A DNA stretch of 64,000 nucleotides from Cordylochernes scorpioides. Lineage: Eukaryota; Arthropoda; Arachnida; Pseudoscorpiones; Chernetidae. A model generated the notes under the pieces. The model made no database searches. It was given only the letters and a program-made list of their open reading frames with translations, and was not told the DNA's origin. Where the stretch lies: the NCBI GenBank assembly GCA_030710605.1, contig CP092865.1, positions 31,714,190-31,778,189 on the forward strand. The letters are read 5' to 3'. How positions within the stretch are numbered: position 1 is the first letter of the stretch; each line of letters starts with the position of its first letter. Below are positions 1 to 64,000 of the stretch, in pieces. Both the position numbers and the translations under genes were made by a program.

Positions 1-943
1 GTACATTCTTTTTTATAAGACTGGTTAATGGATCGGCAATTTTCGAAAAACCTTTGATAAATTTTCTATAATATGAACACATTCCTAAAAATGATTGAAC
101 TTCTTTTATCTTTTTGGGTCGAGGAAAATCTCTAATAGCCTTTATATTATGCTCCACTGGTTTTATACCATGTTGGCTGGTTATATGGCCAAGAATCTCC
201 AGTTCTTCGAAATCAAATTGGCATTTTTTGTTGTTCAATTTTAAATTAGCCTCGCGAAAACATCTTAAAACAGCTTCTATTCTTTTAAGATGTGTTGAAA
301 AATCCGAGCTATGTATGATTACGTCATCTAGATAACATAAGCAAATTTGCCATCTAAGATTACTAAGCATATTTTCCATGTTCCTCTCAAATGTGGCAGG
401 GGCATTGCATAGTCCAAAGGGCATTACGTTAAACTCATATAGGCCATGTGCTGTAGTGAAGGCTGTCTTTTCTTTATCTTTCTCCTTAACCTCTACTTGC
501 CAATATCCTGATTTAAGGTCTATTGCTGAAAGGTATTTGGATCCTAGAAGTGTGTCCAATACTCCATCAATTCTGGGAATTGGGTAAACATCCTTCACTG
601 TTACATCATTCAATTTTCTGTAGTCAACGCAGAATCTGTACTTACCATCTCGCTTCTCGACCAATATTACGGGGAAGGACCATGGACTCGAGGATGGTCT
701 GATTATGCCGTCTCTGAGCATTTCATCAATTTGCTCTTTAATGATTTCTCGCTCTTTCGCGCTCACCCTATACGGCTTGTGTTTGATCGTTTTCGCGCCT
801 TCTGTATCAATCCGATGTTTCGCTAAGTTGGATCTTCCTAATCTCGACGAAAACAAATCCACGTACTTTTCCAAAACTTGTTTCAATTGCTCCTTATCCG
901 TATATGACAAATTTTCGTTTATCTGAAATTGAGGTTCTTCATG
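1..943 (-). CDS. Gypsy reverse transcriptase domain, partial (off left edge)
   Basis: This minus-strand frame is open from about 943 to the window edge, apparently without a stop. In order it contains HKPYRVS, the segment WSFPVILVEKRDGKYRFCVD, AIDLKSGYWQV, MPFGLCNAPATF, the catalytic YLDD box (as CYLDDVIIHS) and FLGMCSYYRKFIKGFS. These are the conserved blocks of Ty3/Gypsy reverse transcriptase, including the start of the thumb. Upstream, near 943-950, the frame is lost at a run of A, consistent with a one-base indel in a decayed element. The domain would copy element RNA into cDNA. The reading is from conserved blocks, not alignment. Confidence 0.92.
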
Positions 944-1056
944 CTTTTTTGTTCACTTTCTTCCATAAGATTCACTTCGGCTGGCTTGCTTCCAAAGCAC
1001 AATGTTTGGTTTTTTAATATTTTTAATGGTCGAGGGTAAGGATTTGTTATCCAGAT

Positions 1057-1371
1057 TTATGTTTCCTTATTCGCAACATTTATTAAGCTTCTCGCTAGTC
1101 GAAGACCATTTGTTTGAAACATTTTATGGTTCTCCTCGATGATGTATTCGCCATCGCCTGCTTCTACAAATGCCTTAATCAATTTAATAGAAAGTTCTGG
1201 TATAATGGCATCCTTTGCATTTTTTATTTTCTTCTTTTGATATTTGATTACGTCACGATTTCCTGTCAATTCATATTTGATTATTTCACGCTGACAATCA
1301 ATTTTTGCGTTCATTTTCTTAAGAAAATCTCGTCCAAGTATAAATATTCGCAAATGTGTTCTCATTATCAC
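1057..1371 (-). pseudogene. Gypsy pol segment between protease and RT
   Basis: A 104-residue frame rich in Lys and Ile lies between the protease and the reverse transcriptase and overlaps the end of the protease frame by four bases. It starts with the motif RIFILGRDFL, typical of the protease-RT connector, where the LGxDFL block ends the protease fold. The shift relative to 1368-1607 indicates a frameshift within what was one pol protein. Confidence 0.7.
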
Positions 1372-1607
1372 AAATTGATGTGTAATCGTTTTTTGTCATC
1401 AAATTTTATATTTAAAACAATATTTCCTACGATATCTAATTCTTTGCCATCGGGTCCGGAGCACATTTGATCAGGATTTATCATTCCAAGACCTGTATTA
1501 AGAGCTGTACTAAGGTCGACCACTGAAAGATCAGCGCCTGTATCAATCAAAGCTTCGCAGATACCGATTCTATCCACGTTAATGTTTATTTTATATTTGG
1601 GGTCCAA
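1368..1607 (-). pseudogene. Retroviral-type aspartic protease of the Gypsy element
   Basis: The frame carries ALIDTGADLSVVD, the catalytic DTGA box of retroelement aspartic proteases, preceded by a short beta-strand-like stretch and followed by a VGNIVLNIKF flap-side segment. The family cleaves Gag-Pol polyprotein as a homodimer. The frame ends where the next pol frame begins, so the protease is separated from RT by a frameshift. Confidence 0.85.
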
Positions 1608-1663
1608 CTTTTTAATTCCATTTATGGTCGACTTGCTTTGATTGACGGACTCAGGCGCGATGC

Positions 1664-2671
1664 TTAGTTTAAATCTTCCAATGTGGCATATCTATTCTTT
1701 GTAGGGATACTTGAGTACGTGTTATTACTTACGTCAGCGTAGAGCAGAGGTCTCGACTTCTCAGTTCCATTATCCATTCGGATTTCTTCTTCGACCTTGT
1801 CTTGTGTAACTATGGGGTCCTCTTCCACAATTCTTACAAACCTGACTCTGCAATACCGCGCTACGTGTCCTGGCTTGTTACACTTGAAACATATTGGTCT
1901 CCCGTCTTCTGACCTATTCCTGTTTGAATCTGGACTCTTATTGTATGTTTTCCTTGGGTAGACCGGTTTTGGCTCAGGATTGGGAGTGTAAGATCGTCTA
2001 GGGGCAGAGGCTTGTTCTGGTAGTACCTCGGAGCGGGGGCCTGGAGGTGTTCTGGTATGGTCTTCTGAACGACGTAGCATTCTTCCATTGCTCTTGATGA
2101 TGGGGATGAGGAGAGCGTGGTCCATTATATAGAGCTTTTGATTTTTCTGCACGTTCTTGGTAATTCTTTTCAAACAAATCCAGCTTTTCACAAATTTCTA
2201 GAAGTTCGTTGGTATTTCTAGGAGGGTTTAGGTGGAGGGCAAAAGAGTATTCTTTCTTTAACCCTCCAATAACCCAGTCTATTTTAGTCTCTTCTTCCAT
2301 TTGGGGTCGACCTTGTTGCACAGTACAAGGATATCCTCTGCAAACCTGATTGCAGGTTCATTCCACTGTTGCATCCTGTTCAGTCTCATCTTCATTTCTT
2401 CTTTGTTGGCGTCTGAGGCAAAATCCTCAATTAGGCGGCTCTTGAAATTTTTCCATCTGGTGAAACTTATCTTGTGTAGGTTCAGCCAGGTTTTGGCGCT
2501 ACCAATCATATTCATGGCAGCATAACGGGAGATAACGTAGTCTGCCCAATGGTACAGGAAGCCAATTTCTTCAAGAGATTCAATCCATGGGCAAAGGTCT
2601 TCCGTTTCATCATACTTGGGGATGTCGATGTTGGGATTCGGGAAAACTGGGTCGGAACTTGCATCTCGCAA
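1664..2671 (-). pseudogene. Gypsy gag with CCHC zinc knuckle, frame-broken
   Basis: Three overlapping minus-strand frames make up one gag. The N-terminal part (2279-2671) has a capsid-like segment with WIESLEEIGFLYHWADYVI and a WKNFKSRLIEDFA block. The middle part (1998-2321) contains WVIGGLKKEYSFAL. The C-terminal part (1664-2191) has a basic Pro/Arg-rich stretch and the zinc knuckle CFKCNKPGHVARYC (CX2CX4HX4C), which binds element RNA. Two frame changes are needed to join them, so the gene is dead. Confidence 0.85.
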
Positions 2672-3264
2672 ATTGTTGCACCAGGTTGCGGCTTGGCAGA
2701 CTTTTAAACCTTGATCCTCTACTGTGCTGGGTCTTGCATCTTACCAGAGCGTGTTTCAACCATCCTACAAATTCATATAAGCGAATAATGAGATAACTCT
2801 ACTTTAAGTAGCCTCCAGAATCCTTTATTTATTTCTCACATCAAAGAGAGCAGTGAAGTCACACAGTGTACCTAAATATAAATGATGATTCTATAATACA
2901 TATATTCTTTTTATTTATTTATGCTTATGAGGTGATACAGCAACGTCTTTACAATAAGAGAGGAGACAAAATGAATCAAATCTAGAAAAAAGAAGTGAGG
3001 ACTTCTCGGTCAACATATATTCTGTTTATAATACATATATTCTGTTTAATAAAATAAATAAATATAAAATATAAATTTGAATTTAATATATATGAAAAAT
3101 AATATTACAAATTAAATTAAAATAGCTTCATTAGCCATGATGCAACAATATGAAGGGGTGATACGTTTTATTACGCTTCAGGAATCCAAATTACCTCAAG
3201 AGAGAGCTGATACGTGGACTCTTCCAGGAGTTTGTTGTGTGGAGACTTTAAAGTTTATAATAAT
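2672..3264. other. AT-rich stretch right of gag, no gene
   Basis: This stretch is very AT-rich from about 2870. The 5' LTR of the Gypsy element should lie here if it is retained, but I see no paired LTR in the window to confirm it. There is no coding signal. Confidence 0.4.
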
Positions 3265-3350
3265 AAAGGCATATATTGGATCAAAATATCATTTATTTTA
3301 CCAATATTTCAGTTGGATGAACGCCAACCTTTATCAAGGTATTATAAAAT
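3265..3350 (+). repeat. Solitary arm of a fold-back repeat
   Basis: The segment containing CCAATATTTCAGTTGGATGA and a following CGCCAACCTTTATCAAGG matches the arms of the palindromic element at 43003-43305, which has CCAATATTTCGGTTGGCTAA. Only one arm is present here. Confidence 0.5.
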
Positions 3351-3427
3351 ACTAGTATACACAATATATATGCATACATATACAAGTATATATGTTATGT
3401 AAACTTATTATTTTATTTCAAATTATT

Positions 3428-4165
3428 AATATATACAGTTATCAGCGTCATGCATTCTTTCTTAATTCTGTCACCGTTTGCTTTTGGTTCAGTGGTAGAA
3501 TGCTCGCCTGCCACGCGGCCGATGCATTTTTTTTTTTTTTACAATTTTTAAAACTCATTTATATTATTAAAATATATGTGCTTTTCCTGTCTATGTACAG
3601 ATTAATGGTCTATGTACACAAGTATACAAGTATGTATACAAGTTTTTTGGAAATTGCGTGGCAAATTTGCCCTTTCGCTCGCAAGCAGCGCCTCTAGCGG
3701 TGAAGATGGGAGGTAATATCAGCTGACCTAATGGACATTCAAAACGTGTTTTAACAGGACATAGAGAAAAATCTGGAAAATATATTTTCGGATTTTTAGT
3801 CAAGAAAAATAAATTGACAGGTTCTGGGAAAAAAGTAGTTGTTTTTTATTCAGAAAATGATGATGAGAATATTGCTGTATCATATTTGATTATCAGATAC
3901 AAAATTATATCCGGAAAAATTCCAAAAAGCAAAGACCACAGGTGAAGCCAGTTCATTTTTAGTATTCAGGAACAAAATTCTAACAGAAAAACATTCATTC
4001 GAGCAGAAGACACAAAGCCAGATCATCTCTTTATAAAAATATCGCTTCTCAGACACAAAGTTTGGAGCGGGACGTTTCACAAGAATGACATCCACGGCGC
4101 CAATTTATAATTGTAACGAATAGTATTTGAATAAAAGCATTTAATCGGGTAAAACCCGGGCATTG
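3428..4165 (+). mobile_element. Non-autonomous Helitron copy with tRNA-Gly remnant, truncated 3' hairpin
   Basis: The 5' end resembles the family start (TATATACAG then AGCGTCAT). A partial tRNA-Gly follows at 3486-3526: A box and anticodon arm, with the T arm deleted. Next come a T-run, the family segment with ACTCATTTATAT, and the 3' segment GGCGCCAATTTATAATTG. The terminal hairpin is cut at CCCGGGCATTGCCC and runs directly into a second copy at 4166. About 500 bp of unrelated sequence lies in the middle. No Rep/helicase ORF is present, so it would depend on an autonomous Helitron. Confidence 0.65.
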
Positions 4166-4467
4166 CCCTTTCTTAATCAATTCTGTCACCGTTTGCTTTT
4201 GTGAATGGAATAATTACCCAAATATGGCCATTTCTCATAACCATCGGTGGTTCAGTGGTAGAATGCTCGCCTGCCATGCGGACGGCCCGGGTTCATTCCA
4301 GGCCGATGCATTTTTATTTTATTTTTTTTTTTTACAATTTTTAAAACTCATTTATATATTATACAAGAATGGCATCCACGGCGCCAATTTATAATTGTAA
4401 CGAATAGTATTTGAATAAAAGCATTTAATCGGGTAAACCCCGGGCGTTGCCCGGGTCATTCGGCTAG
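4166..4467 (+). mobile_element. Second tandem Helitron copy with intact 3' terminus
   Basis: It starts inside the family sequence (ATTCTGTCACCGTTTGC), carries an almost full-length tRNA-Gly pseudogene, and ends with the GC hairpin CCCGGGCGTTGCCCGGG followed by TCATTCGG and CTAG at 4464-4467, then T. A hairpin about 10 nt upstream of CTRR is the defining Helitron 3' end. The head-to-tail arrangement with 3428-4165 fits rolling-circle tandem products. Confidence 0.75.
4241..4310 (+). pseudogene. tRNA-Gly(GCC) pseudogene captured in a Helitron
   Basis: The order is acceptor CCATCGG, A box TGGTTCAGTGG, anticodon arm CTCGCCTGCCATGCGGA with GCC anticodon, T arm, then CCGATGC with a trailing A. Defects are C instead of G at position 1, a C:A mismatch at the top of the anticodon stem, one T-stem mismatch and a missing G in the T loop. 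No CCA is encoded, as expected for a nuclear tRNA. It lies inside the Helitron and is not expected to yield a working tRNA. Confidence 0.8.
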
Positions 4468-4477
4468 TATTTCATAA

Positions 4478-4735
4478 ATTCAAATATTCTGTTAAGTCTA
4501 CCACCAGATGTCGCGACTTCCCTTTATATAACCTATTGTTATTGGTTCCCGATGGCCGGCTCAAACTTTTTGTAAATTATGTAAATAAGTTTTTCCTTCT
4601 TTTATTCTTACGCCTTAAGCCAGGCAGTACTTTTATCAAATCATGTTTTATTAGTATGCTTTCAAGATTCTTGCCCCGACTGCATTACCAATACCATTTA
4701 GTACTAAAAAGAACCAGCAAATAATTCCATAGCAT
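4478..4735 (+). repeat. LTR-like interspersed repeat with TATA box, copy 1
   Basis: It contains CCACCAGATGTCGCGACTTC, a TATA-like CTTTATATAACC and GTACTAAAAAGAACCAGCAA. The same order recurs at 7735-8040 and, on the other strand, at 56155-56470. The shared promoter-like box suggests a solo LTR, but clear TG...CA ends and duplicated targets were not established. Confidence 0.5.
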
Positions 4736-5374
4736 AATCCTCAAGATAATCAAAATCAACAGAAAATCTTTTTCCTAATATATATATAACATATATATGC
4801 CTTTTTAATTAAAGATTTATTTATGGATTGCTCCATTTTCAAAAAGACTTTAAAGTGTTCTCTGCGCGCTTGGTCCGTGTCTGGTGATATCCTCACATAC
4901 CTGTGTAACCACAATGTCCGCTCCTTATCAACGCTGCAATAAAATATTAGTACTGATATTTTTCATAACTAATTGTAATTTATTTTTCCTCTTTATTTTC
5001 ACTTTTTTGTGAGTATACGCTTTTCTGTGCGATAGGTTACTTTTACTTTAGCCCAGAGTACTTTTTACTTTTGTGCGTAAATACGTCAAGGTAACTTGTC
5101 ATTGGCGTGCTTGCCAGGAATACTAGTGTTTGCTGCACGAGTAAATTCATGTGATTTTTACGTGAATGTTTTCTTTGTTTGAATGTTTTTTTCTTCTTTG
5201 TACTACATCATGTTTGTGAACTCTTTGCGTGTCATGTCAACTCTTTGCACTTGTGCTCTTTGCACTTGTGCTCTTTGCATAACTGCTTTACAGCGTTGAA
5301 AAATACATTTAAAAAACGATATGATAGGTTTGTGGTTATGTAACTCTGTGGTTTCAGTCCGAAGTCCGGAGGAT
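4736..5374. other. AT-rich unannotated stretch
   Basis: No coding frame, RNA gene or recognisable element was seen apart from short simple repeats, for example a thrice-repeated CTCTTTGCACTTGTG near 5230-5280. Confidence 0.4.
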
Positions 5375-5460
5375 AAAAAGAAGGGGAGCGGTAGCACGCT
5401 CGCTAAAATACCTGGTGGATTCAACCGACTCGGCTGATAGTACTCTGTAAGTGACTTTGA
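5375..5460 (+). repeat. LINE 5'-region-like fragment
   Basis: The segment with AGCACGCTCGCTAAAATACC and GGCTGATAGTACTCTGTAAG matches the region around 62610-62690 (AACAAGCTCGCTATAAAACC, GGCTGATAGTACCCTGTAAG). I treat both as fragments of one dispersed element whose class I cannot fix. Confidence 0.35.
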
Positions 5461-5614
5461 GAAAGGACAATAACAAAAGCTCCAAATTAAATAATTGAAA
5501 ACGTGACAGGTTCATTTTTAAACATAAATTTCGGTTAACAATTGTTGCTAAAAAGAAAAGTTAGTAAAAAGAATTGATGAATAAATAAATTTGTGTACCT
5601 AACTATTGTACATA

Positions 5615-6895
5615 CCAGGTCTATTAGTATGAAACGCGAAAATGACCGCCATGGGGCGCTGTGCAACTTTATTTGAGCCGACGGTGGCGCTGTTGAAGGC
5701 ATTTTGTGTTTTTACTCACGTTGCATCAGCATGCGTGCAGTTTCATAAAAATTCAAATCGTGGAAAATTTCTGGAGCCCGTGGAAAATGGCGATTTCCGA
5801 GCCAAAAAGTGCCCATTTGCGGGAAGTTTTGTTGTTCTCCTTCAACTGGAAGAAAAGTGCCACTGAAGCCCACCGAATGCTCGAGCAAGTTTACGGCGAC
5901 CACGCTCTGAGCAAATGGCAGTGTTACAGGTGGTTTAAAAAATTCCAAAGTGGCGATTTCGAACTTGATAATGAACCACGTGGAAAACCGCCCCAAAAGT
6001 TCGAGGACGCTGAACTGCAAGCTTTATTGGATGAGGACAGTACCCAAACGCAGGAGAAACTCGCGAAACAGCTCCAGGTGTCTTAAGGTGCTGTTTCCCT
6101 ACATTTAAACAGCCTCGGAATGACCCAAAAGCTTTCCAGATGGGTCCCCCACGAGTTAAGCGAAAGGCAGCAAGAAGGGCGTCTGGTAACCTGCGAAGGG
6201 CAGCTCGCCAGGCATGAAAAGAAGTCATTTTTACACCGAATTGTAACTTCTGATGAGAAATGGATCCACTTCAGCAATCCTACGCGCCAAAAGTCGTGGG
6301 GCCTGCCGGCCAATTTCCAAAACAGACGCCTAGGCCCAATCGCTTCGGAAAAAAGGCAGTGCTTTGCGTATGGTGGGACTAGACCGGCGTAGTATATTTC
6401 GAGCTCCTGAAACCTGACGAAACGGTCAATACTAGTCGCTACGAACAACAAATTCACAGTTTGAGAGAGGCATTGAATGAAAAAGACCGGAATGGCGTGA
6501 AAAGCACAAGCTGATACTGCAGCATGACAACGCTCCAACCCACAACGCTACGGTGGTCAAAAACACCATAAAAGACTTGGGATGGGAACTCTTACCCTAC
6601 CCGCTGTACTCACCAGACTTAGCGCTGTCGGATTACCACCTTTTCACATCTTTAGGACACGCCCTAAAAAACCAGGAATTTTCGAACTCAGTCATACTCC
6701 GAAAATGGCTTGTTGACTGGTTCGACTCAAAAGGAATAGAATTTTTCAGACAAGGAATTCGAAAATTGCCTGAAAGGTGGTCCGAGTGTATAGCTAATTA
6801 GGGCAATTACTTTGAATAAAAAATCTTTTGTTTTATGGAATTGGTGAACTTTTGAATTCTCTGAAAATTTTCGCGTTTCATACTAATAGACCTGG
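5615..6895 (+). mobile_element. mariner element 1 with perfect terminal inverted repeats
   Basis: A 29-bp inverted repeat beginning CCAGGTCTATTAGTATGAAA occurs at both ends with no mismatch. TA flanks each side (5613-5614 and 6896-6897), the mariner target duplication. The 1281-bp length is normal for mariner. The perfect ends contrast with the badly broken transposase, so this copy was probably mobilised in trans before it decayed. Confidence 0.95.
5787..6818 (+). pseudogene. mariner transposase pseudogene
   Basis: The N-terminal helix-turn-helix region reads AISEPKSAHLREVLLFSFNW, followed by CYRWFKKFQSGDF, the usual mariner DNA-binding block. The catalytic triad can be followed across frames: TSDEKWIHF for the first Asp, LQHDNAPTH for the second, and YSPDLALSDYHLF for the third, giving DD34D. 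In-frame stops (for example after KQLQVS near 6084) and several frameshifts between 6085 and 6560 disrupt it. The end GNYFE then TAA matches family C-termini. The family cuts and pastes at TA; this copy cannot encode an active enzyme. Confidence 0.9.
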
Positions 6896-7096
6896 TACAG
6901 TAGCGATAGGCAGGTGATATTCTGGAGGTAGTGAGCGACAAGATCTGATGAATTTAACACAATGAGCTTTATTGTATTGTTATAATATGAAACGTAAAAA
7001 ATAAACTATCTTCCATCGGAGTAATTATCCTGAACTATTATGCTGATCAATAATATTTTTTCCAACTTTATCCTTCTAATTTTTTTCAGTTTCTAT

Positions 7097-7360
7097 AACA
7101 GGCTTCTTTTCAACCTCTTTATCCTATTTACTTTCTTCAGCTTCTATAACAGGCTTCTTATCAACTTATTTAGCCTCTTCAGATTATCCAACAGGCTTCT
7201 TATAAACTTATTTAGCCTCTTCAGTTTCTCCAACGGGCTTCTTAACAACTTATTTAGCCTCTTCAGTCTCTCCAACAGGCTTCTTATAAACTTATTTAGC
7301 CTCTTCAGTTTCTCAAACAGGCTTCTTAACAACTTATTTAGGCTTTTATTCTTTTCATCT
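7097..7360 (+). repeat. 42-bp minisatellite, about six units
   Basis: The unit begins AACAGGCTTCTTATAAACTT and continues through ATTTAGCCTCTTCAG. Starts are at about 7097, 7148, 7190, 7232, 7274 and 7316. Read on the minus strand, one frame is open through the array and gives a 14-residue amphipathic repeat (EKLKRLNKFIRSLL). Another frame gives TEEAK-stop-VVKKPVGE with a stop in each unit. No flanking gene structure supports translation. Confidence 0.85.
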
Positions 7361-7734
7361 GAGCTTGAGTTTTTTTTATCTACTTCGCTCAGGCACTCAT
7401 AACCAACTTTTCCTCTGAGCTTGAGTTCTTTAACTCCTTCGCTCACGCACTCTTATCCTTATAAACAATACTCACAATCCTCCTGCCGTCCATCTTGCCG
7501 TGCCTTTTATACCTTGCTTGCGCAAAGTATTACCTCATTGGCTCTCTTTGTCACGTGATCAGCAAATGATATTATACAAATCAATTAATTTTAACAATCA
7601 TGTTGCAAATAACCAGCAATTAAAATTTTCATTTCAAACCATTGTTATATATTAACCATTTTTGTTGAGTATCCTATAATAGCAGCTTTAATATATATAT
7701 GTTAAATAAAAATATCATTTTATTCAAAATTATA
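7361..7734. other. No gene seen between minisatellite and LTR-like repeat
   Basis: Apart from a second short duplication (GAGCTTGAGTT near 7361 and 7416), nothing recognisable is present. Confidence 0.35.
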
Positions 7735-8040
7735 TTTCATATATTCAAATATTCTGTTTATATCTACCACCAGATGTCGGGACCTTCCCTATATAAAACC
7801 GATTGTTGTTGGTTCCCAATGGCCCGCTCAAACCGTTTGTACATTATGTAAATAAGTTTTCGTTTTCTTCTACTACTCGCCTTTAAAGTCAAGGTATTAT
7901 TTCATTCTCAATTGTGTTATCATATCAATTATAGTAAATTATGATTCAACCTTTATTTTATTAATATTTTTCAACGACTACAAAGCAATATCAAAAAAAC
8001 ATACTCATGTACCCTTCAACAACCTAAGAAAATCTTTTTA
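7735..8040 (+). repeat. LTR-like interspersed repeat, copy 2
   Basis: It contains CCACCAGATGTCGGGACCTT, then CCCTATATAAAACC and ACATTATGTAAATAAGTTTT, collinear with 4478-4735. The TATA-like box is kept. Confidence 0.5.
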
Positions 8041-8047
8041 TTTATAA

Positions 8048-8095
8048 CTAGCCGAATGACCCGGGCAACGCCCGTGTTTTACCCGACTGTAGATG
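8048..8095 (-). mobile_element. Helitron 3' terminus (minus orientation)
   Basis: Read on the minus strand it ends with hairpin arms around GTTGCCCGGG, then TCATTCGGCTAG and a flanking T. Only the last 45 bases match the family; the rest of the element is absent or diverged. Confidence 0.65.
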
Positions 8096-8262
8096 TTACA
8101 ACGGTGATCCTTAGGTCGCTGGTTCAAACCCGGCTCGAGGGAGCCGGCGAGCACGTGACCTCCCTGTGCGCGCGCATCCGTGACAGAGGCCGATGAGGAA
8201 AGACGGTCGTGACTATATATAGGGATATTTATATGATGATCATCACCATGATATATGACTTA
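8096..8262 (+). repeat. tRNA-derived SINE-like fragment
   Basis: A B-box-like GGTTCAAACCC sits in a T-arm-like context, followed by a GC-rich tRNA-unrelated body (GAGGGAGCCGGCGAGCACGT) and a TATATATAG-containing tail. An A box is not clear, so the head is probably truncated. Confidence 0.4.
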
Positions 8263-8775
8263 TTTTTTTCTGACATATGTATATGTACTTTTATATTATA
8301 TATATATTTTTTATTCAACAGTTGCAAAGAAACGCCATATCTACAATTAGGATAATTGCGTGTAAATCTGAATTATATACAAATAAAATCATCTTAAAAT
8401 TAACATAGTTAAACATTGGGAAGCACGCAAATTACACATTCGATGTCAAATTTTGCATATATTAGCTTGAAATATGTACACCGTATAATCATGAAATGTG
8501 TACACAAAACTGCCATTTACAACTGTTGGAACAACGTGTAGACCAAGTAAATTAATCGTCAACAGTCAATACTTTCGCCTTAAAATGTACAGCCTGCAGA
8601 ATCTATTAAACTTGATGTATTGGTCTTTATTGTAAATAGCTTGTTTGGTGTTTGTCAGGTAAAGTTGGTTCTTCCCTTAAATCAGAAGTTGACGGACAGT
8701 TTATTAGAAGATGTTCTACATTTCCACAAGTGCACGCAGGTGAACCAATTTTACCAATTATAAACAAATATGTTG

Positions 8776-9012
8776 CACTAGCGCGCCATCTGTTATCGAT
8801 TTTAGAAACTATTTTAAAGGCGTAAGATTCTTTTTGAAATTAAACAATTTCTACTGCCCTTACTGCAATGTGGTAGATTAAACTGGCGAAACCGCTGGGA
8901 GGGTTCACCACTGATGAGCCAGGCCCTTCCTTTAATTTTTCCATTGCAGTAAGGGCAGTAGAAATTGTTTAATTTCAAAAAGAATCTTACGCCTTTAAAA
9001 TAGTTTCTAAAA
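8776..9012. mobile_element. Fold-back (palindromic) element inserted in the LINE
   Basis: Arms of about 70 bp at 8800-8870 and 8941-9012 are inverted copies (inner end ACTGCCCTTACTGCAATG). The 70-bp centre holds GGCGAAACCGCTGGGAGGGT. ACAAATATGTTG before and ACAAATATGTGTTG after look like an approximate 12-bp target duplication of LINE sequence. No ORF. Related arms occur at 55750-55820, 58555-58625 and 62400-62530. Confidence 0.75.
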
Positions 9013-9322
9013 ACAAATATGTGTTGAAGTTACCACGTTCAGTAAAATATTGAACGTTATAGAAGTTGGGTTGAACATAGTTAGGAATTCTTGAAGTCCC
9101 AAAGAATCCCTTGAAATTGTCATTAGCACTTCCGTAGTATTCTTCAAATTTCTGTTTCATAAAATTAGTTATAATTTTTATTTTAGTTGGATCTGATTTT
9201 TTGTATACGATATTTATTTTTAGTATATTTGTTTCAATAAAATCCGTGAGCTTTGGTGTTCTAGCAACAATATGAGTACAGTTTGACGATTTTAAATTAT
9301 AAACCTGTGTACTGTGCTTCAA
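8987..9322 (-). pseudogene. LINE ORF2 C-terminal segment
   Basis: This 111-residue frame is related by position and motif (TPKLTDFIETNI) to the LPLISDFIES-type segment of the second R1-like LINE at 47510-49225, where LANIPLISDFIESRIM occupies the same place downstream of RT. It is separated from the RT frame by several breaks. Its last codons read into the fold-back arm. Confidence 0.6.
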
Positions 9323-9766
9323 AATTTTGTACTGCAGAGAGTTTAATTTATCTTTGACTTTTTTGGGTATAAAGTTGTACAGATCGTGAAACCATAAGTT
9401 AATGAACTTCGAAATAATGTCTTATAAAGTACTATTCTTCTTTTACTGTCCAGTCCCCATGCTTTCCCCGTTAACCTAATTAGGTATGTACTAGTTCTAT
9501 CTGTTTTAGTAATAATCTCATCAATATGGTCACAAAATTCAATTTATTTTTATTTCTGTGATTTTAAAAAGTTATTCCCATAATCTTCAGTTTTTCCACC
9601 CGATTGGCAGCGATAGTGTTCGGAATTTTTGCAGCTATTTTGCTATTGAACAAGTATAAGATTTTCGTTTCTCTTCAGATACGGTCAACTTATTGTTCCC
9701 ACACCAGTCTAATATTCTCCCCATGACCTATTCTATTGTATTCCAAAGTTCTGTCAAGTTATTTCC

Positions 9767-10336
9767 CTAACATATCACAGTTATATCATCCTCATAAGCA
9801 ATGATTTTACTGTTTGATTCCGAATAGGTATCCAATAAATCGTTTAGAATAATAATCCATATTGTAGGGGATATAGGCCTACCCTGTGGGCATCCCTTGC
9901 TTAATTTTTTATGGGTTTCATTTGATGAATACCTAAATCTCACTCTTCTATTATTAAAGAAAGACTGTAGTAGTTTTATTATTGAATCTTGAACGTTGTC
10001 CTCATCCAGTCTTTTTAGCACCATCGGCCACCATGCATTGTCGAACGCTCCACATATATCAACTGCGATTATAGCTGTATATTCTTTGTTTTTATGTTCT
10101 ATAGCTATTTTAACAATTTCATTTAATGCAGAGATGGTAGATCTTGATCTTGTAAATCCATGTTGACGATTGTTAAGTAGATTCGAGTCTCCATAAAATT
10201 TTATTAGTTTGTTGTTAATTATTTTTTCAAATGTTTTGGAAATGTTTGAGTTAAGACAAATGGGTCTGTAGCTTTTATAACTTTTCATGTCTGTTTTACC
10301 TGGTTTGGGAATAATTATTACCTCTGCTTTTTCCAT
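9767..10336 (-). pseudogene. R1-like LINE reverse transcriptase, YADD box mutated
   Basis: The frame shows NRQHGFTRSRSTISAL, then VDICGAFDNAWWPMVLKRL, KGCPQGRPISPTIWIIILND and finally AYEDDITVIC. AFDNAWWP followed by GCPQG(G/R)P(I/L)SP is characteristic of the R1/I superfamily of arthropod LINEs. The catalytic YADD is YEDD here (A to E), expected to impair polymerase activity, and a stop follows soon after. The family inserts by target-primed reverse transcription. Confidence 0.9.
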
Positions 10337-10405
10337 TCATTCGGATAATAATTCAAATCTAAGCATTTTAAAAATAGTTTCACCAATATTGGAACTATTA
10401 GTTGT

Positions 10406-10768
10406 TTAGTATGTTTTTATCATATTGTTAGAAATATTATCAATTTCAGGCATTTTCTTTGAGTTTTGCTCATCAATTATTCTATTTACTTCATTGGGCG
10501 TTATTATTATATTTTCTTTATTATGAAATCCTAGAGTATAGTTCCTTATGTTTTTGTGGAAGGTTGTGTCTTCATTATCTCTAACATCGGGGAAAAGGTT
10601 GTTCAAAAGTTCCGCTGTCTTCTGGAATCGTTCTTCATCTTTATTCACTTCTAAAATTTCCAAAATTCCCTTTCGGTTAGAACCGTTTTTATTATTTTTG
10701 TATACCCTGCATAAATTTCCATATGGGTTTATTGATTTGATCTCCTCTAAGAAAAACATCCAAGACAT
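10406..10768 (-). pseudogene. R1-like LINE ORF2, region N-terminal to RT
   Basis: This frame precedes the RT frame and ends in VNRIIDEQNSKKMPEIDNIS, the typical linker that leads to the fingers of LINE RT (usually ending KAPGxDxI). A frameshift or short indel near 10340-10405 separates the two. The endonuclease domain is absent, so the copy is 5'-truncated. Confidence 0.75.
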
Positions 10769-10814
10769 TCTTTTAGCCTTATTTATTTCCCTAACATATT
10801 ACATTTATATTATA

Positions 10815-10850
10815 CTAAACGAATGACCCGGTTTCGCCCGAGAATTCCCC
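10815..10850 (-). mobile_element. Degenerate Helitron-like 3' end
   Basis: ACTAAACGAATGACCCGG followed by a shortened hairpin and CGCCCGAG resembles the reverse complement of the family terminus, with CTAG changed to CTAA. The body cannot be delimited. Confidence 0.4.
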
Positions 10851-12517
10851 CGAATGCAATTTCCTTCATACTGAAAGTGCATCAATAATAAATAGAAGTT
10901 CCATAGAATAGCAATACAGAAGTAACACATAAACCACAGGCAAAAAGTGTGTGTGATGGAAAAAATTGTAATATATTAGTGTTTAAGTATTTGATTTAAT
11001 TATTATTATTTTTTTTTTTTGCAATCCATTTAGTTGTTTCAAAATCAATATAGTTTAAATAGATAGTAGCTTTTCCACCCAAACCCCGAGGTACCCGCCC
11101 CAGCGCATTAACCCTTGAAATTTACTGAGTTCAGTGAGTGACTGCGATGGATCTTAACTGCAATGCCCATTTTCTCAGTAAGGATAAGAAAAAATAGGTT
11201 TATAAAAAAATATTCCAAAATACTGGCATTTAAATATTTTTCTGTAAAAAATAAAAGAGCACATGGAAATTAAGCAAACATATGTGTTTGCTAATGACTG
11301 CGACTGCATTTTAAACGATAAAAAAAAAAAAAGATATACAAAATACGAAAGCAATTATTTACATACAGTAACGTTAATTTTATAAAGTTATTTTTTTTAA
11401 ATTGCATTGTGTGCACTTACCGTAACTTAGTAATATAAATTTCTCTATCAATACTCAATACTTTTGTAAAAAAAAAAGTAACACTCGTATAAAAAGGAAT
11501 TTCAAAAAAAAAAGTACGCAAGCAACTTGAAAAAAAAATGCAGAACACTCATTTGTCGCTTAATTGGCCTGGTTTTGTTACTTCGTCTCGTATTTTTTCC
11601 GCGTTAAAAAAAAAGTTCCTCAAATAAAAAAATAAATAGCCAAAAATACTAATCAAAATGTAGCCGAAAATTTTCCTCAGGTTCATAAAAAGCGACATGC
11701 AAAATTTGGTACCAATTGGTTTAGTAGTTTTTGAGTTTATCACGAAACAGACATTGACTTTTATATATAAGAGTGAAAAAATAGCACAAATGTAACATTG
11801 TACTAGGATAAGGTGCATAAATTAAGAAAAAGGCATCTCCTTATCGTGCAACTGAAAGTTGCTGATGGCTGGCGCCATCTATCGGAATAAATATCAACTA
11901 TTCTCGTTGGTTTTTAATTATTCCAGAATTGGCCAAAAATATATATAATATATTTTATTATATATACTATTATATATATACTATTATATTATATATACTA
12001 TTTAAAAAAAAAAAACAATTATATCTGATATCTTTACTGAATTATTTTGAGTTTTAAAAAAGTTATTCGATTTGAATTCACGAACATTTTTACGTCACGT
12101 CCTAATCGATGTATGCGTGTTACAATGATGAATACGTAAAATTTGCATTTTCTGCCACCGTTTGTGGGGGCGTTGTGGTCGCACAGATGAGCCGGATGAC
12201 GGCAAAGTACACCTTCTGCTTTTTATTGGTCAGCGAGACGCATGCGCAAACTCGCTGAGTTTAACTAAAAAAACTTTAATTCAACCTTAAGACAATTTTA
12301 GTTGCTAAAGTAAAAATGTGTTGGTTCAAAGTCGAGGTTATAAACAAGTTTGAGATTTGGTTTAACTAAATTAGAATTTCCCCGTCGTATGTGGGACAGG
12401 TCTATATGAACAACAGAATAGCTCGTTAGAGCATAAATCTACAGTCTAATGATATCATGCGAAGTTAAAAAATCCGAATATATCTATAAAAAAAAAACTT
12501 TAAAAAATTTATTATAT
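10851..12517. other. AT-rich region without a recognisable gene
   Basis: Long A and T runs dominate. A segment near 11700-11790 (GTTTATCACGAAACAGACAT then TTATATATAAGAG) resembles tails of degenerate transposons and may belong to the element ending at 10815. TATATACTAT repeats lie near 11940-12000. A segment at 11830-11900 (AAGGCATCTCCTTATCGTGC) is related to 55930-55960 and 63585-63610. Confidence 0.4.
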
Positions 12518-12687
12518 TGTAGCAATATATTTTATTAACAGAAATCATTTTTTAATGTTTATATTTTGCTACTCTGTAAATTTCCCTCATTGCTTATCTT
12601 TTGTTTATCATTCATAGTTTTTTCTTGCTTAAAATAAATTGCATTGTAACATCCTGAAGTTTGTCTTCCCTATTTTTTCACGTGGCA
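12518..12687 (+). repeat. TRIM 5' LTR
   Basis: It starts TGTAGCAATATATTT and ends CACGTGGCA. AAAATAAATTGCATTG near 12630-12646 would serve as polyadenylation signal, in the same place as in the other three LTR copies. Confidence 0.8.
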
Positions 12688-12690
12688 TTT

Positions 12691-12706
12691 TGGTGGAGAT
12701 GCTGGG
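12691..12706 (+). promoter_or_regulatory. Primer-binding site matching tRNA-Ala
   Basis: TGGTGGAGATGCTGGG is complementary, with one mismatch, to the CCCGGCATCTCCACCA 3' end that I recall for arthropod tRNA-Ala. It begins 3 nt after the LTR, the usual spacing. The tRNA identity comes from general knowledge, not a search. Confidence 0.65.
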
Positions 12707-13020
12707 TAAATTAGGGAAGACAGACTGAAGATCACCGAGAAGACCAAGAGGCAATGGGTGCTGTGATCTACATTTTCAAAGATTGGCTCCAGGATTCCAC
12801 CGCCGTGTATCAAAGCCAAGACTTCCTTCCAAGATGACGATATCTCTATAGACGATACGACAACAAAGCCGCTTTTCACGCCTCAAGTAAACGGACGCAT
12901 AGGTACTAGGAACAAAGCTCCAAGACTTCGATGGAAACCTTGGCAGAAGCACGTCAGATCCATGTCAGTAACTACAATAATTGCAAGATGTGTGTCACAG
13001 CTCCCATAGGGAAGGAGCTA

Positions 13021-13201
13021 TGTAACAATGCATTTATTATTTTATTAACAGAGTATCATTTTTTATGTTTATATTTTGCTACTCTCTGTAAACTTCCCTC
13101 ATTGCTTATCTTTTGTTTATCATTCATAGTTTGTTCTTGCCTAAAATAAATTGCAGTGTAACATCTTGAAGTTTATCTTTCCTAATTTTCCACACGTTGC
13201 A
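13021..13201 (+). repeat. TRIM 3' LTR
   Basis: It starts TGTAACAATGCATTTA and ends CACACGTTGCA. It is collinear with the 5' LTR, with scattered substitutions and small indels, so the insertion is not recent. Confidence 0.8.
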
Positions 13202-14583
13202 ATATTCTTCAAATCAAAAACTTTCTCGGCCGTATGGCTACGTGACGCACGAGCTTCGCGTTTTCGGCAATGTGGATGGAAATGATGGAAGCTTTGACTG
13301 CGACTCTTTTGGAGATCACCAACCTTAGTCCAGCATCTCTAGAAAATCTTCCAAGAAATAAAAATTCATTGCATATAAACATCGAGAGAGGCATAAATTA
13401 TAGAGGCTACCACATTAGTTAAATTATTGAATTTTAAGATATCTGGGTTTTGAGAGAGATACCTTTTCTATTTTTTGATTCTATCTGTGAGAATAGGTAC
13501 ATTAATTATAAAAAAAATTCACAGAGACAGAATATTTTAAAATAACATTTATTTATTATATATAATATACAGTAATGTATATGTTTTTTAAAGAAATTTA
13601 TTTTAATTTCTAAAAAAAAATATAGTACATCAAAAGTTCTATATACAAAATTTTTAAAATATTGGGTTTCATATTTCAAATAAAAGTTTTTTTTAATTGG
13701 TCAAAATAAAAAAAAAAGATTTATATGTGAATTTGTCAGTAAAGATAGTCCAATATATTTACATCCTAAGCGCTGCATAAAAGTACATCGTTTTCAAAGA
13801 ACAGAAGCATTCATAAAAAAAAAAAAGTTAAGAAAAAAAAATTTAAAGATATATTTTCATCTAAAATATATCCGAAAATGAAAGAAATTACCTCAATCTT
13901 ATTCAAATTAATTTTTCATAAAAAATAATAGTCAATAAATAATTTTAAGTTTGAGGTAATTTCTTTGAGAAAAGAAACAACGTGGATAGTTTTGGCATCT
14001 TATCCAAAAGATAAGTATAATTAAAGATGTGTTTATCAAATATTGAAATAAGAACACTTTGATCTTAACCAAAAGTCTTAGAGAGAAACTGTAGAAAATG
14101 AAAATAATCAGAGAAATGAAGAATAAAATAAAAGAATAAAAAGGTTGGCGAAATTATTAGGTCTTTAAAAAAAAATGTTTTTATTTTGACTTTAAAATGG
14201 ATCAAAAATAGTCCTAAGAAGCAATTAGAAGGTCAACAAATTAGTCCCGAAACAAAGAGTTAAAGGTGAGATAAAGAATTTCCAAAATATTTTCCAGATA
14301 AAACGTTTTTTTTTTTCTTTTGACTTCAGAATGGAACAAATAAAAGTTTTTAAACAAGAGAAAGGATAGATAAGTTGTTTAATTGAAACATAAAGGTTTT
14401 TCTTTTGAGAGTTTAAAATTGATCTGTTTAATAGAAGGATTAAGATAATTAAACAAGAATGAAGGTAAAGGTATCAAATAGTAGAATTTAGAAGTTGTTT
14501 TAAAGAAGAGCGAAGATTCGCAATGACTTTAGAAACGATCTAAAGAGAATGAGATGAGTGCTAAAGACCGATCAGAGAGGATC
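13202..14583. other. 3' flank / probable 3' UTR of the chitinase
   Basis: This lies downstream of the chitinase stop on the minus strand. It is AT-rich with many A-runs and no ORF of interest. TTTATT hexamers on the plus strand (for example near 13548) are candidate polyadenylation signals. The true 3' end cannot be fixed. Confidence 0.4.
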
Positions 14584-14795
14584 CTAAGTGGCGACGGAGG
14601 ACTGGGCCTTGTAGCAGTCTGGGACGTTCTCGGGCCAGTCACAGACACTCTCTTGTAGGTTGAACACCAGCTGGTTGGGGCAGGGCATGTGGTGACGTCT
14701 CTTTCCCTCACACATGTAGTACTTGGTGCAGTCCTTCTTGTCTATGTGATATGTGATATGACCATCAGCCTCGTCGCAGATTACTTCATTCTTAT
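14584..14795 (-). CDS. Chitinase exon 16: CBM14 chitin-binding domain and stop
   Basis: The exon begins after a TGCGCAG acceptor with the last two bases of a split Asp codon and ends at TAG (14584-14586). It encodes one peritrophin-A domain with six cysteines in the order VIC, KDC, YMC, MPC, SVC, PDC, with aromatic residues YY and the DWP motif used for chitin contact. A short tail YKAQSSVAT follows the last Cys. Confidence 0.95.
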
Positions 14796-17700
14796 CTGCG
14801 CACATAGAGTGGTTACCGTGTTAGCACATTTTATCTTACATGTATAGTAGAAACTGTTATAGGAATGGATGAGCGAGCTCTAGCCATTGCAGCCAGATTG
14901 TCACCTGCGCCACAGAAAGTGGCCGAAATCTGCCTAAAACAACCACAGAATGAAATACCCTTCTTTGCATCTTAATATTTAATTTATTTTAAATCAAATA
15001 TCATTTGTTAAACGTAAAGTAGAGGCTGCCTGGCCGGCATTCATAGTTCTTAAAATTAAAGATACTTCGGCCAGTAAATATTTTTATTATAGCGACGTTT
15101 CGACAGACATCTTTTTGTTAGTTAAATATTTTTTTGAAACCTATTGAATGTTATTAAAACTGAATAATCCCATGATTAAATGCTTCCTTGGTTTATGTGA
15201 GCTTAAACTAATCATTCATTTTTTTTCTCAATCCACTTACTGAATGCAGTTAAGATCGACTGTGGTTTCACTCAAATAATGAGGCAGATATATATTTTCA
15301 CTACTAATATACTTACCCGCTTTTGATTTGTGTGGCGCAAAATAATAAGAATATAGCAAGACTGACAGACCAAGCAATAACGATGCACAAAAAAAAAAAA
15401 AAGATTGAGGAGAGATAGGGTCTCCTGGGGAGCATCGAGAGGCGGTTAACTAGCATGTTTGGACATCTTCTCCAACACTTGAAGTGGATGAAGACATTGC
15501 TGGAGGGATGTATGGAGGGAAGTCCAGGAAGGTCGATAATGGAGTTCATGGACTATTCCCATCCTCGTCGCCAATGTTATATCCTCAATGGCATGTAGGA
15601 TCTAGGAGAAGCTAGCAGGTAACACAAGATGATACGTCTTTATTTGGGCTCGCTTATATATTCACGTATGATGATGATAAACAACTAAATAACAAGTCAA
15701 TGACAACAATACTCTATTGTCAATACACAATAAAATCATTACGATACCATCAAAAGCCTAGACATACACGTATAAAGGTATAATGCTGCTCTGAGAAGTT
15801 ACAATCACTGCCCGACACCATAGTCTCCAGGTGGGCGCTCTGAATTTGTCAGAGCTGGTGTTATGGAATTGTCTCAATCTGCTAGTTTGCAGAGACGGCT
15901 AGTAAGTTTTTGTCTAAAGTCTTATTTTGATGGGACAGGTAGCCTTTCTTCTTATAATTTAAATCTTGTGTGACCGACAACCAATCAGTCGAGGGTAATA
16001 GGATAAAAGTCTCACCAATGAGCTGGGAGGTAGCACTGTGGACATCGCTGGGCTGGGCCTCCAGGTTGGCCACCTGGTAGCCCTTCAGTTCCTCCCTCAC
16101 CGCCTTGAGCAGCGGGTAGGGCTCCCCGATACACGAGCCGCGGAAGTCATCCAAGTCCACGGCCCAGATCATGACGCCGCCGTAGCCCGACTGCTTCAGC
16201 CACTGGACCTACCACAGCACATTGCTGTGATGGACTGGATAGTGAGGGATATGTTATGTATACAATGTTGGACCTATTTTATTTTACTTTTAAAGATACC
16301 TTATATATAAATGCATTTCCTAATTTTTATGTTTGATACACCTATCTTTTAAATAAATTATTTTATTTCTGTCTACAAAATTGTATATGCTAAATGGATA
16401 ATAAGCAGTTGAATAAGCACATCAAGTTGGATTTTTTGTTAGTAGAAAAGGAATACCTCTTCTTATATAATCCCTCTGGGTTTGGCTAGTGGAGGAGAAG
16501 TGGTAGACAACAAGGATAGAAATTCGTATTAATTTCGTGTTATTTGTATTAAACACTTTTTCTGTTTTTAATGACCCCCAATTCTTTCACAAATACCGAC
16601 CCACACACACAACCCCACTACTAAGTGCAAGTAACTAACTGCCGCTCTGGAACCTTGTACAAAATTCGAAGTGGTTTCTACATATGTAGACATGTGGTGG
16701 ACTAACAGAAAAAGACAGTCGCTAAATACTTATCATAATCATCATGACCTTTACTATGTCAACTTGGAATAAGTGAAATCCGTCTTATACAAATAATATC
16801 TCTATATTAATTTTTGATAGCCAAGATATTAATGAAACTAAAGGCGAATAATTCTTTAGCAAGACGGTGTCTGCACGAACTGACAGTAATTCTAGTGGGG
16901 AGTACAAAACTAAAACGCTATTAGGAATAGATGACTTATATACATATGATGCATCTAGCACATCTAGTAATACAATTAATTCATAAATATATGTATACCC
17001 CATTCTCTTAGTTGCATATTTTAGTTGGCATTTAGCGCTCTATGAACCCGGGTTTTATTTCCTAATAGCTTTTCGTTTTCTGAAGTAGATGAATGGTTAC
17101 TCCCGAAAGTTCGTACAGGTTTGGTCTTATCGAAGAAACAAATCGCCATTAGTTCCATAGATCTCTTATTGGCCTGGGTCTAAGTAAACAAATTAAAGTG
17201 ATTATCTTATACGTCTAGTATAGCTTCTTCTTAATGTAAGACATCTATCTCAGCATTGCTAGGAAACAAGAAGAGAGGTTTTAGAGAGCGAGGCTATGAA
17301 GATGTCTTAAGAATCAATCAAAATACTTCACTTCCTCGAAAAATTCAGATGTCTATCTGATTTATTTATGGTAGAGACTCTCTTGGACTGGATTCAACTC
17401 AGATCTATGCTATTGAACAAGTGGTTCCACGTAATTGTACATTATTTGTGTTCTGAATAAAGGTTGTTATTATGCTGTTCAAGAAATAATGACTTACCAT
17501 TACAACAGCCTAGGTACAACTCTAAGGACCTATGATACTACAGCTTTAGTATTGGAGCGTGTCGTACCTTCAGCTTGATGCTCCTCTGGTCGTCAAAGCC
17601 AACCCACTGGTCGTCCACGAAGGCGTAGGGCACCATCTGTTCGTTGTCCCACACCAGGGTGGCTCCGTTCTTCAGCAGCTCGCAGATCTGTGGGACACGT

Positions 17701-20700
17701 CGTGTTAATATGCCGTTCGAACTTCGCTCAATTCTCACAGATAGCGTGGTGGCAGCAATTATTTTATTATATCTACCCGGAATATTGTTTGCCATTTGAC
17801 ACAAACAGCGAAAAATTCACAAAAAAAATCTTGATACCATTGCGCAGGTAAAGTCTAATAGGTACAAGGCGATTTTTCCTTCGTGATAGGGAATTTAAAA
17901 ATGTTTCCTTATTTGTCAACTAAAGATTTATAACTAATAGTGTGCCACTGACATTTAGAGCGGCACGAACAAATAAGATTGTGATCATTAGATTTTTTGT
18001 CTTTCATTGGAAGATCACTCTCCTAAAGTTCAATGGTATATCTATTCATTTTTGAATAGAGGAATACATTTGAATAATATAAAGTTATTAATGAGTTTAA
18101 ATAGTGGAATATAAAACAAACTATAAGTTCCTTAGCACACAAGGAGAAGATCGAGGGTTCCAAAGGCCGAAATTCAAAACTTCCATGAAATCTTCGCCCG
18201 ATATTTCAAAGACAAATAACCATCTCAAGAACCCGCCAAGAAATGGTCGAGTCAGTGGGAAAACTGCCCTGAACATTTAATAGCGATTTTAGAAAAGTAC
18301 TTGAATGCGCCATCGTTATGAATCGTAAATAGAAGGGATAAATTGGTTAGCATCGACACCGTATATACATATAAAACGATTTATGGTATATTACAGTGAT
18401 TAGGTCGGGTCTCGAACTTGAACCATACCCGTGTCAAGTGGATATGATGAACATTGAAAACGAAAATATTGAATTTGATATATTATATAAAGTTATACGT
18501 CATAAAACAGTTATATGTTGTCACCTCGTAGAAGGCCAGGAATCCAGACTCCCGGGTGTACTTCCCCGGCTTGCCACCGTCCCGGGCAGGGGCCCCGATG
18601 TCGGTAAGAGAGGAGTTGGCCAAGGTGAAGGTCCGGCCGTAGGTGGCCATACCTATGACCAGCTTCTCTTTGGCCGCTCCCTTCCTCACCAGCTCGGCAG
18701 CGCTGTAGTCCTGAAAACATCACTGGGCGGTTAGTAATTCCTTCAACTTCCACACGTTGTTTCGTATGGTCATTTCTGTAATCCCTAGACAGAGATCGCT
18801 TGTTTTTTTATGACCATTGTTGTTATCCCATAGCGACGACCCCTTGTTTCTTATGACCATTGCTGTAATCCCTAAGTATCGATTGCTTGTTTCTTATGAG
18901 AGCGACGTTGATATCCTTTGGCGATGACCGCTTGTTTCTTATGGCCATTGCTATCATCCCTTAGCGACGACCGCTTGTTTCTCATGTCCATTGTTGTTAT
19001 CCCCTAGCAAAGACCGCTTGTTTCTCATATCCATTGTTGTTATCCCCTAGCGACGACCGCTTGTTTCTCATGTCCATTGTTGTTATCCCCTAGCGACGAC
19101 CGCTTGTTTCTCATGTCCATTGTTGTTATCCCCTAGCGACGACCGCTTGTTTCTCATGTCCATTGTTGTTATTCCCTAGCGACGACCGCTTGTTTCTTAT
19201 GGCCATTTCTATCATCCCCTAGCGACGACCGCTTGTTTCTCATGTCCATTGTTGTTATCCCCTAGCGACGACCGCTTGTTTCTCATATCCATTGTTGTTA
19301 TCCCCTAGCGACGACCGCTTGTTTCTCATATCCATTGTTGTTATCCCCTAGCGACGACCGCTTGTTTCTCATGTCCATTTTTGTTATCCCTTAGCAAAGA
19401 CCGCTTGTTTCTCGTGTCCATTTTTGTTATCCCCTAGCGACGACCGCTTGTTTCTCATATCCATTTTTGTTATCCCCTAGCAAAGACCGCTTGTTTCTCA
19501 TGTCCATTGTTGTTATCCCCTAGCAAAGACCGCTTGTTTCTCATATCCATTGTTGTTATCCCCTAGCGACGACCGCTTGTTTCTCATGTCCATTTTTGTT
19601 ATCCCTAGCAAAGACCGCTTGTTTCTCATGTTCATTGTTGTTATCCCCTAGCGACGACCGCTTGTTTCACATGTCCTTTGTTGTTATCCTCTAGCGACGA
19701 CCGCTTGTTCCTCATGTCCATTGTTGTTATCCTCTAGCGACGACCGCTTGTTTCTCATGTCCCGTGTTGTTATCCTCTAGCGACGACCGCTTGTTTCTCA
19801 TGTCCCGTGTTGTTATCCTCTAGCGACGACCGCTTGTTTCTCATGTCCTTTGTTGTTATCCCCTAGCGACGACCGCTTGTTTTTCATGTCCTTTGTTGTT
19901 ATCCCCTAGCGACGACCGCTTGTTTCTCATGTCCTTTGTTGTTATCCCCTAGCGACGACCGCTTGTTTCTCATGTCCTTTGTTGTTATCCCCTAGAAAAG
20001 ACCGCTTGTTTCTCATGTCCTTTGTTGTTATCCCCTAGCGACGACCGCTTGTTTCTCATGTCCTTTGTTGTTATCCCCTAGCGACGACCGCTTGTTTCTC
20101 ATGTCCTTTGTTGTTATCCTCTAGCGACGACCGCTTGTTCCTCATGTCCATTGTTGTTATCCCCTAGCGACGACCGCTTGTTCCTCATGTCCATTGTTGT
20201 TATCCCCTAGCGACGACCGCTTGTTCCTCATGTCCATTGTTGTTATCCCCTAGCGACGACCGCTTGTTTCTCATGTCCTTTGTTGTTATCTTCTAGCGAC
20301 GACCGCTTGTTCCTCATGTCCATTGTTGTTATCCCCTAGCGACGACCGCTTGTTTCTCATGTCCTTTGTTGTTATCTTCTAGCGACGACCGCTTGTTCCT
20401 CATGTCCATTGTTGTTATCCTCTAGCGACGACCGCTTGTTCCTCATGTCCATTGTTGTTATTCCCCTAGCTACGACCGCTTGTTTTACGTATTTGCTGTT
20501 ATTCTTCATGCTCGTCTCTTAATGCCATTGTTGTGATCAAAGTTATCTGAAATAATGCTGTCTTACAATCTCTCTCAAGAAATGTTTCACATATTAAGCA
20601 TTACTAACATCAGTATATCCAATAAATGCAGTGTCTGAGGAGGAAGTAGAATTTGTACGTACCACGGTGAGTTTCTTCTGGAAGGCGCTCTCAGCCTCGA

Positions 20701-23700
20701 GCGGGAAGAGCGGACTAGGATGACCGACGTGGCGCTCCCAGGCCCCGTGGAAGTCGTAGCTGAGGACGTTGATCATGTCCACGTACCTGTGGACACGGCC
20801 GGAGAATTAGTCCTCCGTGGCTGAATCTAAAATGTATAGGACGCAAAGTATATCAACTAGGCACAACTGAAATAACCCATAAAATAAAACTAAAAGGTAT
20901 TCTCAACTTTCAAAATATCTATCAACAGAGAGCGGAGATTCTGACACCATCACAATATAAGAAAAGAAACAGCAAATATCTGTCCTGCTAATGTGGCCAG
21001 GCCCAGCTTCTGAAGAACACACATTGAGAGAAGCAGTTGTTGGAACAGCTCGAGGAGGAGAGATGTGGTACAGGGAGAGACAACAACGACAATTGTATGC
21101 CATCTCACTTGTTGATCTCGGCGATGTTGTACCCGGCCGACACGGCCTCGAAGCTGGCAGGGACCGTAGTACTGAGCAACAGACGCGGCTTCTCGGCGTT
21201 CCTGGACTCGCCGTCGAAGGCTTCCCTCAAATCCTGGCATAACAACACATTGCTGAATGTGTTGGGAATTCTCAAAGTTAGGGCTTGAAGAAATAAAAAA
21301 TAAAGAAGCACTAGAGATCAGGACTTGCACAAGGCTAGAGAAACTGGTAAACCCGTTTTATGAATTGGGTCGTTTATTGCGTCTTGAGTCTCGTGGAGTA
21401 TGAATTATTTCTATTGAATATGAACGGAGAAACATTTTATAGCTAACTGCACAACGTGGTAAAATCATATTTGATGATATGTGAAAAGAAACACATTGAC
21501 AATGAATATTGTTGCAATTAATTCTCAACACCTACCTTGATGAGTCCAGTGAGACGTTCCTTGTCTTGGGCTCCTTTCGGGAACTCCCAGTCAAGATCCA
21601 ATCCATCCAGCTTGTGTTGACGGAGATATTCGATGACTTGGAAGATGAAGTTCATCTTCCTGAGAACAGAAGAAGCGGCCATAGAAAGGAGCTAGCAAAC
21701 CAAGGAATCGCCGACCTACCTGTAGGTTGATGTGGTGAGCTGACGGAAGGGCTTGGAGCCCAACATCCAACCTCCCACTGAGACCAGAACCCGCAGGGAT
21801 GGGTTCTTCTCCTTGAGAGCCAGCGTGGCTGAGTACAGCTCGCTGTCGGGAGCCTCGCCCTGGTCCGAGGCCGCGAGCTGGTTGTCCTGGATGGTGGCGA
21901 ATGCCAGCAGGACGTGGGTGCATAGCTCTGGGTCGATGTGCTCGGGGTCAAATCTGCCCAGCCCAGGCCGCTTTTGGGCCCAGTTGGTGAAGTAACACAC
22001 CACGCGGGCGTTCGTCTCTGCACAACACCGTCTAACATTTTAAAGCCTGAACAAATGGTTAAAAAATATTGATGCTTATCATTCTTTAGCAACATTCTAG
22101 AAGTACGTAAATATGTTGAAGATACAGTCGAATTTTCAATGTACAGGGTTCCTTGGTGGAATCGAATCCTTGGTTCACTGGTGGGATCGAACTCGTGCGA
22201 GATTTCTTTGGTCATTAAAACAAGTTTTAACACAATTTTAACACCAGAATACATTTTATATAACTATCTGCCAGGTATAAATATCACCAAGATGGCGTAG
22301 AGGTTTGCTAAAGGTGTCAACGCGGGCGTTCTATTCTTAGCGACCACGCTTGTTCAATCTCGACAGTACCCCGACTCGAAATATGTTTAGAACCCGGAAC
22401 ATTATAATCGAAAACGACATTTTAAAATGCCATTTCCAAGTGGAGTCGGTATCTCAACATTCTTAATAACGTACCGTCTTTGTTGACAGGGGCCTCGGTC
22501 TCTGCCTCTTCGTCTTCTTCCTGGTCCGCCAAGACGGCCGCCTTGGGTGGCTTGGTGCGGCGGGTGGAGGGCAGGTCGTTTCCGGTGACCAGGCGTCGCT
22601 GCGAGGCCTGCGTGATGAGGATGTTGTCGGCCACGGAGCTCGAGCTCTTGCCCTCCAGCTCGTCCTTGATGGCAGAGATCAGGGCGAAGGATCGGCCCTT
22701 GCACACTCCGCGGAAGTCGTCCATGTCCACGGTCCATATCATAGCACCGCCGTAGTCGTTCTCCATCACCCAGCGGCTCTAATGGCAGAGCAGGGGCATT
22801 CAGAGGTTAGATTGAGATAGTCTAGAGGACATATCCTTTACTACTTATATTTAAAGCTTAGATTATATAAAAAGAAATCCATTAATTAATTTTATATTCA
22901 ATGTTTATAAAAATATCCTTCAACAAGCTTCTTCAAGCTTATAAATATTCAGATTTTTTTATTCACACACACGTTTAAGGTTTGAGATACGTTCCTTAAC
23001 CAATTTCTTCACGTATAGGGCTGTAGGAACATCCTTTGCCTTTTATATATTCAAATTTTCGAGAAACAAACAACTTGTTAAATTTATGGAATTGTGTGTG
23101 AAAGACATCCTCTATCTTCTTAAAATTTAGTATTTCGAGAAGGTTTATTTAATGTTCTTTTTCCTATTATGTTGAGGAGCATAATCAATTTTTGTTATAT
23201 TCTTCTATTTTTATATAAAAGTCCAATATTACCATACGTTATAGAATAACAGGTTCTTCATATAAAGCTTTCTCTCTAAAGGAATATCCCTAATAAAAAC
23301 CTTTAAAATCTTTTCAAAAGGTAAAAATTGTATATTCCCTTAAAATATAAACAAATATTTCGTTTCTATAAACAGAAACAAATCGAGATGTTCATTAAAA
23401 TATGATCAAATATATGTTTTCTATACGAGGTTTACAAATTATATTCTTCTCTTTCTACATTACACATAAAAATAGATGACGCATAGTCTTAACATAGGTT
23501 TTAGAGGAATATATATTTGTATATTTCAACATTAGAATTTCTGTTAGACAACCTTTCTATAAAGTCGAATATTTCAGACAAACATGAATAAGTCTTTGGC
23601 CGGGTCATCAAACGACCGAGTTTTGGCGGCTAAAGAAGGGACCTAACCTTCACCTCCTGACCTGGGCAATTATTGAAGCGGCTGCTGCTTCATTCAACGT

Positions 23701-26700
23701 TGCCATGTTTGTAGAGTTTGGGAACATGGCATCATGATGGGCCCATACTGGATAATGACGTAGAACTTATATCTATATCTCTCTTTCGCCATGTTTGCAG
23801 AGTTTGGGAACATGACTCAATGATGGACGCACGTACTGCCCTTAATGACGTAGGACTTATTCAGGTTAGCTAATGTTTATTGCTTCTGTCATGGTTACAC
23901 AATTTGGGGATACTCAATGATGGGGTCATACCTCTCAACGATATATTTAGGTTATTAATGTTTATATTATAAATTCGAGGCCGAATATTACCCATGTTTT
24001 TTTGTTGATCAATCTAATAATATTTTCAAGATTGCCGGGTGGCTAAAACAACGGCGCCCAACAAGGCAGATGAATTACCATCTGCCTGGTGAATCGACGT
24101 GGTTGCAGTCTCAAGGCAATAATAAAACTATTGTGAAAGTCGTTGTGTAAATAGCTCTTCATTTATAAAAAAAATTCTTTCTAAATCCAAGACATAACTC
24201 AAGTTTGAAATGTACTATGGATTGCTATATTTTCAATAGGAAATATTCATATAACCGAAAAAATAATTTGAGCTTTGGTATGGCAGAGAAATTAAAATAT
24301 CTAATGGCTATTTTTTACATATGAAAATAATAGTTTCCTTTATTTTCCTGATGGTGCGGCGACACGTTTTGCCGTCATTATCAAGTGTTATTAGGCATTT
24401 GGGATAAAGTATATTTTTTACATATCTACGAAGAACGTGTGATGTGAGAGACATGTCAATTGTCACAGCACTAAGTGCCATGTTGCTGAGAGACTTCTGT
24501 ACGTACCTTAATTCTCAGACTCCTCTCGTCGTCAAAGCCCACCCATTGGTCATCCAGGTGGGCGTATGGCACCTTCTGAACATCGTCCCACACGTACCGC
24601 GCTCCTTTCTTCAGCATCTCGCAGATCTGGAACAACCTCCTTGTCAGTTCCTGTGGTTTGGAAAGATGGATACCTGCGGACACAGGTCGTTCTCACCTAT
24701 ATATATATCATATAGAGCGGTAACATTCCTTTTTATAAAAGAAAAAACACATTGAAACATTTCTTGATATTTTTTTTTAGTATAAAGCATACACTCGGTG
24801 AATAACCAAAGTCCCAGTTCAGAAAATTTGAAAAAACAAACAAACAAACAATCTTTATATTTTAAGGTTATAGCTCAACTTAGTACTGGTGTAAATACGA
24901 TTTCGTGACGTTTTATGGAATGATCATTTCCATTCTTGATGTTTATTGAACAATAAAACTATGCTCCTATATATTATTGTATACTCTTTAATGCTTATAT
25001 ACGTATGGGGGTATATTATATATACATTATATATTATTAATATTATTATATATTATTAACCTGACAGACAAGAATGGATCAAGGCCAGGGGGCCATCTTA
25101 TCGAGGAGCCACTAGGAGAGGCCATAGAAAGACTGCTGGAGAGCTGCAGGACATCAGGGGACCATAACGGCAAGGCCCACAGCACTGACCAGGAGTCAAG
25201 ATAGCAAATGTAAATATCTTTGTTTACTTTTACTGTAGTCATTTATTGAAGTTGTAAATAAAAATATGTAAATAGACTGACCATTCGCTACACTTTTTAG
25301 AGAAAAACTTGTAACCTTTTTGAAAAATAAATTATATATTATTAATATTATTATTACATTATTAATATTTTATTTTATTCATTCGCTGATTGGTTCTTAA
25401 CTATCACCTGACCACAATCAGCCAATTAGCGTGGAGTGATTGAACGCGGGTGTTTATCAGAGTGTGGTGTAATTGTTACCTCGTAGTAGGCCAGGAAGCC
25501 TTCCTCCCTGGTGTACTCGCCAGCCTTGCCCCCGCCCCGGGACGCCACGTTGTACCCCGGAGCCTCCTTGTTGGCCAGTGTGAAGGACCGCCCATAGGTC
25601 GCCATGCCGACCACGATCTTGTCCTTAGGCGCTCCCAGCCGCTCCCACAGCTTCACGCCAAAGTCCTGTACACACACAGCATTAATGCTCCCTTCCATTT
25701 ATCCTTTTGTTCCTTCATTTATACAAAAGGCAAGTATTTCCCATGACGAGTGGGAGGATCTAAAACACAAGCGACTAGCACCCTCTTAGAAGAGATTGAA
25801 GTTGTATTAGTGCTTAACAAATAAAGTGCAGGAAATTTTCATGGCAAGGATAAAAATAAATGCTCCAATGGCCCCCGATTTTGAAAAAGGTTCACCCCAC
25901 CAGCAAGTTCAAGTAACCAAACGGGGCTCTGTCACATTTTTAAGTGCAAAGTCGAACTGCTTTTCACGTGTGTGGACATGTGGTGCACTTACAGTAAAAA
26001 GCAGTCGCCAACTTCTACTCACCATGATTAGCATGGCCTGTACTACATGTGTACTAGGGATAATAAGAAAAATGGCAAGAAGGAATGTACTTCAAACCCA
26101 ACATTTTGTTAGTATTGAGGTGAGATGTAGGTGCAGGCAGGCGTCCGTACATGATAGTAGCAAATAACTCAATATACTATCCTTATCCGGTTTTGGCTAT
26201 AACGTAGCATATATTTATAGGAAGGACTAACTGTTCAGAATCTAAAACTTTATCTTTTGAAGAGAAGAATTTATAGGTAAATATAATAATGTCTCGATTT
26301 CGAACAGTGTTACAACGGAGAAACCGGTCGATCTATCCGCACCAGATTATCTGAACACAGCCGCCACATACGCACCAACGACCGCAAGTCTCTCTTATGC
26401 CAATACATCACAGAATTTCGCCACTCGTTCAATTTGGACAGCGCTGTATGCGTTTACAAGGGCGTCGGAAACAAGTATCAGCGCCTAGTCCTTGAATCTT
26501 TGGTCTCGCACTGCACGCCCAGTTTCAACCGAAAAATCGACCTCCCACCCCAATACTCCGTGTTTTACCTCGCCAATCCCCCCATCTGAACTATTTACCT
26601 ACTGTATTAGGCTATCTTTCATGTCCATAGTTTTAAAATATTGCCAAGTTGTAACCTGAAGAAGGGCATTCTTGCCTGAAAGCTTGCTTTTTACTATTAA

Positions 26701-29700
26701 AAGAAAATCACCACGTTTTTATCGCCTTCATTTCAAATATAATAATATTAAGTTTAATTTCTACGATATTTCATACATTTCTGTTTTTCTGAGTCGCCAT
26801 ATTTACATATTATCTATCTATATACAATGGTAGTGGGCGAACTTCTATCTCCATTATCATTCGGCAGTTTTCCCGGTCCCCAGTTCAGGGTCGTTCGTTC
26901 TCCTGCTGATCTCCGAGTTCCACCATGGTCTGTAGTCCTCAAATAATTGACTGTCTATGATGGCCTTGGTCTCCAGGTCTCAGCATCTCTCCAGCATCCT
27001 ATCGAAAGCCTCGTTCTTCTTCATTCTTTCAGAACTGGCCTCCGCTTTTATTTTATCAATGGATAGTATTTCCAGCCTTTTGAGAACTATGGATTAGATA
27101 TAAGTGAAGCTTTCTTCCGAATGACTAGTTATTTTCTGTAGCCTTTGCTGGAATTTGTCACCAACCTGTCTCATGTGAGAACAATAGGAATTACCCGTAT
27201 TGTCATTCTCTCCAATCTGTCCATTTCTCTTGTCTCATACTTCCTTTTTTGTAATAATAATAGTAATATAATATTTAATTACAATAATAAAGTAAATATA
27301 TTTATATATTTTATGGCTGGATATTTGCTCACAGAACAGGTATTCCTATATTATAGTAACTTGGGGCGATGGCGTCGACCTTTCATATTAAATATTACTT
27401 TTCCTTTTTACTAATAATTGTATATAGTTGCGGAACTACTGGTTTCCTGTGCTGCTCTTTTCCTGATATTGCACATTGTACGGAGAATCTGTATAAGACT
27501 AATGTCTTAATAAAGGCTTTGTGTGTGTGTGTGTGATATTATAGTAGGTATTTTATTGAGATGAAATAAATACATGCCAACACTTCTACAAAGATCTCTT
27601 CTAAATTGTCAGCGATACTAGCAACTCCGACAACAGTAAAAACAACTGCTGGATTAAACTCGCGATCCGCTTGGAGAGATCACCACTTATGGTTCAGATT
27701 CTGAAAAATATTTCCTAATGTAGTGAGAGAAAAATAAGCACTATAAACAGCTTTAAATATGACAGTCTAAACATTTAATCCTGTGATTCTTAATCAATAC
27801 TTAATATTTCAAAAGTCAATTTAAAAAGAAGCGCCTTGTAATTCATCCATTTAGTTCACTTATATGGCCTGTATTATGTGAACTTGTAGTAAAGACTTTG
27901 CAAATATTGCTTGTAAATATGGGACTTCTTTTTGGACCTGATTTATATTTGATTACCAAAGAGGGGGACGTTGTAGAAATTGCTAAACAATATATATGAG
28001 TAAAATATTTCAGGCTTCCAGGGAAAATTATATTTTCAAAAACATTTTTATTCTCTAGCTTTCAGGCATTAACGTTCTTCAAAAGGAGAAAACATGGAAT
28101 TATTCTATATACAGTTACGAGCGTCATCATCTCTGTCACCGTTTGCTTTTTTTTTTTTGGAATGGCGCTCTCCTATTGGTTCGCTACGATGGCGCCGCCA
28201 ATGCGCGAGACACTTTGTTTTTGACTTTGCCCCCACTCGCTTTTTGGTTTTTGTAACTATTGTGTTGGAGCGGGTCGCTCCTTAAATAAATGCATATATT
28301 AGTTAATAACTAAATGGAATCCTCTCTTTCTTTTTCCCAGTAAGAGACGCCTACGGAAGCCAACAGTACATAGACAGATAAAGCACATAGGCTATAGTTA
28401 TTAACTAATATATGCATTTATTTAAGGCGCCAATTTATAATTGTAACAAATAGTATTTGAATAAAAACATTCAATCGGGTAAAACACGGGGGTTAATGAT
28501 CCAATGGGCGTTGCCCGGGTCATTCGGCTAGTAATAAATATTAATCATTATTATACCAAGTTTTCTCCTGTAGAAGGGCGTTCGAAAGCTAGAGAATAAA
28601 AATGTTTTGAAAATATACTTTTCCTTGGTATATTTTTACTCAATATTGATACAAGGGATTATTGAATAATATATAATGGTAATATTAGAACGGTTATGTT
28701 ATGAACGAGAGGATGTGGATATAATCAACCCTATATAGATCCTCTCATCAAAACAGGGAAGGAAGACTCTATCATTGGTGCCAACTTATAATTTGGAGTC
28801 TGACAGAATCGACGACCTAAATTCTTCTCTACCATCGACAAAAATAACTTCGTACTTAGCACCGAGATGTATTCTCTCTTTAAATGTTATCACCTTTTTC
28901 TACCAATTTAAAGCATTTGATCCATTTACTTACATCAAACCTCCCTTTGAAAATTAAACGATTTATAGCCCGTCAAAGGATTCTATGGCTACTTTTCCGC
29001 GAGGATATCACGGAATTTTGGAACAGCGACCCTTTAAATTGCTACTTCTGCAATGTTGGCATCCAAGACAATTTGGTCCACTATCTATTCCATTGCCCAT
29101 TCCTACATGAAAAGAGACTGGAAATTCGCGAAATTTCGGAGCTAACTCACTACAATAAACAACATGTATATAAAATCTTTACTGCTCTCCTGCTGGATAA
29201 AACATTTGTTTATAAATATTTTAAATTTTTCAAGGTGATTGATAAAATGAGAGAAGAAGTGCTCAACTCCACAGACAACGGCTGATTGCTCCCCCTCCCC
29301 TCTAAATTGCTTTTCCTCCTCACTCATGTACATATACAACCTTTTAGGGGAATCCCCTTGTAAGACAATAGTGTCTTAATAAAGGTTTTTGTTCTTTATG
29401 TTGTTGCATTTGATCCATTTTGAGATAGTATAATAAAATAAATGAAGCTTCCAGGGCTAAGTTTGTTATGTAACTTTCATTTTCAAACTTTCGGATTTGT
29501 CAGTCCTTCAACAGGAGTATCACAATAGAATATTAATGATAAATTATATTTTATACAAATTATTATTTACATGTTTTAAATATTTATAAAATTGAGAGAA
29601 ATATATTTTATTATTTGTGGGTGAAAAACAACTTTTTGAAAATATACGTGCATGGTGGATGATACGTACTGGTTGAATGCTATCTCGAGACTTCACACTA

Positions 29701-32700
29701 AATTTAATAAATTTTAAGATAGTTTTTGATATATTGTCTCTTTTTGAATTATTCATTTTTTAAATTTTTTTCTTAGCTAAGAGAGCATTGTTTTCCCATG
29801 ACGAAGCATTTGATCATCATTTTGAAAATAATTTTTGTATTTTGGAATATTGAAAATGGGGCAACTGATAATTAATGTAGAAAAATTCATTTTTTGTAGG
29901 TTGACTTTTTTTGGCGATCACTTCGTGTTTAACTTTCCGTTTTGAAAATGGCGAGAATGGGTTGCCCCGCCGAAACGTAAAAAATTCTGTAGTTGTTGTG
30001 TTTCGTTATCTGATTGAAAATCAAAGAAAGAAATGTGTCATAAACTTTCTAGATTACACATTTCATATTGGTATAAAATTTACATGAGAAGATAATTTTG
30101 TATAAATCATTATTTTGTTTAGAAAAAAGGGATGTGTTAAGTTGAGAAATGACAAATATAGTATATCACCTATGCTGTACTATATAACAAGCCAAAAGCT
30201 TTCTACTTGTGTAGACACGTGGTGTACTTTATAGGCAATCGTCAAATTCTTTCCACCATGCTTATAATGATCTGTACCATGTGTACTTTCTGGATGAGAA
30301 TAAAAAGGATCTTTAATATAAAGGTTGTCTCAAAAGTTCGTAAACACATCATGATTTATATTTTGCAAGTGTTTACGAACTTTTAAAACAACCTTGTAAT
30401 TTTTAAACTTGGCCCACCTACTGATTGGCCACCCTTTATATAGAACATCAGAGATTAAATCATTCTTCTATAAGATTTCTGTTATAATTTTACCAAAGTT
30501 ACCAATATTACCTAGGTTGTCCAAAAGTTCGTAAACACTTGCCTCAATTTTATAAACACAATCATAATAGGTTTATGAACTTTTGGGAAAACGTTATAGA
30601 GTATGGTGATCATATTAGCTTTTTTAAAATAGAAAACATGTAAGAGAAATGGTATTTAGATACAATATTTTCTACAAAGACTCACTATTCTATATACAGT
30701 TACGAGCGTCATTCCTGGCCTCTGTCACGGTTTGCTTTTTTTTTTCTGAATGGCGCCCTCCTATTGGTCGGCTACGATCACGCCACCTTTGCCCCCCACC
30801 CCCATCATTTGGTGCCGCCAATGCGCGAGACACTTCTGTCACCGTTTGCTTTTGGTTCAGTGGTAGAATGCTCGCCTGCCACGCGGGTTCGATTCCCGGC
30901 CGATGCATTTTTTTTTTTACAATTTTTAAAACTCATTTATATATTATAGTGGCGGGCGGCCCGGGTTCGATTCCCGGCCGATGCATTTTTTTTTTTTTTA
31001 CAATTCTTAAAACTCATTTATATATTATAGTGGCGGGCGGCCCGGGTTCGATTCCCGGCCGATGCATTTTTTTTTTACAATTTTTAAAACTCATTTATAT
31101 ATTATAAAAGAATGACATCCACGGCGCCAATTTATAATTGTATAACGAATAGTATTTTATTAAAAGCATTTAATCGGGTAAACCCCGGGCGTTGCCCGGG
31201 TCATTCGGCTAGTTCTCGCATAATTATGACCCAACCAGTAAGCGCAAAGTCATACTGTTTTTTACATGAAAAGACAAGTGGTGTACCTTAAGTATATGAT
31301 GCCTCAAATCTGTATCCACCATGATGATTTCTACATAACATGTGCGTAAGTTAAATAAAAGACATTCAGGCAAATATTTTCTGAGTGTAGAAAGGTTTTA
31401 GTCGTCTATAAAATCAAGCGACATTTTCAAAGATTTTTAATTAATATCTTAAGTAGATATAAATGCAAGCATTTTTGTACAAATACACGTGTGGTAATAA
31501 TTTCAATATTTCAAAATTGTATATATAGCCAGACACTAAAAATTGAAATACAGCAAGCCAATTTTCATTATAATTTACCAGAATACACATATAGAAATTT
31601 CATCGATTTCTTATTCCAAAAAAATAAATAAAATAAAAGAAAAAGAAAGAAAGAGACAATTGCCAAATGCTCCAATTCAACCAATTTTTAATGTTTAGCT
31701 GGTGCAATTACTCCATTTCCTGAGATTTCCAGGGGCCGTGAGAATTGGCGTCTAGAGCTGAATCCAAATCTCATTTCTTTGTTCTTTCTTCTATAGACCA
31801 GAAGATATTCGCTACCAGCCCCTCGCGGAAGCCAAGGTGGAAAGCCAATTCAAACACACAGAAATGTTTTCTACCGATTTCCTTGAAACTAAATTTCTTA
31901 GTTTTGATGAAGTGCTCGATATTTTCCTGAAGAATGTGTTTCTTTTGAATTTAAATAGAAGCAGAAGTTTTTTTGTTTGCGTCATAATTTACATATTTAT
32001 TCACATATTGCCTTCTCTTGTAACCCGGGCTCCTGGACTCATATTGCCTTTGAGTCCTTTACCTATGTTTGAATCTCTTTACAAACTATTTTGACAAAAC
32101 CTCTTTGCAAAACTCTACAAAACATATTTGCATAGCTTTACAAAACTTCTTTACATATTTCCTGAGTTCAATAATTGTCAAAAATTTGAATTGAAAGTGA
32201 AAATATTTCACCTCAGTTCAGGATAAACAATTCTTAAAATATTTTCAACACATTCGAAAAGCATTTTATGTTCGCCAGGTGAATTTCGAGTAAATACCAT
32301 GCACCTCTATTAAAATAAAACATAAGGCCTCCAGGGAAAGTTTCTTTTTTTTTAATTGTTTATTTACAAATCTCTCAAGCTTTCTGATAGGCTTAGCAAA
32401 AATACGATGTTTCTTTTTTAAGGATTTCAAGTTGTTTTTGTACTCATGTATTTTGTAGTTAAGAGGACATCCCTTTTGATATAAACTAATATATATTTAT
32501 TTAAGGAACGACTTGTTCCAATACAAGTATTGTTAAAACAAGCGATCAAAGAATCAAAAACAGAAAAGTCATGAAGCGTAGTGAGTAGAAGTGACGTCAG
32601 CACCGATGATGATAAAGTCAAAGTCTGCGTAACACTTTCGGGTAAGAAACCCCTTCTAGAGAAGAAAATATTTTAAATAATATATTACATAAGATGCTTC

Positions 32701-35700
32701 GGGTGTTTACAGTTATTTGAATACAGAATCAACGCGGGCCTCCATTGAGCATGCTTATTCTCTTATTCTATTGACGATTTAATGTAAAATATTTTCACCT
32801 GTAGAAGGGTTTTCATGCCCAAAAGCTAGGGAGATTTGTAAATAAACAATAGAAAAAAAACATTTCCCTGGAGGCCTGATGTTTTTATTTTAATAGTGAT
32901 TCAAGGGATTGTTTTATCAAAATGCACCTCTGTCTCCACTCGGGAGACTAAGGCACGAGATCCCGCTTATACAAGGTCCGATCAAGACAAAAAAAAAAGA
33001 TTCACTTTATATAATTTTCACGATCAAGAGATTCTATTACGAAATTAGAATAAAAATAGCAGTAATGCGTTTCTTTATTTGTGCAAAGTGCAAGTTTTTG
33101 GATCTTTATAATCCTTCTACATGCATGGCTTTAAGTTTAGGAAATGATGAATTGAATGATGAATGATTTATATATCATCATAGCCATGCCTGTGGTTATG
33201 GTGTCTTGTTCTCCATGGAAAAAAAAGGGGGGGGGGGGGTGCCATTGCCCCGTTAGTCAGCCACATTTCAGAGTTCTCTGTAGGCCTTCACGGTTACCGT
33301 AGCGGCTCGGGGCTCACGACACCGTACTTCGCCCTACAGTGCAGTCCTTTCGGATTCGGATCTTTATAATCCTTACACAGGCATAGCTATAAGTTGAGAA
33401 AATGAGGGTATATATAAATCATTTATACATCTTATTTTTTCAACTTATAGCCATGTCTGTATAAGGATTATAAAGATCCGAAAGCTTGTACTTTGCACAA
33501 AGAAAGGAACGCATTGCTACTTTTTATATTAATATTTCATACTTTATAGCAATTTTATCTTCTAATGGATTGTATTATTTTGAGGAGGCTGCTATGTAAA
33601 CATGGTAGTAGGTACTTACGACACAGAGCTGTTTGCGCCAGTTGGTCTCATTGGCCGGGGGATAGAGAGGGCTGTTGTGGCCGGTCTGGCTCTCCCACTT
33701 GCCGTGGAAGTCGTACGACATGATGTTGATAAAGTCCACGTACCTATACACACCGGTAACTGAATCAATCTCAGGAATACTTTAAAATTACAATCTCAGA
33801 TGGTTAGATTTACTTGTGTTTGTTTGCTACATATCAAATAATACAAGGTGTGTCCCATAAGTTCCCGGACTGGGTCCATAAAAAAAAAGGTAAGATATTT
33901 TTTTAAAAAATTTTAAAACTTTTTAAAGTAATCCCCCCTTGCTTCAACGCACCAGCGCCATCGTTTCCCCAAATTGTCGAAACAGTTTTTATAGAGCTCT
34001 TTTGGAATGCTCTTCAATGCCAACAGCGATTTTTCTATTATGTCATCCCTGGTGTCAAAATGTCTTCCTTTTAGAACTGCTTTAAGTTTGGGGAACAGGA
34101 AAAAGTCATTTGGTGCGATGTCTAGGGAATAGGATGGATGAGGTAGGATTTCTGTCCCGATTTTCGCCAAAAAACTCGTCACAAAGTGCGCTGTGTGAGG
34201 GCGGGCATTGTCATGGTGTAGGATCCAGTCACCATTAGGCCATTTTTCTGGCATTTTTTTCGAATCGCTTCCCTTAGATGGCGAAGAATGTCCAAATACA
34301 TTTCCTTAATAACCGTTTGGCCTGCAGGAAGATACTCGTGATGAACAATGCCCTTGTTATCCAAAAAAGCGACCAGCAACACCTTGTTTCTGGATTTCAA
34401 TATCCTGGATTTTTTTGGTCTAGGCTCACCCTGACCTCTCCACTCGGCATATTGACGCTTGGTTTCAGGGTCATAGTCATAGACCCATGTCTCGTCGCCT
34501 GTGATTATCTTGTCTTTCCATTCCGGATCCGTTCTTGTCATTTCCAACATGTTCTCACAGGTTGCAAGCCGACACAGTTTTTGCTCATTAGTAAGGAATC
34601 TTGGGATGAATTTTGCAGGAGTCTTTTTGAGCTTCAAATCTTTGGTTACGATCCTTCCAATCGTTGTTTTAGAGATGCCTGTGTCTTGCTCTAGCTCAAG
34701 CAAAGTGGTTCGAGGATTTTCTTTTATCAAATCGGTGATTTTTTGCACATTTTGGGCGTTCTTGCCGAGAATCATCTTCAATAGAAATTCTGCCAGCTTT
34801 AAATCTAGAATGTCATTCAAAAACAGTTGTTCTTTTTGGGGGGTCATTGGGGAATGCTTTATTAGGCATTTTAAAAGTTTCGGTTGCTGATATTTGAAGT
34901 TTCACACAAATTTCTATGCAAATCCTCTGCTTCAATTTTTGTTCCATCGTAAAATCGCCGCAGCGCAAGGTGTAACCTTTAAATAAATTAGAATAACTTT
35001 GGCGCACGCGCACGTACCGCCTCGATATTGGTACCACCGTGTTGCCAGATATTTTTTCTATAATAAACTGTCAAATTTATTTACATTTTTCATTTATTTA
35101 TTTTTTTATGGACCCAGTCCGGGAACTTATGGGACATACCTTGTAGTTGTTACTGTTGTACATATTCCAAATACACGTGGTAGAGGCCATTATAATTATG
35201 ATGGGTAGTTATCAACCGTCTCTTATGCTAAGCGCATCATATGTCTACACATATAGAAAACAAATTAACCTTTGCACTTACAAGGTACTAGACTCTCATT
35301 TGGTTACTTGCACTCACTGGTCTTGTGCAATATTTGAATGTCGTTGAAGCTAGAGTGTTAAATGTGTGGTAGTCGATGCTGGGTCGTGGAATCGATGTTC
35401 ACCTCTTCTTCACCAACCCACCACTCGTTAGGCGGTACAAGGTATAGAGATTCGGTCGCTCTATTTGTGTAGGAAGAAAGGTCGGTTGTTCTAAATCTCA
35501 AATAAAATAACACATTTTCTATATAGTTTTCGAAATATATATTCATTGTTTTCTTTGTACTTGTACAAGTCTAAAACACTATAAAGTTCGGATAAATAAG
35601 CGAAACTTTGACAACTAAGAAGAAAATAGCAGCAGTTCAGTTGTATTTTTAATAAAGCCATTTACTACTGTAGTTACTTTAATGATAAAAATATGTTGAT

Positions 35701-38700
35701 GTGGCCTGGCTCATCAGTGGTAAACCCCTCAGCAGTTTCGCCAGTTTATTGAGACACCATTCTGTTCATATAGCCTGAAATTTTTAAAAAATATTTTAGT
35801 GAAGATATTAGGGAAATTATTGAAAAAAGAGAGCTTTTCAAATTTTAGTCAAGCGCTACTTTTATAAATCCTATTAATATCAGTTTTTATATCTTTGTTT
35901 TATAAGGGTCTGAGACGTATCTGTGAGTTCCTCATTATATAATAACTGCTCATCCATTGATGAGTTCTACTCATCCCCAGAAGACACGATCGAAACCCTA
36001 AAGATCTACAGATTTGATACCTTAACACGATTGAGTTGAGATGAGAAAGACGAAGAGCATTCTGTGATGTGGTAAATATGTTAGTGGGGCGAGAATAGAT
36101 AGATTTTATTACATATGTCGTATATTTATACGGTTTCTATTTTACCTATAGCCTTTATTTCACATATATATTTATAATATAGTTACAGCCTTTATATAGA
36201 GCTAAATCATACAGTACCGCTATAGATGAATTACATATTTATTATGGCTCAATCTTTTACAAACACAGTTTTGCTGGATATTCACATTGTATACTATATT
36301 ATTACTACATTGTATACTATATTATTACTACATTGTATACTATATTATTACTATATTGTATACTATATTATTACTACATTGTATACTATATTATTACTAC
36401 ATTGCATACTATATTATTACTACATTGTATACTATATTATTACTGCATTGTATACTATATTATTACTATATTGTATACTATATTATTACTACATTGTATA
36501 CTATATTATTACTACATTGTATACTATATTATTACTACATTGTATACTATATTATTACTACATTGTATACTATATTATTACTACATTGTATACTATATTA
36601 TTACTACATTGTAGCAAAGTATTAATTATTTTATTAACAGATTATAGATGTTTATATATTTTATTTCTCTGCGTAAACTTCCTCGTTGCCTCTATTGTAT
36701 TTGATCAATTTTAAGTTTGTGTTTGTGCCCCAATTAAATTGCTGTGTATGCCTGAAATTTGTCTTTCCTAAATTTTCTACATTACAATATTCAATAACAT
36801 CGACAAATTTTCAGATTTAATTCTCATCAAGATGTTCCATCGTATGTGTAACAGGCTGATAATCTAGTTGTTATAAAACATATGTTATGAAACAGAAATT
36901 AATTACCGTGCCTGCTAAAAGAATGGAAATTATTGCTATATTAAGAACAATCTATTAATAGGTATCATTAATTTCAACAATTTATTTATAGCCAAAAGAG
37001 CATCCTCATTCTCCCAACCACACATTTATTAAATGTCTTCAGAATGTTTTCCTCATTGTCATTCCAATCCCCTATTTTCTGATCTTTCCTATTTATTCTA
37101 GAATTGCGAGGCCAGGAAAATCTAAATGACCTACTACTTACACAGCTTAATCAAAAATTTGTATTCATTCGCAGCATATTCGGTGCATTTTCCTCAAGAA
37201 ATTTCCTTTACAATGCCCCAGATGTCTTAAGTAGTAAACACACTCATTCACATTAACGTTTATTATATTAACTTGAATTTTACCTCCTTTCACTAGTCAT
37301 TCTTATGCTTCTACTAAATGGCCAACCAAATATATATGCGATTTTCTACCGTTTTTGACGGTATTGTCTGAATATGGATCGGAGTGAGAGCTGGTCTATA
37401 GAAGGTCAAGAACGTTCGATGGTCTGCGCTAAGTGAATTGAAATTATAGATCTAGAAATGACAATGGAATCCTTGGTTATATTGAGGATATCTTGTAGAA
37501 TATAAATAAATGATTACGATAAGATTGGATACTTATAAAATTATCTAAAATTTAAATAAATAAATATATAATGTATAAATATTAATCAAAATATCATCGA
37601 CAGCCTATACATTCCCGTCAATGATCTTCTGATAGAAAGCTTATCGATTTACAATTAAAAAGGTCATCATCGTTATAATCTTCATCATCGTTTTGCTACT
37701 CCTAAATTTCTTACTGCGTCCTTACTGTCATAATCAAACAATTATGGGGGAGATCTGGCTCATTATTGGCGAAATTTCCAAGCGGTGTTTCGCCATTTTA
37801 AATCTCTATATCGCTACTTTTGATTTGAGAATTAATCTGCCAATGTATCTACAATTTCATGAGCCTAGAATGCTTTACTCTCTTTATTTTATAGTAAGGA
37901 TAGAGGCTGCCTGGGCGGCATTCATAGTTCTTAAAATTGTAGATACTTCGGCCAGTAAATCTTTTATTACCTTTATTTTGATACAAATCTAGAAGAAGGT
38001 CCATTTTATTATTTAATTTTCCCTTGTAAAGAGCAAGAAGGGAGAGAGATGGGGTTATCATTGAACATTTCCATATGTTTCAGTAAATATGCCGCAGTAA
38101 ATATTCAATTGATTAAAACATACAGAAATAATGTGCCATATTTTGTTTTCAAACAATAGAATTGAGTGTATATTGTGAGATATTAAAATATTCTGTGATT
38201 TGAAGAGATATGGTTCAAACCGTCGATTTTCAACAACTACTACCTGGAATCGAATCCATCATTGGAAACTTTTTTTTTCTACCTACAGAATTCTAGTACC
38301 ATGTAAACGCAATAGTCGAACTTTTTCTACATGTGGAGAGGTATGGCGGGTGCACAACAAATCATAGCATGTACTATGTGTACTCGAGATAAGTAAATAA
38401 TATGTGAATAATGATGTTGTGTGTGTTATTGTCGTTGTGTATGTGTCTTGTTGTGTGTGTGTGTGTATTGTTTAATGTGTGTGTGTAAAATATAATTTTA
38501 TACAATAAAACGATGTAATTGATTGTATTAGAAAATAACCATCATCTAAACAAGGCATCCACGATTAATTGATCCATATAACTCCAAAAGAAAAAAAAAA
38601 CCGAGTAAGTGGCTTTCCTTGGAATATTTCCTATAAAAATTGCATTTACATGCAGCAGGTTGGGTGCACCAAAGTGTCAGCTTCGAAGGTCGTGCTCAAG

Positions 38701-41700
38701 GCTCGGTAATATTTATTGCTGAAATCTTGATTGAGAGCCATCATTCATTGTGTGTGGTCGGTCGTGAGGAAGTGAAGATCCTTCCTGTGGAGTCTATTTC
38801 CTCACTCACTTTCTGATAATCTAACTGAAATATGATAGAGAAGACAATAATACTTAAAGAAACTAGGTCAGGAAATAAATCCAAGAGGCACTCACAATAG
38901 TTTCCAGTGATATTGGTTCATCTTTGCTGCCGAGGTTATCCGAATTGTTTTTAATCAGACCAAATACATGTGGTACAAACCATGATAAGCATGGTGTGTA
39001 GTTAGTAAGCGCCTTTTACTGTAAATGCACAACATGTCTGAACATATAGAAGGCAGCTCGAATTTTGAATTTACAAGTGTGCCAGATCTCGTTTTGTTAT
39101 TTGCACTCACTGATGGGGTTGAGCCTTTTCCATAATCGGGTGCCATTGAAGCATCTTTTTTTTCTTCAGAAAAAAAGGGCCTAAAAAACCTTTCACAATA
39201 AGTTTGTTTATCTATATATAAACAAACACTTTGCAAAGTGTTTGATATCTTTTATAATATCATATCGCATTTTTTTATATTCAAACAAGGACCTAACAGA
39301 ATAATCTCTTTTTTTTTTTAGAGAGAAAATCTTTCCAACAAGGCAGTAGTATTTGATATTTCTTTAATGGCTACTCTATTTAGAATCCAACATGATCTTG
39401 GATTCCTTGGTACGAACGAGAGACTCCCCTCGGTACAGTGTCTCTAAGCTTGAATGCCGCCGACAAGTTCCCAAAGAACTGGTGTTCCTCCAGTACTCAC
39501 GCCGACACGGCCGGGACGTCATAACCCGTCTGGACCGCTTCCACCCCGGCGGACACGGCTACAGTCAGCAGAAGTTTGGGCTTCCTGGTTTCCTTGGATT
39601 CCTCCTCGAACGCCTCGCGGAGTTCCTGCACAGCACAGTGTCATTTTCCAGGATCTAGGGGCTTAAAAATTGTCCACAATTTTATATTTTAGCACCTAGG
39701 GATTTCATCACATTTTGTCCACAATTTTATCTTTCAGCATCTAGGGGCTTCGATCTTATCTACAATATTATATTTCAGCATCTAGGAGCTTCATTCTTAT
39801 CTACAATATTATATTTCAGCATCTAGGGGCTTCATTCTTATCTACAATATTATCTTTCAGCATCTAGGGGCTTCATTCTTTTTTTACAACCTTATCTTTC
39901 AGAATCTAGGGGCTTCATTCGTATCTACAATATTATCTTTCATCATCTAGGGGCTTCATTCTTATCTACAATGTTATCTTTCAGCATCTAGGGAATTCAT
40001 TCTTATCTACAATATTATCTTAAGGACATATGGTCTTCAACACATTGTTTACAATATAATTTTCAGCACCTAGGGTTTTTCTCTTTCGGTATCTAGGGGT
40101 TTCAATGTCTCCATACATTAGAGTACATGATTCTTCAATAACTTCAGCTAGATACCTTAATATTTGAAGCAATATTTGGCGCTGAATATATTGGCTCATT
40201 TATCTCTTTATCATTCCATATTTTAAACCTAATTAGGTAGAAACTCCCATCTCCCTGAACATACCCATTTACAATACTCTGTAGGAAGCGGTCAATAATT
40301 AAATTTGAATTAAGAATGTGTAATATGGGAAGAATTTAAATATTATTAGTGCGTATGATAAGAAATATAAACATCTTAATATGGAGAGGGAACATTGGAA
40401 ATTTGTAGAACGTGTATACCAGCAGGGAGAAAGACTTTTTAAAAAAAGTATCCCTAGTTCACGTGGTAAAGGACATGATGATCATGGTGGGTAGAAGTTG
40501 GCGACTACTTTCACTGTAAGTGCACCGCATGTGTTACCTTGAGCAGCGCCACAAAGTTGCGCTTGTCGTCATTGCCCCGCGGGAACTCCCAGTCCAGGTC
40601 CAGGCCGTCGAAGTTGCGCTTGCGAAGGTAGGTCAGGGCGCTGAAGATGAACAGCTGGCGGTTGTAGCGGCTGGCGGCCATCTCCTTGAACCGCTGCGTG
40701 CCGAAAGACCACCCGCCTGGCGCACACCCGGGTTGGAGCTTAGTCACTCAAGCTGCTTATCTTACCCAAGATTCACAAGTTAGCAGCTAAATGACACAAG
40801 AATTATAATTTTAGGTACAAGTATTCGCTTGAGAATATTTATTTACTATTTTTACAAGGCTATTGATTGTAAAAAGGGTTTTACTACTTGAGAGAAAGTT
40901 ATTTGTGTGTGTGGGTGACTGGACACATATTTTCTTGGAGTTAATTCAGTACACAAGTTTACCATAGGACGACAGACTAAACACAATGAAGCTCTCCTAA
41001 GAATTACCAAAGATAGATAGTGTCAACTGGATATGAATTAGAGGAGAACCAGCATTTCCCGAAATTCGGAGTGGATAGAAGTAATGCTGGAGGGATTTAT
41101 GGAAGAATCCGAGAACAAGATTCACAGCCAGTTTCAGGAGAAGACTCCACGATATTATCTAACGACTAGCCAAGGAAAGGAAGCTCTGATAGAAAAGGAA
41201 AGCTAACCCAAATTGAGGAAAATATTTTTAACTTTTTTTTTCAAACTTATATAAGTTTTCGCTAGAGGAATAAAGAGCTTTATTTGAAGGCAAATATAAT
41301 ATCTTAAAATAATAAAATAATTAAACGTAAATGTGCGAATTTTTCCTTACGACATACACGTTATAAGTGCACAAGTGCTCTGCTAGCAGTCACAAGTTTG
41401 ATTTTGAGAACACGTGTCTTCTACTAGAAAGCACAAGTGTTCTTATATAAAAATCATAATAATAAACATTCTCTCTTCTAAATTATACAAGGTTGTCCCA
41501 CAAGTTCGTGTTTTTCTTAAAAGGTTGTTTTCTTTATTACTTGGTGATTACTATTATTACGACGAATACATAATACAATACATAATACAATTACTTTATA
41601 CATAATACAAGGACAATTATATATAACGGCGAATAATATACACACACAAAGCCTTTATTAAGACGTTAGTCTTATACAGATTCTCCGTACAAGGTGCAAT

Positions 41701-44700
41701 AACAGGAAAAGAGCAGCACAGGAAACCAGTAGTTCCGCAACTATATACAATTATTAGTAACTAGACGAATGGCCCGGGCAACGCCCGGGGTTTACCCGAG
41801 TGCGAATATATTCTAAAAACGTTGACTTGGGTGGTCGCTATTAACAGGGTGGTCTGTATAGACAGGTGGATGTATCACACAGCTGATAACAGGGTTGTCT
41901 AGAGTGGTCGCTATAGACAGGGTGGTCTGTATAGACAGGTTTATGAGAGAGGCACAAACTTACAGGTTGTTGACGCCGCAATCCCCAGAGAGAGTGTTTT
42001 TTGTTGCATCATGCTGTGACTCACACGACCTCCCAAGGTCAACAGGGGTGGAGCAGCAAGCTTAAGATTATCACCGTCTGGCGGCGCTGCTTGCGAGTTA
42101 TATCTACAATTCTGCAAATAACTCTAAGGATATTCAAGATATTCAAGAAATTATTTTTCGAAAACCTTTCCGGGGATATACCTAATAATATCCCAGAATT
42201 TCATGGCGATTGGATGTATGGTTTTTGAATAACAGGGTTGTCTAGAGGGGGGCAGGGAGGACACGTGTTCCCTTGCAGCCAATGAGCGCGCATTCTATCC
42301 GTGAGCTTCAGACAAACAGACAAACAGACAGAATAAGGCAAATATATAAGTAGATAAGGAAAAGTAAGATTTAATATTAAAGGTCGACGCCATCGCCCCA
42401 AGTCTTCAATTCCATAAGCGCGGAGCAGAAATAGGGACTAAGTTATTTAGTTCGCCATAAATATCGCATCCAGACACAAAAAGGAGGTTTACTCCAGCAC
42501 AGCCATCCCTATAACGGCGAGTAATATTGGAATTTCAATTTTTTGCAAGTGTTTACGAACGTTTGGGATAACCTTGTATTATAACTATTTTAGAGTTTTT
42601 ATATAAATAACACTAAGAATGAACAATAAAAAAGTGGTTCAATAGGGTATTTCGCTCTATTCAAAAAACAACATGTTTTCCATTGTCTTCTACCATAAAA
42701 ATTTCCAGACGTGTCATTTCTGTAATGATCTTTTTAAGGACAATAGTTTTTGTTGTTTACGAATAAAGTGTTACTTGTGAAATAGGATTGCTTTACCAAT
42801 TTTAGGCACCTACGTCTAAAAAAATTCCAAGGTTAAAAAGTAAATCAAATATGAAGTAAATATTAACAATCTTTTGTGTTTAAAACAACCATGTCTAATT
42901 TAACCGTTTGAGAAAGATAACCTTTATATTTAATGTCAACAGACTTTTTTAAAAATAAGATGTATTATTATTCGGAATATAGAGCAATCCATATTTAAAT
43001 ATTTAGATAATAAAAAGGCATATATTAGATTGAATTAAATATTTATTTGCCAATATTTCGGTTGGCTAAACGCCAACCTTTATTAAGGCATTAAATATTT
43101 TTTAATGCCTTGATATAATTAAATTAATAAATTAAAAAATATATATTAATAATTGAATTAATAAATATAATAAAGTAAAATATAAAATTTTAATGCCTTG
43201 ATTTAATGCCTTGCTAAAGGTTGGCGTTTAGCCAACCGAAATATTGGCAAATAAATATTTAAATCAATTCAATATATGCCTTTTTATTATCTAAGTATTA
43301 TTATATATAGTGTGTTATTTTATTTTTAAGTTTTACTCGGTTATATATATGTGGTAGATTTTACTTGTTTAAGTTGAAAGACAAGAGTTTTAAAGTTTTA
43401 AAACATCTCTTAGTGTCTTGTTAAAATATAAGGTTGTCCCAAAAATTCGTGTTTTTTCTTAAAACGTTGTTTTCCTTATTACTTGGCGAATAATATTATT
43501 ACAGCATATACATAATAATACATAATACAATTACTTTATACATAATACAAATACATTATACATGACGGCGAATAATATTGGTATTTTAATTTTTTTGAAA
43601 GTGTTTACGAACTTTTGGAACAACCTTGTATGAAATCAGAATTTTAACAGCGACTTTAGTGTTTGAGAAAGAGAGAGATTGCTAACAAAATAAAACTATT
43701 CAAACGTTTTTAAATATAAAAATGATATTATAATTAGCTTTGTTTTCACAAAATTACTTTTTCAAATTAAGTACATTTCACAAAAATAAAACTATTGCTA
43801 AATGAAGTTTAGAGCTAAGAAATAAATACACTAAAATAGGTGAATTATCTGGATTGAGGAAGAAGTGTTTGGATCTCCTGCGGGTTTTATTAACTTGAAT
43901 CACTTCTAAAATTAAAGAAACGGAGAAAGTAGAGCGTGGCGCCCAATTTGGTGGCGATTGGCAAATCCGTTTCCTTGTCGTCGGTTCCACTAGATAGTTT
44001 GTGGACCCAAGTACTGCTTCTCTCTTAGACACCATCTTTATATATTCTAGGTCTGAGGGTAAGCAGGTTTCAAATATAAATCTATAAAGTTATACCAAAA
44101 GACGTGTTTTTCTTATTACATGGCGAATAATATTATTACGGCGAATACATAATACAATTACTTCATACATAATACAAAGACATTATACATAATGGCGAAT
44201 AATTATGGTATTTCAAAATTTTGCAAGTGTTTACGAACTTTTGGGGCAACCTTGTAACTATTGAGATATATGGTGTTATTTTAAAGCAAAATATTCTCCA
44301 GAAAGACAATGTCAGTTGTTGCTAAACACGATCTGAGAGTGTTGGTCATATGGAAGTATATCTTAGGTAATATAACTGAGTATACAGAGATAGGTTGAAT
44401 AGATTTGCATTTCTATATAATGTGGTATGTCGACGGAGAATGTTTCTTATAAAATCTGAGTAGGCTCTAAGTGTAACCTGAAATATATCCCGAGTCTTAG
44501 TACACAGATTTCAAATCTAAATATATAACTATTTAAATCTATGGTGGTATTTGAACGGTTAATATACTTTAGAAAATTCCAGAAATACTTACATAAAAGA
44601 TGTCTATAAGAAACACCAAATTGTTCCTGCGAAGAAACGAAACTACTGCTCTTCACCTTATCTACGACTGTCCGAACTTTGCAGAAGTGAGACATCGATT

Positions 44701-47700
44701 GTTCCCTGATCTAAATGATTTAACTCTTTTACATCAGCCACTTTGTCTATAACAATTTCATGAACTATGTCGATTAGTATAGATGTAAATTTGTAAATAC
44801 TTAATTCTAAGTTCTAATTTGTTTGTTGTTTTTTGTGTTTCCTCTGTAATAGGCGCAAATGTTTCAATATTGCGCCTGGTTGATTAATACATTTAAAATA
44901 TACTTTAGAGAAACACTAGGATTTTGATTATAGAGACGTTATTTATTATTTATTATTTAACAGTTGGGAGAGACACGCCATATCCACAATTTGGGTAATT
45001 GCGTGTATATTTTAAATTATATACAATTAATATACAATTGAACATTGGGAATCATGAAAATTAAAAGTTCGATGTCAAATTTTGCATCTAGTAATTATAA
45101 ATAGTAGCTTGAAATATGTACAGTCAATACCTTCGCCTCAAAATATACATCCTGCAGAATCTATTAAACTTTATGTATTGGTCTTTATTGCAAGCAGCTT
45201 GTTTTGTATTAGTCAGGTAAAGTTGGTTTTCTTCCCTTAGATCAGAAATAGACGTTATGTTTTAGTGATAGGCATTGGAGACGCCGGTTATGTAAATTTC
45301 TCTCTTTTTTGCTTATTCAGCCAGAAGATTTACATATTTGTAAATATAATTCTGTATATAAGGAGGTGAAGTTTAATAAAAGTGTGTCAGTTATAAAACG
45401 GGTGTTGGTGAATTATTAGTGTCATCAGGGTAGCCTTTCTAGTGTTGTGGACACTTTTAAGGAAGCAAATAGGCTTCAATTAGGTTGGAGACCAGAGGTC
45501 TGACAAGAAGATACAGAAGCTCTGCCACAACTATTTAGATAAGGCCAGACATCCAGGATGCGGCAAGCTTTCCGAGCTTAGTAAGTGAGGCAGTGATCGC
45601 CTCCGAAACAGTCATATATATGCATATCCTGGATATCTTCTAGTACACAGGAGTAGGTTGAAAGTAGTTTTATATGTATTGTGTTATTTGGATGGTAGCT
45701 ATATTTTAGAAAGACTGGCAGATGTTGTAAGAATGCGCTAGGTTTTTTTTGTTGCTGTTTTTTTGACAAATGGAATCATATTGTATCAAAGTATTTATTA
45801 TATTTGATGTACAGATTATTACTTTTGATATTTATATTATTTATATTTGCTACTCTGTAAACTTCCTTCATTGCTTATTTTGTATCTTATAAATGTTGAT
45901 TTTGTTTTTGGGCCTTAAATAAATTGCTGTGTCATCCTGAAGTTTGTCTTTCCTAATTTTCTACGTTACATTATCGTCTCTAAATACACAGGAATACAAA
46001 GTTGAGACGAATTTTGATATTTTTGTTTTTAAATGGTGAAAATATATTCGATATTTTTTGGGTATATAAACGAGTTAGAAAGGCAGAGATTATTTAAAAG
46101 AACATGCAAAACACGAAATAAAACTGTGGTAAATGCTAATAAATATTTTGGTAGATTAAAAACTGATGAAATTTATAAATCGATATAGTTCGTTAGAAAT
46201 GTATTGATAAGTATTTTGTTACAAAAACAGCCTGTATTAAGATAAATTCTTCCAATCGGTTATTTGATAAAAGACAAAAAAACGGCCTCTAACACTAGAT
46301 ATTCAACCTACTTGAGTTGGAGCTGGATGGGACTTACCAACAGCCAGTAGAATTTTCAACTCCGGATTTTTCTTCTTGAGATCTATGACTCTCTCGTAGA
46401 GGCCTTTCTTTCCTTGCTTGGTCTCGTCCGTGGGCTCGAAAGCTGCCACCTTGTGTTTCTTCATCCATCCGAAGGCGAAGAGGACGTGGGTGCACAGATG
46501 GGGCGGGATGTCCTCCGGGGTGAACTGGCCGACAGCTGGCCGGTACTGGGACCAATTGGTGTAGTAGCAGACCAGCTTCTTCTTACCTCCTCCCCCGGAC
46601 ACTTTCTTGGCTGTATAACACAGCCACTTGGGTGAGATATAGGAAGACATCTTTTTTAACATACGGATATATATATATGTATAATCACAGTTTATTTGTA
46701 ATAATAAAACATAAAAACATTCTTTAAAGGACATCCTCTAATTTGAGTCATTAGTTCTTACACTCTTTTGCCCCTTCTCAGAGTTATACCCTGGTAAGCT
46801 TAACGCTAAAACTGTAATAGTCTAAAGCGATATATCTAAACATTCAAAAGTAGAAACCTGACGAGATTAACGATAAAACTGTAACAGCCTGAGGATATGT
46901 CTCAACATTCAAAAGTAGAATCCTGACAAGCATAAAAATGTATAATATGTAATCAATGCATGATAATAAATCTCAACATTCAAAAGTATAGCCCGGATGA
47001 GCTATTGCTAAAACTGTAACAACATGACAACATACCTCAACCTTCAAAAGTAGAAGTCTGTGATGAGCTTAATGCCAAAACTGTTAGCAGCATAAGGATA
47101 AATATATCTGAACATTCAAAAGTAGAAGCTGGGAGAGGTTAATTTTCAGATTGTAAAAGACTAATCTTTCTTGAAATAAGGAGTCGAGACTTGCTAAAAC
47201 AGAGAGAAAGGGCAAGTAATTCGAGTTACACAACTACCTTTCAGAAGAATGTAGTGTTTTGTTTTACCCATAGTTAACGCTTAAACTGATAAGTGTGAGG
47301 TTCAAAATACGGAAGACTACTATTGCACAGTTCAAAGCGAATAAACCTGGCATACTCAACTATCAAATTGTCTAACCCAGGTGAGTTCAAGATTCAAGAT
47401 TTAAAATCTTGAAAAGTTCAACTTTCAAAGTGTAGAAACCTGATGATCTCAAGGTTCAAAATGAGATGTCTATCGAGCTTAACGTTAAAAACGTGCTACA
47501 TTCGTTATTAAATAAATGTATTTAGATGGGATATTTTCCAAGGGAATGGAAAACGACAGTTTTAAAAATTCTAATGAAACCAAACAAATCTAACGTCGAT
47601 TCAATAAATAGCTATCGACCTATTTCGTTAACATCTAATCTGTCTTAGATCTACGAAAAAAATTATTAAAAATAAAATTTATGAATATTATATGCAAAAC

Positions 47701-50700
47701 AATTTATTAATTCCTAAACAGCATGGATTCATCAAGTCAAAATCTACTATTACAGCCTTAAATAATATAATCGATATAATAATGGAACACAAAACCAAAG
47801 AACTGACAGCTCTGGTCACAATAGATATTGCGGGAGCCTTTGATAACGCATGGTGGCCTGCGATTTTAAAAATAATAGATGAAGATAATTTGCCGGAAAG
47901 TTTAATAAGGACTATTCAATCATATTTCAAATCGAGGAAACCGAAATTTACATAAGAGAACTTAACAATAAATAAACAAATTACAAAGGGATGTCCGCAG
48001 GGTGGCCCGCTATCTCCACTACTATGGATAATATTACTAAACGATATTTTGATCAAATATCAAGTTCCTAATAGTGAAGTGGTATGTTATGCGGATGATG
48101 TATCAATTATATGCTGGTACAACAAATGCAAAGACCTGAAATTAGTTATAGAAAAGGCATTAAATACGATTGATGTATGGTGTAAGAGTAACAAACTTGA
48201 AATAAGTCTAGAAAAACTAATATACTTTATTTACATAACAAAGAAAAATTCCCAATCAAATTTAATAATGAAATAATCATACCAACTCTGAAGACAAAAA
48301 TTTTAGGAATAATAATTGCAAATCACAGAAGAAGAAACAAAATAAATTTTACATACCACATAGAAGAAATAGTAAATCGTACTAAACGTTTTAAAAATTA
48401 TCTCTTCTCAATTTGTGGGAAATCTTGGGGTCTAAGCACCCAGAAAAGGCTAACTTTATATAAATCCATTTTCAGACCAATACTTACATATGGAGCCGAA
48501 ATTTGGTTCAAATATTTAAATAAAAAATGTTTACAAAAATTAAATTCAACCCAATATCAAATACTAACATGGTGTATACAAGCCTATAAATTCACATCAT
48601 ATAGCTGTGTTCAAAGTTTGGCCAACATTCCTCTGATATCAGACTTTATCGAATCCAGAATCATGATATCTTGTGATCTGAGAAACTTATCCACAGATGA
48701 TCAACAAATTTATGACCCATTTATTCCAGGAATTATAGGTACCTTTCTCAAATCAAGAATGAATGTTCTGAAAAACGAAGCAAATAATACTTTCTTAAGC
48801 TTTGTCCCCAAGAAATCCCTAAATACATTCGTCCAATTTTTTATAATACTCAATTTGTTAAAAACCACGGAAATTTCAAAAGTTTTTTAAATATAATAAA
48901 GGCAGTGGAGGATTCAAGTTGCTTTTGTGGTATTGAGGAACAAACCTCAAGACATCTACTGATCGATTGCCCAGCATTTAAAGATTATAGAATGAAGAAT
49001 GAACTAGTTGTTTGTGAACTTGACGATTTGATTTCCGATAAAAAATCATATTTAAAGTTCAATTCATTTTTGTAAATACATTATAAACTTTCTACAAAAT
49101 CTGGATCTCTAATGTTTTCATGCGTTGAATATTGTAAATAACTTATGTAAATAAACTTTTATCCTTGTTTGGCTCAAGTATCCCTTGCGGGATATAGCGC
49201 TTTGGAAATAAAATAATTGGTAAATTGGTTTAAAATATAAAAGCTTGAAAATCTTAACGTTGAATGAATGGAGGCCTAACGATGCAAACGTTCAAACAAA
49301 GTTTAAATAATAGAAGTTTGACAAGTTTAGCATTTAATGGATAGAGGCACACCTTTAAACTATACAACCTGACGAATTTAAGGTCCTCATACTAGATGTG
49401 ACAAGCTTTAAGTTCTATGTATAGATGGGACGAACTGCAAATGTAAAAATCAGAAGCCAGACAAATTTTAACAATGAGACTGATGAGAACAAACGCATAT
49501 TACCATTAAAAATACATTTTATAAAAGTAACTTTATTATAAGTAAATTTATATACATCAATACAATAAACTGAATGTCCTCATATACTAATTCAATGTAT
49601 TCAGTCTGATATCATTATACAGAAAATTCTAAAATAAAATGAAAAATCATAACTATTAAACATAAATTTAATATTAATTTATACAAGGCATGTCCCATAA
49701 GTTCCCGGACTGGGTCCATAAAAAAAGGTAAGATATTAAAAAAAAAAAATCAAAACTTTTCAAAGTAATCCCCCTTTGCTTCAACGCACCAGAGCCATCG
49801 TTTCTCCCAATTGTCGAAACAGTTTTTCTAGGCCTCTTTTAGAATGCTCTTCAATGCCAACAGCGATTTTTCTATTATGTCATCCCTGGTGTCAAAATGT
49901 TTTCCTTTTAGAACTTCTTTAAGTTTGGGGAACAGGAAAAAATCATTTGGTGCGATGTCTGGGGAATAGGGTGGTTGAGGTAGGATTTATGTCCTGTTTT
50001 TCGCCAAAAAACTCGTCACCAAGTGCGATGTGTGAGGTCGGGAATTGTCGTGGTGTAGGATCCAGTCACCATTAGTCCATTTTTCTGGCCTTTTTTTCGA
50101 ATCGCTTCCCTTAGACGGCGAAGAATACCCAAATACATTTTCTTAATAAGTGTTTGGCCTGCAGGAAGATACTCGTGATGAACAATGCCCTTGTTATCCA
50201 AAAAAGCGACCAGCAACATTTTGTTTTTGGATTTCAATATCCTAGATTTTTTGGGTCTAGGCTCATCCTGACCTCTCCACTCGGCAGATTGACGCTTGGT
50301 TTCAGGGTCATAGCCATAGACCCATGTCTCGTCGCCTGTGATTATCTTGTCTTTCTCTCTCTCTCCATTCCGGATCCGTTCTTGTTATTTCCAACATGTC
50401 CTCACAGGTTGCAAGCCGACACAGTTTTTGCTCATTAGTGAGGAATCTTGGGATGAATTTTGCAGGAGTCTTTTTGAGCTTCAAATCTTCGGTTACGATC
50501 CTTCCAATCGTTGTTTTAGAGATGCCCGTGTCTTGCTCTAGCTCCAGCAAAGTGGTTCGAGGATTTTATTTTATAAAATCGGCGATTTTTTGCACATTTT
50601 TATCAGTCCTTTGAAAATTTGGGCGTCCTTGACGAGGATCATCTTCAATGGAAATTCTGCCAGCTTTAAATCTAGAATGCCATTCAAAAACAGTTGTTCT

Positions 50701-53700
50701 CTTTGGGGCGTCATTGCGGAATGCTTTATTAAGCATTTCAAAAGTTTCGGTTGCTGATATTTGAAGTTTCACACAAAATTTTATGCAAATCCTCTGCTTC
50801 AATTTTTGTTCCATCGTAAATTCGCCACAGTGCTAGGTGTAACCTTTAAATAATTTAGAATAACCTTGGCGCGCGCGCACGTACCGCCTCGATATTGGTA
50901 CCACCGTGTTGCCAGATATTTTTTCTATAATAAACAGTCAAATTTATTTACATTTTTCATTTTTTAATTTTTTTTATGCACCCAGTCCGGGAACGTATGG
51001 GACATACCTTGTATATTATCTATAATCAATAATATATTAATAGGCCAGCCTTTTTTACCAATATTTTTAATATTCATGAGTAATCATCATGTTTTTTTTT
51101 ATTGAATTATTATATACTGAAAGGCCAAGCGATGTACTTGTAATTGTAGCAGAACATATGTTTATAAAATATCATTTATTTAGTTTAAGCCTAAATTTAT
51201 ATACATAAAACATCTGAATTCACCATTGGTGTCATAATAAACATTGGATTTATGGTTAATTATTCGAATATTGTTTTAAATGGTATTTTGAAACGATACA
51301 AAAGAGAGAGAGAGAGAGAGAGTATATATATAATCTACAAAATATTATTATTAAATGTTTAATTTGTCTTAAATTATATAATTGCCTGAAGCAAATTCAT
51401 AAAAGCGCGAAATCATAAAGCGAAAGGTTTCTTTAAATTCTTTAAAAGAAACATTTCGCGCTTTTTATGTTTAGTTTATATTATTTTTTAAAGGCAATTA
51501 TAAAAAATAAAAAAAAACTCAAGGAAAAACACATAAAAGTATCCTTAATTTTTAACGGCTACCTAGAGAGAACGATCGCAAAGTTTGTTGTTATCGTCTG
51601 CTTGAATTTTCCTTTTTCCAGAAGATTTTGGCGGTTAATGAAGCGTCGTCTGATATCGTAAATCTTGTCCATTTTATCAAATGAAATTTATTGATTGTTT
51701 ATTTAGTTTTTTACAATTAAAATAATATTTTTCAAAAAACTTCTCGAGATATTTTGTAATTTACAATTTAAGCAGAAATATACTAGTTTAAATGTATTTA
51801 ACGCATCCTTTTTAGAGAGTCCGCTCCTGTATTGTGCTGAGGTTTATAAAGTAATGAAATGACATTCGCTGTCATTTTTCGATGATTACGACCCGGGATC
51901 CATTGAAAGAAAATTGCTATGATGACTCCGAATCTTGTGCTCAAGTCCATTCCAACTATTGAGCATTCCAACCATTGAGTGCAAGTAACCAAACGGAGTT
52001 CTAACAACTTGTAAGTACAAATGTCGAATGGAGCAATCTATATATGTGGTGTATACAAGAAACATATACCTGGATGATTTATATTTATAAACAATATATG
52101 TAGCGTGTTTAGAGCGAAAGAAGTCGCATGCTGCCCCCCCCCCCATGATTTATATTCCTCAATAAAGTAGTATTGTCAAGGCAGATGTGCACAAACACAA
52201 CACAAACACACACAATAAGCCAGTATAAAATGGTCGTTTGTGTATATTGAAGTTTCTAAATATCACAATTTTGCCGCGGACAATCAGGTTGGCTATGGAG
52301 GTCATTTTGGGGACAACTCAGAAGTGTCGTGACAAACAAAGATGTCACGACTGTTGAGTAAGACTAATTCAAAGAACCAATTTACAGCATAGAAAGGGCC
52401 TTTCTTGAACTGAGAAGTCGAGACTTGCTAAAACTGAGAGAGAACGCAAGTAATTAGAGTTACCCAACTTCCTTTTAGAATAATGTGGTGTTTTGTCTTA
52501 TCCATAATTCTAGTACTGTGTGGTTAGCCTATTTTCCATGGCAGATATATATGATACCATACAGAAAATAATGGTTTTCCCTACTGCGGAGAACTAGCAC
52601 AACAGGAATATGCTCTAAACCATCTATTTTATGTACCATTCTTGTGTTAGAGAGAGAGAGAATTTATTTATTGAAGTGATTCAAAGTTTCCTGCGTACAC
52701 GTTCTTCAACAGGCTGTATAGATATGTCACCAAAAGATGGATATCTACAAGTCATTATATAATAGGTATACTATTTACATAGCGAAACAATTCATTATTT
52801 GAAATTGTACTTTATAAAGAAGAATAAACTTCCTACGCAAAAGAAGAACGTCTTCATCTTCAAATAAAGGGGAAAAGAGTCATTTACCTCTCTTGATTAT
52901 CATGAGATTAAGAGATGTTAATTTGCATACACAGACAAATACAGGAAAGAGAGCCGATGATAGGCGAGGTGTCAAGAGCCCCTTTTAGTTCTTTGCATTC
53001 ACTGATGGGCTTGTACTTGCACCAGAATTTAGAAGTTATCGACGCTATTCATTATTTTTAACAAATTATTCACTACTGGTTTCAAACCCAAGTTCTTAAT
53101 AAATAAAACGTCAACGTGGACGACCATATCCTCTAACCAACATATGGATGTATGAAATATGGGGGACAATAGTGAAACACGAAAACTCGAAGGTTATCGC
53201 TAAAAGAAACAAAAACTTATGTCGATTGTTATGTGCAGGCTGTCTGCTATTATATATTTAAATGTCAAGCTAGTTGTTCCCGGAGTTGTCACATCGCCTA
53301 AACTGTCAACTTTCGTCACCAGACACATTCAGGTCAAGGCAAGCAGGTCGTTGCCAATCCACCCTTCATCTGGTTCTTTCACTCTGTCTGTCTGTCTGTC
53401 TATCTGCTTTAATTACCCTCAGCTCCTTGTCTAGATTTTCACTCTCCACACACTTATCCCGAATATAGAACTGCGACATGTATGGATTCTATAGGACCTA
53501 TCTGTGGCAGATACACCTATAGGCAAGTCAAAGAAAATCTGTACTCTTTAGAATCATATTTGCAAATTTATTTTTCAAATGATCGAAATTTATTTTTTTT
53601 TTAAATCCGATTAAATACTCCGTTTAGGTTATTTTTAAGCCGTTGATGAGCTTTTTAGCCCAAAATCTGTTATCCAAGCAGACTCTAAAAAATAATTTTG

Positions 53701-56541
53701 TCGCTTTAAAACGAAGTCTCTTAACGGATTGTAAAATAAATTTATTTCACTTAACTATACCAGGGTATACAAAGATAACTACAATGGCCTCTTCTTAACT
53801 AAGCACTTCTAAGACACGCTCAGCAAACTCCTTCCAATCTACTAAATTCGAACTAATTTCTACATGGGTGAGGCAATCAGTCGATAACTACCCACCATGA
53901 TTGTCATGGTCAATATATAGTTGAGATAAGTAAAAAAACAAAATTTATTTAAACTATCTTAAGATATCTTTCATTATCTAACTCTATATGACTACTGGAT
54001 GGTCAGTATAGTGTTTTTCCATTTATCTACCTTGTTGCCAGGATTGTCTGAATTATTTTGTCTACTATCTCTAGTACACGTGAAATAGGCCATAATAATT
54101 ATGAGCGGTAATTAGCAACAGCTCTTTATTACAAGTGCATCACATGTCTACATATGTGTGAAGAGTTCGACTTTTAGAATCACAAGTGTGTCAGACCCGT
54201 TTGATTACTTGTTCTCACTGATGGAGTTGGGCTTTTGCAAGAATCGGGTGCCATAGGAGTATATTTTTCTCTAGAATAAAGTACCCAATACGTAATCGAC
54301 TCAAATTCGTGGGTATTGAAAACCAACGGTCACTCGACCATTTGTCTTCTGTCTGAAATGTAAAAGGAGCTTGTCTAGAGAGGGTGTCTAGGAAGACGAG
54401 ACGAATGTAGATATGATATTTTGGTACATAAATACTCTCCCTAATTACATTTATCTCTTTAATAAGACAGGTAGCATATGTTGACCTAATTACACAGGGT
54501 TTTAGTTATCAGCAGGAAGGAAGAATGACTGAGGAATTGTCAGAACAAAAGGAACAGCAAGCAAAACAAATCAGACATCCTGGATGTCCGTAACCTAACA
54601 ATGGGACTCTCCATTTCCTTCAAGATAACCGTTTAAAAAGAAGGGGCTCAGAAAAAACATACTATTGAATGACATATTTTATATTTATAAACTGTATTAC
54701 ACAATAAAGACGGAAATATGGTATTTTGGGAGGGTCCGGCTTATCGGTGGTGAATCCTCTCAGCGGTTTCTCCAGTTCAATCAACCATACCGCCTTTTAG
54801 AGCTCTGGTAGAACGACATTTGACAATTATCCCGCAAATGTTTCTTTTAAAATGAAAATCGAAATTTATTTTAAGGAGAAATAACCATTATTTCTAACCT
54901 TTGGAATGAAGTATGAAAGGATGAATTGTGAAGAGTAATGATAAACGGAAAAAATAAAAGTATCCTGGAATGGGAATCGAATCCACAATGTTCCGTTTAC
55001 CGGGCAGATGCCATGTTCACTAGGCTAACCTGGACATATTTTCCCATTGGTAAATATAATATAAATTAATTTATAATGCAATATAATGCGGATTTTAGAG
55101 CTTTAATATTGCTAGGGCCATTCTGCTTTTATATATCAGACATTGCAGGGTTGGCTGAATCTTGCTTCCCTAAATAATTCACACAAGCCCAGATAGACCT
55201 AAATTAAACCTAGGATAATAACGCTCCATACATCTAAAAGATATAGCACTACTAGCCGAATGACCCGGACAACGCCCGTGTTTTACCCGATTGAATGTTT
55301 TGATTCAAATACTATTTGTTACAATTATAAATTGGCGCCTTAAATATATCCCTAATGATAATAGTACTTACATATGTACATAAGTATGTGTATATATATA
55401 TATACACCTTAATAGTACAAAAGCTACATACCTATACTTTCGATATTTGCGGACCTATAATGAGGTATTGTTAATAATAGATTATTTAAGGAGCGACCCG
55501 CTCCAACACAATAGTTACAAAAACAACAAAGCGAGTGGGGGGGGGGGGGGCATGATGGGGGGGGGGGGGGGGGGGGGGCAAAGGTGGCGTGATCGTTTAC
55601 AACCAATAGGAGAGCGCCATTCCGAAAAAAAAGCAAACGGTGACAGAGATGAAAAAGAATTGATGACGCTCGTAACTGTATATAGAATTGTATGGCTGAT
55701 TAAACTGGCGAAACCACTAGGAGGGTTTGCCACTGATGAGCCGGGCCTTCTTAAAACCTTTTTTTTCGTCGCAGTGAAGACAGTAGGAACTCTGTTTTAT
55801 TTTTTAAAAATCGTGCTAAATAGATTGATTTATTATATACGACATTACAATAAATGAATCCATTTTATCGTGGTACTCTTATATATATGGAATATGGTAC
55901 AAAAGTGGAATTGTATCAGATGGATAAATTAAGACAAAGGCATCTCCTGATCATGCAACTAAAATCTTTTGGAATAAATATGAAATAATCGTTAGTTTTT
56001 AATAATAATATAATATGCACACACACATACACACACATATATATTTGTGTATATTATGTTATTATTAAAATTAACGATTATTTTATATATGTATTATATA
56101 TATATATCTTATATAATAAAGAAAAGAGATTAGATTCTTGAATTTTAGATCATGTTGAGGATTAGAGTAATGCAGTTATTTGCTGGTTCTTTTTAGTACT
56201 ATATGGTTTTGGTGATGCAGTCGTGGCTAGAGAATCTTAAGAGTAAAATAATAAAAATAGTTTTGATAAGAGATTGTTTTAATTGAGCTTTAGGATAAGA
56301 ATAATTTGTTAAAACTACTGCCTGGCTTAAGGCGTAAGAATAAAAAAAAGAAAAGCTTATTTACATAATGTACAAAGGTTTTGGGTCGGCCATTGGGGAA
56401 CAACAACAATAGGTATTTATAGAGAAAGCGTGACCTCTGGCGGTCGATTTAAACAGAGTATTTGAATCGATTAAATATAATTTTAAAACAAAATAATATC
56501 TTTATATAACATTTTAAAATAAAATATTTCAATATAACATT

Positions 56542-56572
<31 letters not shown>

Positions 56573-59500
56573 GTCCGCAAAATTAAAGGAACAACATATT
56601 TTTTTCATTTATCTCAAATTTTATTCAACATTTATCAATGAAATTTTATAGACAAATTTATTATTCCATTATTGATTAGAATACCCGAAATCAAAGAATT
56701 CTAACACGTATTTTATGCAAATTAGCCGGTCAAGCAATAATCTTCTTGCAGTCAGTGTATGAATATCTCGGATATTGTCGTTAATATGGGGTGTGATCGC
56801 CTTTAACTGATAGACAGGCTCTACATCGGTGCCCATACTAAGAATTAGGGTGTTTATCAGCTCCTGTGGAATCAACGCCCACTCTTGTGTTAAGGCTGTT
56901 TCTAGCTCATGGGTGTTTCTATGAGGGGGTTGGAGGGATGAGATCCGTCGTCCTAGATTTTTCTATACATGCTCAATGGGATTTAGGTCTGGAGATCGAG
57001 CTGGCCAATTCATCCGAGCAATTGCATGGTTTTGGAGAAAAGTGTCGACCACATCAGCCCTATGTGGACGGGCATTATCATCCATTAGAAGAAAGTTTTC
57101 TTCCATTTCAACTGATACAATACGCAGAAGGTTTCACATGAAGGGCCTCTATGCTCGACGACCCATAATTTGTGTGCCGTTGACACCACCTCAAAAGAGA
57201 CCAAGGGAACTTTGGCGCAGACAACATGTCGCCTGGAATCCAGATGAATGGAGACGTATAATGTTCACTGATGAGTCCAGATTCTCTCTAAACAGCTATT
57301 ATCGTCGTGTCTTTGTCTGGAGAGAGGTAGGAACCAGAAAAAAAACGAAATATGGTTAAAAGGGATCCCTACAGAAGCCAAAGTTCATGGTCTGGGCTGG
57401 AATCTTCTTGGACGGTCGCACAACACTCCATATTTTTCGGCAAGGAACCCTGACTGGACAGAGGTATCGGGACGAGATCTTGTCAGCATTTGTGATGCCT
57501 CAAGCATTGGAAATGGGAGAAAACTTTCTTCTAATGGATGATAATGCCCGTCCACATAGGGCTGGTGTGGTCGACACTTTTCTCCAAAACCATGCAATTG
57601 CTCGGATGAATTGGCCAGCTCGATCTCCAGACCTAAATCCCTTTGAGCATGTATAGAAAAATCTAGGACGACGGATCTCATCCCTCCAACCCCCTCCTAG
57701 AAACACCCATGAGCTAGAAACAGCCTTAACACAAGAGTGGGCGTTGATTCCACAGGAGCTGATAAACTCCCTAATTCTTAGTATGGGTCACCGATGTAGA
57801 GCCTGTCTATCAGTTAAAGGCGATCACACCCCATATTAACGACAATATCCAAGATATTTATGCACTGACTGCAAGAAGATTATTGCTTGATCGGCTAATT
57901 TGCATAAAATACGTGTTAGAATTATTTGATTTCGGGTATTCTAATCAATAATGGAATAATAAATTTGTGTATAAAATTTCATTGATAAATGTTCAATAAA
58001 ATTTGAGATAAATGAAAAAAATATGTTGTTCCTTTAATTTTGCGGACCAGTGTATATATAAATCGGGTTAAAATGGTCCAATTTCTCTTTATATCGTATA
58101 TAGGAAATTACTAATTAGCACGAATATTTTCAAATATATATGCTCTCCCAATATTTTTAAATTACGGTGTAAGGATGTTAGGAAGTTGTTTAATTTATTT
58201 TAAAAAAGAAATTTAAAAAAATGGGGCTATAATAGTTTCATTTATTGTACATAGATGGCGCGCCTTATATAAATAGAGAGACGCGGCGACTGACTGCGCA
58301 GTCAGTGAGACAGACAGACGGATAGACACCCGGGGTTGTTCTGCCCGGACCTTCAGATATCTACTTCCACCTATTTTATAGCATAACTTTCTATTTGATT
58401 ATTTTAGTACGCTTTTCTACGAATTCTATTTGATTATTTTACTTTACCCATTTCTACGAATTCTATTTGATTATTTAGTTTACCCATTTATACGAATTAC
58501 TCAGTGTCTACTATTTTTATAGCTTATAGAAATCTATAATTATATATACAATTAATTTTTCCATCGCAGTAAGGACAGTAGAAATTGTTTTATTTTAAAA
58601 AGAATATTACGCCTCTAAAATAGTTTTATAATTTGATATACAATTATACCTCAATATATGGCGGTCAATAGATGGCGTCAGATTCTGGCGTTTATTTTGA
58701 CGGGAGAGGCGACCATTGCTTCCATGGATTAATTTCCTCCCGGCAAATTTTCCATCTATGTTTTGCCAATAGATTTGGCCCAGCCACATTGCCAGCAAAA
58801 CATCTCTTAGGTAGATTGTGAGGATTCCTTTAGATCCCGTGTGAATCTCATGGAATAAAGTCCGCCCTAGACTGACGAGGGCCATTAGCCCGAAACCATG
58901 GTCTCTAGGTGGACGCTTATCAGTTTGCCAAAGTTGACGGGAGAGGCGACCATTGCTTCCATGGATTAATTTCCTCCCGGCAAATTTTCCATCTATATAT
59001 ATATATTGAATCGTGGCTGCGATTTCTATTTGATTATTTTAGTTTATCCATTTAAATATGAATTACTCAGTGTCTACTATATAGCATATATAGTTTATAT
59101 AGCATATAGATATCTAAATATTTTATATATGCTCTATGTATAATAATATCTCAATATATATATGCATGTGCCTAGCTACATAGTGTAATACCAATCCAGG
59201 CAATTGAACCGTCTCTTTGTTTTGATTTGACTCTTTACATTTTTTTTTAAATTTGTATTCATACTATAAGAAAAATAAAAGTGTCATGAGATTTTGAATA
59301 ATATACTGCGATATTTCATACGATTACTGCCATAACTTTCATAAAATGATGCTAAATGAACGATGAGGATTTGCTATAAAATTGTAATTTTACTAAAACA
59401 TAGGTGCTATAGGTGTGCAAGACACTTTAAATACAGCTTGCATCCTAAATCGAGAAAGCGCCATCATTTTATTAATTGAACCAAAAATATATAAAATATA

Positions 59501-60036
59501 TTATTATTTAACAAAGATAAACAGATTACATATGCATAAATTTGAAGAAATCATATATTTTTTTGTGAACAATTATTACCCAGGAATTATTTGAAAAGGG
59601 AAAATAGAATTCGGGTAAAGTGTTTATTTTATATACATTTTCCCTTTTCAAATCCTATATTTGTTAATTAATTTTGAATTATTTATATATAAAATTTTGG
59701 ATTTGATTTGTTGTGAATATAATAAAGAATAATATACATTTTTAAATAGTTATATTAAAATTTTATCGACTTTTATAGAAATAACTATGTATCATTTTTT
59801 GGATAGTATTTGTACAGTTTAGAGTTGGTTTTATTTAAAAGATGCAAATACCCTCGACCATCTACTAGCTTGGGGTTTCACGGGTTTAAGTATAAGGTGG
59901 GGGTCGGGGGTTGGTGGTGATAATTACAGAATTGTATTATATGGTATAAGGGAGTGGATTACTTACCATTGGGTTTCTGTGAAGTTGCATGGAATACTAA
60001 GACGGAAACGATGATGAAGATACATAGTAATAATTT
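14584..60036 (-). CDS. Secreted chitinase, two GH18 domains plus CBM14 (16 coding exons; first Met exon not found)
   Basis: Exons at 59967-60036, 46338-46610, 40538-40716, 39501-39625, 33620-33743, 25480-25665, 24507-24626, 22475-22778, 21720-22017, 21536-21659, 21109-21233, 20663-20786, 18525-18710, 17568-17687, 16016-16208 and 14584-14795 join in frame (2763 nt, 920 residues plus stop). Domain order is signal peptide 1-18, GH18-1 about 35-395, acidic linker to 460, GH18-2 about 465-825, CBM14 853-910. Both GH18 domains keep DGLDLDWE (acid/base Glu about 158 and 585), VGGW, SYDFHG and the MIW..D.DDFRG block. The enzyme would hydrolyse beta-1,4-chitin in cuticle or peritrophic matrix. The architecture resembles arthropod multidomain (Cht10-like) chitinases; orthology is not established. 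Confidence 0.93.
14796..15399. other. Intron 15, distal part; dispersed 70-bp repeat at 15020-15090
   Basis: The only recognisable item is a segment with AGGCTGCCTGGCCGGCATTC and GATACTTCGGCCAGTAAAT, which recurs nearly identically at 37905-37985. The rest is unannotated AT-rich intron. Confidence 0.5.
15400..15560 (+). pseudogene. LINE ORF2 C-terminal relic
   Basis: The plus frame gives GHLLQHLKWMKTLLEGCMEG then SPGRSIMEFMD, matching the GHxLRHxxxxxxxLEGxxEGxxGRGRxRxxxxD tail of non-LTR reverse transcriptases. It is short, with stops upstream. A similar tail is at 41060-41170. Confidence 0.6.
15790..15860 (+). repeat. Relic related to the hammerhead-bearing repeat
   Basis: CACCATAGTCTCCAGGTGGG here corresponds to ACCATGGTCTCTAGGTGGAC at 58895-58914. 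The ribozyme core is not preserved (CTGAGAA and GACA replace CTGACGA and GAAA). Confidence 0.45.
16016..16208 (-). CDS. Chitinase exon 15: end of GH18 domain 2 and linker
   Basis: The acceptor GGTAG precedes VQWLKQSGYGGVMIWAVDLD. This is the last beta-strand block of GH18 (MIWAVDLDDFRG, the Trp at the base of the chitin site). A roughly 35-residue linker follows, to the donor GTGAGA in phase 1, which joins exon 16 as Asp. Confidence 0.95.
16560..16765 (-). repeat. 220-bp interspersed repeat (ACATGTGGTG family), diverged copy
   Basis: It contains the family landmarks AAGTGCAAGTAAC, GTAGACATGTGGTG and a CATAATCATCATGACC segment, in the same order as the copy at 25850-26085. Confidence 0.5.
16766..17567. 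other. Intron 14 remainder, nothing recognised
   Basis: There is no ORF with family signature and no clear repeat beyond the copy at 16560-16765. Ordinary intronic sequence. Confidence 0.4.
17568..17687 (-). CDS. Chitinase exon 14 (GH18-2)
   Basis: Phase 0 to phase 0, 40 codons, from ICELLKNGATLVWDNEQMVP to RSIKLK. It has the FVDDQWVGFDD block that lines the substrate cleft in family 18 chitinases. Its twin in domain 1 is exon 7, of the same length. Confidence 0.95.
17688..18524. other. Intron 13, nothing recognised
   Basis: AT-rich intron without a recognisable repeat or gene. Confidence 0.4.
18525..18710 (-). CDS. Chitinase exon 13 (GH18-2)
   Basis: 62 codons, phase 0 at both ends, from DYSAAELVRKGAAKEKLVIG to GFLAFYE. 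It contains the GMATYGRTFTL block and the Gly-rich insertion segment of GH18. The donor is GTGACA. Equal in length to exon 6 of domain 1. Confidence 0.95.
18775..20495. repeat. 43-bp minisatellite, about 40 units, in intron 12
   Basis: The unit begins CGACGACCGCTTGTTTCTCA and ends GTTGTTATCCCCTAG. The left end (18775-18950) is more diverged; the core is highly regular with recurrent variants (CAAAGACC, CATGTCCTTTG, CATGTCCATTG, TTCCTCATG) in local blocks, as expected from unequal exchange. No spacers and no ORF. Confidence 0.95.
20663..20786 (-). CDS. Chitinase exon 12 (GH18-2)
   Basis: 124 nt starting with the third base of a split Lys codon: YVDMINVLSYDFHGAWERHV and on to KKLTV. LSYDFHG is the third conserved GH18 motif, with Leu where MxYD is more usual. 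The donor is GTACGT. Confidence 0.95.
21109..21233 (-). CDS. Chitinase exon 11 (GH18-2)
   Basis: 125 nt, from DLREAFDGESRNAEKPRLLL to AGYNIAEIN plus two bases of Lys. It encodes the beta-strand KPRLLLSTTVPA and following helix of the barrel. Acceptor TGCCAG, donor GTGAGA. Confidence 0.95.
21536..21659 (-). CDS. Chitinase exon 10: GH18-2 catalytic motif
   Basis: 124 nt. It contains the catalytic box LDGLDLDWEFP with the acid/base Glu intact (about residue 585), followed by KGAQDKERLTGLIK. It starts with the third base of a split Arg codon after a TTCTCAG acceptor and ends at GTAGGT. Confidence 0.96.
21720..22017 (-). CDS. Chitinase exon 9: start of GH18 domain 2
   Basis: 298 nt. It starts TNARVVCYFTNWAQKRPGLG (first beta strand) and includes LCTHVLLAFATI and VLVSVGGWMLGS (second conserved motif). 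Domain 1 is split by an intron inside VGGW at the equivalent place; here the intron comes 15 codons later (after TTSTYR). Confidence 0.95.
22018..22474. other. Intron 8, nothing recognised
   Basis: No gene or repeat identified. It separates the linker exon from domain 2. Confidence 0.4.
22475..22778 (-). CDS. Chitinase exon 8: end of GH18-1 and acidic linker
   Basis: 304 nt: SRWVMENDYGGAMIWTVDMD, then DDFRGVCKG, a short helix, and a roughly 65-residue linker that is Ser/Thr/Arg-rich and then acidic (DQEEDEEAETEAP). It joins exon 9 in phase 1 (GAG). It is much more GC-rich than the flanking introns. Confidence 0.95.
22779..23690. other. Intron 7, distal part, AT-rich
   Basis: No recognisable gene or element. 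Confidence 0.4.
23691..23960. repeat. Degenerate direct repeat of about 110 bp, three units
   Basis: GCCATGTTTGTAGAGTTTGG (23701), GCCATGTTTGCAGAGTTTGG (23789) and a diverged GTCATGGTTACACAATTTGG (23888) each precede a CTCAATGATGG-like segment and a TAATGACGTAG-type segment. Confidence 0.6.
23961..24506. other. Intron 7, proximal part
   Basis: Near 24340-24400 a segment with GCGGCGACACGTTTTGCCGT and ATTATCAAGTG resembles decayed retroelement termini, but the class is not clear. Nothing else was seen. Confidence 0.35.
24507..24626 (-). CDS. Chitinase exon 7 (GH18-1)
   Basis: 40 codons, phase 0 both ends: ICEMLKKGARYVWDDVQKVP to RSLRIK, with HLDDQWVGFDD. It is the counterpart of exon 14, identical in length and about two thirds identical by eye. 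Donor GTACGT. Confidence 0.95.
24627..25479. other. Intron 6 with a possible retroelement fragment at 25070-25210
   Basis: The GC-richer island (GGGGGCCATCTTATCGAGGA, then GACTGCTGGAGAGCTGCAGG) stands out in AT-rich sequence and looks like a LINE-derived tail, but no frame is convincing. Confidence 0.35.
25480..25665 (-). CDS. Chitinase exon 6 (GH18-1)
   Basis: 62 codons: DFGVKLWERLGAPKDKIVVG to EGFLAYYE, with GMATYGRSFTL and the GGGKAGEYTREEG segment. Acceptor TGTACAG, donor GTAACA. Twin of exon 13. Confidence 0.95.
25850..26085 (-). repeat. 220-bp interspersed repeat (ACATGTGGTG family), well preserved copy
   Basis: Landmarks in order are ATGGCCCCCGATTTTG, AAGTAACCAAACGGG, AAGTGCAAAGTCGAACTGC, GGACATGTGGTGCACTTACA, AGTCGCCAACTTCTACTCAC and ATGATTAGCATGG. 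Further copies lie near 16560, 30180, 31215, 35150, 38230, 38950, 40440, 51900, 53860 and 54060, in both orientations. No ORF and no clear terminal repeats. Confidence 0.75.
26290..26589 (+). pseudogene. Penelope-like element C-terminus with GIY-YIG endonuclease
   Basis: The plus frame from 26290 to TGA at 26587-26589 reads CYNGETGRSIRTRLSEHSRH, then SLLCQYITEFRHSFNLDSAV, GNKYQRLVLESL and SFNRKIDLPPQYS. The (I)GETGRS...RxxEH block with a downstream lengthy helix and conserved Glu (LVLES) is the GIY-YIG nuclease typical of canonical Penelope-like elements. The GIY half is missing, so the copy is 5'-truncated; Asn replaces Ile in YIG. A hammerhead-like motif follows at 26656, as in known Penelope-like elements. 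Confidence 0.85.
26656..26690 (+). ncRNA. Hammerhead-like motif downstream of the Penelope ORF
   Basis: CTGAAGA (26656-26662), a short stem AGGGC/GCCT around ATTCTT, then GAAA (26678-26681) match the CUGANGA-stem II-GAAA core. Stem III and the cleavage triplet are not convincing (GCTTGC follows), so activity is doubtful. Its position just after the stop fits hammerheads reported in Penelope-like elements. Confidence 0.55.
26830..27540 (+). mobile_element. LINE 3' region (CR1/L2-like tail) with TG repeat
   Basis: The right part ends AAGACTAATGTCTTAATAAA then GGCTTTGTGTGTGTG. The hairpin plus microsatellite tail is shared with 29360-29400 and, on the minus strand, 41640-41700 (with GGTCGACGCCATCGCCCC at 42383). 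The left part (26860-27080) may be coding remnant on either strand; no domain is recognised. Confidence 0.6.
28012..28103 (-). repeat. Penelope-type terminal repeat arm, inverted
   Basis: Read on the minus strand: AACGTTAATGCCTGAAAGCT, AGAGAATAAAAATG and a TTTCCCTGGAAGCC end. It is the inverted partner of 28550-28645; the pair encloses a Helitron. Related arms lie at 29440-29530, 32325-32400 and 32795-32890. Confidence 0.5.
28104..28531 (+). mobile_element. Non-autonomous Helitron, 428 bp, complete ends
   Basis: It starts TCTATATACAGTTACGAGCG (28104), shares TCTGTCACCGTTTGC with its relatives, and ends with the hairpin around GGGCGTTGCCC, TCATTCGG and CTAG (28528-28531), followed by T. The base before TC is also T. 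There are no inverted terminal repeats and no target duplication. It contains a 144-bp MITE at 28282-28425. The tRNA-Gly part present in other copies is absent here. Confidence 0.85.
28282..28425. mobile_element. 144-bp MITE nested in the Helitron
   Basis: 31-bp terminal inverted repeats begin TTAAATAAATGCATATATTA on one side and are the exact reverse complement on the other. The ends are TTAA. The same MITE with the same length sits at the same site of the Helitron copy at 61863-62289, so it was carried along with the Helitron. Confidence 0.8.
28550..28690 (+). repeat. Penelope-type terminal repeat arm, direct
   Basis: TTCTCCTGTAGAAGGGCGTT, then CGAAAGCTAGAGAATAAAAA and TTTCCTTGGTATATTTTTAC. 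TTCTC and GAGAA could pair as stem I of a hammerhead-like fold, but the core reads CTGTAGA instead of CTGANGA. Confidence 0.45.
28775..29400 (+). pseudogene. LINE ORF2 C-terminus and 3' tail
   Basis: The frame at 28884-29285 carries CYFCNVGIQDNLVHYLFHCP followed by FLHEKRLEIREIS, the Cys-X2-Cys...His...Cys element at the C-terminus of many non-LTR retrotransposon ORF2 proteins. A stop (TGA near 29283) and a 3' tail ending GTCTTAATAAAGG follow. 28775-28900 gives a second frame of the same ORF, so at least one frameshift is present. Confidence 0.75.
29401..30180. other. Intronic stretch with one terminal-repeat arm
   Basis: 29440-29530 matches the Penelope-type arms (AAACTTTCGGATTTGTCAGT, CCTTCAACAGGAG). 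Read on the minus strand, GGA/TCC pair ahead of GAAAG. The rest is AT-rich and unassigned; a segment at 29930-30000 with CCCCGCCGAAACGT may be another decayed retroelement end. Confidence 0.4.
30181..30300 (-). repeat. 220-bp interspersed repeat, partial copy
   Basis: It has TTCTACTTGTGTAGACACGT, then GGTGTACTTTATAGGCAATC and ACCATGCTTATAATG, collinear with the family. Confidence 0.5.
30318..30600. repeat. Two short mariner-MITE-like palindromes
   Basis: 30318-30400 and about 30513-30598 each begin with GGTTGTC(T)CAAAAGTTCGT and end with its inverted copy (ACGAACTTTTAAAACAACC). They are internally deleted relatives of the roughly 205-bp MITE at 43427-43632. Confidence 0.6.
30854..30907 (+). 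pseudogene. tRNA-Gly(GCC) pseudogene, internally deleted
   Basis: GGTTCAGTGGTAGAATGCTC, then GCCTGCCACGCGG with anticodon GCC, runs straight into GTTCGATTCCCGGCCGATGC. The variable region and T-stem 5' strand are gone. Confidence 0.75.
30949..31100 (+). repeat. Tandem repeat built from the tRNA-Gly T arm
   Basis: Two units of about 78 bp each contain GGCGGGCGGCCCGGGTTCGA, TTCCCGGCCGATGCA, a T-run and AAAACTCATTTATATATTAT. The first, partial unit is the tRNA pseudogene just upstream. Confidence 0.8.
31215..31360 (-). repeat. 220-bp interspersed repeat, diverged copy
   Basis: AAGCGCAAAGTCATACTG, AAGACAAGTGGTGTACC and CACCATGATGATTTC are collinear with the family. Confidence 0.45.
31361..32325. 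other. Intron 5 stretch without assigned features
   Basis: Open frames at 31745-32094 show no family motif, and no splice evidence links them to the chitinase. Confidence 0.35.
32326..32900. mobile_element. Inverted terminal-repeat arms around a decayed Helitron-like core
   Basis: GGCCTCCAGGGAAAG near 32327 and TTTCCCTGGAGGCC near 32861 are inverted. Arms include ATTGTTTATTTACAAATCTC and its complement. Between them 32480-32640 (TTATTTAAGGAACGACTTGT) is a diverged version of the Helitron segment TTATTTAAGGAGCGACCCGC. Confidence 0.45.
33047..33530. mobile_element. Fold-back element with about 85-bp arms
   Basis: The left arm contains GTGCAAAGTGCAAG and GGATCTTTATAATCC. The right arm has ATAAGGATTATAAAGATCCG and CTTGTACTTTGCACAAAG. 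A second inner palindrome is formed by 33358-33410 and 33430-33481. The GC-rich centre (33228-33345) begins with a G-run. Confidence 0.65.
33620..33743 (-). CDS. Chitinase exon 5 (GH18-1)
   Basis: 124 nt: YVDFINIMSYDFHGKWESQT to WRKQLCV, with the canonical MSYDFHG motif. Acceptor TATAG, donor GTAAGT. It is the counterpart of exon 12 and sits between introns of about 8 kb and 5.8 kb. Confidence 0.95.
33844..35143 (-). mobile_element. mariner element 2
   Basis: TA-flanked 1300-bp element. Both ends carry an inverted repeat of about 37 bp (CAAGGTGTGTCCCATAAGTT and CAAGGTATGTCCCATAAGTT reading inward), with one difference near the tip. It is closely related to element 3 at 49684-51011, not to element 1. 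Confidence 0.95.
33913..34947 (-). pseudogene. mariner transposase pseudogene (element 2)
   Basis: From MEQKLKQRICIEICVKLQIS (first helix-turn-helix) through KENPRTTLLELEQDTGISKT (second) to TGDETWVYDYDPETK, HHDNARPHTA and YSLDIAPNDFFLF, a DD34D catalytic set. In the last block Pro of the usual SPD is Leu. Frameshifts near 34840 and in 34180-34255 break the gene. It terminates with GDYFKKF and TAA at 33913-33915. Confidence 0.93.
35150..35350 (+). repeat. 220-bp interspersed repeat copy
   Basis: It contains AAATACACGTGGTAGAGGCC, ATGATGGGTAGTTATCAACC, CATATGTCTACACATATAG and GGTTACTTGCACTCACTGG. It immediately follows mariner element 2. Confidence 0.6.
35351..36225. other. Intron 4 stretch; conserved 45-bp core at 35705-35752
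   Basis: GGCTCATCAGTGGTAAACCC followed by CAGTTTCGCCAGTTTA is the reverse complement of the core at 8880-8930, 55697-55747 and (diverged) 54731-54780. At 35935-36060 a segment ending GATACCTTAACACGATTGAG is related to 62890-62940. Nothing else is assigned. Confidence 0.45.
36283..36609. repeat. 23-bp satellite-like array, about 14 units
   Basis: The unit ATTGTATACTATATTATTAC plus TAC repeats with very few substitutions (for example GCATACT, TACTGC). All three plus frames are open, giving artefactual long reading frames. The array ends exactly at a solo LTR. Confidence 0.95.
36610..36786 (+). repeat. Solo LTR of the TRIM family
   Basis: TGTAGCAAAGTATTA ... CTACATTACA, collinear with 12518-12687, including AAATTGCTGTGTATGCCTGA. 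Flanks ACAT and ATAT are near-matching. Confidence 0.75.
36787..38229. other. Intron 4 stretch, few features
   Basis: 37905-37985 repeats the 15020-15090 element (AGGCTGCCTGGGCGGCATTC, GATACTTCGGCCAGTAAAT). No genes. Confidence 0.4.
38230..38520. repeat. 220-bp repeat relic followed by GT microsatellite
   Basis: 38285-38395 has GTAAACGCAATAGTCGAAC and TGTGGAGAGGTATGGCGGGT; 38405-38490 is a GT-rich simple repeat (TTGTGTGTGTGTGTA). Confidence 0.45.
38950..39165 (+). repeat. 220-bp interspersed repeat copy
   Basis: AATACATGTGGTACAAACCA, GCATGGTGTGTAGTTAGTAA, ACATGTCTGAACATATAGA, TTTACAAGTGTGCCAGA and ATCGGGTGCCATTG all occur in family order. Confidence 0.65.
39501..39625 (-). CDS. Chitinase exon 4 (GH18-1)
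   Basis: 125 nt: ELREAFEEESKETRKPKLLL to YDVPAVS plus two bases of the next codon. Acceptor TGTGCAG, donor GTGAGT. Twin of exon 11. Confidence 0.95.
39655..40095. repeat. 41-bp minisatellite in intron 3, about ten units
   Basis: The unit is CTTCATTCTTATCTACAATA then TTATCTTTCAGCATCTAGGGG. Outer units are more diverged. No relation to the 43-bp array in intron 12. Confidence 0.9.
40096..40440. other. Intron 3 stretch, nothing recognised
   Basis: AT-rich, no gene or repeat identified. Confidence 0.4.
40441..40537 (+). repeat. 220-bp repeat fragment abutting the exon 3 splice donor
   Basis: AGTTCACGTGGTAAAGGACA, GGTGGGTAGAAGTTGGCGAC and GTAAGTGCACCGCATGTG match the family. On the minus strand the repeat begins at the GTAACA donor itself, so the 5' splice site of intron 3 borders or uses repeat sequence. 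Confidence 0.6.
40538..40716 (-). CDS. Chitinase exon 3: GH18-1 catalytic motif
   Basis: 179 nt: completes VGGW (split Gly), then SFGTQRFKEMAASRYNRQLF and the catalytic FDGLDLDWEFP with acid/base Glu at about residue 158, ending VALLK. Donor GTAACA, acceptor GCGCCAG. GC-rich against an AT-rich background. Confidence 0.96.
40717..41487. other. Intron 2, distal part with a LINE tail relic
   Basis: 41060-41170 translates on the plus strand to WIEVMLEGFMEE-like sequence, related to the LINE tail at 15400-15560. The rest is unassigned. Confidence 0.4.
41640..42510 (-). mobile_element. LINE 3' fragment with TSD, nested in the MITE
   Basis: Minus orientation. The tail (GT)n and AAGACTAACGTCTTAATAAA at the left end match 27500-27530; GGTCGACGCCATCGCCCC (reverse strand) at 42383 matches 27365. 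Non-coding 3' region only. Confidence 0.8.
41761..42354 (-). mobile_element. Helitron, 594 bp, nested in the LINE fragment
   Basis: Minus orientation: 5' TCTACTTATATATTTGCC at 42354 and 3' hairpin CCCGGGCGTTGCCCGGGCC, then ATTCGTCTAG ending at 41761, followed by T. The intact LINE at 27395-27412 shows the empty site with no duplicated bases, as expected for Helitrons. The interior has short internal repeats (GGTCGCTATAGACAGGGTGG). No ORF. Confidence 0.85.
42589..43002. other. Intron 2 stretch, nothing recognised
   Basis: AT-rich, no gene. Confidence 0.4.
43003..43305. mobile_element. Fold-back MITE, about 95-bp arms
   Basis: The left arm runs AAAAAGGCATATATTAGATT ... CCAATATTTCGGTTGGCTAA ... 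AAAGG-type; the right arm is its reverse complement, ending ATATGCCTTTTTATTATCTA. The loop is a short AT-rich segment with a repeated AATGCCTTGAT. A single arm occurs at 3265-3350. Confidence 0.8.
43427..43632. mobile_element. mariner-like MITE, intact copy
   Basis: It starts AAGGTTGTCCCAAAAATTCG and ends with inverted ACGAACTTTTGGAACAACCTT. The interior has repeated CATAATACAA and GGCGAATAATAT. TA flanks both ends. Another copy at 44085-44262 lacks the left tip. Confidence 0.8.
43633..44084. other. Intron 2 stretch
   Basis: 43920-44040 is slightly GC-richer (GGAGAAAGTAGAGCGTGGCG), possibly transposon-derived; no assignment. Confidence 0.35.
44085..44262. mobile_element. mariner-like MITE, truncated copy
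   Basis: Collinear with 43427-43632 from GTGTTTTTCTTATTAC to ACGAACTTTTGGGGCAACCT; the left terminal 20 bases are lost. Confidence 0.75.
44600..44890 (+). pseudogene. LINE ORF2 C-terminal relic and 3' UTR
   Basis: ETTTALHLIYDCPNFAEVRH followed by RLFPDL matches the H(L)xxDCPxxxxxR end of non-LTR elements. A 3' region with a GGCGCAA...TTGCGCC hairpin (44848-44876) follows. Confidence 0.6.
44935..45255 (-). mobile_element. R1-like LINE 3' end, 5'-truncated
   Basis: Matches 8285-8690 segment by segment (CGCCATATCCACAATTTGGG, TTCGATGTCAAATTTTGCAT, CTGCAGAATCTATTAAACTT, GTCAGGTAAAGTTGGTTTTC). Confidence 0.8.
45256..45781. other. Possible LTR-like sequence (45260-45420), otherwise unassigned
   Basis: TATATAAGGAGG (45355) followed by TTTAATAAAAGTGTG gives a TATA-to-polyadenylation layout. 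No second copy exists in the window, so this is only a suggestion. Confidence 0.3.
45782..45970 (+). repeat. Solo LTR of the TRIM family
   Basis: TGTATCAAAGTATTTA ... CTACGTTACA, collinear with the other three LTRs (GCTACTCTGTAAACTTCC, AAATAAATTGCTGTG, TGAAGTTTGTCTTTCCTAAT). Flanks ATAT and TTAT. Confidence 0.75.
46338..46610 (-). CDS. Chitinase exon 2: start of GH18-1
   Basis: 273 nt. After a short basic/Gly stretch (KKVSGGGGKKK) it encodes LVCYYTNWSQYRPAVGQFTP, LCTHVLFAFGWM and KILLAV plus the first base of the VGGW Gly. Acceptor TATACAG, donor GTAAGT. Joined to exon 1 it yields NAKKVSG after the signal peptide. Confidence 0.95.
46784..47500. repeat. Degenerate minisatellite, 65-90-bp units, left part
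   Basis: AACATTCAAAAGTAGAA followed by CCTGACGAGATTAACG-type and AAAACTGTAACAGCCTGAGG-type segments recurs at about 46840, 46908, 46976, 47043 and 47115, then more loosely to 47500. It resumes at 49245-49460 beyond an R1-like LINE, which therefore inserted into the array. Confidence 0.65.
47510..49225 (+). mobile_element. R1-like LINE, 5'-truncated, in intron 1
   Basis: It runs from an RT fingers segment (MGYFPREWKTTVLKILMKPN) to a C-terminal zinc-knuckle (CGIEEQTSRHLLIDCP) and a 3' tail with GTATCCCTTGCGGGATA and AAATAAAATAAT. It interrupts a degenerate minisatellite. It lacks the endonuclease region. Confidence 0.9.
47531..49075 (+). pseudogene. R1-like LINE ORF2 with intact YADD, frame-broken
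   Basis: Blocks in order: SYRPISLTSNLS, QHGFIKSKSTITALN, IDIAGAFDNAWWPAIL, KGCPQGGPLSPLLWIILLND, CYADDVSIICW, YKSIFRPILTYGAEIW (thumb/connection) and CFCGIEEQTSRHLLIDCP. Polymerase boxes are intact, but stops near 47650 and 47955 and frameshifts near 48245 and 48880 inactivate it. The 9767-10336 copy has the same order. Confidence 0.9.
49245..49460. repeat. Degenerate minisatellite, right part
   Basis: GAATGGAGGCCTAACGATGC, AGTTTGACAAGTTTAGC and CAACCTGACGAATTTAAGG continue the pattern of 46784-47500. Confidence 0.5.
49684..51011 (-). mobile_element. mariner element 3
   Basis: TA-flanked, 1328 bp, with terminal repeats CAAGGCATGTCCCATAAGTT and CAAGGTATGTCCCATACGTT reading inward. Closely similar throughout to element 2, so both come from one family active at a similar time. 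A CT-run (TCTCTCTCTC, 50354) is an indel relative to element 2. Confidence 0.95.
49750..50814 (-). pseudogene. mariner transposase pseudogene (element 3)
   Basis: The N-terminus MEQKLKQRICIKFCVKLQIS, then KRTTVFEWHSRFKAGRISIE and DDPRQGRPNFQRTDKN, is better preserved than in element 2. The catalytic region continues in other frames (ETKRQSAEWRGQ-type, TTIPDLTHRT replacing the HDNARPH context). Frame breaks near 50310-50360 and 50010-50240 inactivate it. Stop TGA at 49750-49752. Confidence 0.92.
51012..51884. other. Intron 1 stretch, AT-rich
   Basis: GA microsatellite at 51304-51323. The short palindromic pair GCGCGAAATCATAAAGCG / GAAACATTTCGCGC near 51403-51460 may be a small MITE. No gene. 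Confidence 0.4.
51885..52080 (-). repeat. 220-bp interspersed repeat, diverged copy
   Basis: GAGTGCAAGTAACCAAACGG, GTAAGTACAAATGTCGAATG and TATATGTGGTGTATAC are collinear with 25850-26085. Confidence 0.55.
52081..53859. other. Intron 1 stretch, nothing recognised
   Basis: A segment at 52396-52500 (TTTCTTGAACTGAGAAGTCG) duplicates 47166-47270. TCTG repeats lie at 53383-53400. No gene or element identified. Confidence 0.4.
53860..54280. repeat. Two copies of the 220-bp interspersed repeat
   Basis: 53860-53935 (GATAACTACCCACCATGATT) is on the minus strand. 54060-54280 (AGTACACGTGAAATAGGCC, ACATGTCTACATATGTGTG, ACAAGTGTGTCAGACCCG, ATCGGGTGCCATAGG) is on the plus strand. Confidence 0.55.
54281..54954. 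other. Intron 1 stretch with conserved 45-bp core at 54731-54780
   Basis: GGCTTATCGGTGGTGAATCC followed by CAGCGGTTTCTCCAGTTCA is a diverged, reverse-oriented copy of the core shared with 8880, 35705 and 55697. Nothing else is assigned. Confidence 0.4.
54955..55035 (-). pseudogene. tRNA-like / SINE head relic
   Basis: On the minus strand GTTAGCCTAGTGAACATGGC (A-box-like) precedes GGATTCGATTCCCATTCC (B box and T arm) with tRNA spacing. Acceptor ends pair only partly (GTCCAGG / CCAGGATAC). Probably the head of a tRNA-derived SINE; identity uncertain. Confidence 0.5.
55252..55686 (-). mobile_element. Non-autonomous Helitron, 435 bp
   Basis: Minus orientation. CTAG at 55252-55255, hairpin segment CGGGCGTTGTCCGGG, 3' body GGCGCCAATTTATAATTG, and 5' TCTATATACAGTTACGAGCG at 55686. 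T flanks both ends. Long G-runs (55538-55577) lie inside. The MITE slot differs from 28282 and 61951 and holds other AT-rich sequence. Confidence 0.8.
55690..55860 (+). repeat. Fold-back family relic with conserved core
   Basis: GATTAAACTGGCGAAACCAC and CACTGATGAGCCGGGCC match 8878-8930; the right arm (GTCGCAGTGAAGACAGTAGG) corresponds to the arm at 8941. Confidence 0.6.
56155..56470 (-). repeat. LTR-like interspersed repeat, copy 3
   Basis: Minus-strand counterpart of 4478-4735 and 7735-8040: TAGTACTAAAAAGAACCAGC, CTTATTTACATAATGTACAA and the TATA-like TATAAATACC. Confidence 0.5.
56568..58052 (+). mobile_element. Tc1-like element rearranged into a giant palindrome
   Basis: TA-flanked. The left arm (56568-57109) is the reverse complement of the right arm (about 57512-58052), including the C-terminal half of the transposase gene. 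The 402-bp centre carries the middle of the gene. Ends begin (C)ACTGGTCCGCAAAATTAAAG. The original 5' half (DNA-binding domain) has been replaced by an inverted copy of the 3' half. Confidence 0.9.
57128..57838 (+). pseudogene. Tc1-like transposase, C-terminal two thirds
   Basis: WRRQHVAWNPDEWRRIMFTD then ESRFSL gives the first Asp; MVWAGIFLDGRTTLHIF follows. FLLMDDNARPHRAGVV holds the second Asp, and WPARSPDLNPFEHV the Glu, a DD34E set. The Trp normally after PxEHV is a TAG stop at 57654-57656, and a stop plus frameshift separates the FTDES and MVWAG parts near 57357-57385. No DNA-binding domain. Confidence 0.92.
58260..58340 (+). promoter_or_regulatory. TATA plus initiator, probable retroelement promoter
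   Basis: TATATAAATAG (58266-58276) is followed by the perfect 18-bp palindrome ACTGACTGCGCAGTCAGT (58289-58306), whose right half contains TCAGT, the arthropod initiator consensus, at TATA-to-start distance. It faces right, away from the chitinase direction, so it most likely belonged to a transposon. Confidence 0.45.
58389..58505 (+). repeat. Short tandem repeat, about 37-bp unit, three copies
   Basis: TTCTATTTGATTATTTTA then GTTTACCCATTTCTACGAA repeats; a further partial copy is at 59027-59075. Confidence 0.7.
58555..58625 (-). repeat. Single arm of the fold-back family
   Basis: CCATCGCAGTAAGGACAGTA, then GAAATTGTTTTATTT and TTACGCCTCTAAAATAGTTT match the right arm at 8941-9012. Confidence 0.65.
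58698..58997 (+). repeat. 238-bp direct repeat unit bearing a hammerhead ribozyme
   Basis: A 62-bp segment beginning TGACGGGAGAGGCGACCATT occurs at 58698-58759 and identically at 58936-58997, 238 bp apart, with the ribozyme in between. This is the layout expected for partly duplicated Penelope-like terminal repeats or for a retrozyme-like tandem. Confidence 0.75.
58866..58909 (+). ncRNA. Type I hammerhead ribozyme
   Basis: Stem I is CCTAGA (58866-58871) with TCTAGG (58904-58909), six pairs. Core CTGACGA is 58872-58878. Stem II is GGGC (58879-58882) with GCCC (58888-58891), loop CATTA. GAAA is 58892-58895. Stem III is ACC/GGT closed by AT. The cleavage triplet GTC ends at 58903. Every invariant core base is present. 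The very short stem III matches hammerheads of Penelope-like elements and retrozymes, which often cleave better as tandem copies. Confidence 0.9.
58998..59966. other. Intron 1 proximal stretch, AT-rich
   Basis: TA repeats and one palindromic pair (GAAAAGGGAAAATAGAATTC / TTTTCCCTTTTCAAATCC near 59595-59655). No gene. Confidence 0.4.
59967..60036 (-). CDS. Chitinase exon 1b: signal peptide
   Basis: After a TTCCAG acceptor the frame reads KLLLCIFIIVSVLVFHATSQ then KPN and one base, ending at GTAAGT. A hydrophobic core of about 14 residues is followed by HATS-Q, a plausible signal-peptidase site. Phase 0 at the start means the Met comes from an upstream exon. The phase-1 end joins exon 2 as Ala, giving one continuous frame. 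Distance to exon 2 is 13.4 kb. Confidence 0.82.
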
Positions 60037-60414
60037 CTGGAACAACACAAACAGACGAATTTTACTATGGAAGCATTTGCAGAAAGAAAAATGCCATAGG
60101 ATTTATTAATAGAACAACATCATGAAGTATTACGGTGAATATAAATTTGCACAATTGAGGATATGTTAAAAGACTTAGGGCTACCACCGAATGAAGGGTT
60201 GAGTTAGGTGTACATGGAGCAGCATCCACTGTTCCTTATCTAAACAGGGAAGATGACCAAACTTGGCTATTTAGAGGCAGCAAAAGTCTTAAAAGTAAAT
60301 TTTTATTTATTTTCCCTAATTTTGAAATTATCGAATATTTCAAAATAAATATTTATAATAGTCCAATTTATATTGAGTTATTTTATATTTTATAGAATTA
60401 TGTTATTGTTTTTA
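60037..60414. other. Upstream flank or intron 0, nothing recognised
   Basis: The exon with the chitinase start codon should lie to the right of 60036, here or beyond the window. I could not identify it. Confidence 0.35.
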
Positions 60415-60800
60415 TTTATTTATTTATTTATTGTTACAAAAGCCCGAAGTCCAAAGGACTATTGTGCTGTGCAAGTATTATTCACATATATATGATTAAT
60501 TATTTAAACGATGGATTAGTAGTGTTTTGTAAATTATTGTACAAATAGTTCTAAACTTAACAAAGTTCTCTTAAGATAGAGTATATACACAAAGAGAATT
60601 TGGTAATGTTTCAAAGTATCTACATACAATTTGATTAGTCAGAGGGCAAGTTAAAAGAAGATGCTCTGGTGATTCAACATCTAAGCGGCATTCACATGTT
60701 GGATCATTGATAACATTCAGTTTGAATAGGAAACTTAAGAAGGGTCCTTTGCCTGTTAAGAATAAAGTAGTTTTAAGAGTATTCTATGTTTTTGTTTTAA
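60415..60800 (-). mobile_element. LINE 3' end with C-terminal zinc knuckle
   Basis: Minus strand: TCECRLDVESPEHLLLTCPL, the C-x-C...H...C knuckle of R1/jockey-like ORF2, ends near 60590, followed by a 3' region to a poly(A)-like A-rich end at about 60415. It differs in sequence from the two R1-like copies. Confidence 0.7.
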
Positions 60801-61862
60801 CTTTAATTTTATCAAAATGTGTGTGAAGAAAAAAACCGTGTTTTTCAATCCTATTTATTATCATCAACATGTTGTATAGCCATATCGTATATGGATACAA
60901 ATTTGTTTCTAAGAGTTTGGTTTAGGAAAAGTATATTCAATATGAAATTGGTTTATCTTGCAAAGCAATATAATGTCTAGGGTTGTGATTTCTTATAATA
61001 TAGCAAAACAGTGTAAGTTGTGTTCTTTATTATAAATTATCGACCATTATGGTGCTTCAATTATATATATATATTTTTTTTGTTTGTGAATCGTCTTCGA
61101 AAGTGAAATTTCAATCATTTCTGATGGAAGCAACCACACAGAAAATTATTTAGGACTCTAAGTTTTAAGGTAAATCTGAGAAAAAATTCTGAAATGTCAT
61201 TATTTGACATTCAAGGCACTATGATTCTGCCTTTCGAATTGTTAGAATTAGGGTTTCAATTTACGGTTATAACTATAATTCCTATTTACTACTAATTGGA
61301 GCTATTTACCTACCTCCTCCTTCCAGAATTTTAATGATTTCGTCTTTATTTGATGGTTTTAATCATTATTCTGCATTTCAGAAATAGCCAATTTCAGATT
61401 CACTTTTGAAGAATATTCCATTTTGAAGAATTTCGAAGATTCATTTTATTTGCCGCTATCCATTTTCGTTCTAAATAAACGTCGAAATATCATTAAAATA
61501 ACAAACGAAATTGATATATTTTCTTATCACATTTAAGTTGTTTTTTCTTCAACCGATTCGGTGCTAATTGCGATGGTATTGTTTTTTACATGAAATTCAA
61601 GTCTCTATTTGAGGGGTCAATAGTCTGAAACTCGCCGAAGATATAAATACGATGACATTCCAAAACAAAGTGAAAGCTGCCTGAAAGACAGTGAGAGAGA
61701 ATGAAATGTTCTCACTTCTATAAACCATCTACCAGAGTTGTGGGTTAATGGTCATCATCTCTCTATTAGCCCATATATATAGATGTCCCGGAACTCTAAT
61801 GGTCGTCTGCTGCACGTGCTTCCTACCCTCGAATAACTATTACCCGTGTGGTTGTAATAGTA
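60801..61862. other. AT-rich flank, nothing recognised
   Basis: No gene, RNA or delimited element. TATATATA run at 61058. Confidence 0.4.
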
Positions 61863-62289
61863 CTAGCCGAATGACCCGGGCAACGCCCGTGTTTTACCCG
61901 ATTGAATGTTTTTATTCAAATACTATTTGTTACAATTATAAATTGGCGCCTTAAATAAATGCATATATTAGTTAATAACTATAGCCTATGTGCTTTATCT
62001 GACTATGTACTGTTGGCTTCCGTAAGCGTCTCATACTGGGAAAAAGAAAGAGAGGATTCCATTTAGTTATTAACTAATATATGCATTTATTTAAGGAGCG
62101 ACCCGCTCCAACACAATAGTTACAAAAACGAAAAAGCGAGTGGAAGGGGGGCATGATGGGGGGGGGGGGGGCAAAGGTGGCGTGATCGTAGCCAACCAAT
62201 AGGAGAGCGCCATTCCAAAAAAAAAAAAGCAAACGGTGACAGAGATGAAAAATTATTAAGAACGCAAGACGCTCGTAACTGTATATAGA
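61863..62289 (-). mobile_element. Non-autonomous Helitron, 427 bp, complete ends
   Basis: Minus orientation. CTAG at 61863-61866, hairpin CGGGCGTTGCCCGGG, body GGCGCCAATTTATAATTG, nested 144-bp MITE (61951-62094), G-run segment, and 5' TCTATATACAGTTACGAGCG at 62289. T on both flanks, no target duplication. Nearly identical in layout to 28104-28531. Confidence 0.85.
61951..62094. mobile_element. 144-bp MITE nested in the Helitron, second copy
   Basis: TTAAATAAATGCATATATTA and its exact inverse at the other end; the internal sequence differs from 28282-28425 by a few substitutions. Confidence 0.8.
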
Positions 62290-62396
62290 ATAGCCCCTGG
62301 TGTGAGTAACAACCTGGTGATAAGGGCAGTTGAAATAATTATCTTTGTACCATCTACAAACAAGAAATGGAAGCTTCATAAAGAACGAATGTTACT

Positions 62397-62530
62397 TTTT
62401 TCAAACACAAAACAAACTCTTCTACTATCTTTACTGCGATGAAAAACACCACTGAAGAGCCAAGACCTCCCAATATATTTTTTTTATCGCAGTAAGGATG
62501 TAGAAGAGTTTGTTTTGTGTTTGAAAAAAA
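62397..62530. mobile_element. Short fold-back element
   Basis: CAAACACAAAACAAACTCTT and AAGAGTTTGTTTTGTGTTTG are exact inverses, as are parts of ACTATCTTTACTGCGATG and ATCGCAGTAAGGATGTAG. The arms' inner ends match the fold-back family of 8941. Confidence 0.7.
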
Positions 62531-62599
62531 GAAACATTCGTGTTTTAAATTGTTACATTTCATATTATCTGTTAACTCCGCCTTTGCCGGTCCCAAGCC

Positions 62600-62940
62600 C
62601 GGATGAAAAAGGAGGAGGGGGAGCAGTAACAAGCTCGCTATAAAACCTGGGTTCAGCCGGCCCGGCTGATAGTACCCTGTAAGGGCTCCTAATCCAGGGA
62701 TACAGGATAAGCAGCGTTTGTACTCCATGTTAGGAGCAGCTGCACATGGCGTCTGCTCCTCATGTCAGAGGCGGCCATTTCTTTTGGAGCTAAGTCGGCC
62801 TGCCACTGAGTAGTGCTCCCAGTCTTAATGACAAAGGCAGACGCATTCTACTTCACCCAGTCATGATGGTTGTCAAACAGACACCATCAAGGGTCACAAC
62901 TTGATACCCTAATATGATTGAGTGGAGATAAGAAAGAAGA
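62600..62940 (+). repeat. Fragment of a dispersed element (LINE 5'-like)
   Basis: AACAAGCTCGCTATAAAACC and GGCTGATAGTACCCTGTAAG match 5395-5455; GATACCCTAATATGATTGAG matches 36020-36040. GC-richer than its surroundings. No frame is convincing. Confidence 0.4.
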
Positions 62941-63576
62941 AGAAGATATTATCTGTTTTATTGTGGAGCTTATATTTGATAGTATTATAGTAGAAAAATG
63001 AATTGCTCTTTTCTAATGGGTTTACAGTTCTAATGAATCACACCGATAACATGTCCACGTTTAAAATCAGAATATAAGAAAAAAAGGAAGAATTGAAGAT
63101 GAGTAGAAACAGAATAAAAGACGGAACCACATACACATGATAATATTTAATCAAACTAATAAAAAGTAAAGAGAATAAGAATTTTATTTTAATATTTTTT
63201 GGATAGTTTCAATTTAAATTAAAATTCTCTGAGAAAATTAGATATAACATGCCAATTGTTTCATATGTTTAAATGAAGGAAATCCTAGTTTACTTTATTA
63301 GTTTGACTAGATGCTATCATGGGGATATATTCTTTCACAGTTCTATCTTCAATTCTTCCTTTTTATCTTATGTCCCGCTTCTATGACACATAGCTTCTAC
63401 GTGAACACGTTATAACCCTAAATTGTTGTTGATAATGAAAAACCATTTCGAATATATAAACCTTTTAAACCTCTCATACATTTACCTTTCTTTATTACTC
63501 TTAATTCTCTCTCATTGTACAAAATGAGTTTTCTATTTCAATATTCATTCATAATTATAAATATAACTATTGAAAT
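62941..63576. other. AT-rich stretch, nothing recognised
   Basis: No gene or element identified. Confidence 0.4.
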
Positions 63577-63960
63577 AAAAAAAGGCATACCCTGACCAAG
63601 AGAACATGATAATTTTAGATGGCAGAGCGCCATCTAGTGGAACAGAAATCAACTAAACGTTGATTTAGCCTCTTACCTGATATTTGGCCAACCCATTTTC
63701 TTGATAAACCAAGAAAAGTTAACGACGAAAGCCTTTCGGGCTGCTGGCCCTCGTCAGCGTGGTGCAGACTGTACCTCTACGACCAAAAATATTTTGGTCC
63801 CAGAGGCTTTTTGAGAAACCAAGAAATGCGTATCTTAGGCCAAACTTGCGTAAATACACTTAGCATGTGAAAAAAAAAACAATAAAAATAAAAAAGGGTC
63901 AGGTGTTGGTATTAAAATCAAAAAAGGCATATCCTGACCAAGAGAACATGAATTTTTTAC
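63577..63960 (-). repeat. Direct repeats flanking a hammerhead-like motif
   Basis: AAAAAAAGGCATACCCTGAC (63577) and AAAAAAGGCATATCCTGACC (63922), each continuing AAGAGAACATGA, lie about 345 bp apart. Between them, on the minus strand at 63727-63757, is CTGACGA, stem GGGC/GCCC with loop CAGCA, and GAAA. AGCGCCATCTAGTGG (63627) also lies inside. Confidence 0.6.
63727..63757 (-). ncRNA. Hammerhead-like core, stem I not evident
   Basis: Minus strand CTGACGAGGGC, CAGCA, GCCCGAAA fulfils the core and stem II. It is followed by GGCTTTCGTC, so a GTC triplet exists, but stem III pairs poorly, and the bases after GTC (GTTAAC) do not pair with those before CTGACGA (CACCACG). Probably a degenerate relative of the ribozyme at 58866. 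Confidence 0.55.
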
Positions 63961-64000
63961 ATTTGTTGTGTCCGTTATAGCTTGCTATATAGACATGATA

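Follow-up and report, generated by a model that had tools for sequence, protein, structure and literature searches.

Penelope-like insertion ends in a hammerhead retrozyme family of the pseudoscorpion Cordylochernes scorpioides

A hammerhead-like sequence near 58.9 kb of a 64,000-nucleotide stretch of the Cordylochernes scorpioides genome (contig CP092865.1; hereafter, the window) raises the questions of whether it is a genuine ribozyme, what kind of element carries it and which enzyme could have placed that element in DNA. Animal retrozymes with type I hammerhead ribozymes and circular RNAs have been described, with Penelope-like elements (PLEs) proposed as their mobiliser and named a strong candidate for the enzyme that moves them (PMC7229834, consulted in part).

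The motif is located at 58860-58914 on the forward strand. All core bases of a hammerhead are present within 58872-58903 (CTGACGA at 58872-58878, GAAA at 58892-58895, and GTC at 58901-58903), and the CUGANGA...GAAA...NUH core, the three stems and the open stem I are those of type I. Cleavage is predicted from these letters to fall between 58903 and 58904. An initial annotation of this DNA was right about the invariant core and about stem II, which consists of 4 bp (GGGC/GCCC) with the loop CATTA. Its 6-bp stem I (CCTAGA/TCTAGG) is also present but was drawn too short: the stem is prolonged beyond a bulged C by GTCCG/TGGAC, for 11 bp in all, and the motif therefore spans 58860-58914. The 3-bp stem III that had been proposed was abandoned because a 2-nt loop is unable to close. 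Stem III is best read as 2 bp (AC/GU) under a palindromic CAUG tetraloop, and within a dimer it might instead form an 8-bp ACCAUGGU duplex. A 2-bp stem III under a tetraloop is also found in the axolotl retrozyme hammerhead HHR_Amex2, as it appears in the excerpted text of PMC7229834; the sequences are different, and the axolotl RNA was shown to cleave whereas cleavage of the present motif is predicted. At -17.3 kcal/mol, the hammerhead fold scores below the stability of the best alternative structure (-22.2 kcal/mol), and the unconstrained fold of the motif differs from the hammerhead.

The bare core pattern is found twice in the window versus 0.82 times expected, which is not significant (at least two matches in 17 of 100 shuffles). 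A scan requiring stems of at least 5, 4, and 3 bp returned one match in the window and one in 300 simulated windows; looser settings of the same scan returned 7 and 27 in 300 simulated windows. The combination of stem-loop II and GAAA has 2 matches, versus 0.04 expected. The covariance-model search that the initial annotation had suggested as a check went against it: Rfam models identified no hammerhead at gathering score across the window, none at E ≤ 5 within 58600-59100, and none in related loci (L002-L005) or in two PLE loci (L071-L072). This miss could reflect a limit of the models with variants that have a short stem III, the Rfam run having been made without a known-hammerhead control. 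The reality of the hammerhead is decided by its genomic copy number: the host genome contains 8,774 copies of the exact 32-nt sequence of 58872-58903 (4,362 forward and 4,412 reverse) and none of the reversed control. The suggested search for other genomic copies thus succeeded, and the motif is not a lone copy. Within the repeat family defined by these copies (family 1), there was no clear signal of selection on the hammerhead core (0.023 substitutions per site vs. 0.030 elsewhere).

What had been described as a 238-bp repeat unit is a perfect 63-nt direct repeat spaced 237 nt apart, and the monomer of family 1 measures 318/319 bp. It has a GC content of 48% and occurs as tandems, singles, and head-to-head pairs, with one array showing a period of ~318 bp. 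Among the first 100 of the 8,774 motif positions, neighbors within 1 kb comprise 9 divergent, 0 convergent, and 3 same-strand pairs, the last each 319 bp apart. A genome search with a 237-nt query gave 57 matches (40 of 1,160 candidates scored), and identity among the full-length matches is 95-100%, with the window itself accounting for the 100% value.

Mapped on the 318-nt monomer (positions m1 to m318), the window copy covers 335 bp of the forward strand (58662-58996) in a single orientation, in the order m78-m318, m1-m33, and then m112-m174, with a tailed 3′ end. Both copies of the 63-nt repeat (m112-m174) lie on this strand, at 58697-58759 and 58934-58996. The second contains the two end sites of the family, and its 34-nt tail (58963-58996, m141-m174) leads from the short to the tailed 3′ end site. 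At the junction (58934-58936), the 78 nt of m34-m111 are absent ahead of the last 63 nt, and it is this deletion that produces the 237-nt repeat spacing. The flanks show a possible 6-nt ATATAT duplication, and an open frame of 143 codons on the minus strand (58610-59038) covers the copy. With a single hammerhead and one cut site, the window copy cannot release a unit-length RNA and is probably inert.

These properties are those of a known class. Metazoan non-LTR retrozymes, as presented in the portion of PMC7229834 consulted, have a type I hammerhead, a small non-coding monomer (~170-400 nt), a GC content below 50%, tandem copies from dimers to multimers, and many genomic copies. Family 1 shares all of these, the minus-strand frame of 143 codons spanning its window copy notwithstanding, and its target duplications, where present, exceed 4 bp. 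The suggestion of a stand-alone, non-coding, retrozyme-like repeat with a type I hammerhead holds up, given the many genomic copies. We classify family 1 as a non-autonomous non-LTR retrozyme, a new member of this class in the pseudoscorpion C. scorpioides. Plant LTR retrozymes are likewise non-autonomous retroelements bearing a hammerhead, but theirs is of type III and accompanied by LTRs, 4-bp target site duplications (TSDs), and circles of 600-800 nt (PMC4918200 and PMC7229834, both in part).

The window also contains a member of a second, older hammerhead family (family 2), a partial dimer on the minus strand (63568-63962) with 53-nt end repeats 342 nt apart. Its core (63724-63757, minus strand) is weakened here, stem I being broken after 3 bp, and identity to its relatives is 82-87%, among the 40 of 6,104 candidates that were scored. 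In a better preserved relative (L073), stem III is a palindrome, ACGCGT, without a loop, and family 2 may therefore be functional only as a dimer. In contrast to family 1 and the PLEs, copies at L073 87-681, L039, and L010 4541-4990 seem to be arranged tail to tail on either side of (AT)n. The hammerheads of the two families are separated by ~5 kb in the window and by at most ~530 bp in L002 and L005, a closeness that may be explained by a shared liking for (AT)n targets. A possible third hammerhead family was noted at L003 1160-1190 (minus strand); its stem-loop II is the same (GGGCCAACAGCCC), but its core is broken and its flanks differ. Elsewhere in the window, tRNA-like stretches on the forward strand (4241-4310 and 30848-30985, one of them split) lie near repeated protein-like strings (SGRMLACHA...) that look like tRNA-derived SINEs.

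To describe the insertion footprint of family 1, we mapped the ends of 34 loci (L002-L005 and L011-L040) on the monomer; these come from the best-scoring 40 of 1,160 candidates and are not a random sample, L014, L018, L020, L021, and L027 overlap one array, and L031 and L033 resemble one duplicated locus. Forty of the 50 outer 3′ ends fall at two sites 34 nt apart, m140 and m174 (19 at m136-148 and 21 at m169-177). Seven of the remaining ten are outlying ends (L003 at m107, L004 at m40, L005 at m162, L013 at m133, L028 at m131, and second remnants in L028 at m302 and L029 at m44), and the other three are filter gaps within arrays (L020 once and L040 twice). The short end closes on the letters GCTTCCAT and the tailed end, 34 nt beyond, on CCATCTAT; the word TTCCAT is found at both end sites (m135 and m165, 30 nt apart), with a further occurrence at m240. 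Seventeen head-to-head blocks were recognized, with the 3′ ends outermost and a variable inner junction, and there were no tail-to-tail blocks among the 34 mapped loci. Exactly one end is tailed in all 17 of these insertions, and the second end lies at m136-148 in 15 of them, the exceptions being L003 (m107) and L013 (m133). Insertion targets are AT-rich. Among 13 clean pairs, 10 have target duplications of 8-12 nt, L034 has one of 5 nt, and L032 and L036 have none; the duplications are mostly (AT)n and weak, and clearly otherwise only in L012, L024, and L030. Seven single-orientation copies (L011, L015, L023, L028, L031, L033, and L037) traverse the ribozyme cut site, which suggests that they were copied from a circle or from a multimer left uncut.

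This footprint looks new. Insertion in head-to-head pairs, a fixed set of two end sites, and a single tail in each pair are absent from the account of metazoan non-LTR retrozymes in those sections of PMC7229834 that we consulted. A literature search at the level of titles and abstracts, covering few subscription journals and thus leaving absence unproven, found no paper reporting PLE-type ends for retrozymes.

We then compared these ends with those of PLEs in the same genome. One locus (L010) encodes an ORF at 6884-8620 with a reverse transcriptase (RT) match of E 4.8e-5, under the Pfam curated cut-off, and relatives such as P0012 and P0013 have both RT (PF00078) and GIY-YIG (PF01541) domains. 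PLE remnants are present in the window, 32 kb from the hammerhead: a protein fragment with a Y-GETGR stretch (26290-26586, forward strand) is identical to the C-terminus of the L010 ORF at 44 of 93 residues, and Pfam gave no match for it up to E 1. Of the 62,466 candidates in our PLE search, 75 were scored, and the comparison covered 30 loci of one PLE group. The end set comprised the 33 matches with ends from R590 to R700 of the L044 reference, in which L046/L049 and L047/L059 have near-identical flanks and may be duplicates. Two sites account for 31 of the 33 ends (15 at R611-636 and 16 at R653-656), and 2 further ends lie outward with tail letters present (L050 at R665 and L051 at R677). 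One tailed and one short end were found in each of the eight head-to-head PLE insertions with both outer ends, which were paired by hand (L041, L044/L060, L048/L052, L051, L053/L058, L055/L059, L062, and L063). Target duplications, 12-16 nt long with perhaps some bases of the element among them, occur in five of these eight pairs. In L048, the similar words TTATTCCTTTAA and TATCGTTTAA stand at the two end sites, 30 nt apart; in the PLE as in family 1, the two sites nearly repeat one another.

Several other features of the PLE sequences were noted. By eye, a minimal hammerhead-like stretch (CCACGCC...GAAAGCT) can be seen in pseudo-LTRs at L071 3390-3430 (minus strand) and L072 1018-1060 (forward strand); a pattern scan for hammerheads reported none in these two loci. 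Positions 1-560 of L071 form a minisatellite with a period of ~37 bp; it directly adjoins the terminus of a tandem PLE whose pseudo-LTRs measure 596 bp. A protein filed under the Wolbachia endosymbiont of the pseudoscorpion Atemnus politus (P0065) is PLE-like, and perhaps represents host DNA in the symbiont assembly.

Published PLEs provide a framework for these ends. In an Anolis PLE, reverse transcription begins at two adjacent internal sites, and the interval separating these sites corresponds to the optional 30-40-bp tail; cleavage and extension take place on both DNA strands, AT-rich DNA is preferred, and hammerhead mutants are without effect on insertion in vitro (PMC11167929, consulted in part). 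The rotifer Penelope has inverted pLTRs, target duplications of 8-10 bp, and a 31-bp tail that may be present on one of the inverted pLTRs; movement of a host gene in trans is also described (PMC3846280, likewise in part). Family 1 has in common with the PLEs of these partial accounts the inverted head-to-head arrangement with one of the copies tailed (17 of 17), short target duplications, AT-rich targets, and the association with a hammerhead; the two adjacent start sites and the optional ~30-40-nt tail are seen as insertion ends. Unlike PLEs, its 318/319-nt monomer carries no ORF with RT and GIY-YIG nuclease, and is without similarity to the 30 host PLE loci beyond hammerhead-like stretches (L061 and L063) and one 24-nt match (L068). 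Given that the retrozyme and the host PLEs share the same end anatomy, and given the published tail and two RT start sites of PLEs, copying by PLEs from circular or uncut RNA is the most likely explanation. We thus consider it probable, from the sequences compared, that family 1 is copied into DNA by PLEs. The mention of Penelope in the initial annotation was also right.

Under this model, tandem copies would be transcribed, and the hammerhead would cut the RNA, perhaps as a dimer, after which the RNA would be circularised. A PLE protein (RT and GIY-YIG nuclease) acting in trans would recognize the m105-m180 region and open an AT-rich target on both strands. cDNA could then be primed at m174 by one target end and at m140 by the other, and head-to-head joining of the two cDNAs would follow, at a position that varies. 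As a guess, the one-tail rule may reflect two protein subunits on one RNA, one per site, each serving one target end. Some points speak against PLE copying: no shared sequence that would explain recognition was found in the 30 PLE loci compared, and in this best-scoring sample of loci the duplications are weak, mostly (AT)n, and missing from 2 of 13 pairs.

Alternatively, family 1 could be a short non-autonomous Penelope derivative, a free piece resembling a pseudo-LTR, which would not depend on a circle made by the ribozyme and would have its hammerhead as inherited baggage. We regard this as unlikely. Such a derivation would fit the PLE-type ends, the minimal hammerheads of PLEs (described in the consulted part of PMC11167929 and seen by eye in L071 and L072), and the short nonautonomous Penelope elements of Heliconius (PMC6685494, in part). 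However, the monomer is unlike the PLE loci outside the hammerhead-like stretches, in a comparison that covers one PLE group of the 62,466 candidates; the bare monomer forms tandem arrays; and its hammerhead is of a type unlike the minimal form. PLE pseudo-LTRs were also considered as the source of the family-1 hammerhead and were rejected, the likeness in the 30 PLE loci being confined to the stretches and the 24-nt match named above, and the hammerheads in L061 and L063 lying opposite the ORF strand.

It is still less likely, indeed rather improbable, that a LINE-type element mobilises the retrozyme, whose resemblance to PLE ends would then be accidental. RVT_1 matches that appear by eye to be of LINE type do occur in the window (9770-10336 and 47632-47952), and the 15-bp TSDs of Nematostella repeats have been likened to those of LINEs (PMC4918200, in part), yet the two fixed 3′ sites, the head-to-head pairs, and the one tail per pair reproduce the pattern of the host PLEs. 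A satellite DNA that spreads through recombination or as excised circles of DNA, without RNA, would account for the array of 318-bp period but hardly for copies that are dispersed and show fixed 3′ ends, target duplications, and inner junctions that vary, and we give it almost no credence. The same is true of a host regulatory ribozyme of a chitinase gene: GH18 exons are present in the window, but they lie on the minus strand, opposite the hammerhead, the 5′-most ending at 46737, 12 kb away, and the motif is one of 8,774 copies. The placement in a chitinase intron is thus not supported; if 58.9 kb belonged to that gene, the ribozyme would be antisense to it. A viral origin was rejected as well, the single exact IMG/VR match of the stem-loop II core (L006) being taken as a phage hammerhead or convergence. 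On that contig, which is phage-like by eye, a hammerhead core with the same type of stem-loop II (GGGCCAGAAGCCC) lies at 12262-12300 (forward strand), and Rfam found no hammerhead on the contig.

Copying of family 1 by PLEs could be one case of a broader arrangement, for and against which we see the balance as even, in which animal retrozymes and Penelope share one insertion machine: an inner site would prime one DNA end and an outer site ~30 nt away the other, and the retrozyme would act as a viroid-like RNA mimicking the PLE start-site module without its sequence. If the shared machine is true, exactly one tail is expected on every two-ended insertion. With the two-site ends and the one-tail rule being the same in the host PLEs, the question of which enzyme moves animal retrozymes can be put to the test using a single PLE protein and a single small RNA. 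The interest of the locus rests on the mechanism and not on the ribozyme, and the footprint hints at how such elements spread in animals.
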